DNA from: Flavobacterium gillisiae
Lineage (GTDB): Bacteria > Bacteroidota > Bacteroidia > Flavobacteriales > Flavobacteriaceae
Assembly: GCF_900107635.1 (NCBI RefSeq)
Contig: NZ_FNRD01000006.1
Location: 62,001 to 126,000 of the forward strand
DNA length: 64,000 nt
Direction: 5' to 3'
Shown: positions 1-64,000 of the stretch, piece by piece
Position numbering within the stretch: the first letter of the stretch is position 1
Layout: every line of letters starts with the position of its first letter
Program-made: the position numbers and the translations under genes
The notes under the pieces: model-generated
Seen by the model: only the letters and a program-made list of their open reading frames with translations
What the model was told of the DNA's origin: nothing
Databases searched by the model: none

Positions 1-363
1 AAAACACAAAACTTATTGACTGTTGCCATAGGGGTTTTATTAGGTGCTACTGTAACCTTAACATCAATTGGAGCCGGAGCATTAGGAACCGTTACATTAT
101 TTTTCTTGTATCCAATATTAGCAACACCAAAACTTGTTGGAACCGAGATTGCTCATGCTGTTCCATTAACTTTAGTTGCCGGTTTAGGACATGCAACCAT
201 GGGGAATTTAGACTTAGGATTATTAGGTCAATTATTAATAGGATCGCTTCCCGGAATTTTTATAGGAAGTATGCTAAGTGGTAAAGTACCCGATTTATTA
301 CTTAGAAATGCTATTGCAGGAATGTTATTCTTTGTAGGCTACAAACTTGTTTTTTTAGCTTAA
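1..363 (+). CDS. TauE/SafE family sulfite exporter-like permease, 3' part
   Basis: The reading frame is open from base 1, so the start lies outside the window and only about 120 C-terminal residues are seen. The fragment is almost entirely hydrophobic, with Gly-rich membrane segments typical of the TauE/SafE (DUF81) permease family: a TSIGAGALGT segment opens the second half, and IGSLPGIFIGSMLSGKVPD precedes the last membrane helix. Family members export sulfite, sulfoacetate or related anions, or act as general anion permeases. The neighbouring Rrf2 regulator and sulfur amino acid genes make a role in sulfur assimilation likely, but the substrate is inferred from context. The gene ends at a strong hairpin shared with the convergent Rrf2 gene. 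Confidence 0.85.
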   Translation, partial: KTQNLLTVAIGVLLGATVTLTSIGAGALGTVTLFFLYPILATPKLVGTEIAHAVPLTLVAGLGHATMGNLDLGLLGQLLIGSLPGIFIGSMLSGKVPDLLLRNAIAGMLFFVGYKLVFLA

Positions 364-380
364 AAATAATTAATTGACAC

Positions 381-421
381 AAAAAGACCCTTTCATTGTT
401 TATCCAATGAAAGGGTCTTTT
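381..421. terminator. Bidirectional intrinsic terminator
   Basis: A perfect 17-bp inverted repeat (arms 382-398 and 405-421, loop of 6) carries A-rich and T-rich flanks. It lies between the convergent TauE-like gene and the Rrf2 gene and can serve both. Confidence 0.85.
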
Positions 422-437
422 CTATATTACCTAAAAA

Positions 438-848
438 TTAAAAAGCTATATCTGCAAGCGAATTATTCTCTAGTATTTTTAATGTATTGTCTCTTACTTC
501 GGTCATTAACTTGCGTACTGCACAAGCAACCTCATCTTTACAGTCATCACATTTTTCATAAAAGTTATGACTGGCACAAGGCAATAAGGCAATCGGTCCT
601 TCAAGGATTCGGTACACTTTGGCCATATTGATGTCCTTTGGGTCTTTAATCAAATAATAACCGCCACCTTTGCCTTTTTTAGCACCCAAAAAACCAGAAT
701 GACGCAAAAGCAATAAAATACTTTCCAGAAATTTAACCGAAATATTTTCACTTTTTGCAATATCAGCAATAGCAACGGGTGTTTGATCTTCTTGGCGAGC
801 CAAAAAAGTCAAAGCTTTGATACCGTATTTAGTTTTCTTTGAAAGCAT
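438..848 (-). CDS. Rrf2 family transcriptional regulator
   Basis: A 136-residue protein with the Rrf2 winged helix at residues 1-65: the start MLSKKTKYGIKAL, the recognition region ISVKFLESILLLLRHSGFL and the wing KKGKGGGYYL. Such proteins bind DNA as dimers and often sense Fe-S clusters, redox state or O-acetylserine/cysteine status (IscR, NsrR, CymR). The C-terminal half has a cysteine group at about 91, 100, 103 and 109, one more than the three that usually hold an IscR-type cluster, so Fe-S or metal sensing is plausible. Its position between a sulfite-exporter-like permease and methionine genes suggests a regulator of sulfur assimilation. That role is inference; the family call is firm. 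Confidence 0.9.
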   Translation of the reverse strand: MLSKKTKYGIKALTFLARQEDQTPVAIADIAKSENISVKFLESILLLLRHSGFLGAKKGKGGGYYLIKDPKDINMAKVYRILEGPIALLPCASHNFYEKCDDCKDEVACAVRKLMTEVRDNTLKILENNSLADIAF

Positions 849-909
849 TGGTAAAATTTATGATTGTTGAATGCGAATTAACGATTTATAGATTTGCTTC
901 ATGACGAAT

Positions 910-1734
910 TTATAGCTTTTTTTCGTTATCGTCTAAAAATGTTTTAGCATTTAAACCCGTTATGATTTTTTTGCCTGTTTTAGCTTCTAATTCTTTCCTC
1001 GCATTTCCTGCAATTGCACCGCCTTGTTTGGCAATGATTTTACTTTCATTAAAATTTTTTGGATCCACCGCTTCTGATATTTCTTTCGTACTAGCTTCAG
1101 CCAACATATTCAAAATTAATTCGGTGTTGGTCATATTATCTCGCAAGTTTTCTTTTTTCAACCCTTTCAGTGTTTTGTATTCTTTGGTCGTTTGACCTGA
1201 CCAGGTTTTGGTAATTATATCGGTCAAACTCGCAAACTGATGCCCTTCTTTTAGACCTAATCTCTTCCATTCATCAGTTAATTCTTTGCGAATTTCAATA
1301 CTTTTTAACCGCTGATTAATCCAACTTTCGCTATAGCCAAGATTCAAATATTGTTCTAATGCTCTATCAATGGTGAGTTCAGGATCTTGCATTTCATCTA
1401 ATCGTTCATTAGCAATTTGAGCCAACCACAATTTGAACGGCTCCGCTTTGGGCGAAGGAATAGATTGTATTAAACGGAAGAGCTGTTCAGTGTCAACAAC
1501 ATCAGTCATTCGCATTTTGCCATCAGCTGCTTGCATTTTCAACCCGTGACAATTCGTCACGGTTTCATTTCCCTCAGCTTTAAGCCGTTGCTTTAGCTTA
1601 CGCCAATATCCATTCGCATCAATACTTTCGGTTAAAACAGCAATCACATCTACAATTGAAAAATACCACTTTTCTTCTTTATCACTCCATGAAGTTCGTA
1701 CTTGTTTAGCTTCAAATAATTTTATATCATCCAT
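910..1734 (-). CDS. BRO family / DinD-like protein
   Basis: A 274-residue soluble protein. The N-terminal third (residues 1-110, with KWYFSIVDVIAVLTES and EPFKLWLAQIANERLDE) is a Bro-N domain as found in phage antirepressors and in the LexA-regulated protein DinD. The C-terminal part has the DinD-like region GLKEGHQFASLTDIITKTWS and ends with a Lys-rich stretch containing GGAIAGNARKELEAKTGKK. The exact function is not established for this class; DNA binding and a link to the DNA damage response or to phage regulation are family-level expectations. It stands alone between the Rrf2 gene and a hydrolase gene, has no metabolic link to its neighbours, and may be an acquired gene. Confidence 0.8.
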   Translation of the reverse strand: MDDIKLFEAKQVRTSWSDKEEKWYFSIVDVIAVLTESIDANGYWRKLKQRLKAEGNETVTNCHGLKMQAADGKMRMTDVVDTEQLFRLIQSIPSPKAEPFKLWLAQIANERLDEMQDPELTIDRALEQYLNLGYSESWINQRLKSIEIRKELTDEWKRLGLKEGHQFASLTDIITKTWSGQTTKEYKTLKGLKKENLRDNMTNTELILNMLAEASTKEISEAVDPKNFNESKIIAKQGGAIAGNARKELEAKTGKKIITGLNAKTFLDDNEKKL

Positions 1735-1862
1735 AAATAAACTGTCTTTTTTAAACTAATTTTTAAGGCTAATATAAATGTACTAAATTCTATTACCGAA
1801 ATACACAACAGCTGTTTAATCTTACTAACAAGCATCGAAAACAATCTTAAATTTTAAATCTC

Positions 1863-2381
1863 TCATTTTAAGATTTCATCACAGATGTCTTTTACTAAAT
1901 TAGCTTCTACATACATTTCATGCTTCATATCTTTGTAAATTTCAAACGACACATCCTGCTTTTTTAACCAATCCAGACTGGGTTTATTTACATCATTTTC
2001 ACCAAATAGTAATCTAATTCGACAATTTGGCGTTTCTATTTCATTTCGCAATCTAGTTGAAGATACTGCAACCAAGTCACTAACTTTTAATCCTTTTAAA
2101 GCTGCTTTCCAAGCAATAGTCCCACCAACACTAAAGGCAAGAATTTTAATTTCTCCTTTTTCTTTATTTAATAAATTTTCTACTGCAATTTCGATTCCAC
2201 CATTCACAAACTGATTGTGGAGATTTTGTTCCGTAAAAATAGATTTATCAATCCCTCCCAATTCACAACAATCGTAATATTGAATATCAAACTTATCTTT
2301 TATTATTTCAACATAACCCAAAATCCAGTTCGATTTTTCTTTTCCCCACACGTCTGACAGGATGATTAGTTTTGGTTTCAT
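1863..2381 (-). CDS. Small alpha/beta hydrolase
   Basis: A 172-residue protein without a signal peptide, short for an alpha/beta hydrolase. A nucleophile elbow is visible at ILAFSVGGTIAWKAA (Ser near residue 83), a candidate Asp in LLFGENDVNKPS, and a candidate catalytic His in the C-terminal DMKHEMYVEA. The substrate cannot be told from the sequence. A lone gene, separated by about 130 bp from the BRO gene and about 85 bp from the exported protein gene behind it. Confidence 0.7.
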   Translation of the reverse strand: MKPKLIILSDVWGKEKSNWILGYVEIIKDKFDIQYYDCCELGGIDKSIFTEQNLHNQFVNGGIEIAVENLLNKEKGEIKILAFSVGGTIAWKAALKGLKVSDLVAVSSTRLRNEIETPNCRIRLLFGENDVNKPSLDWLKKQDVSFEIYKDMKHEMYVEANLVKDICDEILK

Positions 2382-2466
2382 TTTTTAAAGAAAGCTTAAT
2401 AATTAAATAAAAAAAGCTTCTCAAAATTTCTTTTAAAAAGCTTTAAATTAAATAATACTTTAAATT

Positions 2467-3075
2467 TTAATTAAAACGCATACCAAAAGTTAAAGATAAT
2501 TTTGATATTGCATCTTCATTCGTATCACTTTGAAAAGAACCTGATGTACCAACAAATATCTTTTCATTAATGCTATAGTTGTAGCATAATTGTGCTATCC
2601 CTCCTAAAGAAAGAGATCTTTGGGGTTCGTTATTAACAATTATAACAATTGGTACATTATAACCATTGTAAGGTGGATAATCTGTTTCATAACTATCCGT
2701 AGAATTGGATTGATATCTAATCAATACGCCTAGTTTTACACCTAAATCATGTTTGTTTGTTTTTACAAAACTATATCCTATCTTTCCAAGCACTTCAAGC
2801 CCTGCAATCGTAATGTACAATGATCTTTCATCTATTGAATTATTAGATATGGAGGAATTATCATGAAAAGTAGCTCCCAATCCTACAGAATAGGAAAAGT
2901 GTTTTTTAAAATATTTATTGTACTCGCTATAAACAACAAAACCTCCCAAATCACCTGACCCATTAAAGGAGGTTCCAATATCAAATTGAAATGATTTATT
3001 ATATGTGCTTATTTTCTTTTGAGAAACACCTTTATAACTTACAATTAAAAAAACAAAAAAGAATAAATATTTCAT
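2467..3075 (-). CDS. Exported outer-membrane beta-barrel-like protein, unknown function
   Basis: A 202-residue protein starting with a Sec signal peptide (MKYLFFFVFLIVSYKGVSQ). The rest alternates short amphipathic strands with turns: KKHFSYSVGLGATFH, HDLGVKLGVLIRYQS, SLGGIAQLCYNYSINEKIFVG, and a C-terminal strand ending KLSLTFGMRFN, where the terminal aromatic/hydrophobic pattern is typical of outer-membrane barrels. No specific family is recognised. It follows the lipoprotein gene on the same strand after 18 bp, so the two are probably co-transcribed. Confidence 0.7.
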   Translation of the reverse strand: MKYLFFFVFLIVSYKGVSQKKISTYNKSFQFDIGTSFNGSGDLGGFVVYSEYNKYFKKHFSYSVGLGATFHDNSSISNNSIDERSLYITIAGLEVLGKIGYSFVKTNKHDLGVKLGVLIRYQSNSTDSYETDYPPYNGYNVPIVIIVNNEPQRSLSLGGIAQLCYNYSINEKIFVGTSGSFQSDTNEDAISKLSLTFGMRFN

Positions 3076-3093
3076 AAAATTAAATTATATTAT

Positions 3094-4188
3094 TTATTGA
3101 TGTTTTCTTTTGATATTTATATGAGTAAGATTATAAACTTGATCCATGGGCTCAGTAAACTGAATCATTGATAACCCTAAATCATCATCTTTTTCTTTAC
3201 TTGGAATAGTTACATCAAAAGGTATTCCCCCAGGTCCAGATGCTGGAACTTTAAAAGTAACAGAAGACGATTTACCTCCATCCATTTCCATCCATTTTTC
3301 AGTTGTCCAATTACCAATAGCAGGCAGGTTCCAATTACCAACAAAATAACCATAATCATACCATTTTTTATTTCTAAAATGACTTCTTTTACGTTTATCA
3401 AATTCTTTTTCTTTAATTACAACACCTTTTGAATCTAAAATAACAATTCTAAATTCTAATTTTCCTAGAACCCATGGCTCAACAGCACCCAAATCTGTTA
3501 CTTGAATTATCCCCCCGTATTCTGGTTGTCCATCAAATCTTGATTGCGGTGTACTTGTGAAAACTTGAGAAGATATTATCTCATCTCCTACTGAAGACAT
3601 TATTACTCCTTCTTCTTCTTGTCCAATTACCCAAACATCATTTTCCCATGAAAAATCTTCAGTAATATTGTCATAAAAAATTAATTCACCATCAAAAGTT
3701 AAGACATAACCAGGACTTGAGTTGGTACCTATATCATAATCATCTTGATTTACAAGTACCATTTCTTCAGCTAATCTTGCTGTTGCAGAAGACTTTTGAT
3801 TTAATCTACTTTCTTCAATAGTTTCTGCCCTAGGATAAAAAAGCAATGGCTCAATACCACCGTTTAAAAATTTTATTTTAGTAGCCAATGCTGCTAATTC
3901 CAAAATAGACTCACTAAAACTAGGATTGTCCTTATATTCTGTAATAATTTTAGATAAATAAACATTATACTCACCATGTTCCTGTTTTAAACATTCATTC
4001 AAAACAAACTGTTTAAATTGTTTATTTTTGGACATAACCAAAATTGGAACAATCGCTTTTTGTTTTAATTCAAAGATTTCTTTTGTATTGTCATTTGTTA
4101 ATTGAGAACTCAAAACATCCCGAGATGAATTATCTTCACAACCAAACAATCCTAATGTAACCACAAATAAAATAATAAGTTTTTTCAT
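3094..4188 (-). CDS. Predicted lipoprotein of unknown function
   Basis: A 364-residue protein with a lipoprotein signal: a basic start, a hydrophobic stretch and the lipobox LFGCED (Cys near residue 17). The acidic residues right after the Cys fit the surface-export signal proposed for Bacteroidota lipoproteins. The mature part has an N-terminal helical region with Lys-rich segments, then a mixed alpha/beta part containing SSPGYVLTFDGELIFYD and a Ser/Gly-rich stretch near the C-terminus. No domain is recognised. It is the first gene of a pair with the exported beta-barrel-like protein. The two could form a lipoprotein-barrel unit, but this is inference from position only. Confidence 0.7.
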   Translation of the reverse strand: MKKLIILFVVTLGLFGCEDNSSRDVLSSQLTNDNTKEIFELKQKAIVPILVMSKNKQFKQFVLNECLKQEHGEYNVYLSKIITEYKDNPSFSESILELAALATKIKFLNGGIEPLLFYPRAETIEESRLNQKSSATARLAEEMVLVNQDDYDIGTNSSPGYVLTFDGELIFYDNITEDFSWENDVWVIGQEEEGVIMSSVGDEIISSQVFTSTPQSRFDGQPEYGGIIQVTDLGAVEPWVLGKLEFRIVILDSKGVVIKEKEFDKRKRSHFRNKKWYDYGYFVGNWNLPAIGNWTTEKWMEMDGGKSSSVTFKVPASGPGGIPFDVTIPSKEKDDDLGLSMIQFTEPMDQVYNLTHINIKRKHQ

Positions 4189-4329
4189 TTTCTTGATTTA
4201 AAATTAATAATTTTTTTCTGATATATCATAACAAAATTGAAAAGAAAAAAAACTCTTTAACAAATTATTAATAAAATATTAACAAAAAATAAAATATCAT
4301 ACAATACTCATTATCACATTTTAAAAATT

Positions 4330-5502
4330 TTAATCCAACGCCTGCTCTAAATCGGCAATGACATCTTTCACGGTTTCTAGTCCTACAGAAACACGTACCA
4401 ATCCATCAGTAATACTTACCGCTAATCTTTCATCAACTGATAATTTACTATGCGTTGTAGAGGCAGGATGTGTCACAATGGTTCTCGTGTCACCTAAATT
4501 TGGCGAAAGCGAACACAGTTTTATCTTATCTAAAAAATTTCGTCCTGCTTCTAGTCCACCTTTTATTTCGAAAGCGACAATATTACCACCCGCTTTCATC
4601 TGCTTTTGAGCAATTTCATATTGTGGATGTGATTTTAAGAACGGATATTTTACACGATTCACATTTGGATGCTGTTCTAAAAACTCAGCCACTTTCATTG
4701 CATTTTCGCAATGTCTATCTAAACGAATCGCTAACGTCTCTAAACTCTTTGATAAAACCCACGCATTAAATGGAGATAATGAAGGCCCCGTTAATCTACT
4801 AAACAAATAAATTTTATGAATCAATTCGGGTTCACCGACAGTTACACCACCTAAAACTCTTCCTTGACCATCCATTAACTTTGTAGCCGAATGAACCACT
4901 AAATGCGCTCCCCATTTTATAGGTTGCTGCAAATAAGGCGTTGCAAAACAGTTATCGATTACTAAAATCAAATTGTGCTTCTTGGCAATTTTCCCTAGCA
5001 ATTCCAAATCAATAATATCAACTGCAGGATTTGTAGGTGATTCAGCAAAAAGAATCTTTGTATCAGGCGTGATGAAACTTTCAATAGTTTCTGGCTCGTT
5101 TATATCAAAATACGATGTTTGAATATTCCACTTTGGAAAATAATTGATAAACAACGAATGTGTCGCTCCGAAAACACTACTGGAAGAGACAATATGATCA
5201 CCTGATTTCAATAATGCAGCCAAGGTTGAATACACTGCGGCCATTCCTGAAGCAAAGGCAAAACCAGCAGTTGCCCCTTCCATCTTGCACACTTTTTCCA
5301 CAAACTCGTTCGTGTTCGGGTTACTGTAACGGCTATAAATGTTTCTGTCTTTCTCTTCGGCAAATGAGGCACGCATATCTTCGGCATCTTCAAATACAAA
5401 ACTAGAAGTTAAGTATAATGGAACGGAGTGCTCTAAATATTGGGTGCGTTCTAATTGGGTACGGATGGCTTCGGTTTCAAAACCAAATTTTTCTTCGTTC
5501 AT
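4330..5502 (-). CDS. metZ: O-succinylhomoserine/O-acetylhomoserine sulfhydrylase-like PLP enzyme (MetZ-like)
   Basis: A 390-residue member of the Cys/Met metabolism PLP family (gamma-synthase/sulfhydrylase type). Visible landmarks are VPLYLTSSFVFEDAEDM, YSRYSNPN, SGMAAVYSTLAALLKSGDH, the PLP-binding Asp in LVIDNCFATP, and the Schiff-base Lys in HSATKLMDGQGRVLGG. Enzymes of this type add sulfide or cysteine to an activated homoserine on the way to methionine. The ATG at 5502, giving MNEEKFGFET, is preferred to the upstream in-frame start at 5538 because it matches the family's usual N-terminus. It is the last gene of a run with the OsmC gene and the MetX-AK-HSD fusion. Whether the substrate is the acetyl or succinyl ester is uncertain; the neighbouring acetyltransferase-like domain favours acetyl. 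Confidence 0.85.
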   Translation of the reverse strand: MNEEKFGFETEAIRTQLERTQYLEHSVPLYLTSSFVFEDAEDMRASFAEEKDRNIYSRYSNPNTNEFVEKVCKMEGATAGFAFASGMAAVYSTLAALLKSGDHIVSSSSVFGATHSLFINYFPKWNIQTSYFDINEPETIESFITPDTKILFAESPTNPAVDIIDLELLGKIAKKHNLILVIDNCFATPYLQQPIKWGAHLVVHSATKLMDGQGRVLGGVTVGEPELIHKIYLFSRLTGPSLSPFNAWVLSKSLETLAIRLDRHCENAMKVAEFLEQHPNVNRVKYPFLKSHPQYEIAQKQMKAGGNIVAFEIKGGLEAGRNFLDKIKLCSLSPNLGDTRTIVTHPASTTHSKLSVDERLAVSITDGLVRVSVGLETVKDVIADLEQALD

Positions 5503-5600
5503 GCTATTGGTTGTTAAAAGTGTACCACAGAGATTCACGAAGGAAACTCAGAGGCACACAAAAAAATAGTGAATTTTATTTAATTATAAAAGTGGATAAA

Positions 5601-6035
5601 CTAGACTTTTGCTAATTCGACCCCATTTAAAACTACTTTATAATGTATTGTTGCTGTTGGCTCTAATGTTTTAGAAACCGAGCAATATTTGTCAAAAGAT
5701 AATTGGGCTGCTTTTGCCGCTTTGTCTTCTTTAATATCTCCTTCTAAGTAAAAAACCAAGTGGATATCTTTAAACGGTTTTGCTTCTCCTACTTGCACGC
5801 GCTCACCTTCTACCTCAGCTTTGAATGAAGTGATCACTTGGCGTTGTTTTTTTAGAATCGAAATCATATCAATAGCGCTACATCCAGCAACTCCCATTAA
5901 AACTAATTCCATTGGACTTGGTCCTTGATCATCACCTCCAAATTCTGGACGGCTGTCTACGTTTACTATATGTCCTCTTTCGTTTTTTAATTCGAAATGG
6001 AAATTGTCGTTTACTCTATTTAATGTAATTTTCAT
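5601..6035 (-). CDS. OsmC/Ohr family protein
   Basis: A 144-residue OsmC-fold protein. The two redox cysteines expected of the family are present: one in MGVAGCSAIDMI (near residue 52) and one in SFDKYCSVSKTLEP (near residue 118). The start fits the family (DSRPEFGGDDQGPSPMELVLMGV). OsmC proteins reduce organic hydroperoxides with thiols, and some act on sulfur compounds. The gene lies between the MetX-AK-HSD fusion and the MetZ-like gene on the same strand with gaps near 100 bp, so it is likely co-transcribed from the SAM-I-controlled promoter. A role in protecting thiol intermediates is a reasonable guess, not shown. Confidence 0.9.
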   Translation of the reverse strand: MKITLNRVNDNFHFELKNERGHIVNVDSRPEFGGDDQGPSPMELVLMGVAGCSAIDMISILKKQRQVITSFKAEVEGERVQVGEAKPFKDIHLVFYLEGDIKEDKAAKAAQLSFDKYCSVSKTLEPTATIHYKVVLNGVELAKV

Positions 6036-6137
6036 TGTTACGTTTTTTATTTGAACGCGGATAAAACGGATTCTAAACGCGGATTTTTATTTTTTTTAAT
6101 CTGAAATCCAAAATCGTTATTCTACAATCTTAAATCA

Positions 6138-9100
6138 TTAGCCTCTATCAGACAACCTCAAAATATCTCCAAATACTCCTCTTGCAGTTACAGCAGAACC
6201 TGCTCCTGCGCCTTGAATTACAATTGGTCTATCTCCATAAGATTCGGTATATATTTCGAAGAAAGAATCAGAACCTTTCAATCCACCTAAAGCAGTATCC
6301 GAAGGTACGGAAACTAATTTTACTTCCAAAATTCCTTTGTCATGCTGCAAATCTCCAGACAACTCCCCTATGTATCTCAAAACGTGATTCGGTTTTTGTT
6401 CGCTTTTTATTTTATCGTAAATAGGATCAAACTCTTCCAATTTAGTTAAGAAATCAGCGGCACTTCCTTCACGTAAGTGTTCCGGAATTAAATTCTGAAT
6501 AGCAACCTCATCAAATTCGTTTTGTAAATCCAATTCTCTTGCTAAGATCAATAATTTTCTTCCCACGTCATTCCCGCATAAATCTTCTCTTGGGTCTGGC
6601 TCTGTGAATCCACTATCAATTGCTTCTTTTAATATTTCGCTAAACGGAACATCTTTGGCAGAGAAATGATTGAACAAATAACTCAGAGTTCCTGAGAATA
6701 CCCCTTTAATTTTTGTAATGTTTTCACCCGAAAGATGTAGTAATTTAATAGTATCAATCAATGGTAATCCTGCTCCTACATTAGTTTCGTACAAATAATT
6801 CTTTTGATTTTTTTCTAAAACACCTCTTAGTTCTTTATAAAAACCATAACTCAATGTATTAGCCACTTTATTTGATGAAATTAAATCAAAGCTACTGTCT
6901 ACTAGCGGAATATAATTTTCTACAAAAGTTGCCGATGCTGTATTATCAATAGCGATCAAATTCTCTAAATGATGTTCAGTTGCATACCCGATAATATCAT
7001 TTAAAGTGTAACCAATTCCATCAGTATCCAGCTCTTTTTTCCAGTTTGCGTTAATTCCGTTTTTATTAAGTAATACTTTTTTAGAATTGGCAATAGCAAA
7101 AACATTGAGTTTAATATCTTTTCGTTTTTCGATAGCTGCAGCTGACTCTAAGATTTGATTTATCAAAGTCCCTCCCACTAATCCATGTCCGAAAATAGCA
7201 ATATTTATTTTCTTGGCTACGCCAAAAATCTCTCCATGAATAACATTCAACGCTTTGTTTAGTTCTGATTTTTTAACCACCAAACTAACGTTCTTACCCG
7301 TTACTGTATTGTTGAAAAGAATAGGGACAATTTTGTTTTTTATCAATGCCGTGTAAGGCTTATGAAACGTGCTCAAATCCTGACCTATTATTGAAATCAC
7401 AGAAACATTGTCTACCACTGTAATCTTATTGACATCCTTAGAATAGAAATCATTTTCGAATTCCTTTTCTAATTCGATCATTGCTTTTGTTGCTTTATCA
7501 GCAGCAACCACTAGTCCAATTCCTCTTTCTGAAGAACCTTGCGAAATAATACTTACACTTATATCGTTATCCCCCATCACTCTAAAAATTCGAGCATCAA
7601 CTCCCGTTTTTCCAAGTAATCCTCTTCCTTCTAAGTTCACCAAAGAAACATTTTCTAAAACAGATAATGTTTTAATTCCGCTCGCATTAGAATTTGACGT
7701 AATTAAAGTTCCATTATTTTCGTGATTGAACGTATTCAGAATTCGAAGTGGAATATTTTTTTCTAATAACGGAATGATGGTTTTGGCGTGCAAAATATTC
7801 GCTCCAAAATTAGCAATTTCATTTGCTTCATTATAGGACAAAGATTCAATCTTTTTAGCATCTAAAACTAATTCAGGATTGGCAGTGTAAATTCCGTCAA
7901 CATGAGTGAAGTTTTGCAATTCTTCGGCATTGATATAATTAGCAACCAATGATGCCGTATAATTACTTCCGTTTCTACCTAAAGTAGTGGTTTCATATTT
8001 AACATTCGAACCAATAAAACCAGTAATCACCAAAACAACATCTTTGTTTTCTTTAAAAATTTGGATGAAATTCTTTTTAGAAACGGCGTCTAAAGGTTGT
8101 GCATCGCCAAAATTAGAATCGGTAATAATTAACTCTCTGGTGTCTGCTAGTTTAGCAGGAATACCTCTTTCATTCAATAAAAATACCAATAATTTAGCTG
8201 CAAGTACTTCGCCATGTGCTAAAACTTGATCCTGAATCTTCACGCTAAAATCGCCAATCAAGCTAACACCTTCAAAAAGCTTATCTAATTTTTCAAATTC
8301 AGTCGAAAAATCAACTTTATCAAAACCATCTTTTTGGTAGGTTTTAAAACTTTCTAAAAGCGGTTTGTAATTTCCATTTTTAACTGCAATAGTAAGAATA
8401 TCGTCCAGCTCATCCGTTGCCTTTCCTCTTGCTGAAACAACAACAGCAATTTTCTCTTGTTGCTTTATCTTACCTTCAATAATATCCAAAACGGTGTCGA
8501 TACCTTTGCCGTTTGCTAAAGATTTACCGCCAAATTTAACTATTTTCATCTGCTTTTTATTTTTGAAAACAACTTCTAATAAATTGTCTAATTGTTCATA
8601 TTCCATCAAAAAGGCATCGTGCCCATGTTGTGAGTCAATCTCACTATAGAATACATTATTTTTAAATTTTTTAATCTCGTTATAGGTTTCTCTATTCTCC
8701 TTTGCTGTAAAAAACAAATCCGAATTGATTCCTACAATGTATATATTGGCGTCCACTTTAGATATAATTGATTCTAATGTCTCGTGATTCCGAGTGATAT
8801 CAATCGTTTTTAAAAGTTGGTTCATCATCTTATATGCCGAAAGCTGAAACCTTTTTTCTAATTTTTCGCCATGGTAATTCAACCAACTTTCCACTTGAAA
8901 AGTTTCTAGTTGTATATTGATGTCTCTATTAAATTTTTCTTTGAAAGATTCTGGCGTGCGGTAGCATAACATAGCGTGAATACGCGCATCTTCGATAGGT
9001 TTTTTAGAATTATTTAGAATTTGCTCTTGCAAATAGCAATTAGCAATCAACCAGTCAGTCGCTTTCCAATCTGTAGCAATAGGAATAAAGTTTTGAGCTA

Positions 9101-9530
9101 ATTTTGGCTCTAAGGCCAAAATTTCCCAAGCAATTCCACCACCCACAGAACCTCCGATGAGAGCGAATAAATTACCAATCTTTAAAACGCGAAGTCCTTC
9201 GATGAAAATTCTAGCAATATCTCTTGCGATAAAATCTCTGTAATTTTCGATAGTAGCCGAATTGAAACCATTACCTGGCACGTCAAATGAGACAATGGTA
9301 TATTTTCTAGTGTCAATGGTTTTATCTACTCCCACGATATCATTCCACCAGCCAGATTCACCAATTACTTGTGAATTTCCAGTCAAGGCATGATTAATTA
9401 AAATAATGGGGGCTGTATGCAATGGAGCGCCAAAAACCTGAAAACTTAAGTTTAGCGCAGCATAAAAAGCACCATTATACGTGGTGAAATTTTGTATGGT
9501 AATATGTGTTGGTTTATTTTCCAATTTCAA
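6138..9530 (-). CDS. thrA: Trifunctional fusion: MetX-like homoserine acyltransferase, aspartokinase, homoserine dehydrogenase
   Basis: An 1130-residue cytosolic protein with three enzyme parts. Residues 1-325 are a MetX-type alpha/beta hydrolase fold: INHALTGNSQV, the nucleophile elbow IGGSVGGGIAWE (Ser128), and a C-terminal SQHGHDAFLMEYEQL with the catalytic His. Residues 328-770 are an aspartokinase with ACT domains, starting MKIVKFGGKSLANG; GRNGSNYTAS is the phosphate/aspartate loop. Residues 775-1130 are homoserine dehydrogenase: the NAD(P) loop GHGLVGG at 781-787, SSNKVANT, and the catalytic segment TEPDPREDLCGNDVGRK. The fusion therefore covers aspartate phosphorylation, homoserine formation and homoserine acylation. 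A SAM-I riboswitch precedes it, so it should be repressed by S-adenosylmethionine. An odd point is Lys in place of the usual Thr in KFGGTS. Confidence 0.92.
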   Translation of the reverse strand: MKLENKPTHITIQNFTTYNGAFYAALNLSFQVFGAPLHTAPIILINHALTGNSQVIGESGWWNDIVGVDKTIDTRKYTIVSFDVPGNGFNSATIENYRDFIARDIARIFIEGLRVLKIGNLFALIGGSVGGGIAWEILALEPKLAQNFIPIATDWKATDWLIANCYLQEQILNNSKKPIEDARIHAMLCYRTPESFKEKFNRDINIQLETFQVESWLNYHGEKLEKRFQLSAYKMMNQLLKTIDITRNHETLESIISKVDANIYIVGINSDLFFTAKENRETYNEIKKFKNNVFYSEIDSQHGHDAFLMEYEQLDNLLEVVFKNKKQMKIVKFGGKSLANGKGIDTVLDIIEGKIKQQEKIAVVVSARGKATDELDDILTIAVKNGNYKPLLESFKTYQKDGFDKVDFSTEFEKLDKLFEGVSLIGDFSVKIQDQVLAHGEVLAAKLLVFLLNERGIPAKLADTRELIITDSNFGDAQPLDAVSKKNFIQIFKENKDVVLVITGFIGSNVKYETTTLGRNGSNYTASLVANYINAEELQNFTHVDGIYTANPELVLDAKKIESLSYNEANEIANFGANILHAKTIIPLLEKNIPLRILNTFNHENNGTLITSNSNASGIKTLSVLENVSLVNLEGRGLLGKTGVDARIFRVMGDNDISVSIISQGSSERGIGLVVAADKATKAMIELEKEFENDFYSKDVNKITVVDNVSVISIIGQDLSTFHKPYTALIKNKIVPILFNNTVTGKNVSLVVKKSELNKALNVIHGEIFGVAKKINIAIFGHGLVGGTLINQILESAAAIEKRKDIKLNVFAIANSKKVLLNKNGINANWKKELDTDGIGYTLNDIIGYATEHHLENLIAIDNTASATFVENYIPLVDSSFDLISSNKVANTLSYGFYKELRGVLEKNQKNYLYETNVGAGLPLIDTIKLLHLSGENITKIKGVFSGTLSYLFNHFSAKDVPFSEILKEAIDSGFTEPDPREDLCGNDVGRKLLILARELDLQNEFDEVAIQNLIPEHLREGSAADFLTKLEEFDPIYDKIKSEQKPNHVLRYIGELSGDLQHDKGILEVKLVSVPSDTALGGLKGSDSFFEIYTESYGDRPIVIQGAGAGSAVTARGVFGDILRLSDRG

Positions 9531-9605
9531 ATCTTTTATTGATTTTGATTTGTATTTGGAAATATTAGAAAGAAAAAACTAGGCAAATACTAGAGAAATT
9601 CTTGT

Positions 9606-9712
9606 TGTTATCTTTCCACTTTTAGGAGTGGTAGAATGCAGCACCTTCTTCGATTTCTCGAAGGGTTGCTAAGGCTTCATCGGGTCTAATCCCTCGTCCT
9701 TTCTTTATAACA
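9606..9712 (-). promoter_or_regulatory. SAM-I (S-box) riboswitch
   Basis: Read on the minus strand, the segment shows the S-box core in order: GAGGGA, GACCCGATGAAGCC, GCAACC, AAGGTGCTGCATTCTACC and GGAAAGATAAC. The outer P1 helix pairs TGTTAT (9707-9712) with ATAACA (9606-9611). S-box aptamers bind S-adenosylmethionine and switch off methionine genes. The aptamer ends 75 bases before the start of the MetX-AK-HSD gene. Only a weak hairpin with a T run (CTAG...CTAGTTTTTT, about 9570-9590) follows, so the switch may act on transcription or on translation. Confidence 0.92.
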
Positions 9713-9740
9713 TTTCAATACGTGTGTGAACTTATTACTG

Positions 9741-9771
9741 CAAATTAACTACATATTTTTATAACAACCAA
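9741..9771 (-). promoter_or_regulatory. Candidate promoter for the SAM-I leader
   Basis: On the minus strand TTAATTTG (9741-9748) resembles the Bacteroidota -7 box TAnnTTTG with one mismatch, and TTTG/TTG elements lie about 16-20 bases upstream near 9765-9771. It would start a transcript just before the riboswitch. This is a motif match only. Confidence 0.35.
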
Positions 9772-9889
9772 ACTTTAACCATTCTGATTATTAGCAAAAA
9801 ATATATTTAACAAAAAAACGCAAGACCTCGCTGAATCAAACAATTCAGAAATTCCTCACGTGTAAAAAGCTATGTTGAATAACTTTCAA

Positions 9890-10096
9890 TTAAATAAAAA
9901 GTGTGTCATTTTCTTTTGAATACATCAAAAGTTGTAATGAGTTGACTACATTTTTAGCATTTTTCCCTTTTGATATATTTATACCCAATCTTGGATTAAT
10001 TAGTTCATCAATTGTAATTACATTGTTGCTGTTTTTTTTACCTCTTAAGTTTCTAAGAAGTTCCAATGCCCTTGAAAATCTGTTTGGTGCGCTCAT
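9890..10096 (-). CDS. Small conserved-looking protein of unknown function (paralogue of the ORF at 12483-12680)
   Basis: A 68-residue, basic, soluble protein starting MSAPNRFSRALELLRNLR. It resembles the 65-residue product at 12483-12680 over the C-terminal two thirds: IDELINPRLG against IDLVHPRIQ, then a Lys-rich linker, then NSLQLLMYSKENDTLFI against NSLMVQMYSQENEVLFI, both ending exactly at LFI-stop. The shared pattern shows that both ORFs are real genes. No known domain is recognised. It lies downstream of two leader-ORF/terminator units and upstream of the SAM-I riboswitch, so its expression is probably tied to cysteine/methionine supply. Function unknown. Confidence 0.7.
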   Translation of the reverse strand: MSAPNRFSRALELLRNLRGKKNSNNVITIDELINPRLGINISKGKNAKNVVNSLQLLMYSKENDTLFI

Positions 10097-10158
10097 GATA
10101 TATATATTTAAGTTGTTTGTTTTCTATTATTATATTCTTATTGTTATTTTCTATTATA

Positions 10159-10194
10159 AAAAAAATCCTTTTGGAAAAATTACCAAAAGGATTT
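10159..10194 (-). terminator. Attenuator terminator A2
   Basis: A perfect 12-bp stem (10163-10174 with 10183-10194, loop of 8) is followed on the minus strand by a T run. It lies 28 bases after the stop of the leader ORF MFCAKFC. The CCTTTTGG in its first arm can pair with CCAAAAG just after the leader stop codon, giving an alternative antiterminator. Confidence 0.85.
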
Positions 10195-10221
10195 AAGCTA
10201 TAAAAACTTGTACTTTTGGAA

Positions 10222-10245
10222 TCAACAGAACTTTGCGCAAAACAT
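10222..10245 (-). CDS. Candidate cysteine leader peptide A2 (MFCAKFC)
   Basis: An 8-codon ORF, ATG to TGA, encoding MFCAKFC with two Cys in seven residues. It parallels MICAKAMMCVCFR at 12002-12043: both start M-x-CAK, and both stop codons are followed by nearly the same bases (GATTCCAAAAGTAC here, GATCCAAAGTAT there). These bases are complementary to the first arm of the next terminator. The likely role is a sensor: a ribosome stalled at Cys codons leaves the antiterminator free. This interpretation is inference from sequence arrangement. Confidence 0.6.
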   Translation of the reverse strand: MFCAKFC

Positions 10246-10320
10246 TGCGACAAGGATCTGAATCTTATTATTTAAAAATATCTTCATTTAATTTATTTAA
10301 CTTGAAAGTTACTATTTCTT

Positions 10321-10358
10321 TAAAAATAAGAGCCTCCCAATTATCTTGGGAGGCTCTT
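10321..10358 (-). terminator. Attenuator terminator A1
   Basis: A perfect 13-bp, GC-rich stem (10328-10340 with 10346-10358, loop of 5) with an AT-rich tail ending in several T on the minus strand. The GGGAGCTTG at the end of leader ORF A1 mimics the second arm and can pair with CAAGAGCCTCCC of the first arm, so an antiterminator is possible. Confidence 0.85.
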
Positions 10359-10390
10359 GCTATATTATATTTTTATATAATTTAATGCAA

Positions 10391-10450
10391 TTACAAGCTC
10401 CCGAATTTCTTCGATACGACTACAAATTGTTTACAAATATTTAAATTCAT
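10391..10450 (-). CDS. Candidate cysteine leader peptide A1 (MNLNIC...)
   Basis: A 19-residue ORF encoding MNLNICKQFVVVSKKFGSL. Its first six residues match MNLNVC of the leader at 12211-12261, and the DNA of the first 17 bases is nearly the same. The single Cys is codon 6; the last codons (GGG AGC TTG) overlap the antiterminator bases. A ribosome reaching the stop would cover them and favour terminator A1, while one stalled at Cys6 would not. It lies about 175 bp downstream of metY on the same strand. No strong ribosome binding site is visible. Function is inferred. Confidence 0.6.
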   Translation of the reverse strand: MNLNICKQFVVVSKKFGSL

Positions 10451-10625
10451 TTTTGGTATTTTTCTTGAACAAATATCTCACTTAATTCCACAAATTCCAA
10501 ATGATTCACAATGATTTAACGATAATTTCATGTAACTAATTAAAAAAATGGTCAATATTAACATTTGATACCATTTACAACCAAAAACCATCTTTAGAAT
10601 TAAAAAAACTTTAAAAGTGATCTAA

Positions 10626-11900
10626 TTACAATAAATCAAAAACAGCTTTTAGATCCGCTTTTAAATCTTCAATATCCTCTAATCCGACAGAAAGACGAAT
10701 CAAATCTTTAGAAACTCCAGAAGTTAATTGTTGCTCTTCTGACAATTGTTGATGCGTTGTACTTGATGGATGAATAATTAAGGATTTTGTATCACCAATA
10801 TTTGCTAAAAGCGAAAACAATTTTGTGTCATCCGCTACTTTTTTAGCAGCATCAAAACCACCTTTTAAACCAAAGGTCACTAATCCGTTTTGTCCTTTTG
10901 GTAAATACTCTTGTGCTAAATCATAATATTTGCTTGATTTCAATCCTGGATAATTTACCCAAGCTACTTGCTCTTGCAACTCTAACCATTGTGCTAAAGC
11001 TAATCCGTTTTCACTGTGTTTTTTCACACGAATGGATAATGTCTCTAATCCTTGAATAATTTGAAAAGCATTGAAAGGACTCAAAGCCGCTCCATAATCA
11101 CGCAGTCCTTCAATTCTAACTTTTGCTATATAAGCAGCAGCTCCTAATGCATCATGATAAACTAAACCATGATAACCCGGATTAGGTTCTGTAAATTCAG
11201 GAAAACGACCACTACTCCAATCGAAAGTTCCAGCATCAATAATAGCACCACCTAATGAAGTTCCATTACCACAGATGTATTTAGTTAAAGAATGAATTAC
11301 AATATTCGCTCCATGTGCAATAGGGTTTAACAAAGCAGGTGAAGCGACCGTATTATCAACTACAAACGGCACTTTTAAAGCCTTAGCTACTGCTGCTATC
11401 GCTTTTAAGTCCAATACATCTAATTTAGGATTCCCTAAACTTTCTACAAAAATTACTTTGGTATTGTCATTGGCAGCTTTCGCAAAATTTTGTGCATCCG
11501 AAGGATCTACGAAAGTAGTTGTTATTCCTAATCTTGGTAAAGTAGCATTTAGTAAATTAAATGTTCCACCGTACAAACTACTTGAAGCTACAATATGATC
11601 TCCCGTTTTTAACATGGTCAATAAACCTGTTGCAATTGCTGCTGTTCCAGATGCGGTAACGACTGCCGCAATTCCTCCTTCAAGCGCTGCTAAGCGTTGT
11701 TCTAAAATATCGTTTGTTGGATTATTTAATCTTGTATAAATATAACCTGCTTCGGTTAATCCAAATAAATTAGCCGCATGCTCTGAATTATCAAACACAT
11801 AAGATGATGTTTGGTAAATAGGCACTGCTCTTGTCCCTGCGTGTTTTGTTACATCATGTCCGGCATGTAAGGCATTTGTTTCAAATTTTAATGTGCTCAT
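10626..11900 (-). CDS. metY: O-acetylhomoserine aminocarboxypropyltransferase/cysteine synthase (MetY)
   Basis: A 424-residue PLP enzyme of the Cys/Met family with the longer MetY architecture. Landmarks are METNALHAGHD-like start (FETNALHAGHDVTKHAGTRA), VPIYQTSSYVFDN, YTRLNNPTND, SLYGGTFNLL, the PLP Asp in FVVDNTVASP, and the Schiff-base Lys in IHSLTKYICGNGTSLGG. It forms homocysteine from O-acetylhomoserine and sulfide. It is the only gene of its transcript before the next leader array and is preceded by a 360-base leader with two cysteine-codon ORFs, each followed by a terminator. Expression therefore probably rises when cysteine is short. Confidence in the family is high. Confidence 0.95.
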   Translation of the reverse strand: MSTLKFETNALHAGHDVTKHAGTRAVPIYQTSSYVFDNSEHAANLFGLTEAGYIYTRLNNPTNDILEQRLAALEGGIAAVVTASGTAAIATGLLTMLKTGDHIVASSSLYGGTFNLLNATLPRLGITTTFVDPSDAQNFAKAANDNTKVIFVESLGNPKLDVLDLKAIAAVAKALKVPFVVDNTVASPALLNPIAHGANIVIHSLTKYICGNGTSLGGAIIDAGTFDWSSGRFPEFTEPNPGYHGLVYHDALGAAAYIAKVRIEGLRDYGAALSPFNAFQIIQGLETLSIRVKKHSENGLALAQWLELQEQVAWVNYPGLKSSKYYDLAQEYLPKGQNGLVTFGLKGGFDAAKKVADDTKLFSLLANIGDTKSLIIHPSSTTHQQLSEEQQLTSGVSKDLIRLSVGLEDIEDLKADLKAVFDLL

Positions 11901-11936
11901 AATTTTAGTTTTTTGATTTTATTCTTTTTTATTAAA

Positions 11937-11973
11937 TGAAAAACCCTTTCAGATAGGTATCCAAAAGGGTTTT
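11937..11973 (-). terminator. Attenuator terminator B2
   Basis: On the minus strand AAACCCTTT and AAAGGGTTT form a 9-bp stem (11941-11949 with 11964-11972), followed by T residues, 36 bases before metY. The first arm region CTTTTGGAT can instead pair with ATCCAAAG directly after the stop codon of leader B2. Confidence 0.8.
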
Positions 11974-12001
11974 AAGTTGTATTATAAACTTATACTTTGG
12001 A

Positions 12002-12043
12002 TCACCTGAAACAAACACACATCATGGCTTTTGCACAAATCAT
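12002..12043 (-). CDS. Candidate cysteine leader peptide B2 (MICAKAMMCVCFR)
   Basis: A 13-residue ORF with three Cys (codons 3, 9 and 11, all TGT) and three Met. It starts M-x-CAK like leader A2 (MFCAKFC), and the sequence after the stop is conserved between the two. It stands between terminators B1 and B2 upstream of metY. Stalling at the Cys codons would expose the post-stop ATCCAAAG and let it pair with the first arm of terminator B2. No clear Shine-Dalgarno sequence is seen, which is usual in this group. Role inferred. Confidence 0.65.
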   Translation of the reverse strand: MICAKAMMCVCFR

Positions 12044-12136
12044 AGACTTGACAATTGATGAGTTGATTTGTTTAAAATTTAGATTAACCATTTTGAATTG
12101 TTATTTATTATTTTAAAAATATCTTTGTTTAGTTTT

Positions 12137-12169
12137 CAAAAAAAAAGCTTCCCTTTTTGAGGAAAGCTT
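12137..12169 (-). terminator. Attenuator terminator B1
   Basis: A 9-10 bp stem on the minus strand (AAGCTTTCC with GGGAAGCTT, one G-U pair; arms 12161-12169 and 12145-12153) is followed by eight T. It lies about 40 bases after leader ORF B1. TATAGCA directly before the hairpin is shared with terminator A1. Confidence 0.85.
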
Positions 12170-12210
12170 ATGCTATATTTAAGATTTTAAATTGAAGCAA
12201 TAGACTACCC

Positions 12211-12261
12211 TCAGGAATTTTCCTGCATGGCTTTTGACTTATTACAAACATTTAAATTCAT
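12211..12261 (-). CDS. Candidate cysteine leader peptide B1 (MNLNVC...)
   Basis: A 16-residue ORF encoding MNLNVCNKSKAMQENS. It has an unusually strong ribosome binding site for this organism, AAGGAGG, six bases before the ATG (12267-12273), so translation is likely. The beginning matches leader A1 (MNLNIC). The Cys is codon 6. After it comes a small hairpin (CAGGA/TCCTG) and then GAGGGTAGT, which can pair imperfectly with the first arm of terminator B1. It is the first leader of the metY transcript. Function inferred from position and duplication. Confidence 0.65.
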   Translation of the reverse strand: MNLNVCNKSKAMQENS

Positions 12262-12482
12262 GATATCCTCCTTTTGTTGCAACAAATTTGCTCACAATAA
12301 TTTATATATCCTAATATATTTTAAAAAATAACAAATAAAAGCCTTTCTGTTAAAACACAACTAATCAATTATTTAAAAAAAAATCATAAAACTTAATGCT
12401 ATTTTTAATAATAGATTTATTTTAAATGATACAAAGTATTTTTGCTCATATTACATTTCTTTAATTTAGAATCGACTTTCAA

Positions 12483-12680
12483 TTATATGAACAACACTTC
12501 ATTTTCTTGAGAATACATTTGTACCATTAATGAATTTGAAGTCTTTTTTAACCCAAAAGAGTTGGTTCTTCTAACTTGAATCCTTGGGTGAACTAAATCA
12601 ATAATAGGCTCTCCCCTTTTTCCTTTTTGTAACTTGCTTTCAAAATTTAATGTTAACGAAGTTGTTTTTGATGTTTTCAT
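12483..12680 (-). CDS. Small protein of unknown function (paralogue of the ORF at 9890-10096)
   Basis: A 65-residue, strongly basic protein, MKTSKTTSLTLNFESKLQ at the start and MYSQENEVLFI at the end. It shares with the product at 9890-10096 the pattern ID-x-L/V-x-PR, a basic linker, NSL, MYS-x-EN-x-x-LFI and the exact C-terminus. The N-terminal 20 residues differ. No known domain, signal peptide or membrane segment is seen. It lies 222 bp upstream of the metY leader array on the same strand and could share a transcript with it. Function unknown. Confidence 0.7.
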   Translation of the reverse strand: MKTSKTTSLTLNFESKLQKGKRGEPIIDLVHPRIQVRRTNSFGLKKTSNSLMVQMYSQENEVLFI

Positions 12681-12868
12681 GATAATTATTTTTAGCAGTT
12701 TGTTTTTCCTCTCTCCTATTTAAGCTACTTAAATCCTTTAGCCTAAATCCTTCCATCCATTATAATCTACACTATTGCTAACACTACATAACCGCTAAAG
12801 ACAATGATAAAACACGTCTCTAGAAACGCTATAACAAATCTTTCATTAAGGTTACCTGATAAGTAATT

Positions 12869-13174
12869 TTACTTAAAGTAAGCTTTAACAATTTTCGTGT
12901 TAATTTTAACCACTCTTCGAATTTGTCGATCGCTCAATCGCTTATTGTTGTATGCTTTAACGAGTCGTTTCTTCAAAGCTTCCCATTTCTCTTTCATATA
13001 GGGATACAATGAAATGGATCGTTCATCTCCTTTTAATGCATTCAAATAATGCTTATTGTATTCTTTAACGTAATTATTATAATCATCCAGATATCTATCC
13101 CACTTTTCATTTCCGGTATTTTCTTTTCCTATAGCTCTTTTTTCAAGTACTAAAACCTTTTCAATTGCTCTCAT
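12869..13174 (-). CDS. Hypothetical 101-residue lysine-rich protein
   Basis: The frame is open from 13279, but the ATG at 13174 (MRAIEKVLVLEKRAIGKEN) is the more likely start because the upstream codons look like non-coding sequence. The product is soluble, predicted mostly helical and rich in Lys/Arg, with NEKWDRYLDDYNNYVKEYNK and a basic C-terminus RLSDRQIRRVVKINTKIV. No family is recognised. The coding look is moderate. Confidence 0.5.
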   Translation of the reverse strand: MRAIEKVLVLEKRAIGKENTGNEKWDRYLDDYNNYVKEYNKHYLNALKGDERSISLYPYMKEKWEALKKRLVKAYNNKRLSDRQIRRVVKINTKIVKAYFK

Positions 13175-14174
13175 AATAAAGTGTTTTTTGATTAATAAAT
13201 TATTCCTAACTCCTAGCTTACGTTTAGTATAGTTTGAGGTACCCCCCTCTTTTCCTGTTTTAAAAACCGGATAAAACATTTAATTTAAAAAAATATAAAG
13301 TCTTTCTATCTATAGCTTTAACAAATTTACCAACTAACATTAATGAACTAAAATATACTCGTTTAAAAACCACAATATCAGATACGTTACGTTTTTAACG
13401 AATGATAACTCAGAAAAAAGTCATAAAAATTCCTCTTTTCACATCAGTACTAAAACGATACTAAAATAGTTTTATGATTTCAATCATAAGTAAACAGTGT
13501 GTCATTAAATTATTAAGTAAAAAACAACTAACCAATAGCGCTTCATTAATAATTATACAAAGGAGCTTTTCATACGGCTCGACATTCTGTGAAAAATTCA
13601 TTACTATTGATGCGAAGAAAGTAAAAACACATATCATCCGGTTATTTGCCACACGCAAGGATTCGCGTAGTACGTAATGCGTATAAACTTTTATTTTTTT
13701 CTACAAAGCTTACACCTTTATAATTAAGGCTTTAGGCCAAGACTCTTTTTAGCATTAATCCAAGTTTTCTATTTCACAAAAAACATCTTTAAATTACCAA
13801 AACCAGCATGACTAGTAGCGGTTATAAATCTCTACCCACAGAGAAAACAGCCCCTTTTGGGAATACTGACACGACCAAAAAATTACTTTAATGTAGATAC
13901 TACTATTATCATTTTTAATATAATTATCGAAAATCAAACGGCTTGAACCAATTACAACTGCAGTTATTCTGCGTTTTTTTACTGTACTCCAAATAAATAG
14001 TCCTTCACAACACAATAGCAACAATTTGAATTTAGTTTTAAAAAAAAAAAGGCACCGCATTACTACACTACAAATAATTAAACAGAAGAAGTTCCTACTA
14101 ATTAAAAAACACTTATTTTTGAAATACGCAATTGATTTTTCAATGCACCACAAATCTCAAAACCTACACATAAA
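13175..14174. other. 1-kb stretch without a convincing gene
   Basis: Short ORFs of 60-113 codons exist on both strands, but none has a plausible start context, composition or recognisable similarity. A near-perfect palindrome TTATGATT-TC-AATCATAA lies at 13472-13489 and could be an operator. No tRNA-like or riboswitch-like structure is seen. The segment may hold the promoter of the PLP enzyme gene at its end, or decayed DNA. Confidence 0.5.
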
Positions 14175-15338
14175 ATGTTTCAAAACAATGCAATCGATTT
14201 TGACTTACTCAAAAAACGCGCCTATAATTTAAGATGGGCAACAGTTCCTGAAGGTGTTATTCCACTTACTGCTGCGGATCCCGATTTTAAAAGTGCCCCT
14301 GAAATTGCTGAAGCCGTCGCCAAGTTTGCAAAAGACCGCTATTTTTGCTACACGCCTCCCGAAGGACTTCCGGAGTTTAAAGAGAGTATAGCTACTTATT
14401 TTCAGCAACGACGAAATGTACCTGTGCAACCTGAATTTGCTTTTCCCGTGGATAGTGCTGCTTTTGGCATCTTTTTGACTTGCAAAGCTTTTTTAAACAT
14501 TGGCGACGAAGCCATTATTTTTGACCCCGTCGATTTTTTATTCCGATATTCTATTGAAAATGTGGGAGGAAAAGCGGTTTCGTTTGCAATTCCAGCAGGA
14601 ACTTCAAATGTTGATTTTGAGGAAATGGAAAAACTCATTACTAAACGCACCAAAATGATTTGCTTGTGTAATCCGCTAAATCCAACGGGGAAAGTATTTT
14701 CTAAAAGTGAACTTACAACTCTGGGAAAAATTGCCTGTAAACACAATTTGATTATTTTGTCTGACGAAATATGGAGTGATATTGTGTTTTTACCAGCTGT
14801 ATTTACCAGTATCGCTTCTATCAATGAAGAAATACGAAATCAAACCATTACCATTACTGGGTTTAGTAAATCCTATGGCCTTGCCGGTTTACGAATTGGT
14901 GCTGTAATTGCACACAATCAAAACCATTTCAAACTTTTAATGGACACTTCTTTGCATAATTCTACCGTACATGGCGCTACTGTTTTATCACAAGTGGCTG
15001 CCAGTGCTGCTTTGAACGAATGCGGGTATTATCTAGATAATTTTGTCACGCATCTCACAAAGGTTAGAAGCATAATAGTAGACGAATTGAATACTATCCC
15101 TGGTTTTAATTGCATTGCTCCTGATGGCTGCTATGTTGCTTTTACCAACATTACTGAAACCAAGAAAACAAGTCAAGAAATCTACGAACTCTTACTACAA
15201 GATGCAAAAGTAGCTGTTGTACCAGGATTAAAACAATGGTTTGGAGAAGGTGCCGAAGGTCATATTCGAATGAGTTTTGCCACCTCTGAAGAAGTGATTT
15301 ATGAAGCAATGAATAGAATTAAAACCGTTTTAATATGA
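14175..15338 (+). CDS. PatB/MalY-like class I/II PLP aminotransferase or C-S lyase
   Basis: A 387-residue fold-type I PLP enzyme. Landmarks are the PatB-like N-terminus RWATVPEGVIPLTAADPDF, YTPPEGLPEFKESIATYF, CNPLNPTGKVFS, the PLP Asp in ILSDEIWSDIVF, the Schiff-base Lys in TGFSKSYGLAGLRIG, and the carboxylate-binding Arg in HIRMSFA. Such proteins act as cystathionine beta-lyases/cysteine desulfhydrases (PatB, MalY) or as aminotransferases; the sequence alone does not decide. It is followed by the FAD-DsbA fusion with a 4-base overlap (ATGA), so the two are translationally coupled. Beta-lyase would complete a transsulfuration route beside metY, but this is inference. Confidence 0.8.
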   Translation: MFQNNAIDFDLLKKRAYNLRWATVPEGVIPLTAADPDFKSAPEIAEAVAKFAKDRYFCYTPPEGLPEFKESIATYFQQRRNVPVQPEFAFPVDSAAFGIFLTCKAFLNIGDEAIIFDPVDFLFRYSIENVGGKAVSFAIPAGTSNVDFEEMEKLITKRTKMICLCNPLNPTGKVFSKSELTTLGKIACKHNLIILSDEIWSDIVFLPAVFTSIASINEEIRNQTITITGFSKSYGLAGLRIGAVIAHNQNHFKLLMDTSLHNSTVHGATVLSQVAASAALNECGYYLDNFVTHLTKVRSIIVDELNTIPGFNCIAPDGCYVAFTNITETKKTSQEIYELLLQDAKVAVVPGLKQWFGEGAEGHIRMSFATSEEVIYEAMNRIKTVLI

Positions 15339-17287
15339 AAGCAGTTATATTAGGCGGCGGTATAGCTGGTCTTACAATGGGACTACTGCTGCGAAAAGAA
15401 AACTGGGATGTTGTTATCAGCGAGAGATCAGCAAGTATGGTCAATCAAGGACATGCATTTTTGATGAGTGCCGATGGACTTTCCATATTATCTGAATTTG
15501 CGAAAGAACAAAGTTCTACTTTGCACAAACAAAACGTCAATTTATTCAGTTTAAAAAGACCCAACGGCGATGAAGAAATCCGAATCAAATTAGACGGATG
15601 GCATTGTATGAAACGTGTTGATCTTATTTCACACTTATATTCTTTTTTTTCAAATAAAAATTTAAAAATGGGACGCGTGTTTTCTCATTTTTTATACGAA
15701 AATAATGTTGCGATTGCCGCGGTTTTTGAAAATGGAGAAATCGAATATGGTGACATTTTCATCGGTGCCGATGGAAGTAATTCTAAAGTAAGAGAGTCGC
15801 TATTTGGAAAAGTCAATTTTACTCCAGTAGCAGTACATGAGATTGTAGGGATTTCGAAAAAACGAGCCATAGACGATCCCGAAAAAGTTGTTTTTCAGAA
15901 ATACCAAAGCAAAATCAAAGGTTTGGCGTTTGGCTTTATTCCAGCTTCCTGCAAAGAATCAGTATGGTTTATGCAATATGATGTCAAACTAGCCTCTGGA
16001 GACGAAGGAAAAAGCCCTGAAGCGCTTCAAAAGTTTTGTTATGACATGCTTACCGATTTCCCCGACGAAGTCAGAGCCGTTCTCGACGCCAATGATTTCA
16101 GCACTTCTTACATCTGGAAAACTAGAGATTTTGATACTTTGCCTACTTTTCATAAAGAAAATGTGGTTTTGATTGGTGATGCGGCGCATCTTGCGGTGCC
16201 GTTTACGAGTGCAGGAACAACCAACGCTCTTCTTGACGCCAAAACTTTGACAAAAACCTTGATAAATTCTTCCTCGATTGAACAAGCTTTTGACACCTAT
16301 TATCAAGAACGCTACAGTGATCTTACCAATCATTTAGAACAAGGCCGATTGCTGAAAACAATCTTTTTGGAACCTAAGAAACACAGCGAAAGAGGTTATA
16401 TCTTGCCTTTGGTAACTGACAAAGACAAAAAAGAGCCCGTTAATAAACCTCTTAAAATCACTTATTTTACAGATCCTATTTGCTCTACTTGCTGGGTGAT
16501 TCAGCCCGTTTTAAGGAAGCTAAAATTAGAATATGGTGACTATATTGACATTCAATATCATATGGGTGGCTTATTGCCATCATGGAAAAATTATGATCGT
16601 GGCATCATCAAAAACCCATTGGACGCTGCCAAACATTGGGAAGAGGTAAGTAAAGAACACAAAACTCCGCTGGATGGTGACATCTGGATTGAAGACCCAC
16701 TTCATTCCTCCTACCCACCGTCGATTGCGTTTAAAGCTGCTCAGATTCAAAGTAATGACAAAGCAGTTTCGTTTTTAAGACGTTTACAGGAAATGATTTT
16801 TATCGAAAAAAGGAATATTAGCAAATGGCCCGAAATTGAAAAAGCCGCTTTGACTTGTGGATTAGATTCGGCATTACTTTTAAAAGATATAAATGGTAAA
16901 GGGCTAGCTTTGTTTAATGAAGATTTAGATTATGCTAAAAAACTAAAAGTCACTACTTTTCCAACAATATTGTTTTCTATAGACAACGAAATAAAAACCT
17001 CCATAACAGGTTTACAACCGTATGAAAAATTTGAAGAAATCATTCGGAAATTCATACCTAATGTTACCAAAAACAACATCCAACTAAGTCCAGAATCGTT
17101 ATTCCAACGATTTAATAACATGACCGTTACAGAATATGCTTTTATAAGTGATTGTAGTGTTGAGGAGAGCAATCTAATTTTAAATGATTTGTATCATCAA
17201 GGAAAGATTGAAAAACATGACAGCAAAAACGGCATGATGTGGACGTATTCTATAAAATCAAAAAAGAAGATAAGTAGTGTTTGGTAA
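15335..17287 (+). CDS. FAD-dependent monooxygenase fused to a DsbA/FrnE-like thiol oxidoreductase
   Basis: A 650-residue two-part protein. Residues 1-365 are a PHBH-type flavin monooxygenase: dinucleotide loop ILGGGIAGL at 4-12, FIGADGSNSKVRE, and the second FAD motif VVLIGDAAHLAVPFTSAG. Residues 375-560 are a DsbA-family thioredoxin fold of the FrnE/YjbH type: YFTDPICSTCW with Cys383-x-x-Cys386, YHMGGLLPSW, and TFPTILF with the cis-Pro. About 70 residues with a winged-helix look (SLFQRFNNMTVTEYAFISDCSVEE) close it. No signal peptide, so it is cytosolic. The gene is coupled by overlap to the upstream PLP enzyme. The substrate is unknown; a thiol or sulfur compound is suggested by the context. 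Confidence 0.88.
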   Translation: MKAVILGGGIAGLTMGLLLRKENWDVVISERSASMVNQGHAFLMSADGLSILSEFAKEQSSTLHKQNVNLFSLKRPNGDEEIRIKLDGWHCMKRVDLISHLYSFFSNKNLKMGRVFSHFLYENNVAIAAVFENGEIEYGDIFIGADGSNSKVRESLFGKVNFTPVAVHEIVGISKKRAIDDPEKVVFQKYQSKIKGLAFGFIPASCKESVWFMQYDVKLASGDEGKSPEALQKFCYDMLTDFPDEVRAVLDANDFSTSYIWKTRDFDTLPTFHKENVVLIGDAAHLAVPFTSAGTTNALLDAKTLTKTLINSSSIEQAFDTYYQERYSDLTNHLEQGRLLKTIFLEPKKHSERGYILPLVTDKDKKEPVNKPLKITYFTDPICSTCWVIQPVLRKLKLEYGDYIDIQYHMGGLLPSWKNYDRGIIKNPLDAAKHWEEVSKEHKTPLDGDIWIEDPLHSSYPPSIAFKAAQIQSNDKAVSFLRRLQEMIFIEKRNISKWPEIEKAALTCGLDSALLLKDINGKGLALFNEDLDYAKKLKVTTFPTILFSIDNEIKTSITGLQPYEKFEEIIRKFIPNVTKNNIQLSPESLFQRFNNMTVTEYAFISDCSVEESNLILNDLYHQGKIEKHDSKNGMMWTYSIKSKKKISSVW

Positions 17288-17315
17288 TGTTCTAAATGGC
17301 AATGAGAATTCCCAA

Positions 17316-17403
17316 ACCCGCGTGAGTGATAGCAGTGAAAAGCCCGCAAACAAGTGTAGCGCTAGCGGAACTTGTTGAGGACTTGCAACGAATAGCACGA
17401 CAG
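17316..17403 (-). repeat. Dispersed hairpin repeat, copy 1
   Basis: Read on the minus strand it has the arms seen in three other copies: GTGCTATTCGTTGCAAGTCCT on one side and GCTTTTCACTGCTATC on the other, with a variable core that folds (AACAAGT/ACTTGTT). See the copies at 28181, 31901 and 44570. Confidence 0.75.
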
Positions 17404-17409
17404 CATTAA

Positions 17410-17449
17410 TAAAATGAGCCACTACGCACAAACTAGATGGCTCATTTTA
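17410..17449. terminator. Hairpin after the FAD-DsbA gene
   Basis: A perfect 12-bp stem TAAAATGAGCCA/TGGCTCATTTTA (17410-17421 with 17438-17449) with a loop of 16. The T tail is short, so termination strength is uncertain. Confidence 0.55.
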
Positions 17450-17555
17450 CTAATGGAGGCACGCCCAAATAACACTAACTTATAGCCTTATGGCTTGCAA
17501 CCCTTTTAACTTAAAAAAAATACTTAAGTTTAATTTACAATTCAAAATGGTTTCA

Positions 17556-17563
17556 TACCTTTG
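17556..17563 (+). promoter_or_regulatory. metK promoter -7 box
   Basis: TACCTTTG is an exact match to the Bacteroidota -7 consensus TAnnTTTG. It would start transcription at about 17570, exactly at the 5' edge of the SAM-II riboswitch. The -33 TTG is not clear. Confidence 0.7.
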
Positions 17564-17571
17564 CACTCAAT

Positions 17572-17676
17572 TACAAGAGGAAAAATTTGAACTGATTGCA
17601 ACCTCTTCATAATGAAACGAATTCATTATGGATGCTGAAAAATTTTCAGTAGAAAAAATGCTAAAGCAGAAACTCT
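17572..17676 (+). promoter_or_regulatory. SAM-II riboswitch upstream of metK
   Basis: The conserved order of SAM-II is visible: P1 strand AAGAGG (17575-17580), then ATTTGAACTGATTGCAACC, the P1 partner CCTCTT, and the pseudoknot strand ATGCTAAAGCAGAAACTC (17658-17675). Between the partner and the pseudoknot strand two extra hairpins are inserted (CATAATGAA...TTCATTATG and CTGAAAA/TTTTCAG). SAM-II binds S-adenosylmethionine and usually hides the ribosome binding site, so MetK synthesis should fall when its product is plentiful. The aptamer lies about 60 bases before the metK start. Confidence 0.85.
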
Positions 17677-17732
17677 ACTTTAGTATTTCCAGCAATTATT
17701 TTTCCTCCCTTAATTTTAAATTTATATTTATT

Positions 17733-18983
17733 ATGGCATATTTATTTACGTCAGAATCTGTAAGTGAGGGACACCCAGACAAAATTGCAGATCAAATTTC
17801 AGACGCATTAATTGATAATTTTTTAGCATTTGATGCTGATTCAAAAGTAGCTTGCGAAACTTTAGTGACTACAGGTCAAGTAATTTTAGCAGGTGAAGTA
17901 AAATCAAATACTTACTTAGACGTGCAACATATTGCTCGTGAAGTAATCAGAAAGATTGGTTACACAAAAAGCGAATACATGTTTGAAGCCAATTCTTGTG
18001 GTATTCTTTCTGCTATTCACGAACAATCAGCAGATATAAACCAAGGTGTTGACAGAGCTAATCCTGAAGATCAAGGAGCTGGTGACCAAGGAATGATGTT
18101 TGGTTACGCTACTAATGAAACAGAGAACTTCATGCCATTGGCTTTGGATTTATCTCATAAATTATTACAGGAATTAGCTATTCTTAGACGTGAAAATAAT
18201 GAAATTACTTATTTACGCCCAGATGCTAAATCACAGGTAACATTAGAATATAGTGATGACAATAAGCCTACACGTATTGATGCTATTGTAATTTCTACTC
18301 AACATGATGATTTTGATGAAGAATCAGTTATGCTTGCTAAAATTAAAAAAGATCTAGTGTCGATTTTGATTCCAAGAATCATTGCTAAAAATCCTGCTCA
18401 CGCTCATTTATTTAATGATACTATTCAATATCATATCAACCCAACGGGTAAATTTGTAATTGGAGGACCTCACGGAGATACTGGACTTACAGGAAGAAAA
18501 ATTATTGTAGATACTTACGGAGGAAAAGGAGCTCACGGTGGTGGTGCTTTCTCTGGAAAAGATCCAAGTAAAGTGGATAGAAGTGCCGCTTATGCTACAC
18601 GTCATATCGCTAAAAACTTAGTTGCTGCTGGTGTAGCTGACGAAATTCTAGTTCAGGTTTCTTATGCTATTGGTGTAGCGAAGCCAATGGGAATCTTCAT
18701 TGATACTTACGGAACGTCAAAACTAAGCTTAAGAGACGGAGAAATTGCTAAGAGAGTAGAAGAAATCTTTGATATGCGTCCTTACTTTATTGAGCAACGT
18801 CTAAAACTAAGAAATCCTATCTATAGCGAAACTGCCGCTTACGGACACATGGGACGTACGCCAGAAACGGTTACTAAAACTTTCTCTGCTCCAGGAGGAT
18901 TAACAAAAACTGTTGAAGTTGAGTTATTTACTTGGGAGAAATTAGATTTTGTTGACCAAGTGAAAGAAGCTTTTGGATTGTAA
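17733..18983 (+). CDS. metK: S-adenosylmethionine synthetase
   Basis: A 416-residue cytosolic enzyme making S-adenosylmethionine from methionine and ATP. Landmarks are [56 protein letters not shown] and [19 protein letters not shown], which bind ATP, metal and phosphate. The ATG at 17733 is chosen over the in-frame ATG at 17628, because the latter lies inside the riboswitch and would add 35 residues not found in the family. Regulation is by the SAM-II riboswitch just upstream. Closing the sulfur amino acid region, it gives the metabolite that both riboswitches in the window sense. Confidence 0.98.
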
Positions 18984-19005
18984 TTAGATTTTCAATTAAA
19001 AGACA

Positions 19006-19037
19006 TAAAAAAACCAGCTCAATTGAGCTGGTTTTTT
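19006..19037. terminator. metK terminator (bidirectional)
   Basis: Stem AAAAACCAGCTC/GAGCTGGTTTTT (arms about 19008-19020 and 19025-19037, loop AATT) flanked by A and T runs. It lies between metK and the convergent outer-membrane protein gene. Confidence 0.9.
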
Positions 19038-19054
19038 GCTTAAACACGGTTTAT

Positions 19055-21790
19055 TTATAAATTATATTTTAACGAAAATATAATATATCTAGGCTGAACT
19101 ATATACTGTGATGAACTATATCCCGTTTGACTAAAGCTATCATCATTTAGAGTTTTAGTATTTAATAAATTTGTCGCAGCGACTGTATATTCCATTTTAG
19201 CATCTTTTTTACGGTAACTAAAGCTAGAATTTAAAAACTCATACTTATTATTTATTGTCCCTTCAGAATTTGAATAGGTATAGTTATTATAATCCGCAGT
19301 TAATGAAAATGCTTTTAAGAAGAAATAATCTAATTTTACAAATGGTTGTTTTGTTTTGAAAGTAGTATTTTGATAATCGTTTAATGTCAATGAATACCCT
19401 AGTTCTAAATTAGGCCAAATTTTAAATTGAGTTCCCAGTGAACCTTTATACGTTTGAGAAAAAGACTCTGTTGTTTGTACAAAATCAATTAAAGGATCTG
19501 AAGGATCTACTGGATTTGCTCTTAAGCTATTGAATTTAGACCAATTTAAATTTAAATTAACAGAGGCTTTATAATACTTAAGGAATGAACGTTGATACCC
19601 AACGACGCCATTAATACTCTCGTTTTCAAAATTAGCATTTACTTTTTCACTCACTTGATTTATCCCATTAAAATAGGCTCTATTTACTACTGGATCAGTT
19701 GTCTTACTATAATTTAGGTTTCCAAAGACAGTCGTGAAATTGAATAAATTATACTTAAAATATCTTAAAGAGTGCGTTTCTTGTAATGCGTTTTCTAAGA
19801 ATCTATTCCCTCTATTGAAGGAGTTAAAATTTGAAAAGATATACCCTTGAACAAATGAATTAATATCATTGAATACATTCGTTTTTCTAAAATTATAGGT
19901 TAATGATTCCGACTTCTTGATTTGATATTGAGCAAATAAATCAGGTAAAACTCGAGAAAAATTATCTTCAACCTTAGCACTTAACTGCTCATTAAAGGTA
20001 CTATATCTGTGTACAGTTAGACCGGGATTAAATGTGAATTTACCTGTAATAAATTTGTAATGTGCCCCTAAATAAACATCATTAAAACCATAGGTAACAT
20101 CATTTTTATATTCATCATTGTTCAAAACCGACTGATCTCCATTATCTAAAATCTGAAAAATTGACGAATTGTAAGCCTGATGAGAATTAGTATTTCCCAA
20201 AGTAAAATTCAGATTGCTTTTAGCTGTTAACGAGTAATAATAATCTGCTTTTACATCTAATTTATTTGTTTTTACAAATCGATCTTGATTTATATTAAAA
20301 CTACTCTGGTTTGAATCAAAACCTAAAAACGGAAAAGGATCATTTTGTAAATCAGGATTATAAAACGGATCTTCATCCTGATATAAATGTTGCATCTCAA
20401 ATGCCCAAGTACTTTTTTTATTCTGAGTCCAAAACATATTCACACTCTGATTTACTGCTATAGGATCTTGCTTTTTAAAAGACTTTATCGCATTGTTCTG
20501 AACTATATCTCCCGAAGAACCAAAAGTAACTGAATTCGTCAACAAATCATTATCTTCAGTTTGATTTGATTTACGAACAGATATATCATAATCAAATTGA
20601 AAATTTACATTAGGCTTAAACTTTGATCCAAATTTAAAAATAGCCAAATTATTTCTCAAATCAGACAAATCAGACCTGTTTTCATTTGTTTTTATAGCAG
20701 TTGAATTAGGCTGAAATATCCCTATTTTTGTCTGTGTATTTGTAAGTGTTTTATTCGAAGAAAGGACCCCAAAACCACTAACATTCCAACTTTTTGACAT
20801 CTGTTGCGTTATATTAATCGCCCCAAATCTATTTTCAATGTTTTGAGCCTTATCATTCCTTTGAGTAGAAATTCCTAAATCATTGCTTGAAACATTGAAA
20901 TTTGTTCCGCTTCTTCCAATGGTATTTCTCGATCCTCCTGTCAATCTAAAATAATCCCTATTAGATAACGGCACATCTCCTATATTATTAAAATTAGTAA
21001 TTACATTAACACTCGTCTTGGGACTGTAATAAAATAATTTTGGATTAATAATAAATCGATCTACAAAATCTGTTCCAGCAGAAACATCCCCAAACCAGAA
21101 CCTCTTTTTACCTGATTTCAACTTGATATTAATAGCAACATCATCATTATTATTTTCTAATCCTTTCAATTGACTTACATCAGAGAAATTTCTAAGCACT
21201 TGAATTTTATCAACTGCACCAGCAGGTATATTCCTTGATCCCAACTTCGTGTCTCCTTCAAAAAACTTCTTGCCATCAACCATCATCTGAGTAACTTTTT
21301 TTCCTTCGACTTCAATTTCCCCATCAGCATTTACTTCTACACCAGGCAGTCTTTTAAGAATGTCTTCTAACTTCCTTTCTGTCCCTGTTTTAAAAGAGTC
21401 TGCATTATAAACAATGGTATCTCCTTTTATAGAAACTGGCATTTCTCGAACAATCTCTACACCATCTAACTCAATTCCTCCTTCTTGAAGAACAATAGTT
21501 TTAATTATATCTTCTGTAGAAGTAACAATTTCGACTTCTTTATTTTGCATCCCTAAAAAGCTAATTTTGATACTGTATGTAGTATTAGGTTTCAAATTTA
21601 GAGAAAACTTCCCTTTATCATTTGTGATTGCATAGGCATCCATCGCTTTTGTAGTACTATTTACGGCCATGACATTTGCCATTTCAAGTCCAACCGATTT
21701 AGAATCATTAATAAATCCCTCCAACTTTATAGATTGGGAATAAAAAATAGAAGTAATAAAAAGAAAAGCAATTTGTATTGTTGTTTTCAT
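19055..21790 (-). CDS. TonB-dependent receptor-like outer-membrane beta-barrel protein
   Basis: A 911-residue exported protein. The ATG at 21790 (MKTTIQIAFLFITSIFYSQ) gives a clean signal peptide; a second ATG lies three codons upstream. Residues 20-110 are a carboxypeptidase regulatory-like beta-sandwich, then a plug-like region (GDTIVYNADSFKTGTERKLEDILKRLPGVEVNADGEIEVEGKKV), then a long barrel ending IIFSLKYNL. The GDTIVYNA...LPG pattern marks the Bacteroidota receptor-like barrel group that often stands with GLPGLI proteins. No SusD partner is present. The GLPGLI gene lies 57 bp upstream on the same strand, so a joint outer-membrane role is likely; the ligand is unknown. Confidence 0.88.
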   Translation of the reverse strand: MKTTIQIAFLFITSIFYSQSIKLEGFINDSKSVGLEMANVMAVNSTTKAMDAYAITNDKGKFSLNLKPNTTYSIKISFLGMQNKEVEIVTSTEDIIKTIVLQEGGIELDGVEIVREMPVSIKGDTIVYNADSFKTGTERKLEDILKRLPGVEVNADGEIEVEGKKVTQMMVDGKKFFEGDTKLGSRNIPAGAVDKIQVLRNFSDVSQLKGLENNNDDVAINIKLKSGKKRFWFGDVSAGTDFVDRFIINPKLFYYSPKTSVNVITNFNNIGDVPLSNRDYFRLTGGSRNTIGRSGTNFNVSSNDLGISTQRNDKAQNIENRFGAINITQQMSKSWNVSGFGVLSSNKTLTNTQTKIGIFQPNSTAIKTNENRSDLSDLRNNLAIFKFGSKFKPNVNFQFDYDISVRKSNQTEDNDLLTNSVTFGSSGDIVQNNAIKSFKKQDPIAVNQSVNMFWTQNKKSTWAFEMQHLYQDEDPFYNPDLQNDPFPFLGFDSNQSSFNINQDRFVKTNKLDVKADYYYSLTAKSNLNFTLGNTNSHQAYNSSIFQILDNGDQSVLNNDEYKNDVTYGFNDVYLGAHYKFITGKFTFNPGLTVHRYSTFNEQLSAKVEDNFSRVLPDLFAQYQIKKSESLTYNFRKTNVFNDINSFVQGYIFSNFNSFNRGNRFLENALQETHSLRYFKYNLFNFTTVFGNLNYSKTTDPVVNRAYFNGINQVSEKVNANFENESINGVVGYQRSFLKYYKASVNLNLNWSKFNSLRANPVDPSDPLIDFVQTTESFSQTYKGSLGTQFKIWPNLELGYSLTLNDYQNTTFKTKQPFVKLDYFFLKAFSLTADYNNYTYSNSEGTINNKYEFLNSSFSYRKKDAKMEYTVAATNLLNTKTLNDDSFSQTGYSSSQYIVQPRYIIFSLKYNL

Positions 21791-21847
21791 GTAGTGCAAG
21801 TAGATTGTAAATAATTTAATTATATAATTTTCAAATTCCGCGAAGTT

Positions 21848-22726
21848 CTAACGACCCATTCTCATTTGCGCACCCCCACGACCTTGGTTCATCTCACGCA
21901 TTTCTTGCATTTTTTTTACAACCGTTTCATCATATTCTTTTTGAGAAATCACTTTCCCTTTAACCGGTGCCTTTATCACCGTTTTTTCTTTAGGATTTAG
22001 TACTATTTTAGAACATAAAATAACAGTTTTACCGTCGTTAACCTCTAAAATCAAACCTGGCAATCCCCAATAATTTTCAGGACCTTGATTTACTGGAATC
22101 TCAGGTGTGTACCAAGCTGTTATAGTCAAATCCTTAGGCATTTCTAAATTATCCATGAAATTTGTTTTCTTCTCACCATCAGCAGGTTTAGCAGCTGCAG
22201 GATCTTCTTTTTTAGGTCTGAAATTTCTAAAATCAGTTTTACTAGCTGGCCTCACAGCTGTCGCCTTAAAACAATTATACCCACCAATAACTCTAGTTTC
22301 GCCTTCCATTTTCCACTGATAATTTACTAACGAATCTTTTACAAGAAACTCTTTCCCCATAAATTCTTTATCAACAGCGTACAGTTTCTCTTTAACATTT
22401 TTATATAAGGTACCGCCACCTCCAGTCATTGAAACCATCATTCTCATTCCGCCTCCTTGACCTGGAGCGTCTAGTTTTTCTTCCTCTTTATAAACTGAAG
22501 CCGACTTGTCAAAATTCAGAATAAAGGTTTTTTCAAACATACTCTTCATACGTTCTTCCATGGATTTCTGCATTTCGGGAGTCATCTCCCTATTCCCTGC
22601 AAAATTCGATTTAAAATCAGCCGTGCTCGTTTTTGATTCATACACAGCCATACCTTGGAACTCCTGTGCTCGCAAACCTAAACAGCCAAACGCACTAAAT
22701 GCTAAAACTAAAATTACTTTCTTCAT
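21848..22726 (-). CDS. GLPGLI family protein
   Basis: A 292-residue exported protein: signal peptide MKKVILVLAFSAFGCLGLRAQ, and the family's name motif in ENYWGLPGLILEVNDGKTV. The family is common in Bacteroidota and without a known function. It has a low-complexity Lys/Pro/Ala segment near residue 175 (KKEDPAAAKPADGEKK) and a Gly/Met/Arg-rich C-terminus (MNQGRGGAQMRMGR). It precedes the receptor-like barrel gene in a probable two-gene operon. The Cys in FGCLG sits within the signal region but lacks a clean lipobox, so lipidation is uncertain. Confidence 0.92.
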   Translation of the reverse strand: MKKVILVLAFSAFGCLGLRAQEFQGMAVYESKTSTADFKSNFAGNREMTPEMQKSMEERMKSMFEKTFILNFDKSASVYKEEEKLDAPGQGGGMRMMVSMTGGGGTLYKNVKEKLYAVDKEFMGKEFLVKDSLVNYQWKMEGETRVIGGYNCFKATAVRPASKTDFRNFRPKKEDPAAAKPADGEKKTNFMDNLEMPKDLTITAWYTPEIPVNQGPENYWGLPGLILEVNDGKTVILCSKIVLNPKEKTVIKAPVKGKVISQKEYDETVVKKMQEMREMNQGRGGAQMRMGR

Positions 22727-22848
22727 GACTTTTAATTTTTAAAAAATTATTATGGTAAGACCTCTAGTTTATCTTTTTGTTACAATCTTATTATAAATAA
22801 ATTAAGACTTCAATAATTATAAAAGGTTTAATCGTAATTTAGCTATAT

Positions 22849-23640
22849 ATGAAAAAAATAATTCTCTTTATTACTTTAGTATCGACTTGGACCGCGATTA
22901 GTCAAAACATTAAGCTTGAAACCATTACAACAGACACCATCAATGTGGTTGCTGATGATTTTATTGATTACGATCAGTTTGAATTCTATTATTACATAAA
23001 GGATAACGTTCTACATAAAACGAATGACACTGAATCATTAGAATATAAAAACGCTTCTCTTGGAAAAATAGCAAAAGTCGACATTAGAAACCCACTAAAA
23101 ATCGTGCTTTTCTATGAGAATTTCAATACCGTTATCTTACTGGACAATCAATTAAATGAAACACACAAAGTAAATTTTTCAGAAAACACAAGTCCCATAG
23201 CGGTATCAGCGATTGGAATTGCAGCACAAAATAGGCTTTGGATTTATAATAGTTTGAACCAGCAGATTGGTCTTTTTGATTATATAAAAAATGACTATAA
23301 AACAATATCAACACCTTTTCCAGAAAGCATCAAATACTATCAAACTGATTTCAATACCTTCTATTGGATAGACAACAAAAACAACTGGTATTCTTGCGAT
23401 GCCTTCGGGAAAATAAAAACTAAAGGCAAAACACCAGATTTCGATGCTATTGAAATCATTAATGACTCTCAATTTATCTACTCTAAAAATAACACCCTGT
23501 TTTTTGAAGACTTGGAGAAAAAACAAAAACATGAAATTGATATTTCAGAAAAAACGTTTAAAAAATTCTGTTACAAAGACCAAATTTTATCTATTTTTAC
23601 ATCGAAGGGAATTATAAATTATAAAATCATAACACCGTAA
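22849..23640 (+). CDS. Exported protein, possibly beta-propeller-like, unknown function
   Basis: A 263-residue protein with a Sec signal peptide (MKKIILFITLVSTWTAISQ). The remainder is a series of short strands with repeated aromatic/Asn patterns (FNTVILLDNQLN, NRLWIYNSLNQQIGLFDY, FNTFYWIDNKNNWYSCDAFG), which suggests propeller blades. No named family is recognised. Its stop TAA overlaps the start of the deoxynucleoside kinase gene by one base, so the two are co-translated. Genes of this kind often sit beside this kinase in flavobacteria, to my recollection, but no role is known. Confidence 0.75.
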   Translation: MKKIILFITLVSTWTAISQNIKLETITTDTINVVADDFIDYDQFEFYYYIKDNVLHKTNDTESLEYKNASLGKIAKVDIRNPLKIVLFYENFNTVILLDNQLNETHKVNFSENTSPIAVSAIGIAAQNRLWIYNSLNQQIGLFDYIKNDYKTISTPFPESIKYYQTDFNTFYWIDNKNNWYSCDAFGKIKTKGKTPDFDAIEIINDSQFIYSKNNTLFFEDLEKKQKHEIDISEKTFKKFCYKDQILSIFTSKGIINYKIITP

Positions 23641-24254
23641 TGCACATAGCAGTAGCAGGAAACATCGGATCGGGAAAAACGACACTAACGCGTTTATTGG
23701 CAAAACATTTTAAATGGGAGCCTCATTATGAAGATGTCGTTGACAATCCGTACCTCGATGATTTCTATCACCAAATGGAACGCTGGTCATTTAATTTACA
23801 GATTTACTTCTTAAACAGTCGTTTCCGCCAAGTGATCCAAATACGCGAGAGCGGAAAGAAAATCATTCAAGATAGAACGATTTATGAAGACGCCCATATT
23901 TTTGCGCCAAACCTCTACTCAATGGGTTTGATGACCAATCGTGATTTTCAGAATTACTCCTCTCTTTTTGAATTAATGGAATCTACAGTGAAAGCTCCTG
24001 ATTTATTAATTTATTTGAGAAGTTCAATTCCTAATCTAGTGGGACAAATACATAAAAGAGGACGTGAGTATGAAAACTCTATCTCTATTGATTATTTAAG
24101 CCGATTAAACGAACGTTATGAGGCCTGGGTTCATACCTACGATCGCGGAAAATTATTAATTATTGACGTAGACAACATTAACTTTGTCGACAATCCTGAG
24201 GATTTAGGAATGATTTTAAACAAGATTAATGCTGAGTTGAACGGATTATTTTAG
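23640..24254 (+). CDS. Deoxynucleoside kinase
   Basis: A 204-residue cytosolic kinase of the deoxyadenosine/deoxyguanosine kinase family. Landmarks are the Walker A loop GNIGSGKTTLTRLL (residues 7-20), DVVDNPYLDDFY with the substrate-binding Glu/Asp region, the DR-type motif QDRTIYEDAHIFA, and the lid Arg segment IHKRGREYE. It salvages deoxynucleosides using ATP. The start is set by the 1-base overlap with the upstream exported protein gene. The preferred nucleoside cannot be told from the sequence. Confidence 0.93.
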   Translation: MHIAVAGNIGSGKTTLTRLLAKHFKWEPHYEDVVDNPYLDDFYHQMERWSFNLQIYFLNSRFRQVIQIRESGKKIIQDRTIYEDAHIFAPNLYSMGLMTNRDFQNYSSLFELMESTVKAPDLLIYLRSSIPNLVGQIHKRGREYENSISIDYLSRLNERYEAWVHTYDRGKLLIIDVDNINFVDNPEDLGMILNKINAELNGLF

Positions 24255-24300
24255 CCCTATTCTTCCCGTCTTAAAATAAAAAAAAACAAACTTACTATAA

Positions 24301-24330
24301 AAAAATGCCTCACTTTCGCGAGGCATTTTT
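24301..24330. terminator. Bidirectional terminator
   Basis: AAAAATGCCTC/GAGGCATTTTT, an 11-bp perfect stem with a loop of 8, between the convergent kinase and hppA genes. Confidence 0.9.
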
Positions 24331-24351
24331 CATTTATAACAAATCATATAA

Positions 24352-26808
24352 TTATTTCAAAGCATCAATTTTTGCTTGAACTTCTGCGTCAGTACCTTTA
24401 AAAACTTGTGTTTCCACTTGACCGTTTACAGTAGTTGTAACTGTACCGACAACTGCACCATTAACATTTGTTTTCTCAATAGTCACTTGTTTAGAAACTT
24501 CCTGCATCATATGCGCACCTTTCATATGCTCGCAAGCTGCATTCGTACAGCCTTTAGCAATACATTCTTCTTTAGACATTGAAGTACATGCACCAGTCGT
24601 AATGCAACAACTCGCTTTATCTGTAATAGTATGACTTCCACTTCCTAAAATTGGCGCCATTACTAGACCTATCAAACAAGTCAATTTAATTAATATGTTC
24701 ATCGATGGTCCAGAAGTATCTTTGAAAGGATCTCCAACAGTATCTCCCGTTACGGCCGCTTTATGTGCCTCAGACCCTTTGTAAGTCATCTCACCGTTAA
24801 TCATTACCCCTGCTTCAAAAGATTTCTTAGCATTATCCCAAGCACCTCCGGCATTGTTTTGAAAAACTGCCCAAAGAACACCAGAAACAGTAACTCCAGC
24901 CATATATCCTCCAAGCATTTCTGCGATTAATTGATTGTTATCTCCGTAAACTAGTTTCCCAAGAAGTACAATGGCTATAGGAAAACCAATCGTCAAAATT
25001 CCAGGTAACATCATTTCGCGTAAAGCGGCTTTAGTAGAAATATCAACACATTTTGCATATTCTGGCTTACCAGTACCTTCCATAATTCCAGGAATTTCTT
25101 TGAACTGTCGGCGCACTTCATACACCATATCCATCGCGGCTTTACCAACAGAGTTCATCGCTAATGCAGAGAACACTACCGGAATCATTCCCCCTACGAA
25201 TAACATCGCTAAAACAGGAGCTTTAAAAATATTAATCCCGTCAATTCCTGTAAAAGTTACATATGCTGCAAATAATGCTAAGGAAGTCAATGCTGCCGAA
25301 GCAATTGCAAACCCTTTTCCAGTCGCTGCAGTCGTATTCCCTACCGAATCTAAGATATCAGTACGTGTACGTACTTCTTTTGGCAATTCACTCATTTCGG
25401 CAATTCCACCTGCATTGTCAGATATAGGTCCGAAGGCGTCAATCGCTAACTGCATCGCTGTAGTTGCCATCATTGCTGAAGCGGCTAATGCTACTCCGTA
25501 AAATCCAGCAAGAGCGTAAGAAGTCCAAATGGCAGCTGCAAATAATAAGACAGTTGGAAATGTCGAAATCATTCCTGTAGCTAAACCTGCAATTACATTC
25601 GTTCCTGCTCCCGTACTCGATTTTTGAACAATAGCCATCACTGGTTTAGTTCCTAATCCCGTGTAATATTCTGTAACAGATGAAATAACAGCACCCACTA
25701 CTAGTCCAACGATCGTAGCATAGAAAACTCTCATCGACGAAATGTCTTGCATTCCTTCACCAAAAAATTCCATTTTCATATTGGCAGGCAACATATATTG
25801 TACTAAGAAATAACAAGCTACTGCTGTTAAACCTATAGAAACCCAGTTCCCAATGTTTAACGCTTTTTGTACTTGTGCTTCTTTAGCATTCTCATCAGTA
25901 ATTTTAACTAACATGGTTCCTATAATCGAAAATAAGATTCCGAAACCGGCAATTGCCATTGGCAATAAAATAGGTCCGATACCACCAAAGGCATCATCTA
26001 TACTTCCTCCCATGTCTTTGATAACATAGTTCCCAAGAACCATAGCTGCCAAAACAGTTGCTACATAAGAACCGAATAAATCAGCTCCCATTCCGGCAAC
26101 ATCTCCTACGTTATCCCCTACGTTATCAGCAATTGTAGCTGGGTTGCGCGGGTCATCCTCCGGAATTCCAGCTTCTACCTTACCCACTAAATCAGCTCCA
26201 ACATCGGCAGCTTTTGTATAAATACCACCTCCCACACGGGCAAACAAGGCAATTGATTCAGCTCCAAGAGAAAAACCAGCTAATGTTTCTAAGACGATAG
26301 TCATGTCCTCTGTTGAAGTCCACGTTCCATTCATAAAGAAATGGAAGAAAAAGATAAAGAAAGAAGTCAAACCTAGAACAGCTAAACCAGCCACACCAAG
26401 TCCCATTACGGTTCCACCGCTAAAAGAAACTTTTAATGCTTGCGGCAAACTTGTTCGTGCTGCCTGTGTAGTTCTAACATTTGTTTTTGTTGCAATCTTC
26501 ATTCCCATATTCCCTGCAAGAGCTGAGAAAACTGCACCGAAAACAAAGGCAACAACTATTAAAATATGTGTAGTAGGAACAAAATAAGACAATCCTGCTA
26601 AAACGATGCTTGCTCCAACAACGAAGAAAGCGAGTAACCTATATTCTGCTTTTAAGAACGCTAATGCACCTTCGTAAATATAATCTGAAATTTCTTTCAT
26701 CTTACCGTCGCCGGCATCCTGTTTTAATACCCAAGATCTTTTAATCCACATGAACAGAAGTCCTACAATTGCCATGACAATTGGCAAATAAATCATAATT
26801 GTATTCAT
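24352..26808 (-). CDS. hppA: Membrane-bound ion-translocating pyrophosphatase
   Basis: An 818-residue polytopic protein coupling pyrophosphate hydrolysis to H+ or Na+ export. The signature [28 protein letters not shown], split as [14 protein letters not shown] and [17 protein letters not shown], is present, as is the second conserved region [22 protein letters not shown] with Ala at the discriminating position indicates the K+-dependent subfamily, which includes Na+ pumps; the ion is not certain. An unusual 90-residue C-terminal tail follows the last membrane helix, with six Cys at about 734-759 and then a Val/Thr-rich segment. As the family's C-terminus faces outward, the tail is probably periplasmic. 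The soluble pyrophosphatase gene lies directly upstream. Confidence 0.95.
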
Positions 26809-26868
26809 AAATTTGGTTTTTTTTGGTTATTGGTTAATAATCAATATAGTACAAAAACGAATTTAAAC

Positions 26869-26904
26869 AAAAAAGCAACACTCTTAACAGAATGTTGCTT
26901 TTTT
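26869..26904 (-). terminator. ppa terminator
   Basis: Stem AAAAAAGCAACA/TGTTGCTTTTTT (26869-26880 with 26893-26904), downstream of ppa and upstream of hppA on the same strand, so the two pyrophosphatases are probably separate transcripts. Confidence 0.85.
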
Positions 26905-26925
26905 TATAAAATACAAGGGTATTTA

Positions 26926-27456
26926 TTACTTAATACTGAATAATCCCTCTGGTTTATTTTCAATTTGATCAAAACGATCGGTACATTTTTTAATAATGGC
27001 ATATGCTTCATTAACATCTCCCCATCCACCTACGTCAACTGTTTTGTTTTCAAGATCTTTATACACTTGGAAGAAATGCTCTATTTCTTTTAATAAGTGT
27101 GGATTCATATCTGACAAATCATTCAATGAATTCCAAATTGGATCCGATACTGGTACACAAATTACTTTTTCGTCCGGCCCTTTATCATCTGCCATGTGGA
27201 AAACACCAATAGGTTTTACTTCCATAACACATCCAGGAAAAGTAGGCTCGTTTACTAAAACCAATACATCTAGTGGATCACCATCTAGTGCAAGAGTTTC
27301 AGGAATAAATCCGTAATCAGCTGGGTACATCATTGATGAAAACAACATTCTGTCGAAACGCATTCTTTTTATTTCGAAATCGTATTCATATTTGTTTCTA
27401 CTTCCTCTTGGAATTTCGATAAGTACATCGAAAGTTTTTATTTTGTCTGCAGTCAT
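26926..27456 (-). CDS. ppa: Soluble inorganic pyrophosphatase (family I)
   Basis: A 176-residue cytosolic enzyme that hydrolyses pyrophosphate. Family I landmarks are VLIEIPRGSRNKYEYD, YPADYGFIPETLALDGDPLDVLVL with the metal-binding Asp cluster, and CVPVSDPIW. Length and start fit the family. It stands next to the membrane pyrophosphatase, and the two share a substrate: one releases the energy as heat, the other as an ion gradient. Confidence 0.97.
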   Translation of the reverse strand: MTADKIKTFDVLIEIPRGSRNKYEYDFEIKRMRFDRMLFSSMMYPADYGFIPETLALDGDPLDVLVLVNEPTFPGCVMEVKPIGVFHMADDKGPDEKVICVPVSDPIWNSLNDLSDMNPHLLKEIEHFFQVYKDLENKTVDVGGWGDVNEAYAIIKKCTDRFDQIENKPEGLFSIK

Positions 27457-27557
27457 TTTAATTTTTTCTTTTCTATAATAATCGCAACAAAAATAAGCAA
27501 ACCATCTGTTTTTACAATATAAAATTGCTCTTATCTACACATTAAATAGCAAAAAAA

Positions 27558-28166
27558 CTAATATTGATACACTATTGTCCTATTTCTTTTTTTGAGATAA
27601 TAATGCCACAACAAAAAGGTAGCGTAAGAACGATACGGACTCCATTTAGCGGCATGGGTTTCCATGGCTTCTTTCTCGTGAATATCGAGTAATTCTTTGA
27701 TCGTATTTACTACCGCAACATCTCCCATTGGAAGCAAATCTGGAGCTTCAAGGCAAAACATTAAATAGACATCAATAGTCCAGTTTCCTATTCCCTTGAT
27801 TTTAATAAGCTCTTCCCGTACCTGCTCTGGCGTTTTGCTTGCCAAAGATTCTAAGTCTATGTTCTTACTAAGCACTGCCACAGACAATGCTTTGATATAA
27901 GATGTTTTTTGCCGGCTTACGCCAAGAAGTCTAAACTCTTCATCCGCTAAATCTATCAAAACAGTCGGCTCAAAGATCTTTATCCTTTCCCTTAATTTCA
28001 AAAAAGTAGCTTTGGCTGAGTCAATAGATACTTGTTGTTCTAAAATCAGCAACACTAGCGTCTCCAATCCTTGTGGTCGTTAGGGAATAATTGGCATTCC
28101 GTATTTTTCAATAATGACATTGAAAATTGGGTCTACTGCCGAAAGATATTCAATAGCTGCTTTCAT
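27558..28166 (-). pseudogene. DNA-3-methyladenine glycosylase (AlkA-like, HhH-GPD), interrupted by an in-frame stop
   Basis: From the ATG at 28166 the frame reads MKAAIEYLSAVDPIFNVIIE, then KYGMPIIP, then TAA at 28080-28082 (codon 29), then in the same frame RPQGLETLVLLILEQQVSID to the end. Without the stop it would be 202 residues, the normal length. A single base change of a Tyr codon (TAT or TAC to TAA) explains it. The downstream part keeps the helix-hairpin-helix KIKGIGNWTIDVYLMFCL and the catalytic Asp (LLPMGDVAV). Reinitiation at TTG 28067 could make a 169-residue product lacking the N-terminal segment. A sequencing error must be excluded. The family repairs alkylated bases. Confidence 0.75.
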
Positions 28167-28180
28167 GCGCTGATTTTTTT

Positions 28181-28286
28181 AGCCCAGATAGAAGTGGAAA
28201 TCCTTTTCCTTTTTTCTTTAAAAAGGAAAAGATTGCAACGAATAGCTGGACACGAGCGCAGCGAACTCACGAAGTAAATAGCTCCT
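28181..28286 (-). repeat. Dispersed hairpin repeat, copy 2
   Basis: On the minus strand: GGAGCTATTT, then CCAGCTATTCGTTGCAATCTT, a core hairpin (CTTTTCC.../...GGAAAAG, 28203-28231), then AAGGATTTCCACTTCTATCTGGGCTA. The arms match the copies at 17316, 31901 and 44570. The outer edge contains the last two bases of the stop of the DUF5686 gene. Confidence 0.8.
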
Positions 28287-30771
28287 AAAAATAAAACCCA
28301 AAAGATCCTTTTACTGAAAATCGCTGCGTATCTGGTGTGTTTAAATAATTTCCTCTCCAAGCAAAATCGATACGGAACACTTTGAAGATATTCCCAATTC
28401 CAGCATTGTACTCCCAATACACGTTTTCAGGAGCATTGTACTGCAGACCCGAAGCATTTATAGCTCTGTTAGCATCTGAAATCGTTCCGTAAACGCCTTT
28501 CACTCCAATAATTTCTCTCCAATTCAGTTTTCGCATAAAAGGAATTCTAGAGAAAATACGTCCTCCAAAATTATGATCCCATTGTACCGTTGCATATTGA
28601 TCAGACACAAATTCGTAGAAATTAAGGTTACTAAAGGTGTTTTCAATAGTAAAATAAGTTTGATTCCCAGGAATAACACTCATAAGACCTAAAGGAATTG
28701 TACCAAAAGTTTTTCCCATCTCGACAGTCACATTTGATCGTCCTAACGGACCAATAATGATAGGCTGCTTATAGTACAATTGCAATTTTTCATATTTAAA
28801 ATCACTATCTAACAATCCTTTGAATCCATGGCTGTAGTTCACAAAAAACCTACTGAAAGGACTATCTACATTGTCTCTCTCTACTGCATACCCAATCGTT
28901 TTTCGTTTTGGCGTATATTCGATCTGAAAACTCACTTCTGACTGTTTCACATCACTTTTTGTAGCAGTTTGTCCTGCATCTGTATAGTAATCCAAACTAA
29001 ATGTTGGCGAAGCCGATTCTAATGTTCGATAAGAAAAACCGGTTTGAAAGGTCAGGTTTTTGATTGGTTCGATTTCGACAGCAACATTACTCAGATTGAT
29101 GTTAGTCAATTTCCCATTACTACCGGATGAAAATAAAGAAGACGAGGCAAAACTTCGACCCAAAACATCATTTGTAGTAGTTAAACTCGCACCAATTTGT
29201 TCTACGTCTCGCCTATTTCCCCCTGACAGGATAATTCTATTTCGTTTGTCAACCATCCACTTTCCTGATAGTCCGTATTTGAATTTATCATCTTTAAATC
29301 CATAGGCTGTATAACCTTGTAATCTCCAAGTATCACTAGTACCGAAATAAGTTCTACCTCCGGCTCTCAAACGCACTCCCTCTACTTCATTGAAACCAAA
29401 TGTGGAAAAAATAGGGCCATAATCAAAATTTCCATAATTGACATAGCCGCTGGCAAGCACAGTAACTAAACTTGTTATCTGCTTGAATTTATTAACCGTT
29501 TGTAAAGTATCAAGCATTCTATAAACTCCCAATTCATCTTTACTTAAGTTCTCATAACGGTTTTTATGCCAGTACTGATCTGACTTATTATAGATCGAAT
29601 CGTTAGCATAAGCGACTTCTTCTTTATAAAAAGACGAAGTCTTTTCTTTATTGAACTCATGATTTCCATAGAAAGAGGTACGCTTTCCATAAAGTCCTTT
29701 TGAATCTTCTTTTTTATTTACTGCAAAATCAGACATTAAGTAATCACGTGTCAATAGAAATACGGAATCATTTACAACATCAAATTCCTGTTCTAAATAA
29801 ATATCCTTCACCCAGTTAATATTAGCACTTTTAGTAACTGCCATATTAATTTTCTTAATGGCGTAGGTTGTATCATTTACCCAAAAATCACCTTTAAAAG
29901 TCAATTCGTTCTTACGTCTTGGATAGAATACGATATTATAACACCATTTATTATTGATATAGGCACTATCTCTCAGTACATAGTTATAGACATCAATTCC
30001 TGTTGTAGAAATGGGACTGGTAAAGCTTTTGTCAAAAAAGGTAAGGTGATTATCATAAACATTATAATCTGAATATAAATCTTTTACAAAAGATAGTAAT
30101 TGCTGATTACCTTTAAAACCAGAGCTTTTATTGGCTTTTATTTTTTCCTTTACTTTCTTCAGTTTATTATCCCCGTAAATATCTGACAAGGTCTCATTTA
30201 TGAAAATCGGCAAATACGTCTTTCCGGTAACTCTGGAAGTATCGACATGATCAAAAATAAATTCCATTCCTCTAAACAGTTTATTTTTCATAAAAGCACT
30301 GTCAATTGTGTTCATATCAAACTCAATCTTCTCATACCTTTCCATTTGGTATTGATCAAAAAGATACAACCCATTTTTACGCTTTCTTTCCCATATTTTC
30401 CTAAGAATATCCAGCGCAGGATTGTCCTTTTTTGATGTTTTACCAGTAAAAATAACAACTTCATTTAAGCTTTCGGCTTCTTTCAACAACACCTTAAAAT
30501 TATAACTAACCGCTTTATCCAAGGCAATCTCCCGATCTGAAAAACCAACAGAAGTAATTACTAAAGTCGTATATGTTTTAGCAGATTCTATATAAAAACG
30601 CCCATCTTCATTAGCAACAGTTCCTTCCCTAGAATCTTTGAACGCTATATTCGCAAAAGGGACAGGCTGATCTAATTTATCTACGATGATACCACTCACT
30701 TTTGTTTGGGCAAAAACAGCATTGGAGATCATCAATAAAAGAAAGACAATAAATAAAAAATTCTTTTTCAT
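28285..30771 (-). CDS. DUF5686 / carboxypeptidase-regulatory-like outer-membrane protein
   Basis: An 828-residue exported protein. The ATG at 30771 (MKKNFLFIVFLLLMISNAVFAQ) is chosen over the one at 30825, because it gives a normal signal peptide. Residues 22-110 form a carboxypeptidase regulatory-like domain (GIIVDKLDQPVPFANIAF, VANEDGRFYI). Then follows the DUF5686 region (KKDNPALDILRKIWERK, NGLYLFDQYQMERYEKIEFD) and a barrel-like C-terminus ending RFSVKGSFGFYF. The family is widespread in Bacteroidota and without a settled function; an outer-membrane location is likely. Single gene between pdhB and the broken glycosylase gene. Confidence 0.9.
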   Translation of the reverse strand: MKKNFLFIVFLLLMISNAVFAQTKVSGIIVDKLDQPVPFANIAFKDSREGTVANEDGRFYIESAKTYTTLVITSVGFSDREIALDKAVSYNFKVLLKEAESLNEVVIFTGKTSKKDNPALDILRKIWERKRKNGLYLFDQYQMERYEKIEFDMNTIDSAFMKNKLFRGMEFIFDHVDTSRVTGKTYLPIFINETLSDIYGDNKLKKVKEKIKANKSSGFKGNQQLLSFVKDLYSDYNVYDNHLTFFDKSFTSPISTTGIDVYNYVLRDSAYINNKWCYNIVFYPRRKNELTFKGDFWVNDTTYAIKKINMAVTKSANINWVKDIYLEQEFDVVNDSVFLLTRDYLMSDFAVNKKEDSKGLYGKRTSFYGNHEFNKEKTSSFYKEEVAYANDSIYNKSDQYWHKNRYENLSKDELGVYRMLDTLQTVNKFKQITSLVTVLASGYVNYGNFDYGPIFSTFGFNEVEGVRLRAGGRTYFGTSDTWRLQGYTAYGFKDDKFKYGLSGKWMVDKRNRIILSGGNRRDVEQIGASLTTTNDVLGRSFASSSLFSSGSNGKLTNINLSNVAVEIEPIKNLTFQTGFSYRTLESASPTFSLDYYTDAGQTATKSDVKQSEVSFQIEYTPKRKTIGYAVERDNVDSPFSRFFVNYSHGFKGLLDSDFKYEKLQLYYKQPIIIGPLGRSNVTVEMGKTFGTIPLGLMSVIPGNQTYFTIENTFSNLNFYEFVSDQYATVQWDHNFGGRIFSRIPFMRKLNWREIIGVKGVYGTISDANRAINASGLQYNAPENVYWEYNAGIGNIFKVFRIDFAWRGNYLNTPDTQRFSVKGSFGFYF

Positions 30772-30786
30772 AATTCTATTTAAAAC

Positions 30787-30822
30787 AAAAAGCTTCATCA
30801 AACGAACGATTGATGAAGCTTT
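30787..30822 (-). terminator. pdhB terminator
   Basis: A 13-bp stem AAAGCTTCATCAA/TTGATGAAGCTTT (30789-30801 with 30810-30822) with a T-rich tail on the minus strand, directly after pdhB. Confidence 0.85.
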
Positions 30823-30840
30823 CATAACATGTTTAGTATA

Positions 30841-31818
30841 TTATTTATACATTACTTTTTTAACCGCTTTTATAACGTCATCCGCATTAGGCAACCATTC
30901 TTTCAACAAGACTGGAGAGTAAGGCGCTGGCGTATCAGCAGTTGTAATTCTTTGAATTGGCGCATCAAGAAAGTCAAAAGCACGTTCTTGAACGATATAA
31001 GTAATTTCAGAAGCAACACTTGCAAAAGGCCAAGCCTCTTCAAGAACCACTAATCTATTTGTTTTTTTAACAGATGTTAAAATAGTATCATAATCCATAG
31101 GACGTACTGTTCTCAAATCGATAATTTCGCAAGAAATTCCTTCTTTGGCTAATTCTTGAGCAGCGATATGAGCTTCTTTGATAATTTTACCAAAAGAAAC
31201 GATAGTAACATCTGTTCCTTCACGTTTGATATCAGCAACTCCAATAGGAATAGTGTACTCCCCATCTGGAACTTCACCTTTATCACCATACATTTGTTCT
31301 GATTCCATGAAAATCACAGGATCATTATCACGAATAGCTGATTTCAACAATCCTTTAGCATCATAAACAGTAGATGGAACTACTACTTTAAGACCAGGTG
31401 TGTTAGCAAACCAGTTTTCTAATGCTTGTGAGTGTGTCGCTCCTAATTGTCCTGCCGAAGCTGTTGGGCCACGAAAAACAATAGGCACGTTAAACTGACC
31501 ACCGGTCATCTGACGCATCTTAGCTGCATTATTTATAATTTGATCAATACCAACAAGACAGAAATTAAAAGTCATGTATTCTACAATAGGTCTACAACCA
31601 TTCATCGCTGAACCTACTGCAATCCCTGTAAAACCAAGCTCTGCAATTGGAGTGTCAATTACTCTTTTTTCTCCAAATTCGGCAAGCATACCTTTAGACG
31701 CTTTGTAAGCACCGTTGTATTCCGCAACTTCTTCACCCATTAAATATATGGACTCATCATTACGCATTTCTTCACTCATCGCTTCGCAAATAGCCTCTCT
31801 AAATTGTATCGTTCTCAT
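30841..31818 (-). CDS. pdhB: Pyruvate dehydrogenase E1 component, beta subunit
   Basis: A 325-residue cytosolic subunit of the pyruvate dehydrogenase complex, of the separate alpha/beta E1 type. Landmarks are MRTIQFREAICEAMSEEM, MGEEVAEYNGAYKASKGM with the thiamine-diphosphate-contacting Glu, FRGPTASAGQLGATHSQ, and DLRTVRPMDYDTI. With the alpha subunit it decarboxylates pyruvate and passes the acetyl group to E2. No alpha subunit or E2 gene lies next to it in this window. Confidence 0.96.
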   Translation of the reverse strand: MRTIQFREAICEAMSEEMRNDESIYLMGEEVAEYNGAYKASKGMLAEFGEKRVIDTPIAELGFTGIAVGSAMNGCRPIVEYMTFNFCLVGIDQIINNAAKMRQMTGGQFNVPIVFRGPTASAGQLGATHSQALENWFANTPGLKVVVPSTVYDAKGLLKSAIRDNDPVIFMESEQMYGDKGEVPDGEYTIPIGVADIKREGTDVTIVSFGKIIKEAHIAAQELAKEGISCEIIDLRTVRPMDYDTILTSVKKTNRLVVLEEAWPFASVASEITYIVQERAFDFLDAPIQRITTADTPAPYSPVLLKEWLPNADDVIKAVKKVMYK

Positions 31819-31900
31819 ATTTATATTGTATATGTCTAATTTTCGATAGCAAAAATAAATATTTTAAATCACTTTTTTGCATAAATTACTCTAAAATAAT

Positions 31901-31980
31901 CAGGAGCTATTTCCGGCTATACGCTATATCTTCCTGTGGCTAAAGGAGCCACACGAAGGATGTCGCTACTATCCGGGCTA
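31901..31980 (+). repeat. Dispersed hairpin repeat, copy 3
   Basis: Reads CAGGAGCTATTTCCGGCTAT, ACGCTATATCTT, core hairpin GTGGCT-AAAGG-AGCCAC (31936-31952), then AAGGATGTCGCTACTATCCGGGCTA in two parts. Same arms as the copies at 17316, 28181 and 44570. Lies between the divergent pdhB and etfB genes. Confidence 0.8.
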
Positions 31981-32044
31981 CGAAAACGTAATAGTTCATT
32001 AAAAAAAACTATGCACGCATAGTATATTATTCGAATTAATATCC

Positions 32045-32052
32045 TAATTTTG
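32045..32052 (+). promoter_or_regulatory. etfB promoter -7 box
   Basis: TAATTTTG matches TAnnTTTG exactly, 33 bases before the etfB start. Confidence 0.6.
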
Positions 32053-32085
32053 TAAAAGACTATTAGAAAAATAAAAAACAATCCT

Positions 32086-32832
32086 ATGAAAATATTAGTT
32101 TGCATCAGTCACGTTCCTGATACTACTTCAAAAATTAATTTTACCAATGGTGATTCTGAATTCGATACCAATGGGGTACAATATGTAATTAATCCAAATG
32201 ACGAATTCGGATTAACACGAGCAATATGGTTTCAAGAACAACAAGGAGCAACAGTTACTGTTGTGAATGTTGGAGGACCAGAAACTGAACCTACTTTAAG
32301 AAAAGCATTAGCTATTGGAGCAAACGAAGCAATTCGTGTAAATGCAGCTCCTACTGATGGTTTCTTTGTAGCAAAACAACTTGCCGATGTTATAAAAAAT
32401 GGTGGTTACGATCTTGTTATTGCAGGAAAAGAATCATTAGACTATAATGGAGGAATGGTTCCTGGAATGATTGCAGGTATCTTGGGTAATAATTTCATTA
32501 ATTCTTGTACTGGCCTTACCGTTGAAGGAACTGCTGTAACAGCGATTCGTGAAATTGATGGTGGAAAAGAAACTGTTTCTACTACGCTTCCATTAATTAT
32601 TGGAGGTCAAAAAGGATTAGTAGAAGAAAAAGATTTACGTATTCCGAACATGAGAGGAATCATGACTGCTAGAAGTAAAGCATTAACGATAGTAGAACCT
32701 ATTGATGCTCCTGTAAATACTAAAGCAGTAAAATTCGAAAAACCAGCACCTAGATCAGCTGTTAAATTAATTTCTCCAGACAATCTAGACGAATTAATCG
32801 ACTTATTACATAACGAAGCAAAAGTGATTTAA
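32086..32832 (+). CDS. etfB: Electron transfer flavoprotein, beta subunit
   Basis: A 248-residue cytosolic subunit that binds AMP and forms the ETF heterodimer with EtfA, accepting electrons from acyl-CoA dehydrogenases. Landmarks are MKILVCISHVPDTTSKI, YVINPNDEFGLTRAI, LVIAGKESLDYNGGMVPGMI and IPNMRGIMTARSK. The gene etfA follows on the same strand after 122 bp. Confidence 0.96.
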   Translation: MKILVCISHVPDTTSKINFTNGDSEFDTNGVQYVINPNDEFGLTRAIWFQEQQGATVTVVNVGGPETEPTLRKALAIGANEAIRVNAAPTDGFFVAKQLADVIKNGGYDLVIAGKESLDYNGGMVPGMIAGILGNNFINSCTGLTVEGTAVTAIREIDGGKETVSTTLPLIIGGQKGLVEEKDLRIPNMRGIMTARSKALTIVEPIDAPVNTKAVKFEKPAPRSAVKLISPDNLDELIDLLHNEAKVI

Positions 32833-32851
32833 GAATTGGATTTAAGAATGA

Positions 32852-32939
32852 AGATTAACGATTTTTGATTGCTGATGGCAAAAAAAATCTAAACTCTTGA
32901 TTCAAACTTCTAAAATCTAAAATCATAAATCGCTAATCT
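32852..32939. repeat. Long inverted repeat between etfB and etfA
   Basis: The 19-base arms 32852-32870 and 32921-32939 match at 17 of 19 positions when one is reverse-complemented. They form a large hairpin with a 50-base loop inside the operon spacer. AT-rich words such as AATCTAAAATC recur in it. Confidence 0.65.
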
Positions 32940-32954
32940 AAAAACACAAATCTT

Positions 32955-33923
32955 ATGTCAATATTAATATATGCAGAATCTGCGGAAGGAAAGTTCAAAA
33001 AAGTAGCTTTTGAATTAGCTTCTTATGCAAAAAAAGTAGCCGAATCTCTAGGAACAACTGTAACAGCAGTAACAGTTAACGCTGGCGATGTTTCGGAATT
33101 ATCAAAATACGGAGTAGACAAGGTATTAAAAGTAAACAATGACAAATTAGCAGGTTTTACCGCTAAGGCGTATGCTGATGTTATCAAACAAGCAGCACAA
33201 AAAGAAAGCGCTAAAGTAATTTTACTTTCATCAACAACTGACAGTATCTACCTTTCATCACTTGTTGCAGTAGCTCTAGAAGCTGGTTTTGCTTCAAATG
33301 TTGTGGGATTACCATTAAGTACTTCTCCTTTTCAAGTAAAAAGAAATGCATTTTCAAACAAAGCATTCAACATCACTGAAATCAGTACTGATGTAAAAGT
33401 TCTTGGTCTTGCCAAAAATTCTTACGGTATTTCTGAAAACCCATCTACACTAACTGAAGAAGACTTTAATCCAACTATTGGAGAAAATGATTTTGGAGTA
33501 AAAGTAGAATCGGTAGAAAAAGTATCTGGAAAAGTATCTATCGCTGATGCTGACATCGTAGTTTCTGCAGGTCGTGGATTAAAAGGACCAGAAAACTGGG
33601 GAATGATCGAAGAATTAGCAACTGTACTTGGTGCAGCAACTGCTTGTTCTAAACCCGTTTCTGACTTAGGTTGGAGACCTCACGGAGAACATGTTGGTCA
33701 AACTGGAAAACCGGTAGCAACTAACTTATATATTGCAATAGGAATCTCTGGAGCAATCCAGCATATTGCAGGAATAAGTTCTTCAAAAGTAAAAGTGGTT
33801 ATCAATAGTGATCCAGAAGCTCCATTTTTTAAAGTGGCTGACTACGGAATCGTTGGAGATGCATTCGATATCGTTCCTAGACTAATCGAGAAATTTAAAA
33901 CATTCAAGGCGCAACAGTCATAA
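32955..33923 (+). CDS. etfA: Electron transfer flavoprotein, alpha subunit
   Basis: A 322-residue partner of EtfB carrying FAD. The N-terminal half has the ETF fold. The FAD-binding C-terminal half is clear: VVSAGRGLKGPENWGMIEEL, GWRPHGEHVGQTGKPV, YIAIGISGAIQHIAG and VINSDPEAPFFKVADYGIVGD. Second gene of the etfBA operon, ending before a strong terminator. Confidence 0.97.
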   Translation: MSILIYAESAEGKFKKVAFELASYAKKVAESLGTTVTAVTVNAGDVSELSKYGVDKVLKVNNDKLAGFTAKAYADVIKQAAQKESAKVILLSSTTDSIYLSSLVAVALEAGFASNVVGLPLSTSPFQVKRNAFSNKAFNITEISTDVKVLGLAKNSYGISENPSTLTEEDFNPTIGENDFGVKVESVEKVSGKVSIADADIVVSAGRGLKGPENWGMIEELATVLGAATACSKPVSDLGWRPHGEHVGQTGKPVATNLYIAIGISGAIQHIAGISSSKVKVVINSDPEAPFFKVADYGIVGDAFDIVPRLIEKFKTFKAQQS

Positions 33924-33947
33924 TGTAATATTCTTCAATAAATATAG

Positions 33948-33996
33948 CTGCCTGAAAACAAGATAATCGTACCTTTGTTTTCAGGCAGTTTTTTTG
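33948..33996 (+). terminator. etfBA terminator
   Basis: A 14-bp perfect stem CTGCCTGAAAACAA/TTGTTTTCAGGCAG (33948-33961 with 33975-33988), followed by seven T and a G. Confidence 0.92.
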
Positions 33997-34086
33997 TCTA
34001 TCATTTTTTTATTAAAATTGCACCCAAATTTAATAACGAAATTAAATCTTTAAATTAGGTACTCTGTACTTTTCATTTCAGCAAAT

Positions 34087-34716
34087 ATGAGTTTAGTTAA
34101 ATTGTCGATAAAAGGAATTTCATACAGCCAAACACAAAACGGAGCTTACGCACTGATTTTGAATGAAGTTGATGGCGAAAGAAAACTACCAATTGTCATC
34201 GGTGCTTTTGAAGCACAATCTATAGCAATAGCCTTAGAGAAAGAAATTAAACCACCTCGTCCGTTGACACATGATTTATTCAAAAACTTTGCAGAACGAT
34301 TTGACATCACTGTAAAACAAGTCATCATTCATAAATTAGTTGACGGTGTATTTTACTCCAGCATCATTTGCGAAAGAGATAAAATTGAAGAAATAATAGA
34401 TGCACGTACCTCAGATGCAATCGCACTTGCATTGCGATTTAACGCACCTATTTTTACCTACAAAAACATTCTAGACAAAGCTGGTATTTATTTAAAAGCA
34501 AATTCACAAGAAACAGATAAAGACTCTCAAGAAATCGATGATATTCTTTCAAACCCAGAAACTTTTGGAAATGAAGAAGAAAGCAACGAAAGCGGTCGTA
34601 TTTATATTAAGCATAGCCTCCAGGAATTAAGTGAATTACTTGATCAGGCAGTTCAGCACGAGGACTATGAAAAAGCAGCTAAAATAAGAGACGAAATTTC
34701 TAAAAGAGAATCGTAG
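34087..34716 (+). CDS. Bifunctional nuclease (DUF151) with C-terminal UVR motif
   Basis: A 209-residue cytosolic protein. Residues 1-135 are the bifunctional nuclease domain ([27 protein letters not shown], split as [52 protein letters not shown]). After an acidic linker comes a UVR-type motif, [20 protein letters not shown] with IRDEISK. Members have DNase and RNase activity in vitro and are linked to stress; the UVR motif usually mediates protein contacts. Its stop is followed directly by the thyA promoter. Confidence 0.9.
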
Positions 34717-34745
34717 TTGCACAAGCGTTAATTTGGTTACTTTTG
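34717..34745 (+). promoter_or_regulatory. thyA promoter
   Basis: TTG (34717-34719), an 18-base spacer, and TACTTTTG (34738-34745) fit the full Bacteroidota pattern TTG-N17-23-TAnnTTTG. It starts right after the stop of the upstream nuclease gene. Confidence 0.75.
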
Positions 34746-34786
34746 AACTCAATACCAGATTATCAAATCACCAAATAAACATTTCA

Positions 34787-35611
34787 ATGAAGCAATATTT
34801 AGACTTAGTGCAACACGTTATGGACAACGGTTGTCAAAAAGGAGACAGAACGGGAACAGGAACTAAAAGCGTTTTCGGTCATCAGATGCGTTTTGACTTA
34901 AGCGAAGGCTTCCCAATGGTAACTACTAAGAAATTGCATTTCAAATCAATTGTTTACGAACTACTTTGGTTCTTAAAAGGAGATACAAATATCAAGTACC
35001 TTCAAGAAAACGGAGTGAAAATCTGGGATGCTTGGGCTGACTCCAATGGCGATTTGGGACCGGTTTATGGTCATCAATGGCGCAACTGGAACAGTGAAGA
35101 AATAGATCAAATAGCCGATTTAATCACCGAATTAAAAACAAATCCTAACAGTCGTAGAATGCTTGTTTCCGCATGGAATCCATCTGTACTTCCCGATACT
35201 ACAAAATCATTTGAGGAAAATGTAGCTAACAATAAAGCGGCTTTACCGCCTTGCCACGCTTTCTTTCAATTTTATGTAGCCGATGGTAAGCTATCCTGCC
35301 AGCTATACCAACGCAGTGCCGATATCTTTTTAGGAGTCCCTTTTAATATTGCATCTTATGCCCTACTTACCATGATGATTGCACAGGTTTGCGATCTAGA
35401 AGCAGGTGAGTTTATCCATACTTTTGGAGACGCACACATTTACAATAACCATATCGAGCAACTGCAATTGCAATTATCCAGAGAACCAAAATCTTTACCA
35501 AAAATGATTTTAAACCCAGCGATAAAAGACATATTTAAATTTGAATTTGATGATTTCACACTGGAAGGATACGAACCTCACGCCCTAATTAAAGGGAATG
35601 TGGCCGTATAA
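34787..35611 (+). CDS. thyA: Thymidylate synthase
   Basis: A 274-residue enzyme methylating dUMP to dTMP with methylenetetrahydrofolate. Landmarks are [28 protein letters not shown], the active-site Cys in [32 protein letters not shown] and [10 protein letters not shown]. The ATG at 34787 is the true start; the longer in-frame start at 34733 lies within the promoter's -7 region. Dihydrofolate reductase, which recycles its by-product, is encoded 900 bp downstream on the same strand. Confidence 0.98.
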
Positions 35612-35612
35612 T

Positions 35613-35649
35613 AGACAAAAAAAATGTTTTAGCTTAAACAACTAAAACA
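35613..35649 (-). terminator. Terminator overlapping the stop of the CBM48 protein gene
   Basis: Stem TGTTTTAG/CTAAAACA (35625-35632 with 35642-35649) with eight T on the minus strand. The second arm begins within the last codons of the minus-strand gene at 35634-35930. It may also end thyA transcripts. Confidence 0.65.
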
Positions 35650-35930
35650 CTATTTTCTGCTCCTGCAAACTCGTTCCATTTAAAAGAATCTGCTTCAGTT
35701 TCATTTACAAATGCACCGTCAATTACGTACTTAAATTCGTAAGCAGCGTCCTTGTCTATGGTAAAGACACCTTTGAAAGTACCATTTTTTAATTTACTTA
35801 AAACCCCTTCTTTAGGATTCCAATTGTTAAAATCTCCAATAACCGCAGCTTCATCAGCTTCTTTTGCCTCAACTGAAAAGGTAACTTTACACACCGGTTT
35901 TGTTTTTATAAATTGCTTTTTAATAGCCAT
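35634..35930 (-). CDS. Isoamylase early-set / CBM48-like domain protein
   Basis: A 98-residue protein that is essentially one glycogen-binding-like Ig domain: VTFSVEAKEADEAAVIGDFN, NWNPKEGVLSKLKNGTFKG and AYEFKYVIDGAFVNETEADS. The ATG at 35930 (MAIKKQFIKTKP) is preferred to the one 13 codons upstream. Such single-domain proteins are common in flavobacteria; carbohydrate binding is assumed from the fold (AMPK beta-like) and is not shown. Confidence 0.85.
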   Translation of the reverse strand: MAIKKQFIKTKPVCKVTFSVEAKEADEAAVIGDFNNWNPKEGVLSKLKNGTFKGVFTIDKDAAYEFKYVIDGAFVNETEADSFKWNEFAGAENSVLVV

Positions 35931-36166
35931 AACAGTTTCATTTTTAATATTATAAAGCAAAGAAAACAAATTTTATTGAGTTTAAGTCATACCCCATGCA
36001 GATTTAGTAGTATGAGGCAAACAGTGTTAAATTTTAGCTAATTTAACAATTAACACAAGCTTAAATTTTCTAAAATAAAAAAGAAAACGTTTTCTCAATA
36101 AATATTAGATAGTCTAAATGTCGACTTTCCAAATTAAATTTTATCTTTATAACCAAAATTCAACTT

Positions 36167-36499
36167 ATGGAAAGAGAACAACATGAACTATATGAATATG
36201 CCCGAAGAAGAATAAAACAAAAAAAAGGGTTATATTTTCATTTTGTACTTCTATTTTTAGCCAGTTTATTTTTGTTTGTCTCAACCAAACTTTTTAATTT
36301 TGGAATAGATTCAAATTGGCATATCTACCTAATTACAGCATGGTTTTTTATTTTCCTTTTGCATTTCATCAAAGTCTACATAACGGATCGTTTTATGAAT
36401 AAAAACTGGGAAAGAGAGCAGATAGACAGACTGGTTGCATTACAAAAAAACAAAATAGCTGAAATACAATCACAAATAACTGAAGACACTTCAATATAA
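36167..36499 (+). CDS. 2TM domain-containing protein
   Basis: A 110-residue inner-membrane protein. A charged, helical start (EQHELYEYARRRIKQKKG) is followed by two membrane segments (YFHFVLLFLASLFLFVST and WHIYLITAWFFIFLLHFIKV) and a charged tail (FMNKNWEREQIDRLVALQ). This is the pattern of the 2TM domain, found alone or at histidine kinases in Bacteroidota. The folA gene starts 12 bp downstream, so they share a transcript. Function unknown. Confidence 0.85.
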   Translation: MEREQHELYEYARRRIKQKKGLYFHFVLLFLASLFLFVSTKLFNFGIDSNWHIYLITAWFFIFLLHFIKVYITDRFMNKNWEREQIDRLVALQKNKIAEIQSQITEDTSI

Positions 36500-36510
36500 G
36501 CACTAGAAAC

Positions 36511-36993
36511 ATGATTATAATGATTGCGGCAGCATCAGAAAACAATGCACTTGGAAAAAACAATGAATTGGTTTGGCATTTACCTAACGATTTCAAGAGA
36601 TTCAAAAGCCTCACTTCAGGCCACCATATCATTATGGGGCGAAAAACATTTGAAAGTTTTCCAAAACCGCTGCCTAACAGAACACACATAGTCATAAGTC
36701 GTCAAGAAAACTATAAACCAGAAGGCTGTACTGTGGTTAGCAGCATGGAGAAAGCAATAGAAATCTGTCCTTCAAATGAAGCTATATATATTATAGGTGG
36801 AGGTGAAATTTATAATTTAGGAATTCCTTTTTCAAATAAAATTGAATTAACACGTGTTCATCACAGCTTTGAAGCAGATGCTTTTTTTCCGGAAATTAAT
36901 CTTAAGGACTGGGAAATGATTCATTCTGAATTCCAAAATAAGGACGAGAAACATCAATTTGATTACACTTATCAAACGTACATTAGAAAATAA
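36511..36993 (+). CDS. folA: Dihydrofolate reductase
   Basis: A 160-residue enzyme reducing dihydrofolate with NADPH. Landmarks are MIAAASENNALGKNNELVWH, LPNDFKRFKSLT with the catalytic Asp, IIMGRKTFESFPKPLPNRTH, IYIIGGGEIYNLG and FEADAFFPEI. It works with thyA nearby in the thymidylate cycle. Start at 36511; Met4 is an alternative. Confidence 0.97.
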   Translation: MIIMIAAASENNALGKNNELVWHLPNDFKRFKSLTSGHHIIMGRKTFESFPKPLPNRTHIVISRQENYKPEGCTVVSSMEKAIEICPSNEAIYIIGGGEIYNLGIPFSNKIELTRVHHSFEADAFFPEINLKDWEMIHSEFQNKDEKHQFDYTYQTYIRK

Positions 36994-37019
36994 AAAAACA
37001 CCCTAATTAGGGTGTTTTT
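36993..37019. terminator. folA terminator
   Basis: AAAAAACACCC/GGGTGTTTTTC stem with loop TAATTA, starting at the last base of the folA stop region; bidirectional with the minus-strand gene at 37048. Confidence 0.85.
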
Positions 37020-37047
37020 CTTTTAAAACAATGATTAGGAAAATGAC

Positions 37048-37365
37048 CTACTCTTGAAACAGAATTTGATAACACAATCCAAAAATAACGAATGTTAATA
37101 AAACTCCAGAAATGAAGATAATAACATTTGATGTTTTTTGAGAGTACATCTCAAAAAAGCCCTTAATACCAAATACCACGAAGGTACTAAAGACAAAAAA
37201 AATTAAAATTTCCAAAAACAAATTTAATCCTAAGAACGTGTGCTGCGCAATAAATACACTACCACCTTTTACAATGGTACCGTCAAACCCGCCTACAAGA
37301 ACAAGTGACATAACTAGCGCAAAAATCAACCACTTGATTTGGGTCATTAATTCCCTTTTAATCAT
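37048..37365 (-). CDS. Small membrane protein of unknown function
   Basis: A 105-residue protein with three predicted membrane segments (WLIFALVMSLVLVGG, LNLFLEILIFFVFSTFVVFGI, NVIIFISGVLLTFVIFGLCY). A second Met at residue 7 is a possible start. No family recognised. It stands alone between folA and the menaquinone methyltransferase gene. Confidence 0.65.
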   Translation of the reverse strand: MIKRELMTQIKWLIFALVMSLVLVGGFDGTIVKGGSVFIAQHTFLGLNLFLEILIFFVFSTFVVFGIKGFFEMYSQKTSNVIIFISGVLLTFVIFGLCYQILFQE

Positions 37366-37561
37366 TGAAAAACTATTATAATTTTATAATGTAAAAATCG
37401 TTATAAAAACACTCACACACAATACCCACTTTTAGTGATATTTCAATTTATTTGTAACACTCGCTTTTCCACCTCATATCTAGACAAGTATAAACCAAAC
37501 ATAGGCCCCATTTTTTTCTTACTATTTTCAAAACTCGATTACGGTTCAAAATAGAATGTAT

Positions 37562-37569
37562 TATATTTG
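37562..37569 (+). promoter_or_regulatory. ubiE/menG promoter -7 box
   Basis: TATATTTG fits TAnnTTTG, 14 bases before the start codon, which implies a very short leader. Confidence 0.6.
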
Positions 37570-37583
37570 TGAAAATTTAAAAA

Positions 37584-38315
37584 ATGTCAAAAAACATAAC
37601 TCCATATAAAAATTCCGATTTAGGCAAGAAAGAACAGGTTGCAAAAATGTTTGATACCATTTCAGGAAATTACGATAATTTGAACCGTGTCATTTCTTTT
37701 GGAATAGATATAAAGTGGCGAAAAAAAGTATTGGAAATTGTCGCAAAATCAAATCCAGAAACAATATTGGATATTGCGACAGGAACTGGTGACTTAGCTA
37801 TTTTGATGGCGCAAACCAATGCTAAACAAATTATTGGTTTAGACATTTCTTCAGGAATGCTTGAAGTAGGTGTAAAAAAAATCGCGGACAAAAAACTATC
37901 TAATACTATAGAAATGGTATTAGGGGATTCTGAAAACATGCCGTTTGAGGATGATTATTTTGACGCAATCACGGTTGCCTTCGGCGTTAGAAACTTCGAA
38001 ACACTTGAAAAAGGATTAAAAGAAATACTACGTGTCTTAAAACCTAATGGTGTTTTCGTTATCCTTGAGACTTCGGTTCCAGGCAAATTTCCTTACAAAC
38101 AAGGGTATAATTTTTACAGTAAAAACATATTGCCAATCATTGGTAAACTTTTTTCAAAAGACGATGTAGCTTATGGATATTTGTCAGAATCAGCTGCAGC
38201 ATTTCCTTATGGAGAGGCATTAAACAATATATTGAGGAAAATTGGGTTTATAGATGTAATAGCCTTGCCACAAACTTTTGGGGTAGCTACTATTTATTCG
38301 GCATCTAAAAATTAA
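37584..38315 (+). CDS. menG: Demethylmenaquinone methyltransferase
   Basis: A 243-residue class I methyltransferase of the UbiE/MenG family. Landmarks are [20 protein letters not shown], the SAM-binding [35 protein letters not shown] and [20 protein letters not shown]. In Bacteroidota, which use menaquinone, it makes the last step to menaquinone using SAM. The sprT gene follows after 24 bp in the same direction. Confidence 0.96.
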
Positions 38316-38339
38316 TACTGAGATATATTCAGCCCAAAT

Positions 38340-39044
38340 ATGAAAAAAATTGTTGTCTTACTTTTACTCGTTTTGTCCATTAAAGGAAACTCACAGTTTA
38401 AAAAAAGCATGTTTGCGAAAGATCCTATAATCAATTTAGAGAATTTTCAAAAATCCAGAGTCTATTATGGATATTTCTTAGGATTCAACTCCTACGACTT
38501 TAAAATAGACTACAGAACTGTAGGACCGGACATCCTTGTTAAAAAGACCACCGGTTTTAACGTGGGAATAGTAGGCGATCTAAAACTTCAAGAATATATC
38601 AATCTAAGATTTGAACCTGGTTTATATTACACCCAGAGAGACCTCTACTTTCCCGGGTTTACAAAAAAAACAGATATTTTAAGAGAAGTAAGTAGTACCT
38701 ACATCCACTTTCCTCTATTGTTGAAATTCTCTTCACTAAGAACTGGTAACATTCGACCATATCTTGTTGGAGGCGTTTCTGCTACTTTAAATTTATCAGG
38801 TAATTCAAAAGCAATCGATGACAATTACGAACAAAAATTCAGAGTAAAACCTTGGACTACTAATTATGAAGTAGGTTTTGGCATCGATCTATTCTCTGAA
38901 TATTTCATATTTTCCCCTTCTATCCGAGGAGTTTTTGGAATTAACGATGAGTTGATACGAGACAATGATCCTAACAGTCCGTGGACAGGCGACATTCAAT
39001 CTCTAAAAACGAGAGCTATATTGATTAATTTTACCTTTCACTAG
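38340..39044 (+). CDS. sprT: PorT/SprT family protein of the type IX secretion system
   Basis: A 234-residue exported outer-membrane protein: signal peptide MKKIVVLLLLVLSIKGNSQ, then a small barrel with the family's typical segments KSRVYYGYFLGFNSYDFKI, GLYYTQRDLYFPGF, YIHFPLLLKFSSLRTGNIRP and WTTNYEVGFGIDLFSEYF. PorT (SprT in gliding flavobacteria) is needed for type IX secretion. The order menG-sprT-RNA methyltransferase-TamA-like gene matches what I recall from Flavobacterium genomes. It suggests, but does not prove, that the organism secretes through this system and may glide. Confidence 0.9.
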   Translation: MKKIVVLLLLVLSIKGNSQFKKSMFAKDPIINLENFQKSRVYYGYFLGFNSYDFKIDYRTVGPDILVKKTTGFNVGIVGDLKLQEYINLRFEPGLYYTQRDLYFPGFTKKTDILREVSSTYIHFPLLLKFSSLRTGNIRPYLVGGVSATLNLSGNSKAIDDNYEQKFRVKPWTTNYEVGFGIDLFSEYFIFSPSIRGVFGINDELIRDNDPNSPWTGDIQSLKTRAILINFTFH

Positions 39045-39056
39045 AATACATCAACA

Positions 39057-39779
39057 CTATCTCCTAAATTCACTGAGTATGATCGCTGTTGCAGTTGCCA
39101 CATTCAAACTTTCAGTTTTTTGAATTTCTCCAAAACGAGGAATAGACAACTTATTTTTTATCAATTTTTCGAGTTCCATTGAAATTCCATTCGCTTCATT
39201 ACCCATAACTACAATACCTTCTTGTGGCAACGTAGTTTTGTAAATATTTACGCCGTCCATAAATGTGCCAAAAACCGGCAAATTAGTAGCGGCTATAAAA
39301 GAATTCAAATCAATATAACTCATATTGACTCGCGCTATAGAGCCCATAGTAGCCTGAACCACTTTTGGATTGTATAAATCTACCGTTTCTTTTGAACATA
39401 CGATCTCCTTAACACCAAACCAATCGCACAACCTTAAAATCGTCCCTAAATTACCTGGATCACGTATGGAGTCTAAAGCCACAATTAAACCTGATTCTTT
39501 AATTTTCTTCTCAAGAGGAATTTTAAACACTGCTAAACAACTATTCGCCGTTGCCAATGCACTGATTTTCTTCAAGTCTGCTTCTAGTATCAATGATTTT
39601 TTTGATGGTAAGACATCTTCAAAATCGTTTTGAGTGGAATACAAATGTTCCAGTTCAAAATTTGAATCTAACAATTCTTGAATTACTTTTACGCCTTCGG
39701 CAAAAAATAATTTATTGATGGTTCTATATTTTTTTTGCTGTAAACTCGTTATAAGTTTTATTTGGTTTTTACTAACCAT
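39057..39779 (-). CDS. TrmH/SpoU family RNA methyltransferase
   Basis: A 240-residue SPOUT methyltransferase. Residues 1-85 form a substrate-binding domain (VSKNQIKLITSLQQKKYR, FAEGVKVIQELL). The catalytic part shows VALDSIRDPGNLGTILRLCD, VVMGNEANGIS and KTESLNVATATAIILSEF, the three SPOUT motifs of the knotted SAM site. It methylates a ribose 2'-OH in tRNA or 23S rRNA; the target is not evident. It is divergent from the TamA-like gene with only 37 bp between. Confidence 0.93.
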   Translation of the reverse strand: MVSKNQIKLITSLQQKKYRTINKLFFAEGVKVIQELLDSNFELEHLYSTQNDFEDVLPSKKSLILEADLKKISALATANSCLAVFKIPLEKKIKESGLIVALDSIRDPGNLGTILRLCDWFGVKEIVCSKETVDLYNPKVVQATMGSIARVNMSYIDLNSFIAATNLPVFGTFMDGVNIYKTTLPQEGIVVMGNEANGISMELEKLIKNKLSIPRFGEIQKTESLNVATATAIILSEFRR

Positions 39780-39788
39780 AAAATAATG

Positions 39789-39796
39789 TACTTTTG
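39789..39796 (+). promoter_or_regulatory. Promoter -7 box of the TamA-like gene
   Basis: TACTTTTG, an exact TAnnTTTG, 20 bases before the TTG start. The remainder of this promoter must lie inside the start of the divergent RNA methyltransferase gene. Confidence 0.6.
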
Positions 39797-39816
39797 AATT
39801 AAATATTTTATAACAC

Positions 39817-42375
39817 TTGAAGAAGATTTCTACAAAAATAGCAGCATTTATTCTAATAGCAACATTTATTTGCGCCTGTAACGCTGTAAAAAGAGTTCCT
39901 GATGGAAAACATCTCCTTACTAAAAATCAAATTATAGTAAATGGGAAAGCGACAAAGGCAGAAAATGTCTCCAATCAGTTATATCAAAAACCAAATAGCA
40001 CTTTGTCATTAGGCTTTCGCCTGCGTTTAAATTTGTACAATTTAGCTAATTTGAATCCAGATTCAACCTACCAAGCAAAATTTACAAATCATCCTGACAA
40101 GTACGAAAGAAAATCAAAATGGCTATCGGCAAAACAAGTAAACCGACTTGGAAAATCTTTTTGGTATCATGGAATTCATGATTTCCTTAAAAAAACAGGA
40201 GAACCTCCTGTAATACTAGACAGCACCAAAACCGAAAAATCAATCTTACGACTGAATTACTATTATTTCAATAATGGTTTCTTCAATGTAAGTACAGATT
40301 ACAAAGTAGATACTGTGGCTGCTAAAAGAGCCAAAATAAAATATGAAATTAGCACAGGAAAACCTTACTCATTAGACACCATAACAACATCCATTGCTAC
40401 TCCTGTATTAGATTCATTATACGAAACAATTAAATCCAACTCTGTACTTAAGTCCGGAACTCAATATAAAACACTTGATTTTGACGATGAGAAAAACCGT
40501 ATTACTACCCATTTCAGAAATAATGGTGTGTACTACTTTCAGCCTACCTATGTAAACTTCGATATTGACACCATTCAAAAAGGCGATAAGGCTAATGTAA
40601 ACTTAATCATTAATGATTACTCGTATCAAGATAAGGACTCAACGAGAACTGAACCTTTTAAGATCTATAAAATTAGTGATGTAAACATCTATACCGATTA
40701 TTCTCCTAACAACAGTAGTTCAAAAATCACGGATAGTACTACTTATAAAAATTTTAATTTATACAGTCACGAAAAATTAAAATACAAACCACACGCCATA
40801 ACAGATGCGATTTTTATCACTAAGGGCGGACTTTTTGCAGACAACAAAACTGTTCTAACCACACGTTATTTGAATAACCTTAAAATATTCAATTACCCTA
40901 CTGTCCAATACGAAATTGACTCAAGAGACACTACATATAGTTCTTTGATTGCAAAAATATACTTGACACCAAGAAAAAAATATAGTTTTGGAACCTCACT
41001 TGACATCACCCATTCTAATATTCAGGATATAGGAATCGCATTAAGTATTTCAGAAACGATCAGAAATGTATTTAACGGTGCCGAAACATTGGAGGCTTCC
41101 GTGCGTGGAAACATTGGTTCGTCTAAAGATTTAGCCAATCCAAACAATCAATTTTTTAATGTTTCAGAATACGGAGTTGACTTAAAGTTAAACGTCCCGA
41201 GGATCTTTATGCCTTTCTCTACCGAAAAAATTATTAAGAAAAGCATGATCCCTTCTACCCTTATGGCTATTGGATTTGCCAGACAAAGAAACATTGGATT
41301 AGATAAAGAAAATTTCACTGGAGCATTTACTTACAACTGGACTCCCAAGAAAAATAACACCGCTCGTTTTGATCTTTTCAACGCCCAATTTGTTCAAAAC
41401 CTGAATCCGCAAAATTATTTTAATGTCTACGGATCTTCCTATACTGCTTTGAACGAAATTGGAAAAACATACAATACAGAACCAACCTATTTTGACGACA
41501 ACAATGATTTAATAATTGAAAAAGGAACAACCGGATTTATTACTGATGTATTAGCAGGAAATACCGCATTAACCTCTTCAGATAGCGATTACGCTTCAGT
41601 AAAAAGCATCGAAGAGCGAAGATTAAGACTAACTGAAAACGATTTTATTCTAGCCACTAGTTATACCTTTACAAAAACAACCAAAACAGATTTACTAGAC
41701 AACACTTTCTACCTCTTCAAAACAAAAATAGAATCTGCGGGATCACTATTGACTTTAATTTCGAATACGACAAATCAAGTTGAAAATAAAAACGGCAAAT
41801 TTGAACTTTTCAATTTAGAGTATTCAGAATATATCAAAACAGAATTTGACTATATTAAACACTGGGATCTAACCAAAGAGAAAGTTCTTGCAGTAAGAAG
41901 CTTCTTTGGAATAGCAATTCCTTTTGGCAACTCTGATTACATTCCGTTTTCTAGAAGTTATTTTTCTGGTGGTTCAAATGACAACAGAGCTTGGCAACCT
42001 TATAGTTTAGGCCCTGGAAGTAGTGGAGCTAAAGACGATTTTAACGAAGCAAACATGAAAATTGCATTGAGTGCTGAATTCCGATTTAAAATTTTAGGAG
42101 AATTAAAAGGAGCTCTATTTGCTGATGCAGGTAATATTTGGAATGTTTACGATAACGTGACTGATGAGAAGTCCACTTTCACCGGTTTTAAAAGTCTAAA
42201 AGACATTGCCTTGGGGACTGGTTTCGGAATAAGATATGATTTAAGCTTTTTTGTTATCCGATTTGATTTCGGATTTAAAACCTATAATCCGGCCAACGAT
42301 TCTGGCCAAAAATGGTTTAGAGAATACAACTTTGCGAACTCTGTTTTAAATTTTGGAATAAATTACCCCTTCTAA
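39817..42375 (+). CDS. tamL: BamA/TamA-type outer-membrane lipoprotein (TamL-like)
   Basis: An 852-residue Omp85-type protein with a lipoprotein signal: KKISTKIAAFILIATFICAC ending in a lipobox-like Cys near residue 20. POTRA-like repeats follow to about residue 400 (PDGKHLLTKNQIIVNGK, YYYFNNGFFNVSTDYKV), then a 16-strand-type barrel with SRSYFSGGSNDNRAWQPYSLG (the conserved (V/I)RG(F/Y) region equivalent) and a C-terminal strand ending VLNFGINYPF. It starts with TTG; the nearby ATG at 39786 is out of frame. In Bacteroidota such lipidated TamA homologues take part in outer-membrane assembly. Confidence 0.88.
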   Translation: MKKISTKIAAFILIATFICACNAVKRVPDGKHLLTKNQIIVNGKATKAENVSNQLYQKPNSTLSLGFRLRLNLYNLANLNPDSTYQAKFTNHPDKYERKSKWLSAKQVNRLGKSFWYHGIHDFLKKTGEPPVILDSTKTEKSILRLNYYYFNNGFFNVSTDYKVDTVAAKRAKIKYEISTGKPYSLDTITTSIATPVLDSLYETIKSNSVLKSGTQYKTLDFDDEKNRITTHFRNNGVYYFQPTYVNFDIDTIQKGDKANVNLIINDYSYQDKDSTRTEPFKIYKISDVNIYTDYSPNNSSSKITDSTTYKNFNLYSHEKLKYKPHAITDAIFITKGGLFADNKTVLTTRYLNNLKIFNYPTVQYEIDSRDTTYSSLIAKIYLTPRKKYSFGTSLDITHSNIQDIGIALSISETIRNVFNGAETLEASVRGNIGSSKDLANPNNQFFNVSEYGVDLKLNVPRIFMPFSTEKIIKKSMIPSTLMAIGFARQRNIGLDKENFTGAFTYNWTPKKNNTARFDLFNAQFVQNLNPQNYFNVYGSSYTALNEIGKTYNTEPTYFDDNNDLIIEKGTTGFITDVLAGNTALTSSDSDYASVKSIEERRLRLTENDFILATSYTFTKTTKTDLLDNTFYLFKTKIESAGSLLTLISNTTNQVENKNGKFELFNLEYSEYIKTEFDYIKHWDLTKEKVLAVRSFFGIAIPFGNSDYIPFSRSYFSGGSNDNRAWQPYSLGPGSSGAKDDFNEANMKIALSAEFRFKILGELKGALFADAGNIWNVYDNVTDEKSTFTGFKSLKDIALGTGFGIRYDLSFFVIRFDFGFKTYNPANDSGQKWFREYNFANSVLNFGINYPF

Positions 42376-42389
42376 TGCTATTTAATTCT

Positions 42390-42397
42390 TATTTTTG
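42390..42397 (+). promoter_or_regulatory. fbaA promoter -7 box
   Basis: TATTTTTG fits TAnnTTTG, 45 bases before the aldolase start. Confidence 0.6.
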
Positions 42398-42441
42398 CAG
42401 TCTTGAACTAAAAACAAAAAAACCAACTAAAAAAAATTAAA

Positions 42442-43509
42442 ATGGGACATAACATCAAACCGGGCGTAGCTACAGGAGATCAAGTACAGGAAATTTTCAA
42501 TTATGCGAAAGAAAAAGGCTTTGCTCTACCTGCAGTAAATGTTACTGGTTCTAGCACAATAAATGGAGTTCTTGAGACTGCAGCAAAATTAAATGCTCCT
42601 GTTATTATTCAATTTTCTAACGGAGGAGCACAATTTAATGCTGGAAAAGGACTTTCTAACGCAAATGAAAAATCAGCTATCGCTGGAGGTATTGCTGGTG
42701 CAAAACACGTACATGCATTAGCCGAAGCATATGGAGCTACAGTAATTTTACATACTGACCATTGTGCAAAAAAACTTTTACCTTGGATTGACGGATTATT
42801 AGATGCTTCAGAAGAACATTTTGCTGCAACTGGAAAACCATTATATAGCTCACATATGATTGACTTGTCTGAAGAGCCAATCGAAGAGAACATTGAGATC
42901 TGCAAAGGATACTTAGATCGTATGAGTAAAATGGGAATGACTCTTGAAATCGAACTTGGAATTACAGGTGGTGAAGAAGATGGTGTTGACAACTCAGATG
43001 TAGATAGCTCTAAATTATATACTCAACCAGAAGAAGTAGCTTATGCTTACGAAGAATTATCTAAAATAAGTCCAAGATTTACTATTGCTGCTGCTTTTGG
43101 AAACGTACATGGTGTTTACAAACCAGGTAATGTAAAATTGACTCCGAAAATTTTGAAAAACTCTCAAGATTTCGTTCAAAAGAAATTCAACACAGGAAAC
43201 AATCCAGTTGATTTCGTTTTCCACGGTGGATCTGGTTCTACTCTAGAAGAAATCAGAGAAGGAATTAGCTACGGAGTTATCAAAATGAACATCGATACCG
43301 ACTTGCAATTTGCATTTACTGAAGGTATCCGTGACTATATGGTTAAAAATATTGATTATTTGAAAACTCAAATTGGTAACCCAGAAGGTGCTGATATTCC
43401 AAACAAAAAATATTACGACCCAAGAAAATGGATCCGTGAAAGCGAAATGACTTTCAACGCAAGATTAGAGCAAGCATTTGCCGACTTGAACAACGTGAAT
43501 ACACTATAA
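42442..43509 (+). CDS. fbaA: Class II fructose-bisphosphate aldolase
   Basis: A 355-residue zinc-dependent aldolase of glycolysis and gluconeogenesis. Landmarks are ALPAVNVTGSSTINGVLETA, VILHTDHCAKKLLPWIDGLL with the catalytic Asp and zinc His, the zinc ligands in AAFGNVHGVYKPG and VFHGGSGSTLEEI, and KMNIDTDLQFAF. The accD gene follows after 86 bp containing an inverted repeat. Confidence 0.97.
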   Translation: MGHNIKPGVATGDQVQEIFNYAKEKGFALPAVNVTGSSTINGVLETAAKLNAPVIIQFSNGGAQFNAGKGLSNANEKSAIAGGIAGAKHVHALAEAYGATVILHTDHCAKKLLPWIDGLLDASEEHFAATGKPLYSSHMIDLSEEPIEENIEICKGYLDRMSKMGMTLEIELGITGGEEDGVDNSDVDSSKLYTQPEEVAYAYEELSKISPRFTIAAAFGNVHGVYKPGNVKLTPKILKNSQDFVQKKFNTGNNPVDFVFHGGSGSTLEEIREGISYGVIKMNIDTDLQFAFTEGIRDYMVKNIDYLKTQIGNPEGADIPNKKYYDPRKWIRESEMTFNARLEQAFADLNNVNTL

Positions 43510-43516
43510 AATTAAG

Positions 43517-43588
43517 AATTATGAGTTATGAAGTAGAAGCATTATTTCTATTTTATAACTCATAACTTTTAACTCATAACTCATAACT
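43517..43588. repeat. Inverted repeat of ATAACTCAT words between fbaA and accD
   Basis: AATTATGAGTTATGAA (43517-43532) is complementary to TTATAACTCATAACTT and to two further ATAACTCAT copies (43555-43588). A hairpin can form in several registers in the operon spacer. Confidence 0.65.
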
Positions 43589-43595
43589 ATTAAAT

Positions 43596-44450
43596 ATGGC
43601 TTGGTTTAAAAGAAAAGAAAAAGGAATTACAACTGCGACTGAAGACAAAATGGATGTTCCTAAAGGTCTTTGGTACAAATCTCCTACAGGAAAAATTATT
43701 GATGCCGATGAGTTGGAACGCAATTTATTTGTAAGTCCAGAAGATGGTTTTCATGTTAGAATTGGTAGTAGCACCTATTTTGAAATCTTATTTGACAATA
43801 ATGAATTTGTTGAATTAGATAAAAACTTAACGTCTAAAGATCCTTTGCACTTTGTTGATACGAAGAAATATGCAGATCGACTAAAAGATGTTATGGAGAA
43901 AACTAAACTTAAAGATGCGGTACGTACTGGAGTTGGAAAATCCAAAGGTAGAGACGTAGTAATTTGCTGTATGGATTTTGCCTTTATTGGTGGATCAATG
44001 GGAGCTGTTGTAGGTGAAAAAATCTCAAGAGGGATCAATCACTCAATCAAAAACAAAATCCCATTTATAATGATCTCTAAATCGGGTGGAGCAAGAATGA
44101 TGGAAGCTGCTTATTCTTTAATGCAATTAGCAAAAACATCAGTAAAACTTGCCCAGCTTGCTGAGGAAAAAATACCTTACATCTCTTTATGTACAGATCC
44201 AACTACGGGAGGAACAACTGCATCATATGCTATGTTAGGAGACATCAACATTTCTGAACCAGGTGCATTAATTGGATTTGCAGGACCTAGAGTTGTAAGA
44301 GATACTACGGGTAAAGATTTACCTGAAGGTTTCCAAACTGCTGAATTTCTTTTAGAACATGGTTTCTTAGACTTTATCACGCCAAGAAAAGAATTGAAAG
44401 ACAAGATCAACTTGTATATCGATTTGATTCAAAATAATGATATTAGATAG
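43596..44450 (+). CDS. accD: Acetyl-CoA carboxylase carboxyltransferase, beta subunit
   Basis: A 284-residue subunit that, with AccA, transfers carboxyl from biotin to acetyl-CoA for fatty acid synthesis. Landmarks are [99 protein letters not shown] and [20 protein letters not shown]. The N-terminal four-Cys zinc ribbon known from E. coli AccD is missing: the positions read KSPTGK and VSPEDG, with no Cys. This seems a lineage feature. A terminator follows directly. Confidence 0.96.
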
Positions 44451-44468
44451 TTTTAATACTACCTAAAC

Positions 44469-44504
44469 AAAAAATCCCAAGACTTACTTCTTGGGATTTT
44501 TTTT
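44469..44504 (+). terminator. accD terminator
   Basis: AAAAAATCCCAAGA/TCTTGGGATTTTTT, a 14-bp stem with loop CTTACT and a T tail. Confidence 0.92.
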
Positions 44505-44569
44505 GCAACTAACTTTCCTGAAAATTAATTCTTTTCTTGAAGCAGAGTGATTCTCGTTTTAAACAGACA

Positions 44570-44655
44570 TCCCTCCTGCTCTACGCTATATCTTTTATCT
44601 CGTCTCGTTCTAAAAACGAGACGAGATAAAAGGATGCCGCTGCGATCAGGGCTAC
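44570..44655 (+). repeat. Dispersed hairpin repeat, copy 4
   Basis: Arms CTCTACGCTATAT and AGGATGCCGCTGCGATCAGGG as in copy 3, around a perfect 18-bp stem (44592-44609 with 44615-44632, loop CTAAA). The stem sequence has nothing in common with the cores of the other copies, while the arms do. Confidence 0.8.
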
Positions 44656-44792
44656 TAAGGAAATTGTAGTTTTCATAATTATGTTTCTTAAAATACACTT
44701 ACTTTTACTTTGTTGTAAGAAGACTAATTATATTTGACCATATAGATTAACTTGTTATTACACAAGTAACAAACACCGACCGCTCAGATATG

Positions 44793-44884
44793 TAGATTAG
44801 GAAAGCGCAGATTTGCAAGACGAACGTCCTTGATACTTAACTAAATATCTAGGTTAGGATAGCGCAGATTTGCAATCTGTGCCC
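44793..44884 (+). repeat. REP-like pair of direct repeats
   Basis: Two copies of AGRTTAGGAWAGCGCAGATT followed by TGCAA, at 44794-44818 and 44851-44875, 57 bases apart. The second continues as TCTGTGC, giving a palindrome GCGCAGATTTGCAATCTGTGC-like hairpin. No transposase gene is nearby. The rest of the 44505-44921 gap shows no gene. Confidence 0.6.
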
Positions 44885-44921
44885 ACAAACAGAGGCGTTG
44901 CTAACAAAGTATACAAAACAA

Positions 44922-44946
44922 AAAACCACTCAAATCGAGTGGTTTT
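44922..44946 (-). terminator. Terminator of the FtsX-type permease gene
   Basis: AAAACCACTC/GAGTGGTTTT, a 10-bp stem with loop AAATC and a T run on the minus strand. Confidence 0.85.
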
Positions 44947-44994
44947 CTTTATTATAATAGAACGATTTGGAATAAAACAAAACTTCGTTTGGTG

Positions 44995-46245
44995 TTACAT
45001 CCCCGTTCTAATCGCCTCCACAGGATCTAATTTTGAAGCCGTAATCGCTGGCAATATTCCGGAAATTAAACCAATTAATCCCGCCAATAGTGTTCCCAAA
45101 AGAATATTACCCATCCCTAAAACAAATTCGAAATCCAAAACATTAGTTAATACCAAAGCAATAATCCAGACTAAAAACAATCCGATAACCCCGCCAATAA
45201 CAGATAATATAACTGCTTCGAATAAAAACTGGAATAAGATAAAACGGTTTTTTGCTCCTAATGATTTTTGAATTCCTATTAGATTCGTACGTTCCTTTAC
45301 TGAAACGAACATGATATTTGCAATTCCAAATCCTCCAACTAAAAGAGAAAACCCACTAATCATCCATCCTCCAAATTTCATATTCAATATAATCCCATCA
45401 ATTAAATCTGTAAAACCAGAGAATACATTTATAAAAAAATTATCTATTTCACCAGCTTTCACACCTCTATAGCTTCTTAGTTTTTGAGAAATTTCAGATT
45501 TATAAGCACCCATATCCACTCCTTTATTGGGTTTTAGAATAATTACATTAACTAAAGATTCATTGTTATCTCCATACAACTGTCTAAGAAAATTAACTGG
45601 AATAAAAGCAGAAGTATCATCACTATCTCCAAACAGACCTGCTCCTTGTTTCTTTAACACTCCAATCACAGTAAAACGTTGACCGTATACTCTAACGTTT
45701 TTACCAATTGGCTCTAATTCATCAAAAAGTGATTTTGCAATTTCACTTCCTAAAACAATAACTTTCGCACCTGAATTTGCTTCAGACTCATTATAAAACC
45801 TTCCTTTATCAAACTCTAACCCTTGAATATCTATAAATTCATAAGACACCGGCACCATATTAACGTCACTTACTGTGTTTGAATCGTATTTTATAGATTC
45901 ACGTTTAGTGAAAATTTGATAACCCAATTGATCCGTATTAGTCATAGCCCCTTTCATATAGGTATATTCATCATACTTGATATTAGGAAACTGCTCTCTT
46001 TTCCATTTGGGAATTTCAGAAGGCCCAAAAGAGAATTTCATTAAATAAATCGTGTTTTTATCTAAACCACTTAAATCTTTAGAGATCTTTCTGTCCAATG
46101 AATCTACAGCAGCAAGCACCGCAATAATTGAAAAAATCCCTATAGTCACTCCCAGCAATGAAAGTAAAGTTCGCAACATATTACTTCGCAATGCATTCAT
46201 TGCAAAAGCAAAACTTTCTTTCAATAATCGGAGATATACTAGCAT
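44995..46245 (-). CDS. ABC transporter permease of the MacB/FtsX type
   Basis: A 416-residue inner-membrane protein. One N-terminal membrane segment (TLLSLLGVTIGIFSIIAVLAAV) is followed by a periplasmic MacB-like domain of about 210 residues (VNMVPVSYEFIDIQGLEFDKGRFYNESEANSG, read as MVPVSYEFIDIQGLEFDKGR and YNESEANSGAKVIVLGSEIA). Three more membrane segments follow in the FtsX domain (MISGFSLLVGGFGIANIMFV, FLFEAVILSVIGGVIGLFLV, LGTLLAGLIGLISGILPA). The conserved KERTNLIGIQKSLGAK precedes the last part. The ATG at 46245 is preferred to GTG 46251. The ATPase partner is not in the window; substrate unknown. Confidence 0.93.
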   Translation of the reverse strand: MLVYLRLLKESFAFAMNALRSNMLRTLLSLLGVTIGIFSIIAVLAAVDSLDRKISKDLSGLDKNTIYLMKFSFGPSEIPKWKREQFPNIKYDEYTYMKGAMTNTDQLGYQIFTKRESIKYDSNTVSDVNMVPVSYEFIDIQGLEFDKGRFYNESEANSGAKVIVLGSEIAKSLFDELEPIGKNVRVYGQRFTVIGVLKKQGAGLFGDSDDTSAFIPVNFLRQLYGDNNESLVNVIILKPNKGVDMGAYKSEISQKLRSYRGVKAGEIDNFFINVFSGFTDLIDGIILNMKFGGWMISGFSLLVGGFGIANIMFVSVKERTNLIGIQKSLGAKNRFILFQFLFEAVILSVIGGVIGLFLVWIIALVLTNVLDFEFVLGMGNILLGTLLAGLIGLISGILPAITASKLDPVEAIRTGM

Positions 46246-46379
46246 AAACACTTTTTTCTTTTATTGTAAAAATCTTAAAATATTATTCAAAAACCAAATA
46301 ATAAAGGATACTTCAAGTTGGTCTAATTTTTTAAGACAATGTTACAACACTTCATATAAATTTATAATCAAAAATTAAC

Positions 46380-46387
46380 TATTTTTG
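46380..46387 (+). promoter_or_regulatory. purH promoter -7 box
   Basis: TATTTTTG, an exact TAnnTTTG, 24 bases before purH. Confidence 0.65.
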
Positions 46388-46410
46388 CACTTTATAACTA
46401 TAACTACATA

Positions 46411-47937
46411 ATGAGCACAACTAAAACGATTCAATCAGCATTAATTTCAGTATTTTCAAAAGAAGGTTTAGAACCTATAGTTAGAAAATTACATTCTCAG
46501 AATGTAATTTTATATTCTACAGGTGGAACTGAAGATTTTATAAAAAACTTAGGTATTCCAGTAGTACCAGTTGAAGATGTAACTTCTTACCCTTCGATCC
46601 TAGGTGGAAGAGTAAAGACATTACACCCAAAAGTTTTTGGTGGTATCTTAAACCGTCAAGATAATGAAAGTGATGTTCAACAAATGGAGGAGTTTAATAT
46701 TCCCCAAATCGATTTAGTAATTGTTGATTTGTACCCTTTTGAAAAAACAGTCGCTTCTGGAGCAAGTGAAAGTGACATTATTGAAAAAATAGATATTGGC
46801 GGAATTTCCTTAATTCGTGCTGCTGCAAAAAACTTCAAGGATACCGTTATAATTGCATCAGTTGAAGAATACAGAACACTTTTGGACTTAATAACAGATC
46901 AAAATGGTGCGACAACTATTGCCGACAGAAAACTATTGGCAACAAAAGCTTTTCATGTTTCTTCTCATTATGATACTGCTATCTTCAACTATTTCAATAC
47001 TGATGAAACTATTTTCAAAGCAAGTATCGCAGATGGTCAGATATTAAGATATGGAGAAAACCCTCATCAAAAAGGATTCTTCTTTGGTGATTTTGACGCT
47101 ATGTTTAACAAACTACACGGAAAAGAATTATCATACAACAATTTATTAGATGTAGATGCCGCAGTTAATTTGATTGCAGAGTTCAAAACTGACAAACCTA
47201 CTTTTGCCGTACTAAAACACAATAATGCTTGTGGCCTAGCTACAAGAGATACAATAAGCGATGCTTACAACGCCGCTTTAGCTTGTGACCCAACATCAGC
47301 ATTTGGTGGTGTATTGATTGCAAACACTAAAATAGATGTTGCTACAGCAACTGAAATAAACAAATTGTTTTGTGAAGTAGTTATTGCTCCTGAATATGAT
47401 GCTGACGCTATTGCTATTCTACAAGAAAAGAAAAACAGAATTATTTTAGTTCAAAACGAAATAGACTTACCTCAAAAACAAGTTAGATCTTGTTTGAATG
47501 GACTTTTAATTCAAGAAAGAAATAACATTACCGACAATAAAGAAGATCTTAAAACCGTTACTATAACGACTCCGACAGAAAAGGAAATTCAAGATTTAAT
47601 ATTTGCCTCTAAAATTTGTAAAAACACAAAGTCTAACACAATCGTTTTTGCAAAAAACGGAACCCTTATTTCATCCGGAACAGGGCAAACTTCAAGAGTT
47701 GATGCCTTGCTTCAAGCAATTGAAAAAGCAAAAGCTTTTGGATTTTCATTAGAAGGAGCTTCAATGGCTAGCGATGCTTTCTTTCCATTTCCTGACTGTG
47801 TTGAGATTGCAAAAAATGCAGGAATCACAGCAGTCATTCAACCAGGAGGATCAATAAAAGACCAATTGAGCATTGACTATTGCAATGAAAATAAACTTGC
47901 AATGGTATTTACAGGAACACGTCATTTTAAGCATTAA
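46411..47937 (+). CDS. purH: Bifunctional AICAR formyltransferase / IMP cyclohydrolase
   Basis: A 508-residue enzyme for the last two steps of IMP synthesis. Residues 1-195 are the cyclohydrolase (ALISVFSKEGLEPIVRKL, STGGTEDFIKNLG, ILGGRVKTLHPKVFGGIL, DLVIVDLYPFEKTV). The rest is the formyltransferase (LRYGENPHQKGFFFGD, VLKHNNACGLATRD with the catalytic Lys-His, TSAFGGVLIAN, DAFFPFPDCVEIAKNAGITA). The mreB operon starts 55 bp downstream with its own promoter box. Confidence 0.98.
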   Translation: MSTTKTIQSALISVFSKEGLEPIVRKLHSQNVILYSTGGTEDFIKNLGIPVVPVEDVTSYPSILGGRVKTLHPKVFGGILNRQDNESDVQQMEEFNIPQIDLVIVDLYPFEKTVASGASESDIIEKIDIGGISLIRAAAKNFKDTVIIASVEEYRTLLDLITDQNGATTIADRKLLATKAFHVSSHYDTAIFNYFNTDETIFKASIADGQILRYGENPHQKGFFFGDFDAMFNKLHGKELSYNNLLDVDAAVNLIAEFKTDKPTFAVLKHNNACGLATRDTISDAYNAALACDPTSAFGGVLIANTKIDVATATEINKLFCEVVIAPEYDADAIAILQEKKNRIILVQNEIDLPQKQVRSCLNGLLIQERNNITDNKEDLKTVTITTPTEKEIQDLIFASKICKNTKSNTIVFAKNGTLISSGTGQTSRVDALLQAIEKAKAFGFSLEGASMASDAFFPFPDCVEIAKNAGITAVIQPGGSIKDQLSIDYCNENKLAMVFTGTRHFKH

Positions 47938-47943
47938 TTTGTT

Positions 47944-47951
47944 TAACTTTG
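47944..47951 (+). promoter_or_regulatory. mreB operon promoter -7 box
   Basis: TAACTTTG, an exact TAnnTTTG, 42 bases before mreB and directly after purH. Confidence 0.65.
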
Positions 47952-47992
47952 TACGCTCCTAATTTTTAACTTTTTAAACCCCTGAAAAACTT

Positions 47993-49021
47993 ATGGGATT
48001 TTTTGATTTCATGACCGAGGATATCGCGATAGACCTTGGTACCGCTAACACTTTAATCATACATAATGATAAGGTCGTAATTGACAGCCCATCAATAGTT
48101 GCTAGAGATAGAATCTCTGGTAAAATCATTGCCGTTGGTAAAGAAGCCAACTTGATGCAGGGTAAAACACATGAAAACATTAAAACAATAAGGCCTTTGA
48201 AAGACGGTGTAATTGCTGATTTTGATGCTTCAGAAAAAATGATAAGTATGTTTATAAAAAGCATACCTGCATTGAAAAAAAGAATGTTCACTCCAGCTTT
48301 ACGAATGGTGGTATGTATTCCTTCTGGAATTACAGAAGTTGAAATGAGAGCGGTAAAAGAATCTTGTGAAAGAGTAAATGGTAAAGAAGTTTACTTAATT
48401 CATGAACCTATGGCTGCAGCAATTGGTATTGGTATCGATATTATGCAACCAAAAGGAAACATGATTGTAGATATAGGTGGAGGTACAACTGAAATTGCTG
48501 TAATTGCACTTGGTGGTATTGTTTGCGATAAATCAGTAAAAATTGCTGGTGACGTTTTTACAAATGACATAGTATATTACATGCGTACTCAACACAACTT
48601 ATTTGTTGGAGAGAGTACAGCTGAAAAAATAAAAATCCAAATTGGAGCCGCAATCGAAGACTTAGAAACTCCTCCAGAAGACATGTCTGTTCAAGGAAGA
48701 GATTTACTTACCGGTAAACCAAAACAAGTAGAGGTTTCTTATAGAGAAATCGCTAAAGCGTTAGACAAATCAATTCAAAGAATTGAGGATGCAGTTATGG
48801 AAACGTTGTCTCAAACTCCTCCGGAATTAGCAGCGGACATCTACAATACAGGTATTTACCTTGCCGGTGGTGGTTCTATGTTACGTGGATTAGACAAACG
48901 AATTTCTCAAAAAACAGATTTACCTGTTTACATTGCAGAAGATCCATTAAGAGCAGTAGTTCGAGGAACAGGAATGGCGCTTAAAAACCTTTCGAAATTT
49001 AAAAGTATCTTAATAAAATAA
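47993..49021 (+). CDS. mreB: Rod shape-determining protein MreB
   Basis: A 342-residue actin homologue that polymerises under the inner membrane and guides the elongation machinery. Landmarks are the phosphate-1 loop IAIDLGTANTLI, GKEANLMQGKTHENIKTIRP, phosphate-2 IVDIGGGTTEIAVIALGG, and adenosine loop GIYLAGGGSMLRGLD. The N-terminal MGFFDFMTED is the usual amphipathic membrane anchor. First gene of mreBCD-PBP2-rodA. Confidence 0.98.
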   Translation: MGFFDFMTEDIAIDLGTANTLIIHNDKVVIDSPSIVARDRISGKIIAVGKEANLMQGKTHENIKTIRPLKDGVIADFDASEKMISMFIKSIPALKKRMFTPALRMVVCIPSGITEVEMRAVKESCERVNGKEVYLIHEPMAAAIGIGIDIMQPKGNMIVDIGGGTTEIAVIALGGIVCDKSVKIAGDVFTNDIVYYMRTQHNLFVGESTAEKIKIQIGAAIEDLETPPEDMSVQGRDLLTGKPKQVEVSYREIAKALDKSIQRIEDAVMETLSQTPPELAADIYNTGIYLAGGGSMLRGLDKRISQKTDLPVYIAEDPLRAVVRGTGMALKNLSKFKSILIK

Positions 49022-49078
49022 GATGTTGACGAATTCCGTTTAGAAGCAAATCCTGAAACAAAATAATCATACAAGAGA

Positions 49079-49903
49079 ATGCAGCAAATATTTAATTTTA
49101 TATTCAAAAACAGTACTAGAATACTGTTTTTGCTGTTATTATGCATTTCGTTTTTGCTTACGATACAAGCTCACTCCTACCATAGAAGTAAAATAATAAG
49201 CTCCGCTAATTATTTAAGCGGCGGAGTCTATGAAAAGATCAATAATGTGAGCGAATATTTGAATTTAAAAACTCAAAATGACGCTTTGGCAATTGAAAAT
49301 GCCAGGCTAAAAAGTGTCTTATTTGCCGCTACCGACTCTATTTCGATTACAAAATTAGAAAAAACAAAGGAAACACAGCCTTACGACATTGTGGTTTCTA
49401 AAGTGATTCATAACTCCTATAATGTTCACGAAAACTACCTAACATTAAATTCCGGTGCCTTACAAGGTGTGAAATCTGATATGGGAGTAATCAATAATTT
49501 AGGATTAGTAGGAATCATAGACAATACTTCTCCAAGATATTCCACTGTTATCAGTATTTTGAATGTTAAATCTCAAATTAATGCTAAAATTAAAAAATCA
49601 AATCATTTTGGTTCTTTAATTTGGAACGGAAAAAGTACTGGGTTCGTACAATTGATAGATGTTCCAAGATTAGCTTCTGTTAGAAAAGGAGACACCATTG
49701 TTACTGGCGGACAATCCGTTATTTTCCCCGAAAATATAAACATTGGAACAATTGAAAAAATATACATTGACAACAAAACCAATTATTATACTTTAGACAT
49801 AAAACTTTTTAACGACATGACAAATTTAGGTCACGTATACATTCTAAAAAGCAAATATAGAGACGAACTTAATAATTTAGAAAAAGGAGAGAAAGATGAA
49901 TAG
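49079..49903 (+). CDS. mreC: Rod shape-determining protein MreC
   Basis: A 274-residue inner-membrane protein with one N-terminal membrane segment (TRILFLLLLCISFLLTIQA), a coiled coil (residues 60-95) and the periplasmic beta domain (VVSKVIHNSYNVHENYLTLN, GALQGVKSDMGVINNLGLVG, GDTIVTGGQSVIFPENINIG). It links MreB with PBP2 and RodA. Its end overlaps mreD by 8 bases. Confidence 0.95.
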   Translation: MQQIFNFIFKNSTRILFLLLLCISFLLTIQAHSYHRSKIISSANYLSGGVYEKINNVSEYLNLKTQNDALAIENARLKSVLFAATDSISITKLEKTKETQPYDIVVSKVIHNSYNVHENYLTLNSGALQGVKSDMGVINNLGLVGIIDNTSPRYSTVISILNVKSQINAKIKKSNHFGSLIWNGKSTGFVQLIDVPRLASVRKGDTIVTGGQSVIFPENINIGTIEKIYIDNKTNYYTLDIKLFNDMTNLGHVYILKSKYRDELNNLEKGEKDE

Positions 49904-50402
49904 CACTTTGTTAGTCAATATTTTTCGGTTTATTTTATTATTGGCCGTCCAGATTGTTATTTTTAACAATATGAATTTTTTAGGGTTTATAATGCCCCTA
50001 CCTTACATGTTGTTTATTATTTTATATCCTGTTAATGGAAACAGAGCTGGGCTTTTACTAGCCAGTTTTCTATTAGGCCTAACCATGGATGTGTTTTCTA
50101 ATTCAGGAGGTGTCCACGCTGCTTCCTGCCTGACTTTAGCTTATCTCAGGCCTTCTATATTTAAATTTTCGTTTGGAATTAGCTATGAATATCAAACCAT
50201 AAAATTGAATGATGTCTTAACACCTGAGCGATTCTCTTTTATATTAATTTCAGTAATAATTCATCATTTCACCTTATTTATATTAGAAGCGTTTCAGGTC
50301 AGTTTCTTCTGGGACATCCTAATTCGAACATTATTAAGTACCGTGTTTACTATCATTAGCTGTATCATAATAATATACCTAATCAAGCCTAACAAAAGAT
50401 GA
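49896..50402 (+). CDS. mreD: Rod shape-determining protein MreD
   Basis: A 168-residue inner-membrane protein with about five membrane segments (IFRFILLLAVQIVIFNNMNF, LGFIMPLPYMLFIILYPVNG, AGLLLASFLLGLTMDVFSNS with the conserved D). Recognition rests on position between mreC and PBP2 and on the pattern LLGLTMDVF typical of MreD. Overlaps mreC by 8 and the PBP2 gene by 4 bases, so translation is coupled. Confidence 0.9.
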   Translation: MNSTLLVNIFRFILLLAVQIVIFNNMNFLGFIMPLPYMLFIILYPVNGNRAGLLLASFLLGLTMDVFSNSGGVHAASCLTLAYLRPSIFKFSFGISYEYQTIKLNDVLTPERFSFILISVIIHHFTLFILEAFQVSFFWDILIRTLLSTVFTIISCIIIIYLIKPNKR

Positions 50403-52330
50403 GAAAACTCCTGCTGCCTTCCTTAATTATCGTCGCAGCACTATTGCTGCTGATTCGAATATTTTATTTGCAGGTTATCAATGACAGCTTCAAATTAAAA
50501 TCAGATAATAACGCCATTAAAATAAAATACGACTATCCCGAAAGAGGTTATATTTTTGATCGATATGGGAAGTTGTTAGTATCTAATCAAGCGTCGTATG
50601 ATATTATGGTAATACCAAGAGAGTTAAAAAAAATCGACACTTTAGAGTTTTGCCAGTTACTAAATATTACAAAAGAGGATTATATACAAAAAATAGCTAA
50701 AGCTAGAGTGTACAGCCCACGCCTTCCTTCCGTTTTTTTATCTCAATTAAACAAGAGTGAGTTTGCTGCATTTCAAGAAAAAATACGAAAATTTCCAGGT
50801 TTCTACTTTCAAAAACGTTCGCTTCGTGATTATGAAGTAGATTTTGGAGCAAATGTTTTTGGGTCTATCACTCAAGTTAACGAACGATTAATTGCTAAAA
50901 ACCCGTACTATAACAGTGGGGATTTGATAGGCCGTCAAGGCGTTGAAGAAAGTTATGAAGAAATCCTACGAGGAATAAAAGGGGTTAAATATTTTCAAAA
51001 AGACAAATACAACAGAGAAATAGGCTCCTATAAAGACGGAAAATATGATACTATTGCGGTACAAGGAGAAGATATAAACCTTACACTTGATGCTGAACTA
51101 CAAAAGTATGGAGAGCAATTAATGATTAATAAAAGAGGGGGGATTGTAGCGATCGAACCTAAAACGGGCGAGATTTTAGCCCTTGTCACCGCCCCATCTT
51201 ATGATCCATCTATTTTGGTTGGTAGACAACGCTCTAAAAATTACACCTTATTATATTACGACTCGATTGCAAAACCACTTTATGACAGAAGTCTTTTAGC
51301 AGAGTACCCTCCCGGTTCTCCTTTTAAGATATTAACTGGTTTAATTGGTTTACAAGAAGGTGTTGTGGACGAACAAACCACTTTTATGTGCCATCATGGA
51401 TTTAGTTATGCAAGAGGACGATTTATGAAATGTCACGGTTTTGGACCGCACAAATTGAATAATGGGATATACGCTTCCTGTAACACCTATTTTGCTAATG
51501 TCTACATGAGGACTATTAATAAATATGCAAAACCATCTTATGCCGTTGATGTTTGGAGTAATCACGTAAAAAGCTTTGGACTGGGTGATTTTATGGGTTA
51601 TGATCTACCCACAGGAAAAAGAGGGAATGTTCCGGATTCAAAAACCTATAAAAAAATCTATCCTAACGGAGGCTGGAGAAGCACGACCATTATATCAAAT
51701 TCAATTGGACAAGGAGAAGTCTTAATGACACCAATACAACTAGCCAATATGATGGCTACGGTCGCTAATGAAGGTTACTATTATACTCCTCACATCATCA
51801 AGAAAATTAAAGGGACTGCTATTGACCCTAAATTTAAAGTTAAACATCAGACGACCATTGATAAAAAGTATTTTAAACCGATGATTCAAGGTTTATTTGA
51901 CGTGTACAACATGGGTACCGCCAGTTCATTGCGAGTAGAAGGAATTGACATTGCTGGTAAAACAGGTACAGCAGAAAATTTTGCTAAAATTGGAGGAAAA
52001 AGAGTTCAGCTTAAGGATCACTCTATTTTTGTAGCTTTTGCGCCAAAGGATAATCCAAAAATCGCAATAGCCATTTTAGTAGAAAATGGTGGATTTGGAG
52101 CAACAATTGCGGGTCCTATTGCCAGTCTAATGATCGAAAGATACCTTAGAAAAAAAATTACAAGAATAGATTTAGAAACGAGAGTTCTAAATATTAGCTT
52201 ACGAGATCAATATGCAAAATTAGGAGGAATGACGGAAGCTAGCGCTATTGAAACTACGCCTAAAGATTCTATAGGGAAAAAAAATGTTGTGAATACATTT
52301 ACACCTATCGACTCTACTAAACAAAATTAA
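50399..52330 (+). CDS. mrdA: Penicillin-binding protein 2 (elongation transpeptidase)
   Basis: A 643-residue class B PBP. One N-terminal membrane anchor (LLPSLIIVAALLLLIRIFYL), then the dimerisation domain with ERGYIFDRYGKLLVSNQASY, then the transpeptidase: SxxK in PPGSPFKI (catalytic Ser), SxN in SCNTYF, KTG in AGKTGTAENF. The enzyme crosslinks peptidoglycan in the periplasm during cell elongation, together with RodA encoded next, 17 bp downstream. A Thr-rich tail of 40 residues closes it. Confidence 0.96.
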   Translation: MRKLLLPSLIIVAALLLLIRIFYLQVINDSFKLKSDNNAIKIKYDYPERGYIFDRYGKLLVSNQASYDIMVIPRELKKIDTLEFCQLLNITKEDYIQKIAKARVYSPRLPSVFLSQLNKSEFAAFQEKIRKFPGFYFQKRSLRDYEVDFGANVFGSITQVNERLIAKNPYYNSGDLIGRQGVEESYEEILRGIKGVKYFQKDKYNREIGSYKDGKYDTIAVQGEDINLTLDAELQKYGEQLMINKRGGIVAIEPKTGEILALVTAPSYDPSILVGRQRSKNYTLLYYDSIAKPLYDRSLLAEYPPGSPFKILTGLIGLQEGVVDEQTTFMCHHGFSYARGRFMKCHGFGPHKLNNGIYASCNTYFANVYMRTINKYAKPSYAVDVWSNHVKSFGLGDFMGYDLPTGKRGNVPDSKTYKKIYPNGGWRSTTIISNSIGQGEVLMTPIQLANMMATVANEGYYYTPHIIKKIKGTAIDPKFKVKHQTTIDKKYFKPMIQGLFDVYNMGTASSLRVEGIDIAGKTGTAENFAKIGGKRVQLKDHSIFVAFAPKDNPKIAIAILVENGGFGATIAGPIASLMIERYLRKKITRIDLETRVLNISLRDQYAKLGGMTEASAIETTPKDSIGKKNVVNTFTPIDSTKQN

Positions 52331-52347
52331 AAAGAGATTCATTTCAA

Positions 52348-53583
52348 ATGAAAAATCAGAGTATAAAGAAAAATCTTGACTGGACATGTATACTAATTTA
52401 TAGTGCACTTGTGATTATGGGTTGGTTAAATATCTACTCATCATCCTTGTCATCTATAGAAGACACCTACCAGAAACAGCTTATATTTATTATATTAACT
52501 ATTCCTCTAATTTTCATACTGCTTGCTATTGACGGTAAGTTTTATGAGAAATATGCGAGTATCATCTTTGCCGTCTCTTTATTATCATTAGCAGGTCTAT
52601 TTTTATTTGGAAAAACCATCGCTGGTCAGCGTTGTTGGTATGCAATAGGTAGCTTCACATTACAACCCTCTGAATTTGCAAAAGCAGCAACCTCATTGGC
52701 TTTAGCAAAATTTTTAAGTGATTCTCAAATTAACTTAAAGGAAGTCAATCGTCAAATTCAAGCTCTTGCGATTGTATTTTTACCCGTTCTACTTATCCTA
52801 CCGCAACCAGACCCCGGTAGCGCGCTTATTTATAGCATCTTTATCATTGTACTGTATCGTGAAGGATTGCCTTCCTGGTATGTATGGACTGGTTTCATAA
52901 CTATTCTTTTATTTGTATTGACCCTAGTCTTACAACCACAATATGTGATATTATTGGCGCTAGTGGTCATCTTGATCGTCTATTTTAAATCAAGATTAGG
53001 AGACCGAAATATCGTTTTAAGTAGTATTCTTTTTGTACTAATTTCAGGCTTTGTACTATCTGTTAATTATGTTTTTCAAAATGTATTTAAACAACACCAT
53101 AGGGATCGTTTTAATATCTTATTGGGTAAAACAGTAGATTTAAAAGGAATTGGATACAATACTAATCAATCAGAGATTGCTATTGGTTCCGGAGGATGGC
53201 TAGGAAGAGGTTTCCTTGAAGGAACACAGACTAAAGGAGGTTTTGTACCAGAGCAACACACTGACTACATCTTCACTACTGTTGGTGAAGAATGGGGTTT
53301 TGCAGGATCCTTTGTGGTAATTGCTCTTTTTGTCGGCTTATTTCTTAGAGTTATTTATTTGGCCGAAAGGCAAAAAACCAAATTCAGTCGCGTTTATGGG
53401 TATTGCGTCGCGGGTATTTTATTCACGCACTTTTTTGTAAATATTGCAATGGTAGTAGGAGTTTTCCCTACAATTGGGGTGCCATTACCTTTCTTTTCTT
53501 ATGGAGGATCTGGACTTTGGGGATTTACTATTTTACTGTTTATATTTCTTAAAATGGATGCTAATAAAGTAAATGAATGGTAG
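52348..53583 (+). CDS. rodA: Peptidoglycan glycosyltransferase RodA
   Basis: A 411-residue SEDS family polymerase with about ten membrane segments. Landmarks are GWLNIYSSSLSSIED, RCWYAIGSFTLQPSEFAKAA, LLILPQPDPGSALIYSIFII with the conserved Asp region, EQHTDYIFTTVGEEWGFAG and the C-terminal TIGVPLPFFSYGGSGLWGF. It polymerises lipid II during elongation with PBP2. Last gene of the rod operon; a convergent nuclease gene follows. Confidence 0.97.
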   Translation: MKNQSIKKNLDWTCILIYSALVIMGWLNIYSSSLSSIEDTYQKQLIFIILTIPLIFILLAIDGKFYEKYASIIFAVSLLSLAGLFLFGKTIAGQRCWYAIGSFTLQPSEFAKAATSLALAKFLSDSQINLKEVNRQIQALAIVFLPVLLILPQPDPGSALIYSIFIIVLYREGLPSWYVWTGFITILLFVLTLVLQPQYVILLALVVILIVYFKSRLGDRNIVLSSILFVLISGFVLSVNYVFQNVFKQHHRDRFNILLGKTVDLKGIGYNTNQSEIAIGSGGWLGRGFLEGTQTKGGFVPEQHTDYIFTTVGEEWGFAGSFVVIALFVGLFLRVIYLAERQKTKFSRVYGYCVAGILFTHFFVNIAMVVGVFPTIGVPLPFFSYGGSGLWGFTILLFIFLKMDANKVNEW

Positions 53584-53611
53584 CCTAAAAAAGGCCCGAA
53601 ACGTGTAGTGT

Positions 53612-54439
53612 CTAATTAAAAATCCAAGCACTATAATCGGTGTTTTTCTCTAAGCTATTTTCTAATTTATCATCTAGTTTCGGGAAGAAATCAATTCCGG
53701 TTAGTTCTTCAATTCTGTCTACGGAAACGACAAAGCTATAAAGAGGTTTCTCGCTTGGTTCATTCGGAACTAAGAAAGCGATCATTTTATAATTATCATT
53801 AGTCCTATTTAATACTATTTTGTAAAAAGAATCAGGAACAATCACTTTTTCTCTACCAATGGTTTTCGTAGAGTTCTTAAATACGCCACCGGTCACTACA
53901 TAAACTCCATCATATCGAACCGCCCAATAACGAATTTTTTGCTCCAGTCTGTTCCAAAAACCAGCATTAAAATCATGATTTTGAGGAGAAATATTAGATG
54001 TATAAAAAGTATCATTGTAAGCACTCTTATCAAACTGCATATCTCCGGCAGGACAAAGATGTCCTTTGTCGTATCCTGAATCTTTGTAATTCCTCCAGTC
54101 AGCAGAAGTAGTTTTCACTTTAGGATCTTCAATAAAGTAAGGTCTTTTAAAATCACTCTTGGTAACGTACTCTTTCTTTAATTCATACGCCAGCCATTCT
54201 GCTTGTTCCGCCTTCTCATTATACGACAACGTATAATACTTATGTTTAACGATTTCATTTCTAGAGGCTGCTGGTAAATAGTCGAATACAATATTCGATA
54301 CTGCTACAGTTTCTTTCATTATCAAAGTATCACCGACCTCATTCTTAATCCGTAAGTCAGCAGGTCCAAAGTCTCTTTTACAAGAAGATAACAATGTCAA
54401 ACTTACCATAGAGAATATTACAAGCTGTGAATACTTCAT
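53612..54439 (-). CDS. Secreted DNA/RNA non-specific endonuclease, lipoprotein
   Basis: A 275-residue beta-beta-alpha metal nuclease (NUC1 family) with a lipoprotein signal, lipobox LLSSC (Cys near 20). The active-site motif is DKGHLCPAGDM, where the usual DRGH has Lys for Arg; the catalytic His is kept. The metal-binding Asn is in TSNISPQNHDFNAGFWNRLE. The ATG at 54439 gives the normal start; a TTG two codons upstream is less likely. It probably degrades external nucleic acids at the cell envelope. Confidence 0.92.
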   Translation of the reverse strand: MKYSQLVIFSMVSLTLLSSCKRDFGPADLRIKNEVGDTLIMKETVAVSNIVFDYLPAASRNEIVKHKYYTLSYNEKAEQAEWLAYELKKEYVTKSDFKRPYFIEDPKVKTTSADWRNYKDSGYDKGHLCPAGDMQFDKSAYNDTFYTSNISPQNHDFNAGFWNRLEQKIRYWAVRYDGVYVVTGGVFKNSTKTIGREKVIVPDSFYKIVLNRTNDNYKMIAFLVPNEPSEKPLYSFVVSVDRIEELTGIDFFPKLDDKLENSLEKNTDYSAWIFN

Positions 54440-54462
54440 CGACAATTTCTTTTATTTAATTA

Positions 54463-55569
54463 TTATTCCTTAACATCTAAGGCATCTCGCAAAGCATTCC
54501 CCATCATCATAAATGCTAACGTTAACAACATAATTGCTATACCTGGAACCATTGCTAAATAGGGTTTCCCCAAAATGATATAGCTGTAATGATCTTTTAT
54601 GATACTCCCCCAACTAGGAATTGGAGGTTGAGCACCCAAGCCCAAAAAACTCAGTCCGCTTTCCACTAAAATCGCTGAAGCGAAATTAGCCGCCGAAATC
54701 ACAATTACCGGCGCCATAATATTGGGTAATATATGATTGAAAATAATTCGGAAATCACCAAAACCTAAAGCTCTAGCCGCAGTAACATATTGCATCTCCT
54801 TAACACTTATGACCTGTCCACGCACAACACGTGCGACTTCAACCCACATCGTTAGTCCTACAGCAACAAAAACCTGCCAAAAACCTTTTCCTAAGGCCAA
54901 TGTTATAGCTATCACTAAAAGAAGTGTAGGTATTGACCAAATAATATTGACCAACCACATAATAAACGCATCTACTTTACCTCCAAAATACCCTCCTATT
55001 GCTCCGAAAAAGATTCCAACAACTAGAGAAATCAAGACAGCCACAATACCAATAGAGATAGAAACTCTCGACCCAATCAACATTCTGCTAAGTAAATCTC
55101 TACCATATTTATCAGTTCCTAGGTAAAAAGTTCTACTCTTAATAAACTTCTGTTCTACAGACGCAATTGAACTTTGTCCCACAAAAGACTTTACATCAAT
55201 TTCTTTAACCATTTTTAATGACGGCTCATCGTTATACTCCACATATACAATCGTATTCCCAACGACCTTGTAACTTTCAATTGCAACCTCTGTTACAGTA
55301 TTTGGAAAACCTAAAAAATAATTCTCCACCGTCGTTTTTTGTTTCACATCTAAAGGAATAGACAGCATAGTCACATTAAAACCCGGCGGTTTAGAATGAA
55401 TCGACAAATGCATCTGGTTTGCATTCTCTGAATTATCAGGTGCCAAAACATACGCAAAAATGGAAATAAAAAGTAAGATTACGATAAACGCAAAACTAAA
55501 AACGCCCCAAAAATTCTTTTTGAATTTATGGAGCGCAATTGCAGTTAATGATTGTGTTGTATTATTCAT
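54463..55569 (-). CDS. ABC transporter permease, oligopeptide type (DppC/OppC-like)
   Basis: A 368-residue inner-membrane protein. An N-terminal OppC-type membrane segment (FWGVFSFAFIVILLFISIFA) leads into a periplasmic insert of about 110 residues, longer than usual in DppC. The permease core follows: YLGTDKYGRDLLSRMLIGSR, five membrane segments, and the EAA loop YVTAARALGFGDFRIIFNHI. The end, MMMGNALRDALDVKE, is typical. The DppB partner, ATPases and binding protein are not in the window. It lies 16 bp after the protease gene on the same strand. Confidence 0.93.
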   Translation of the reverse strand: MNNTTQSLTAIALHKFKKNFWGVFSFAFIVILLFISIFAYVLAPDNSENANQMHLSIHSKPPGFNVTMLSIPLDVKQKTTVENYFLGFPNTVTEVAIESYKVVGNTIVYVEYNDEPSLKMVKEIDVKSFVGQSSIASVEQKFIKSRTFYLGTDKYGRDLLSRMLIGSRVSISIGIVAVLISLVVGIFFGAIGGYFGGKVDAFIMWLVNIIWSIPTLLLVIAITLALGKGFWQVFVAVGLTMWVEVARVVRGQVISVKEMQYVTAARALGFGDFRIIFNHILPNIMAPVIVISAANFASAILVESGLSFLGLGAQPPIPSWGSIIKDHYSYIILGKPYLAMVPGIAIMLLTLAFMMMGNALRDALDVKE

Positions 55570-55585
55570 TTAAAGAAGGCTACAC

Positions 55586-57841
55586 TTATGATTTAGCTAG
55601 TTTTTCTTTTTTTATTTTTGAAGGAATTGTCTTTTTCAAAACAACTTTGGCTTGCAAATCATCCAAAACATTCAATGCTTCCTCAACATAAATATCTTTA
55701 GATAAACTTTCGTGCCACCTGTCTCTTTTTTCTTTTAAAATACTATCCTTAGCCGTTTGCACTACTTCATATGGCAGCGAAGAGAACTGTAATGAATTTT
55801 TATACTGCGAAATAGGTTTGTATTTTTTAGCTTTTTCTTCAATTGCGTTTTGGGCAATTTTAAATTTGTCAATATTTAAGCTATAGGTATTTTCATTGCT
55901 ACGGCTATCAATCCATTTAGCATTATCCTCGATTAATTTAAAATGCTCATTATTAGCAATTCTTTCTTTACTATTTGAAATAGCTTTACTGAAATTAGCT
56001 GTTTTATCCCACACTGTGTATGGAGCAGCATCAATTTTATCCCAAGGCATAGCGTGCTCAACATCTCTTTCACCCATTTTTAAATAAGCATAACGATCCG
56101 GCATAACTATATCACTACTCACCCCTTCTAATTGGGTTGAACCTCCGTTTATTCTATAAAACTTTTGGGTTGTTGTTTTCAATGCTCCCAAATCTCCAAC
56201 CTCACTATTTCGTACAAATTGGTTTAGATCGATAACGTTTTGAACCGTTCCTTTGCCATAAGTTTGCTTACTACCAATGATTACTCCTCTTTTATAATCT
56301 TGAATCGCAGCAGCTAAAATCTCTGAAGCTGAAGCAGAAAAACTATTGACCATAATTACCAACGGACCATCCCATTCTATCTTTTTATCTCTATCGAATA
56401 AAACTTCTTTCTTTCTTCCTGCTGATTTGATTTGAACAATAGGTCCTTGCTCTATGAACAGTCCTGCGATATCCACAACTGTTGATAACGAACCTCCTCC
56501 ATCATCACGAACATCTAATACTATTCCGTCTACTTGTGCCGCTTTCAGTCTCTCAACTTCTAAAGCAATGTCTTTTCCGGCATCCCTACCGTCTTTATTT
56601 TCAAAATCAATATAGAATTTAGGTAAATAAATCACCCCATATTTCAAACCATTTTTAGTAACAACACTAGACTTAGCATAAGTTTCTTCAATTTCCACTA
56701 TATCTCTAATGATAGATATAATTTTAATCGTTCCATCTACTTTTTTCACCGTAAGACGAACTTCAGTTCCCTTAGGGCCCTTAATTTTTTTAACAACATC
56801 GTCAAGTCGCATTCCTACAACATCAACCGCCAATGCATTTCCTTGAGCTACTTTCATAACTAAGTCTCCTGCTTCAAGCTCTTTTCCTCTCCAAGCCGGA
56901 CCTCCTGATATCAATTCAGAAATTTCGGTAAAGTCATTTTTCTTTTGGAGACGCGCCCCGATCCCTTCTAATTTCCCGCTAATGCTTACATCAAAACGTT
57001 CTTTTTCTTCCGGTGCAAAATAATTTGTATGTGGGTCAAAACCCGCCGTGATTGAATTGATATAAACTGAAAACCAATCGTCTCTATCTAAATCATTCAT
57101 GAAACCAAAGTACTCATCTAACGACTTTTTAGCACTTTCACGCGTTTCTTTTTCTAACTCTACAAAAGTTTTAGTTTTACCGCTATCCGCAGAGTCATCA
57201 CTTTTGATCTTCTCTATGTCTTCATTAACTAATCTATCCCCTGATTTAGCAATAGCTACCGTATCAATGCCCTTACTTTTATTTTCTTGAACTCTCAAAC
57301 GCTCTGTTAAAGAAGAAAGTGTTGACAATTTGATCTGCTTTCTCCATCTTTCGTTAAGTTCAGCACTGTTTTTTGCATAAGGTGCTTTGTCATAATCCGT
57401 ATCAAAACTCTCATCAATCGAATAGTCAAAAGGCACACTCATAATCCCTTTATAGATACTTTTGCTTTCTTCCATTCTTTTCATCAAACGATCGTAAGTC
57501 AGATTAAAAAAAGTCAAGTCTTTATTAATCAACTCATCATCTAACTCCGTTTCATATTTTGAAAATTCATCAATATCAGATTGCAGAAAAAATCGTTTTG
57601 AGGGATCTAAAGCCTGAACATAGTCTTTATATATACCTTTTGAAAAAGCATCATCTATAGTCGCTGGATTATAGTGCCCTTTTTCAAGAACAAAAGTCAA
57701 TAATTCTAAAAGTAGTTTGTCTTTATCAGGATTAGAATCAACCCCTGATTTCATTTTAAATGCAAATAATGTCGCAGAAAGAAGCACAATTGCAAGTAAT
57801 ATTTTATAATTTCTTTTCATAAAGTTAAGAATAGTATTCAT
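55586..57841 (-). CDS. prc: Tail-specific (carboxy-terminal processing) protease
   Basis: A 751-residue periplasmic S41 protease. An N-terminal signal/anchor (YKILLAIVLLSATLFAFKM) is followed by the Prc N-terminal domain, a PDZ domain at about 260-340 (GIGARLQKKNDFTEISELIS, GPAWRGKELEAGDLVMKVAQ), the S41 core with the catalytic Ser in VNSFSASASEILAAAIQDYK and Lys in GSKQTYGKGTVQNVIDLNQF, and the DUF3340-like C-terminal part. It trims proteins with apolar C-termini. Start at 57841; Met8 (57820) is also possible. Confidence 0.94.
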   Translation of the reverse strand: MNTILNFMKRNYKILLAIVLLSATLFAFKMKSGVDSNPDKDKLLLELLTFVLEKGHYNPATIDDAFSKGIYKDYVQALDPSKRFFLQSDIDEFSKYETELDDELINKDLTFFNLTYDRLMKRMEESKSIYKGIMSVPFDYSIDESFDTDYDKAPYAKNSAELNERWRKQIKLSTLSSLTERLRVQENKSKGIDTVAIAKSGDRLVNEDIEKIKSDDSADSGKTKTFVELEKETRESAKKSLDEYFGFMNDLDRDDWFSVYINSITAGFDPHTNYFAPEEKERFDVSISGKLEGIGARLQKKNDFTEISELISGGPAWRGKELEAGDLVMKVAQGNALAVDVVGMRLDDVVKKIKGPKGTEVRLTVKKVDGTIKIISIIRDIVEIEETYAKSSVVTKNGLKYGVIYLPKFYIDFENKDGRDAGKDIALEVERLKAAQVDGIVLDVRDDGGGSLSTVVDIAGLFIEQGPIVQIKSAGRKKEVLFDRDKKIEWDGPLVIMVNSFSASASEILAAAIQDYKRGVIIGSKQTYGKGTVQNVIDLNQFVRNSEVGDLGALKTTTQKFYRINGGSTQLEGVSSDIVMPDRYAYLKMGERDVEHAMPWDKIDAAPYTVWDKTANFSKAISNSKERIANNEHFKLIEDNAKWIDSRSNENTYSLNIDKFKIAQNAIEEKAKKYKPISQYKNSLQFSSLPYEVVQTAKDSILKEKRDRWHESLSKDIYVEEALNVLDDLQAKVVLKKTIPSKIKKEKLAKS

Positions 57842-58047
57842 CCAAATTTTTGAACTAATATACGGTAAAAACTATGCCACGGCTCGCAAGGTCTCCATAA
57901 ATTTTTGTTAAAGATATAAAAATGTTTTTTTGTTTTGCTTTAATCTACCAAGTTAATAAATTTTGTTTCCTTTGCTTGAACTATATAAATCTGCCTATTC
58001 AAATTAGCTTTCAAAATAGGAATTACATCATAAAAAACCACAAAAAT

Positions 58048-58827
58048 ATGGACACAGCAAAACCTTTAATCTTAATAACAAACGACGATGGTGTTTCGGC
58101 TCCAGGACTACGAGCATTAATTGCTGTTATGGCAGAAATAGGAGATGTTTTAGTTGTGGCACCTGACAAGCCTCAAAGTGGTATGGGACATGCCATAACA
58201 ACAAACAGCACCTTGTATCTAAACAAAATTTCGAAAGAAACTGATAGCATTCAAGAATATAGCTGTTCTGGAACACCGGTAGATTGCGTAAAGCTAGCGG
58301 TAAACGAAATCCTAAAAAGAAAACCTGATTTATGTGTATCTGGAGTAAATCATGGTTCTAATTCTTCCATAAACGTCATTTATTCAGGAACGATGAGTGC
58401 TGCCGTCGAGGCAGGTATAGAAGGAATTCCCGCAATAGGCTTTTCGCTTTTAGACTACGATTGGAACGCCGACTTTGAGACTATGAAGCCGTTTATTCGA
58501 AAAATAACATTAGAAGTCTTAGAAAATAGCTTGCCAAAAGGAGTTGTACTAAACGTGAATTTTCCGAAATTAACACAAGAGAACATCAAAGGAATCAAAA
58601 TATGTCGTCAAGCGAAAGCCCGTTGGGTAGAAAAATTTGACAAACGACAAACACCACAAGGAAGAGATTACTATTGGCTTGCCGGTGAGTTTGTAAACCA
58701 AGATAAAGGCGAAGACACAGATGAATGGGCCCTTGGAAACGGATATATTTCTGTCGTTCCTGTTCAATTTGATTTAACGGCACATTACGCCACACAAGAA
58801 CTAAATACCTGGAAGTGGAATGAATAA
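58048..58827 (+). CDS. surE: 5'/3'-nucleotidase SurE
   Basis: A 259-residue phosphatase acting on nucleoside monophosphates. Landmarks are ILITNDDGVSAPGLRAL with the metal-binding Asp pair, VVAPDKPQSGMGHAIT, SGTPVDCVKLAV, CVSGVNHGSNSSINVIYSGT and GTMSAAVEAGIEGIPAIGFS. The ATG at 58048 is the family start; the frame remains open upstream through 42 codons without SurE-like sequence. The next gene overlaps it by 8 bases. Confidence 0.97.
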   Translation: MDTAKPLILITNDDGVSAPGLRALIAVMAEIGDVLVVAPDKPQSGMGHAITTNSTLYLNKISKETDSIQEYSCSGTPVDCVKLAVNEILKRKPDLCVSGVNHGSNSSINVIYSGTMSAAVEAGIEGIPAIGFSLLDYDWNADFETMKPFIRKITLEVLENSLPKGVVLNVNFPKLTQENIKGIKICRQAKARWVEKFDKRQTPQGRDYYWLAGEFVNQDKGEDTDEWALGNGYISVVPVQFDLTAHYATQELNTWKWNE

Positions 58828-59092
58828 AATAGCGTTGTTAAAAGGATTTTTACTTGGTATTATTGGATCTCTATTTGGTATTTTTATTTTCATAAGCTTT
58901 TTTACCCCTTATTCATTTATGTCAGGAATTCAAATTATGAAATCTCAAGGCTCACTTGGTAAATTAATTACGCTCGGTTCTATTCTAGACCTCGCTATTT
59001 TTGCTGTATTATTAAAATTAAATAAAGATTTTATCGCGCGAGGTGTAATCCTCGCCGTAATTGCTTTAACCGTTTTGACTTTGTTTATTTAA
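58820..59092 (+). CDS. Small membrane protein of unknown function
   Basis: A 90-residue protein with three predicted membrane segments (GFLLGIIGSLFGIFIFISFF, LITLGSILDLAIFAVLLKL, GVILAVIALTVLTLFI). It overlaps the end of surE by 8 bases and precedes lpxB, so it is part of that operon. No family recognised; a translated gene is likely because of the coupling. Confidence 0.75.
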   Translation: MNKIALLKGFLLGIIGSLFGIFIFISFFTPYSFMSGIQIMKSQGSLGKLITLGSILDLAIFAVLLKLNKDFIARGVILAVIALTVLTLFI

Positions 59093-59179
59093 AAATAACA
59101 ATTGATTTGCTTGATTGATGAACATTCAATACCTAATTTTGAATGCCGAAGTTTTTTAAAACTAATTCATATCCTTAAA

Positions 59180-60289
59180 ATGAAATACTACATTCTAGCT
59201 GGAGAAGCATCAGGAGACTTGCATGGATCTAATTTGATTAAAGAAATATTCAAACAAGATAAAGAGGCACAAATAAGATGTTGGGGTGGCGATTTAATGC
59301 AACAAGCTGGAGCCGAATTAGTTTCTCATTACAAAGAACGCGCTTTTATGGGCTTTGCGGAGATTATAAAAAACCTTTCTTCCATCTTGGATTTTATAAA
59401 GACTTGCAAACAAGACATTGAAGATTACAAACCAGATGCCTTAATCTTTATAGACAACTCTGGTTTCAACCTTCGAATTGCTAAATGGGCAAAACCCGCA
59501 GGATTCAAGACCTTTTACTACATAAGTCCTCAGGTATGGGCATCTAGAGCCAGCAGAGTAGAAACGATTAAAAAAACAATTGATCATATGTATGTGGTTT
59601 TGCCTTTCGTAAAGCCTTTCTATGAAAAATACAATTATGATGTAACCTATGTAGGACATCCATTAATTGACGCTATTCATAATCACCCATCAATAGATTC
59701 CACGGTTTTTAAAACTGAAAATCAATTGAGTGAAAAACCTATTATTGCTTTGCTTCCTGGTAGTCGGAAACAAGAAATAACCAAAATGCTTGCTGGGATG
59801 TTAAGTATTGTTGATGATTTCCCAGATTATCAGTTTGTTATTGCTGGTGCACCAAGTCAAGATTATTCGTTTTACCAACAGTTCATCAAGAACGACAACA
59901 TAAAATTCATCTCGAATAAAACCTATGATTTATTGAAGAATGCCACAGCAGCATTAGTCACTTCTGGAACAGCAACATTAGAAACTGCACTTTTCAAAGT
60001 ACCAGAAGTCGTATGTTACAAAGGAAGCTGGGCATCCTACCAAATTGCAAAACGGATTATAACCCTAAAATACATTTCCCTTGTCAATCTGATCATGGAT
60101 GAAGAAGTAGTCACCGAATTAATTCAGGAAGACTTTAATACAAAAAATATTAAAGCCGAATTACAAAAAATATTGGAGCCCCACCATCGCGCACAACTAT
60201 TACAAAAATACGACATATTAGAAAAAAAACTGGGCGGCACTGGAGCAAGCGAGAAAACAGCTAAGCTGATTGTTGCATCCTTAAAATAA
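59180..60289 (+). CDS. lpxB: Lipid-A-disaccharide synthase
   Basis: A 369-residue GT19 glycosyltransferase. Landmarks are YILAGEASGDLHGSNLI, RCWGGDLMQQAGAEL, FIDNSGFNLRIAKWAKPAG, YYISPQVWASRASRVETIKK, YVGHPLIDAI, ALLPGSRKQEI and TSGTATLETALFKVPEVVCY. It joins UDP-diacylglucosamine with lipid X to make the lipid A disaccharide at the inner membrane. The ATG at 59180 fits the family; the upstream in-frame start is unlikely. The organism therefore makes lipid A. Confidence 0.97.
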   Translation: MKYYILAGEASGDLHGSNLIKEIFKQDKEAQIRCWGGDLMQQAGAELVSHYKERAFMGFAEIIKNLSSILDFIKTCKQDIEDYKPDALIFIDNSGFNLRIAKWAKPAGFKTFYYISPQVWASRASRVETIKKTIDHMYVVLPFVKPFYEKYNYDVTYVGHPLIDAIHNHPSIDSTVFKTENQLSEKPIIALLPGSRKQEITKMLAGMLSIVDDFPDYQFVIAGAPSQDYSFYQQFIKNDNIKFISNKTYDLLKNATAALVTSGTATLETALFKVPEVVCYKGSWASYQIAKRIITLKYISLVNLIMDEEVVTELIQEDFNTKNIKAELQKILEPHHRAQLLQKYDILEKKLGGTGASEKTAKLIVASLK

Positions 60290-60336
60290 CTCAATTCCCA
60301 ATCGCTAGCGATTGAATTCTTAAAATCCAAAATCAT

Positions 60337-60834
60337 TTGAAAAAGTCTATTTACATACTATCTCTAATTGTTTTATTTGCGTCCTGCAAATCTTCGTCGG
60401 TTGTTACTCAAACGTCCTCTGAAAATAAAGAAGAAAATTCTAATCAAATTATTGATAAAATAATAACCACAGCGGAAGAAAACATAGGCATTAAGTATAA
60501 AGCGGCAGGCACTACAAAATCAGGCTATGATTGTTCTGGCTTAGTCTACTCTACTTTTGCTATGTATGATATCGATCTTCCGAGATCATCGTATGAGCAA
60601 TCAAAAATAGGAATAGAACTAGGCCAAAATCTAAAAAAGGCAAAAAAAGGAGATCTGATCTTTTTTAAAACTAATAGAAAGTCTCAAATTAATCATGTGG
60701 GAATCGTAATTACGGTTGAAGACGACAACATAAAATTCATTCATTCCTCTACCTCAAGAGGAGTTATAATTTCCTCTACCAAAGAGCCGTATTATCAGAA
60801 TACATTTGTTCAATTGAATCGCATTTTAAAATAA
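60337..60834 (+). CDS. C40 (NlpC/P60) family peptidase, lipoprotein
   Basis: A 165-residue lipoprotein: lipobox LFASCKSS (Cys near 17), then the NlpC/P60 domain with catalytic Cys in SGYDCSGLVYSTF, PRSSYEQSKIG, KGDLIFF and catalytic His in INHVGIVI. It starts with TTG; no in-frame ATG is near. Family members cleave peptide stems of peptidoglycan. It follows lpxB after 47 bp in the same direction. Confidence 0.93.
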   Translation: MKKSIYILSLIVLFASCKSSSVVTQTSSENKEENSNQIIDKIITTAEENIGIKYKAAGTTKSGYDCSGLVYSTFAMYDIDLPRSSYEQSKIGIELGQNLKKAKKGDLIFFKTNRKSQINHVGIVITVEDDNIKFIHSSTSRGVIISSTKEPYYQNTFVQLNRILK

Positions 60835-60932
60835 AAGGCAATATCTATTTCTTTTTTTTCTAGCGAAAACAACCTTTTTCAAAGAATAAAATAAATCGGT
60901 TTTTTATTGTTAAAATACTGTACTTTAGAACT

Positions 60933-62969
60933 ATGAAAGTACTACAGTTCCCTTTAGCGAAAATCACAATAGCTTTTGTATCGGGGATACTTATCGCTTT
61001 TTACATAAAACCGGCTCCAGTATTCCTTTTCGGATTATTAGCTGTCTCATTGCTGTTCTTTTGTACAAGCTACTATTTGCAAAAAAACATTCTTAAAAAT
61101 ACAAGCTGTTTTGGATTAAGCACGTATTTGCTCTCTTTTGTGATAGGAGCTGCCACTCTTATTGTTCATACTGATTCTTATCAAAAAACGAACTATACTC
61201 AAGATCGCAGTGTTTTTGAAAAACCACAGCTTTTGTCTCTGGTAATTAGAGAAAAACTAAAAGGAAGTAATACTAATGACCGTTATATTGCTATCGTTAA
61301 TCAAATTGGAACAAAAAATTACTCAGGAAAAATACTCTTAAACATTCGGAAAGATAGCGTCTATCACACATTAGAAACCGGAACTTTATTACGCATTAAA
61401 GGAGTACTCTATAAAAACAAACTGCCAAATAATCCAAACCAATTCGACTACGGCGAATACCTTTCGAAAAAACAAATCTATGCTCAACTATACACCGACA
61501 CAGATCAGATAGATATTAGTGCCGACTTAATAAAAGACATTTGGTATTATGCGTCCAAGTTAAGAACAACAATTATTCATAATCTTGAGAAAAACAACTT
61601 CCATAAAAAAGAACTTAGTGTAGCCATCGCTTTAGTTTTGGGTCAAAAACAAGACATTTCTCCCGATATCATCCAAGACTACCAATATGCTGGCGCAATT
61701 CACATTTTATCAGTTTCAGGATTACATGTTGGGTTTCTATTGCTATTTCTAACTTTTATCCTGAGTCCAATCCCTAACACTAAAAGAGGGGCTGTACTCA
61801 AGTTAATTATAATTCTGCTATGTCTAGCTGCTTTTGCATTAATCGCAGGACTCGCTCCATCTGTTGTTCGTTCAGTAACTATGTTTTCTTTTGTAGCCAT
61901 CGGATATCAATTGCGACGAAGCGTCAACATTTATCATACTTTATTGGTTTCTATATTACTTATTTTATTATTCCAACCGTCCTTTTTGTTTGATGTTGGT
62001 TTTCAGCTGAGTTACATCGCTTTGTTTTTCATTATTTGGCTACAGCCTTTACTAGCTTCTATTTGGAATCCAAAAAACAAATCCTTACAATACATTTGGG
62101 GAATTCTCACTGTTTCCTTCGCTGCACAAATTGGAACTATGCCTTTGAGTATTTATTACTTTCACCAGTTTCCAGGTTTGTTTTTCATCACTAACTTAGT
62201 CGTTATCCCATTACTGAGTTTAATAATGATTCTTGGAGTTCTAGTTATGGTACTAGCTGCTTTTGACTTGGTTCCAATTTTTATGTCAAAACCACTAGAA
62301 TGGAGCATATACTATCTCAACAAAATAGTAAATTCGATAGCTTCTTTCGAACAATTTATAATTCGAGATATACCACTAAACTCTTATTTATTACTTAGTT
62401 CTTATTTACTGATAATTACAGCTATCGTTTGGTTCAAGAAACCTACATTTCATAAACTAGCTTTGGTATTAATGTCCGTTATAACCATTCAGCTTACGTA
62501 TATGCAAACACAGTGGAACATTCAAAACCAACAAGAATGGGTTATTTTTAACCTCAAAAGAAACACTATGATAACGGAGCGTCATGGAACCAAAGTAATT
62601 CTCTTTGCGAATGATAGTATTAGGAAGAACTCAAAAAACAACAGCGTTCTTAAATCGTATTTAACCGCTAATTTTAGTGCCTTGACCAGCAAAGAAAACA
62701 TTCATAATACTGCCTTTTATAATGAAAACAGAATTCTGATTTTAGATAGCTTGGGCACTTACCCAAAGGATATACATCCTACAGTGATACTACTCACGCA
62801 ATCCCCTAAAATAAATTTAGACCGCATGCTAAAGGAATTGCAACCAAAAATAGTTGTCGCCGATGCATCTAATTATAAGACCATCCAAAAATATTGGAAA
62901 GAGAGTTGTGAAAAACAAAAAATCCCCTTTCACGCTATTGGTGAAAAGGGATTTTTCAAACTAAATTGA
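60933..62969 (+). CDS. comEC: ComEC/Rec2-type membrane protein
   Basis: A 678-residue polytopic inner-membrane protein. The N-terminal domain (DUF4131-like, with NPNQFDYGEYLSKKQIYAQL) is followed by the competence domain with AGAIHILSVSGLHVGFLLLF, LIAGLAPSVVRSVTMFSFVA and FDVGFQLSYIALFFIIWLQP. The C-terminal 150 residues contain a reduced remnant of the beta-lactamase-like region without its metal-binding HxHxDH. The family carries single-stranded DNA across the membrane in natural transformation; whether this organism is competent is unknown. Its last codons form a terminator hairpin. Confidence 0.93.
   Translation: MKVLQFPLAKITIAFVSGILIAFYIKPAPVFLFGLLAVSLLFFCTSYYLQKNILKNTSCFGLSTYLLSFVIGAATLIVHTDSYQKTNYTQDRSVFEKPQLLSLVIREKLKGSNTNDRYIAIVNQIGTKNYSGKILLNIRKDSVYHTLETGTLLRIKGVLYKNKLPNNPNQFDYGEYLSKKQIYAQLYTDTDQIDISADLIKDIWYYASKLRTTIIHNLEKNNFHKKELSVAIALVLGQKQDISPDIIQDYQYAGAIHILSVSGLHVGFLLLFLTFILSPIPNTKRGAVLKLIIILLCLAAFALIAGLAPSVVRSVTMFSFVAIGYQLRRSVNIYHTLLVSILLILLFQPSFLFDVGFQLSYIALFFIIWLQPLLASIWNPKNKSLQYIWGILTVSFAAQIGTMPLSIYYFHQFPGLFFITNLVVIPLLSLIMILGVLVMVLAAFDLVPIFMSKPLEWSIYYLNKIVNSIASFEQFIIRDIPLNSYLLLSSYLLIITAIVWFKKPTFHKLALVLMSVITIQLTYMQTQWNIQNQQEWVIFNLKRNTMITERHGTKVILFANDSIRKNSKNNSVLKSYLTANFSALTSKENIHNTAFYNENRILILDSLGTYPKDIHPTVILLTQSPKINLDRMLKELQPKIVVADASNYKTIQKYWKESCEKQKIPFHAIGEKGFFKLN
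62917..62956 (-). terminator. Terminator embedded in the 3' end of comEC
   Basis: Arms AAATCCCCTTTCAC (62920-62933) and GTGAAAAGGGATTT (62941-62954) form a 14-bp stem with one C-A mismatch that becomes a G-U pair on the minus strand, followed there by a T run. It lies 17 bases after the stop of the thioredoxin-like gene. It overlaps coding sequence of comEC. Confidence 0.8.
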
Positions 62970-62972
62970 GTA

Positions 62973-63434
62973 TTATTTCTTTTTAAGAATTTGATTTGCA
63001 ACAGCTAACCAAGCTACAGGACCACCGGCAACATAACCAGTATTTCCTAAACCTTCAAAATTCACTTTGCCATCGGCATCAGTACCGTTTGCAAAATAAA
63101 TCGTTGGAAACCCTTGTATTCCAAAAGCTTGTTGTAATTCATCATTCTGCTTTTTTACTTCAGGAGCCTGAGGAGTTCTTCTTGGATAATCCAACTCGAC
63201 AAGAATCACATTATCCGATGCCCATTTTGCAAATTCTGGCGTCAACAACACTTCTTTCTGTAATCTTATACACCATCCGCACCAATCGCTGCCTGTAAAA
63301 AACATCATCAAAGGCTTGTGTTCTTTATTCCCAATGGAAATAGCTTCTTTAACATTAGTATGCCATTTCAATTCTTGTGATTGGACCGCCTGCATCCCAA
63401 AAAACAAAACGAATAGTAAAATTAATTTTTTCAT
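62973..63434 (-). CDS. Exported thioredoxin-like protein
   Basis: A 153-residue protein with a Sec signal peptide (MKKLILLFVLFFGMQAVQSQ). The thioredoxin fold shows FFTGSDWCGWCIRLQKEVLL with the CGWC active site (Cys near 53 and 56) and GIQGFPTIYF with the cis-Pro. The insert DYPRRTPQAPEVKKQNDELQ is typical of the thioredoxin_7 group. It probably acts as a disulfide reductase or isomerase in the periplasm. Its target is unknown. Confidence 0.92.
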   Translation of the reverse strand: MKKLILLFVLFFGMQAVQSQELKWHTNVKEAISIGNKEHKPLMMFFTGSDWCGWCIRLQKEVLLTPEFAKWASDNVILVELDYPRRTPQAPEVKKQNDELQQAFGIQGFPTIYFANGTDADGKVNFEGLGNTGYVAGGPVAWLAVANQILKKK

Positions 63435-63479
63435 GTTTATTTCTTTTAATCTCTACATAACAAATATAATACCTAAAAA

Positions 63480-64000
63480 CTATTTTACACCATGCATTAA
63501 CTTTTTCATAAGAGGAGAAAGCATTATCATTATTAAACCAGCTCCAATAGGTACTACTGTGAAAATCAAGAAAAAAGTTGTCAAACTATACTGTGCAGTA
63601 ATTGTTTCGATCATTCCTCCCATTGATCCAGCTAGTTTATTACCCATTCCAATAAATAAATAATACACTCCAAACATAATTCCTATCCAAGCTGCAGGAA
63701 CTAATTTACTCACATAAGACAAACCTACTGGAGAAATACATAATTCCCCAAGGGTATGAAATAAATAAGCAGCTATCAACCAAAACATACTAACTCTAAC
63801 AACAGAGTCTGCAGTAATACCCATACTTCCGTAAGCTAAAAATCCGAAACCTAAGCCCAACAAAGTAAGCCCTAATCCAAATTTCATTGGTCCCGAAAGA
63901 TTGTATTTACTTTCCCACCATTTTGAAAAAGCTGGAGCAAAACCTACAATAAATAAAGAATTCAAAATTCCGAACCATGTTGCAGGAACCTCTGTAGTTG
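63480..64000 (-). CDS. POT/PTR family peptide transporter, 3' part
   Basis: The frame is open to the window end, so the start lies outside; about 173 C-terminal residues are seen. Landmarks are EVPATWFGILNSLFIVGFAP near the edge, then LGELCISPVGLSYVSKLVP, the signature of the proton-dependent oligopeptide transporter family, and four membrane segments ending MLSPLMKKLMHGVK. It imports di- and tripeptides with protons across the inner membrane. Substrate range is unknown. Confidence 0.92.
   Translation of the reverse strand, partial: TTEVPATWFGILNSLFIVGFAPAFSKWWESKYNLSGPMKFGLGLTLLGLGFGFLAYGSMGITADSVVRVSMFWLIAAYLFHTLGELCISPVGLSYVSKLVPAAWIGIMFGVYYLFIGMGNKLAGSMGGMIETITAQYSLTTFFLIFTVVPIGAGLIMIMLSPLMKKLMHGVK

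Follow-up and report, generated by a model that had tools for sequence, protein, structure and literature searches.

Candidate tandem methionine and cysteine attenuators upstream of metY in Flavobacterium

The metY leader and its surroundings

We analyzed a 64,000-nucleotide stretch of Flavobacterium gillisiae DNA (contig NZ_FNRD01000006.1, positions 62,001 to 126,000), referred to below as the window. In it, metY is preceded on the minus strand by two serial units, each made up of a leader open reading frame (ORF), an antiterminator arm at its stop codon, and an intrinsic terminator. Read toward metY, the features are as follows.

12283 to 12314, minus strand: promoter-like element (TTAGG at 12314-12310, a 19-nt gap, CAAATTTG at 12290-12283), 21 nt upstream of leader 1
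12211 to 12261, minus strand: leader ORF 1 (unit 1), MNLNVCNKSKAMQENS; similar leader 1 peptides occur in relatives
12208 to 12213, minus strand: unit 1 antiterminator arm UGAGGG, stop codon included, complementary to UCCUCA at 12163-12158
12138 to 12169, minus strand: intrinsic terminator 1 (hairpin 12169-12145, T run 12146-12138)
12002 to 12091, minus strand: leader ORF 2 (unit 2), MVNLNFKQINSSIVKSMICAKAMMCVCFR, 29 amino acids; start revised by comparison with relatives
11995 to 12002, minus strand: unit 2 antiterminator arm AUCCAAAG at the stop codon, with a conserved pairing to the 5′ arm of terminator 2 (UUUUGGAU, 11966-11959)
11939 to 11973, minus strand: intrinsic terminator 2 (hairpin 11973-11940, five T at 11943-11939)
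10626 to 11900, minus strand: metY, O-acetylhomoserine sulfhydrylase, the putatively regulated gene (TIGR01326, 629.7 bits; cut-off, 495.1)

A preliminary description of this DNA had proposed five elements here (an ORF, a terminator, a cysteine-bearing ORF, a second terminator, and metY), and all are in place on the minus strand. The pairing that it drew between stop-region bases and the first arm of the next terminator is likewise present in both units (UGAGGG with UCCUCA; AUCCAAAG with UUUUGGAU). Two details needed revision. The strong AAGGAGG site noted upstream of ORF 1 exists in the window but not in the relatives used in the leader 1 comparison, which are mostly A-rich there, and we dropped the idea of a Shine-Dalgarno-driven leader 1 because the site is unconserved. 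ORF 2 does bear cysteine codons and does end at 12002, but the internal ATG proposed as its start did not hold: an ATG at the position of 12091 is retained in L010, L019, L020, L023-L025, and L028-L032, and the internal ATG is TTG in L020, so that the start is most likely the ATG at 12091.

The window's unit 2 leader contains three Cys codons. Its unit 1 looks worn, the leader having a single Cys codon and, besides the start codon, a single Met codon. Both leaders share CAAAAGCCATG, which was observed twice in the window against an expectation of 0.07. Across the whole genome CAAAAGCCATG gave 9 matches versus 3 for the control; we rejected it as a genome-wide leader marker because only two of the nine, both 5′ of metY, resemble leaders.

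No Rfam family matched the metY leader of the window at gathering level. Phe_leader (RF01859) stayed below its threshold there (25.9 bits versus 55; E, 0.084), and the region from 11600 to 12700 gave no SAM riboswitch match up to an E value of 5, nor any at gathering level; an RF00162 aptamer upstream of the window's metY is thus absent.

Downstream of metY come a second tandem pair (10450-10163), a small gene designated smallB, a SAM-I riboswitch, and a metX-thrA fusion gene (6138-9530). These features, together with a second small gene, smallA, are listed below.

12483 to 12680, minus strand: smallA, 65 amino acids, ending in QMYSQENEVLFI
10391 to 10450, minus strand: second tandem set, leader ORF 1, MNLNICKQFVVVSKKFGSL
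10326 to 10360, minus strand: second tandem set, terminator 1
10222 to 10287, minus strand: second tandem set, leader ORF 2, MKIFLNNKIQILVAMFCAKFC
10213 to 10219, minus strand: second tandem set, antiterminator arm CCAAAAG directly after the stop (pattern match)
10163 to 10194, minus strand: second tandem set, terminator 2
9890 to 10096, minus strand: smallB, 68 amino acids, ending in LLMYSKENDTLFI
9605 to 9713, minus strand: SAM-I riboswitch (RF00162, 72.4 bits) before the metX-thrA fusion gene

A SAM-II riboswitch was also detected at 17571-17674 on the plus strand (49 bits), so that SAM-I, SAM-II, and leader-peptide elements occur together in the window. Three Flavo-1 RNAs are present as well (28177-28256, 31906-31983, and 44568-44657); the function of this family is not known, according to the available text of PMC9723704.

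Leader units in related genomes

The preliminary description had staked its reading on the recurrence of such units in relatives and on conservation of their Cys codons and pairings. A genome scan for metY yielded 80 loci, in each of which up to 1,000 nt upstream was scanned, contig permitting, and in 65 of these metY is preceded by one or more units, each a leader ORF followed by an intrinsic terminator. Of the others, 12 have a SAM-I riboswitch (11 Aquimarina and 1 Spongiivirga), L088 has neither, and two Flavobacterium loci (L017 and L021) have no unit upstream of metY. With the window counted, the 66 unit-bearing loci include 46 type 1 units and 57 type 2 units, combined within the stretch scanned as both types (37 loci), type 1 only (9 loci), or type 2 only (20 loci). 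These counts leave out leaders with a Cys/Met score below 2.5, those beyond −950, and MLK/MRLKF peptides belonging to an unrelated upstream terminator. A separate set of metY loci from the genus (38 matches, giving 30 loci, 29 of them examined) had a unit in 29 of 29, although some of these come from the same genomes as the first set and some are surely the same species as the 80.

The genome of L026 contains two metY genes (874-2166 and 4001-5287); a separate tandem pair of leader units, different in type, precedes each of them. In loci filed under Lentimicrobium, Lutibacter, and Nitrotoga (L028, L055, and L087), both metY and its leaders are of the Flavobacterium type, and the metY tree places these loci within the Flavobacterium group; they are possibly misbinned contigs.

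A pattern built for unit 2 matched 53 times in 49 of 121 genus genomes, versus 5 times for the reversed control. Among the 29 matches examined, one of them the window's own, 28 precede a metY or metX-thrA match and nothing was found after the one in L120; a further 23 had no locus, and L132 was left out because its match lay off the expected place. The same pattern gave 14 matches in 297 genomes of the family outside the genus (reversed control, 5). We did not accept these as units: to judge from the matched strings alone, they lack a CCAAAAGG or CCGAAAGG third arm.

Units of the CCTTTTGG type also occur downstream of metY in 36 relatives (the scan required at least 2 Cys), with a core variant in L079. 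Many of these downstream leaders end in ICVCVC or a close variant; the smallB leader of L133 has neither Cys nor internal Met. The small proteins form a family, mostly of 56 to 70 amino acids, whose conserved part is the C-terminal end, approximately SLLFxMYSxENExLFI, up to the stop. At cut-off the family matches nothing in Pfam, and NCBIfam has no match either. It gave 39 matches in 29 of 61 genus genomes, and all 30 loci examined adjoin metY or metX; at least one match outside those 30, in G010, sits elsewhere. It is possible that the small proteins are partners of MetX/MetY or arrest peptides, the latter being considered because it is the C-terminal end that is conserved.

Elsewhere in the same genome, near position 4730 of contig C21 (L221), a Cys-run ORF, MNNRQLRFYFKISISLGNCCCCF, lies about 50 nt upstream of a cysE-like gene that is followed by cysK. 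Of the 27 closest loci, the own genome included, 5 have such an ORF before the cysE-like gene (L221, L223, L224, L235, and L247), with runs of CCRC in L224 and CCCCC in L247. Inspection by eye found no terminator after the own-genome ORF. These ORFs resemble the polycysteine ORFs of mycobacteria.

Codon content of the leaders

At least one Cys codon is present in 57 of 57 unit-2 and 46 of 46 unit-1 leaders, in a set picked by Cys/Met score. The scans favor leaders bearing these residues, so their presence is partly a product of selection; their number and frame were not selected in this way. Met codons are as frequent as Cys codons: the unit-2 leaders contain 271 Met and 264 Cys, and the unit-1 leaders contain 113 Met and 93 Cys. 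Striking examples from outside the window's clade are MKTIANNNMMMCCQVMQMCIPICCCQK, MNTTKKIMMNRMMMHMCCITNPHCQKRKT, and MKFTICNMCCRMMWKSPQRKPIA, and in leaders such as MKTIANNNMMMCCQVMQMCIPICCCQK Met codons are about as numerous as Cys codons. The combined Met and Cys fraction is 0.347 in the leader frame of unit 2, versus 10.9% and 4.2% in the other frames, and 0.214 in unit 1, versus 11.0% and 5.1%. Per ORF, the median number of these codons is 10 in unit 2 and 5 in unit 1, compared with a mean of 1.35 in 4,125 background mini-ORFs of the same loci, some leaders among them. The metY units therefore begin with a short leader ORF enriched in codons for the end products, as in attenuators of the trp/his type.

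The preliminary description spoke of a cysteine attenuator. Its Cys codons are borne out but cysteine by itself is not, and we prefer to speak of a methionine and cysteine attenuator because Met equals Cys in frequency and is nearly absent from the masked positions described below. A codon-position test for selection on the leader peptides was set aside because length shifts inside groups confound it. In L062 and L070, a frame change near the end of the leader turns CCCQK into LLLPK and CCAAAAG is retained, which argues that the RNA arm matters there and the last residues do not.

Competing RNA pairings

Fifty-five unit-2 RNAs (52 distinct rows) were aligned; they were picked by the exact core CCTTTTGG, so this core is invariant by construction. 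The terminator comprises 12 pairs, with 99.4% of cells paired and two pairs changed on both sides (slid controls, 21 to 82% paired). The antiterminator, formed by the CCAAAAG-like arm at the leader stop and the terminator 5′ arm, comprises 8 pairs with 99.5% of cells paired (slid controls, 23 to 67%), and its pair 47-109 appears as GU, UA, AU, and GC, with 15 two-sided cells. For both structures the paired cells, two-sided cells, and covariation score exceeded all 500 shuffles; the count of two-sided pairs, among rows that are related, did not (199 of 500 shuffles reached it for the terminator and 500 of 500 for the antiterminator). Two partners thus share one 5′ terminator arm, which is fixed through the choice of sequences for the alignment; the partners themselves vary separately through G-U changes. 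Both unit-2 pairings are therefore conserved in relatives, and so are the Cys codons in the score-picked leaders; the lack of conservation that the preliminary description had named as refuting was not observed.

In unit 1 the arms are shorter and change together with the terminator between clades (TGTGGG/CCCACA, GCAGAG/CTCTGC, and GCGGG/CCCGC). When arms were swapped among the 46 loci, the own mean was 15.54 versus 12.82 for swapped combinations, with 0 of 500 swaps as high; the same control for unit 2 gave 19.89 versus 18.4, again with 0 of 500 as high. Taken locus by locus, complementarity beat shuffles at the 5% level in 16 of 46 unit-1 and 43 of 57 unit-2 cases, the unit-1 complementarity being short (5 to 7 bp in most loci). 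An intrinsic terminator thus lies between leader ORF and gene, as in the trp/his type, and a mutually exclusive antiterminator pairing is present, in unit 1 by the swap control and weakly in single loci.

Folding of the window's unit 1 gave the antiterminator when the RNA began at the leader 1 stop, and the terminator plus a hairpin over the stop region when it began 22 nt further upstream. For unit 2 the terminator was the most stable fold in both stretches tried, even with the arm free, so the switch would have to be kinetic, resting on the order of synthesis.

Ribosome position and promoter-like element

The geometry of masking was examined for unit 2 with an assumed ribosome footprint of 13 nt. 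The arm could be placed in 54 of 57 leaders, beginning between −16 and +5 of the stop codon; as searched, it was not found in L055, L069, and L087. In all 54, a ribosome at the stop would cover the arm, and at least one Cys and at least one Met codon lie 13 nt or more upstream of it, where a stall would free it. Under this footprint, then, the stop-bound ribosome masks the antiterminator and a stalled one does not. Arm-freeing codons average 2.91 Cys and 4.72 Met per leader, and masked-position codons average 1.83 Cys versus 0.06 Met. A point against the model is that a stall at the late Cys codons of many leaders would mask the arm and favor termination. Also against it count the worn unit 1 and the short run of five T at terminator 2 in the window, the absence of any unit in L017 and L021, and the L133 leader, which lacks Cys and internal Met.

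Among the 46 unit-1 loci, 34 have a [TC]AnnTTTG box within the 70 nt upstream of leader 1, mostly 18 to 22 nt away, compared with 2 after shuffling. None of the 57 unit-2 leaders is preceded by such a box (2 after shuffling). Relaxing the box raised the counts to 37 of 46 and 3 of 57, respectively. TAnnTTTG is the −7 consensus in the available text of PMC7366714. The presence of a promoter-like box before unit 1 only suggests that both terminators lie on one transcript. The layout of ribosome-controlled attenuation in two serial units, proposed in the preliminary description, is thus supported by conserved leaders, conserved pairings, and a single promoter-like element. Its label of an AND-like gate fared less well: one promoter-like element with two terminators in series stands, but the arrangement is better called a multiplicative series, "AND gate" being apt if the two units were to sense different things.

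SAM-I riboswitches and the history of metY control

In a tree of 93 MetY proteins, one group (support, 99/97) contains 68 rows, nearly all filed as Flavobacterium. Of these, 65 have units, one is the additional metY of L026, and two, L017 and L021, lack units. The rows neighboring this group carry SAM-I riboswitches upstream of metY: 12 of the 13 others among the 80 loci have one, and so, by the Rfam model, do all 7 loci (L171-L177) that represent six further genera of the family. Among 12 unit-bearing Flavobacterium loci scanned, none has SAM-I upstream of metY and all 12 have it downstream, as in the window; the same scan found no SAM-I riboswitch in L017 or L021. Because the group with units stands beside rows bearing SAM-I, leader peptides would, most simply, have replaced SAM control on the branch leading to the unit-bearing group.

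L179, L180, and L182, which belong to two other families of the order, have leaders and terminators upstream of metY; these leaders are Met rich and free of Cys, and Rfam gave no SAM match in the three loci. Pairing at the stop region stands out clearly in L182, where it spans 9 bp and 7 of 1,000 shuffles did as well. In L180 it is borderline (52 of 1,000), and neither unit of L179 exceeds chance (443 and 308 of 1,000). The Met-rich, Cys-free leader with the 9-bp pairing reads MNYLNMYMRMLMPRLT. L181 has no unit before metY, and the L178 locus offers just 15 nt of upstream sequence.

Proposed mechanism and alternatives

We conclude that metY is very probably under the control of two serial ribosome-mediated transcription attenuators. 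From the arrangement we infer that the leaders are translated and that ribosomes stall on them, as well as which signals act, how events are ordered, and what a pair of units gains. Transcription would start just upstream of leader 1, and a ribosome would translate the leader of each unit while RNA polymerase makes that unit. With ample charged Met- and Cys-tRNA, the ribosome would reach the stop and cover the arm there, which is UGAGGG in unit 1 and CCAAAAG-like in unit 2. The terminator hairpin would then form and end transcription. A shortage of either charged tRNA would instead stall the ribosome at an upstream Met or Cys codon, leaving the arm free to pair with the terminator 5′ arm, so that the polymerase would continue. 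Since both terminators must be passed, leakage would be multiplied down and the response sharpened. The cell would thus probably turn metY on when methionine and cysteine run short.

As to what is sensed, dual reading of Met and Cys charging is favored over either amino acid by itself, and the signal is probably something other than cysteine alone. Sensing of cysteine only, with Met codons serving other ends such as keeping the peptide or RNA sequence, we regard as doubtful. It would agree with the Cys codon found in every leader of both types (a set chosen by Cys/Met score), with the ICVCVC or similar ends of many smallB leaders (at least 2 Cys being required by that scan), and with the poly-Cys ORF upstream of the cysE-like gene in the same genome; it leaves unexplained why Met is as frequent as Cys and confined to arm-exposing positions, why leader 2 of L033, L037, and L039 has more Met than Cys, and why the metY leaders of L180 and L182 are Met rich, lack Cys, and are followed by a terminator. 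The step catalyzed by the metY product yields homocysteine, a precursor of methionine, and masked positions are nearly free of Met and often hold Cys. These points, the Cys-free leaders of L180 and L182, and the genome's own cysK (over the cut-off), which adjoins the cysE-like gene (below the cut-off), would suit units that sense methionine only, their Cys codons being incidental or tuning basal termination. Against such units stand the Cys codons in every metY unit counted, the runs of them (CC, CCC) in many relatives, and the three in the window's unit 2, and we consider this reading unlikely.

Two further explanations do without amino acid supply. Methionine and cysteine are copper ligands, and the nascent Cys/Met-rich peptides might bind copper or another metal and exert their effect by stalling, in the manner of the CruR copper-sensing upstream ORFs; copper-responsive upstream ORFs are described in the available text of PMC9426467 and PMC9973294. 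The downstream genes are nevertheless those of methionine biosynthesis, Cys positions vary between clades, the rival pairings are conserved, and the frame-changed leaders of L062 and L070 lose the final CCC yet retain the RNA arm, which together make metal binding very improbable. Hardly credible at all is constitutive partial termination by terminators accompanied only by decayed ORFs: terminators by themselves would lower expression, and the leaders of the window's unit 1 and of L133 are poor in Met and Cys, but both mutually exclusive pairings are conserved and the Met and Cys enrichment is confined to one frame.

Returning to dual methionine and cysteine sensing, we put at even chances a broader hypothesis of a dual-amino-acid attenuator class, in which serial units read the charging of Met-tRNA and Cys-tRNA with a sharp, near-AND output, took metY over from SAM-I in Flavobacterium, and have similar Met-codon counterparts that arose apart in other families of the order. 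If dual reading is correct, these ribosome-mediated attenuators would read elongator Met codons and would also govern a companion family of small-protein genes. At one gene within one bacterial family, sensing of tRNA charging by the ribosome would have replaced a SAM riboswitch. The genus would also offer a natural series of single and double attenuators for measuring the benefit of tandem units, and sulfur amino acid control in a large environmental genus would become directly testable, for example in Flavobacterium johnsoniae.

Comparison with known systems

The trp, his, leu, thr, and phe operons of Proteobacteria are the classical cases of ribosome-mediated attenuation. Like trp/his-type attenuators, the metY units have a leader ORF with product codons and a competing antiterminator and intrinsic terminator before a biosynthetic gene. 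They differ in that there are two in series, in their use of Met plus Cys, in their host phylum (Bacteroidota), and in that the antiterminator arm is a single segment at the stop that pairs directly with the terminator 5′ arm.

The cysteine leader peptides of Actinobacteria, which the title of a 2020 paper by Canestrari (doi 10.1111/mmi.14498) reportedly terms leaderless, share with the metY units a leader ORF with Cys codons, in runs, before sulfur amino acid genes. According to the available text of PMC1262725, their Cys runs lie close to the stop codon, and those of Mycobacterium lack a conserved hairpin that might serve as a terminator. In contrast, the metY units have conserved terminators and antiterminators and equally many Met codons. 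By the definition in that text, the window's units, which have terminators and lack a Cys run, are not polycysteine leader ORFs.

In Salmonella, the mgtCBR leader has two tandem attenuators sensing different signals, ATP and proline, and the metY leader resembles it in having two leader ORFs and attenuators serially in one leader RNA (PMC3641672, available text). Unlike mgtCBR, the metY units use the same kind of codons in both and precede a biosynthetic gene; as both carry Met and Cys codons, different signals of the mgtCBR type are not indicated. Within the same genus, leader-peptide attenuation before amino acid operons has been noted in F. psychrophilum, with conserved elements upstream of pheA and hisG; the available text of that source (PMC9723704) names no Met/Cys leader, metY, or tandem unit. 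A search confined to open-licence PMC papers found no Met/Cys attenuator at metY in Bacteroidota.

The best reading of this comparison may be that the metY units represent ribosome-mediated attenuation, an already known mechanism, in a Met/Cys form that would be new at metY. The SAM-I riboswitch (RF00162), located ahead of metY in related genera and ahead of metX-thrA in the window, senses SAM, whereas the metY units would read tRNA charging.
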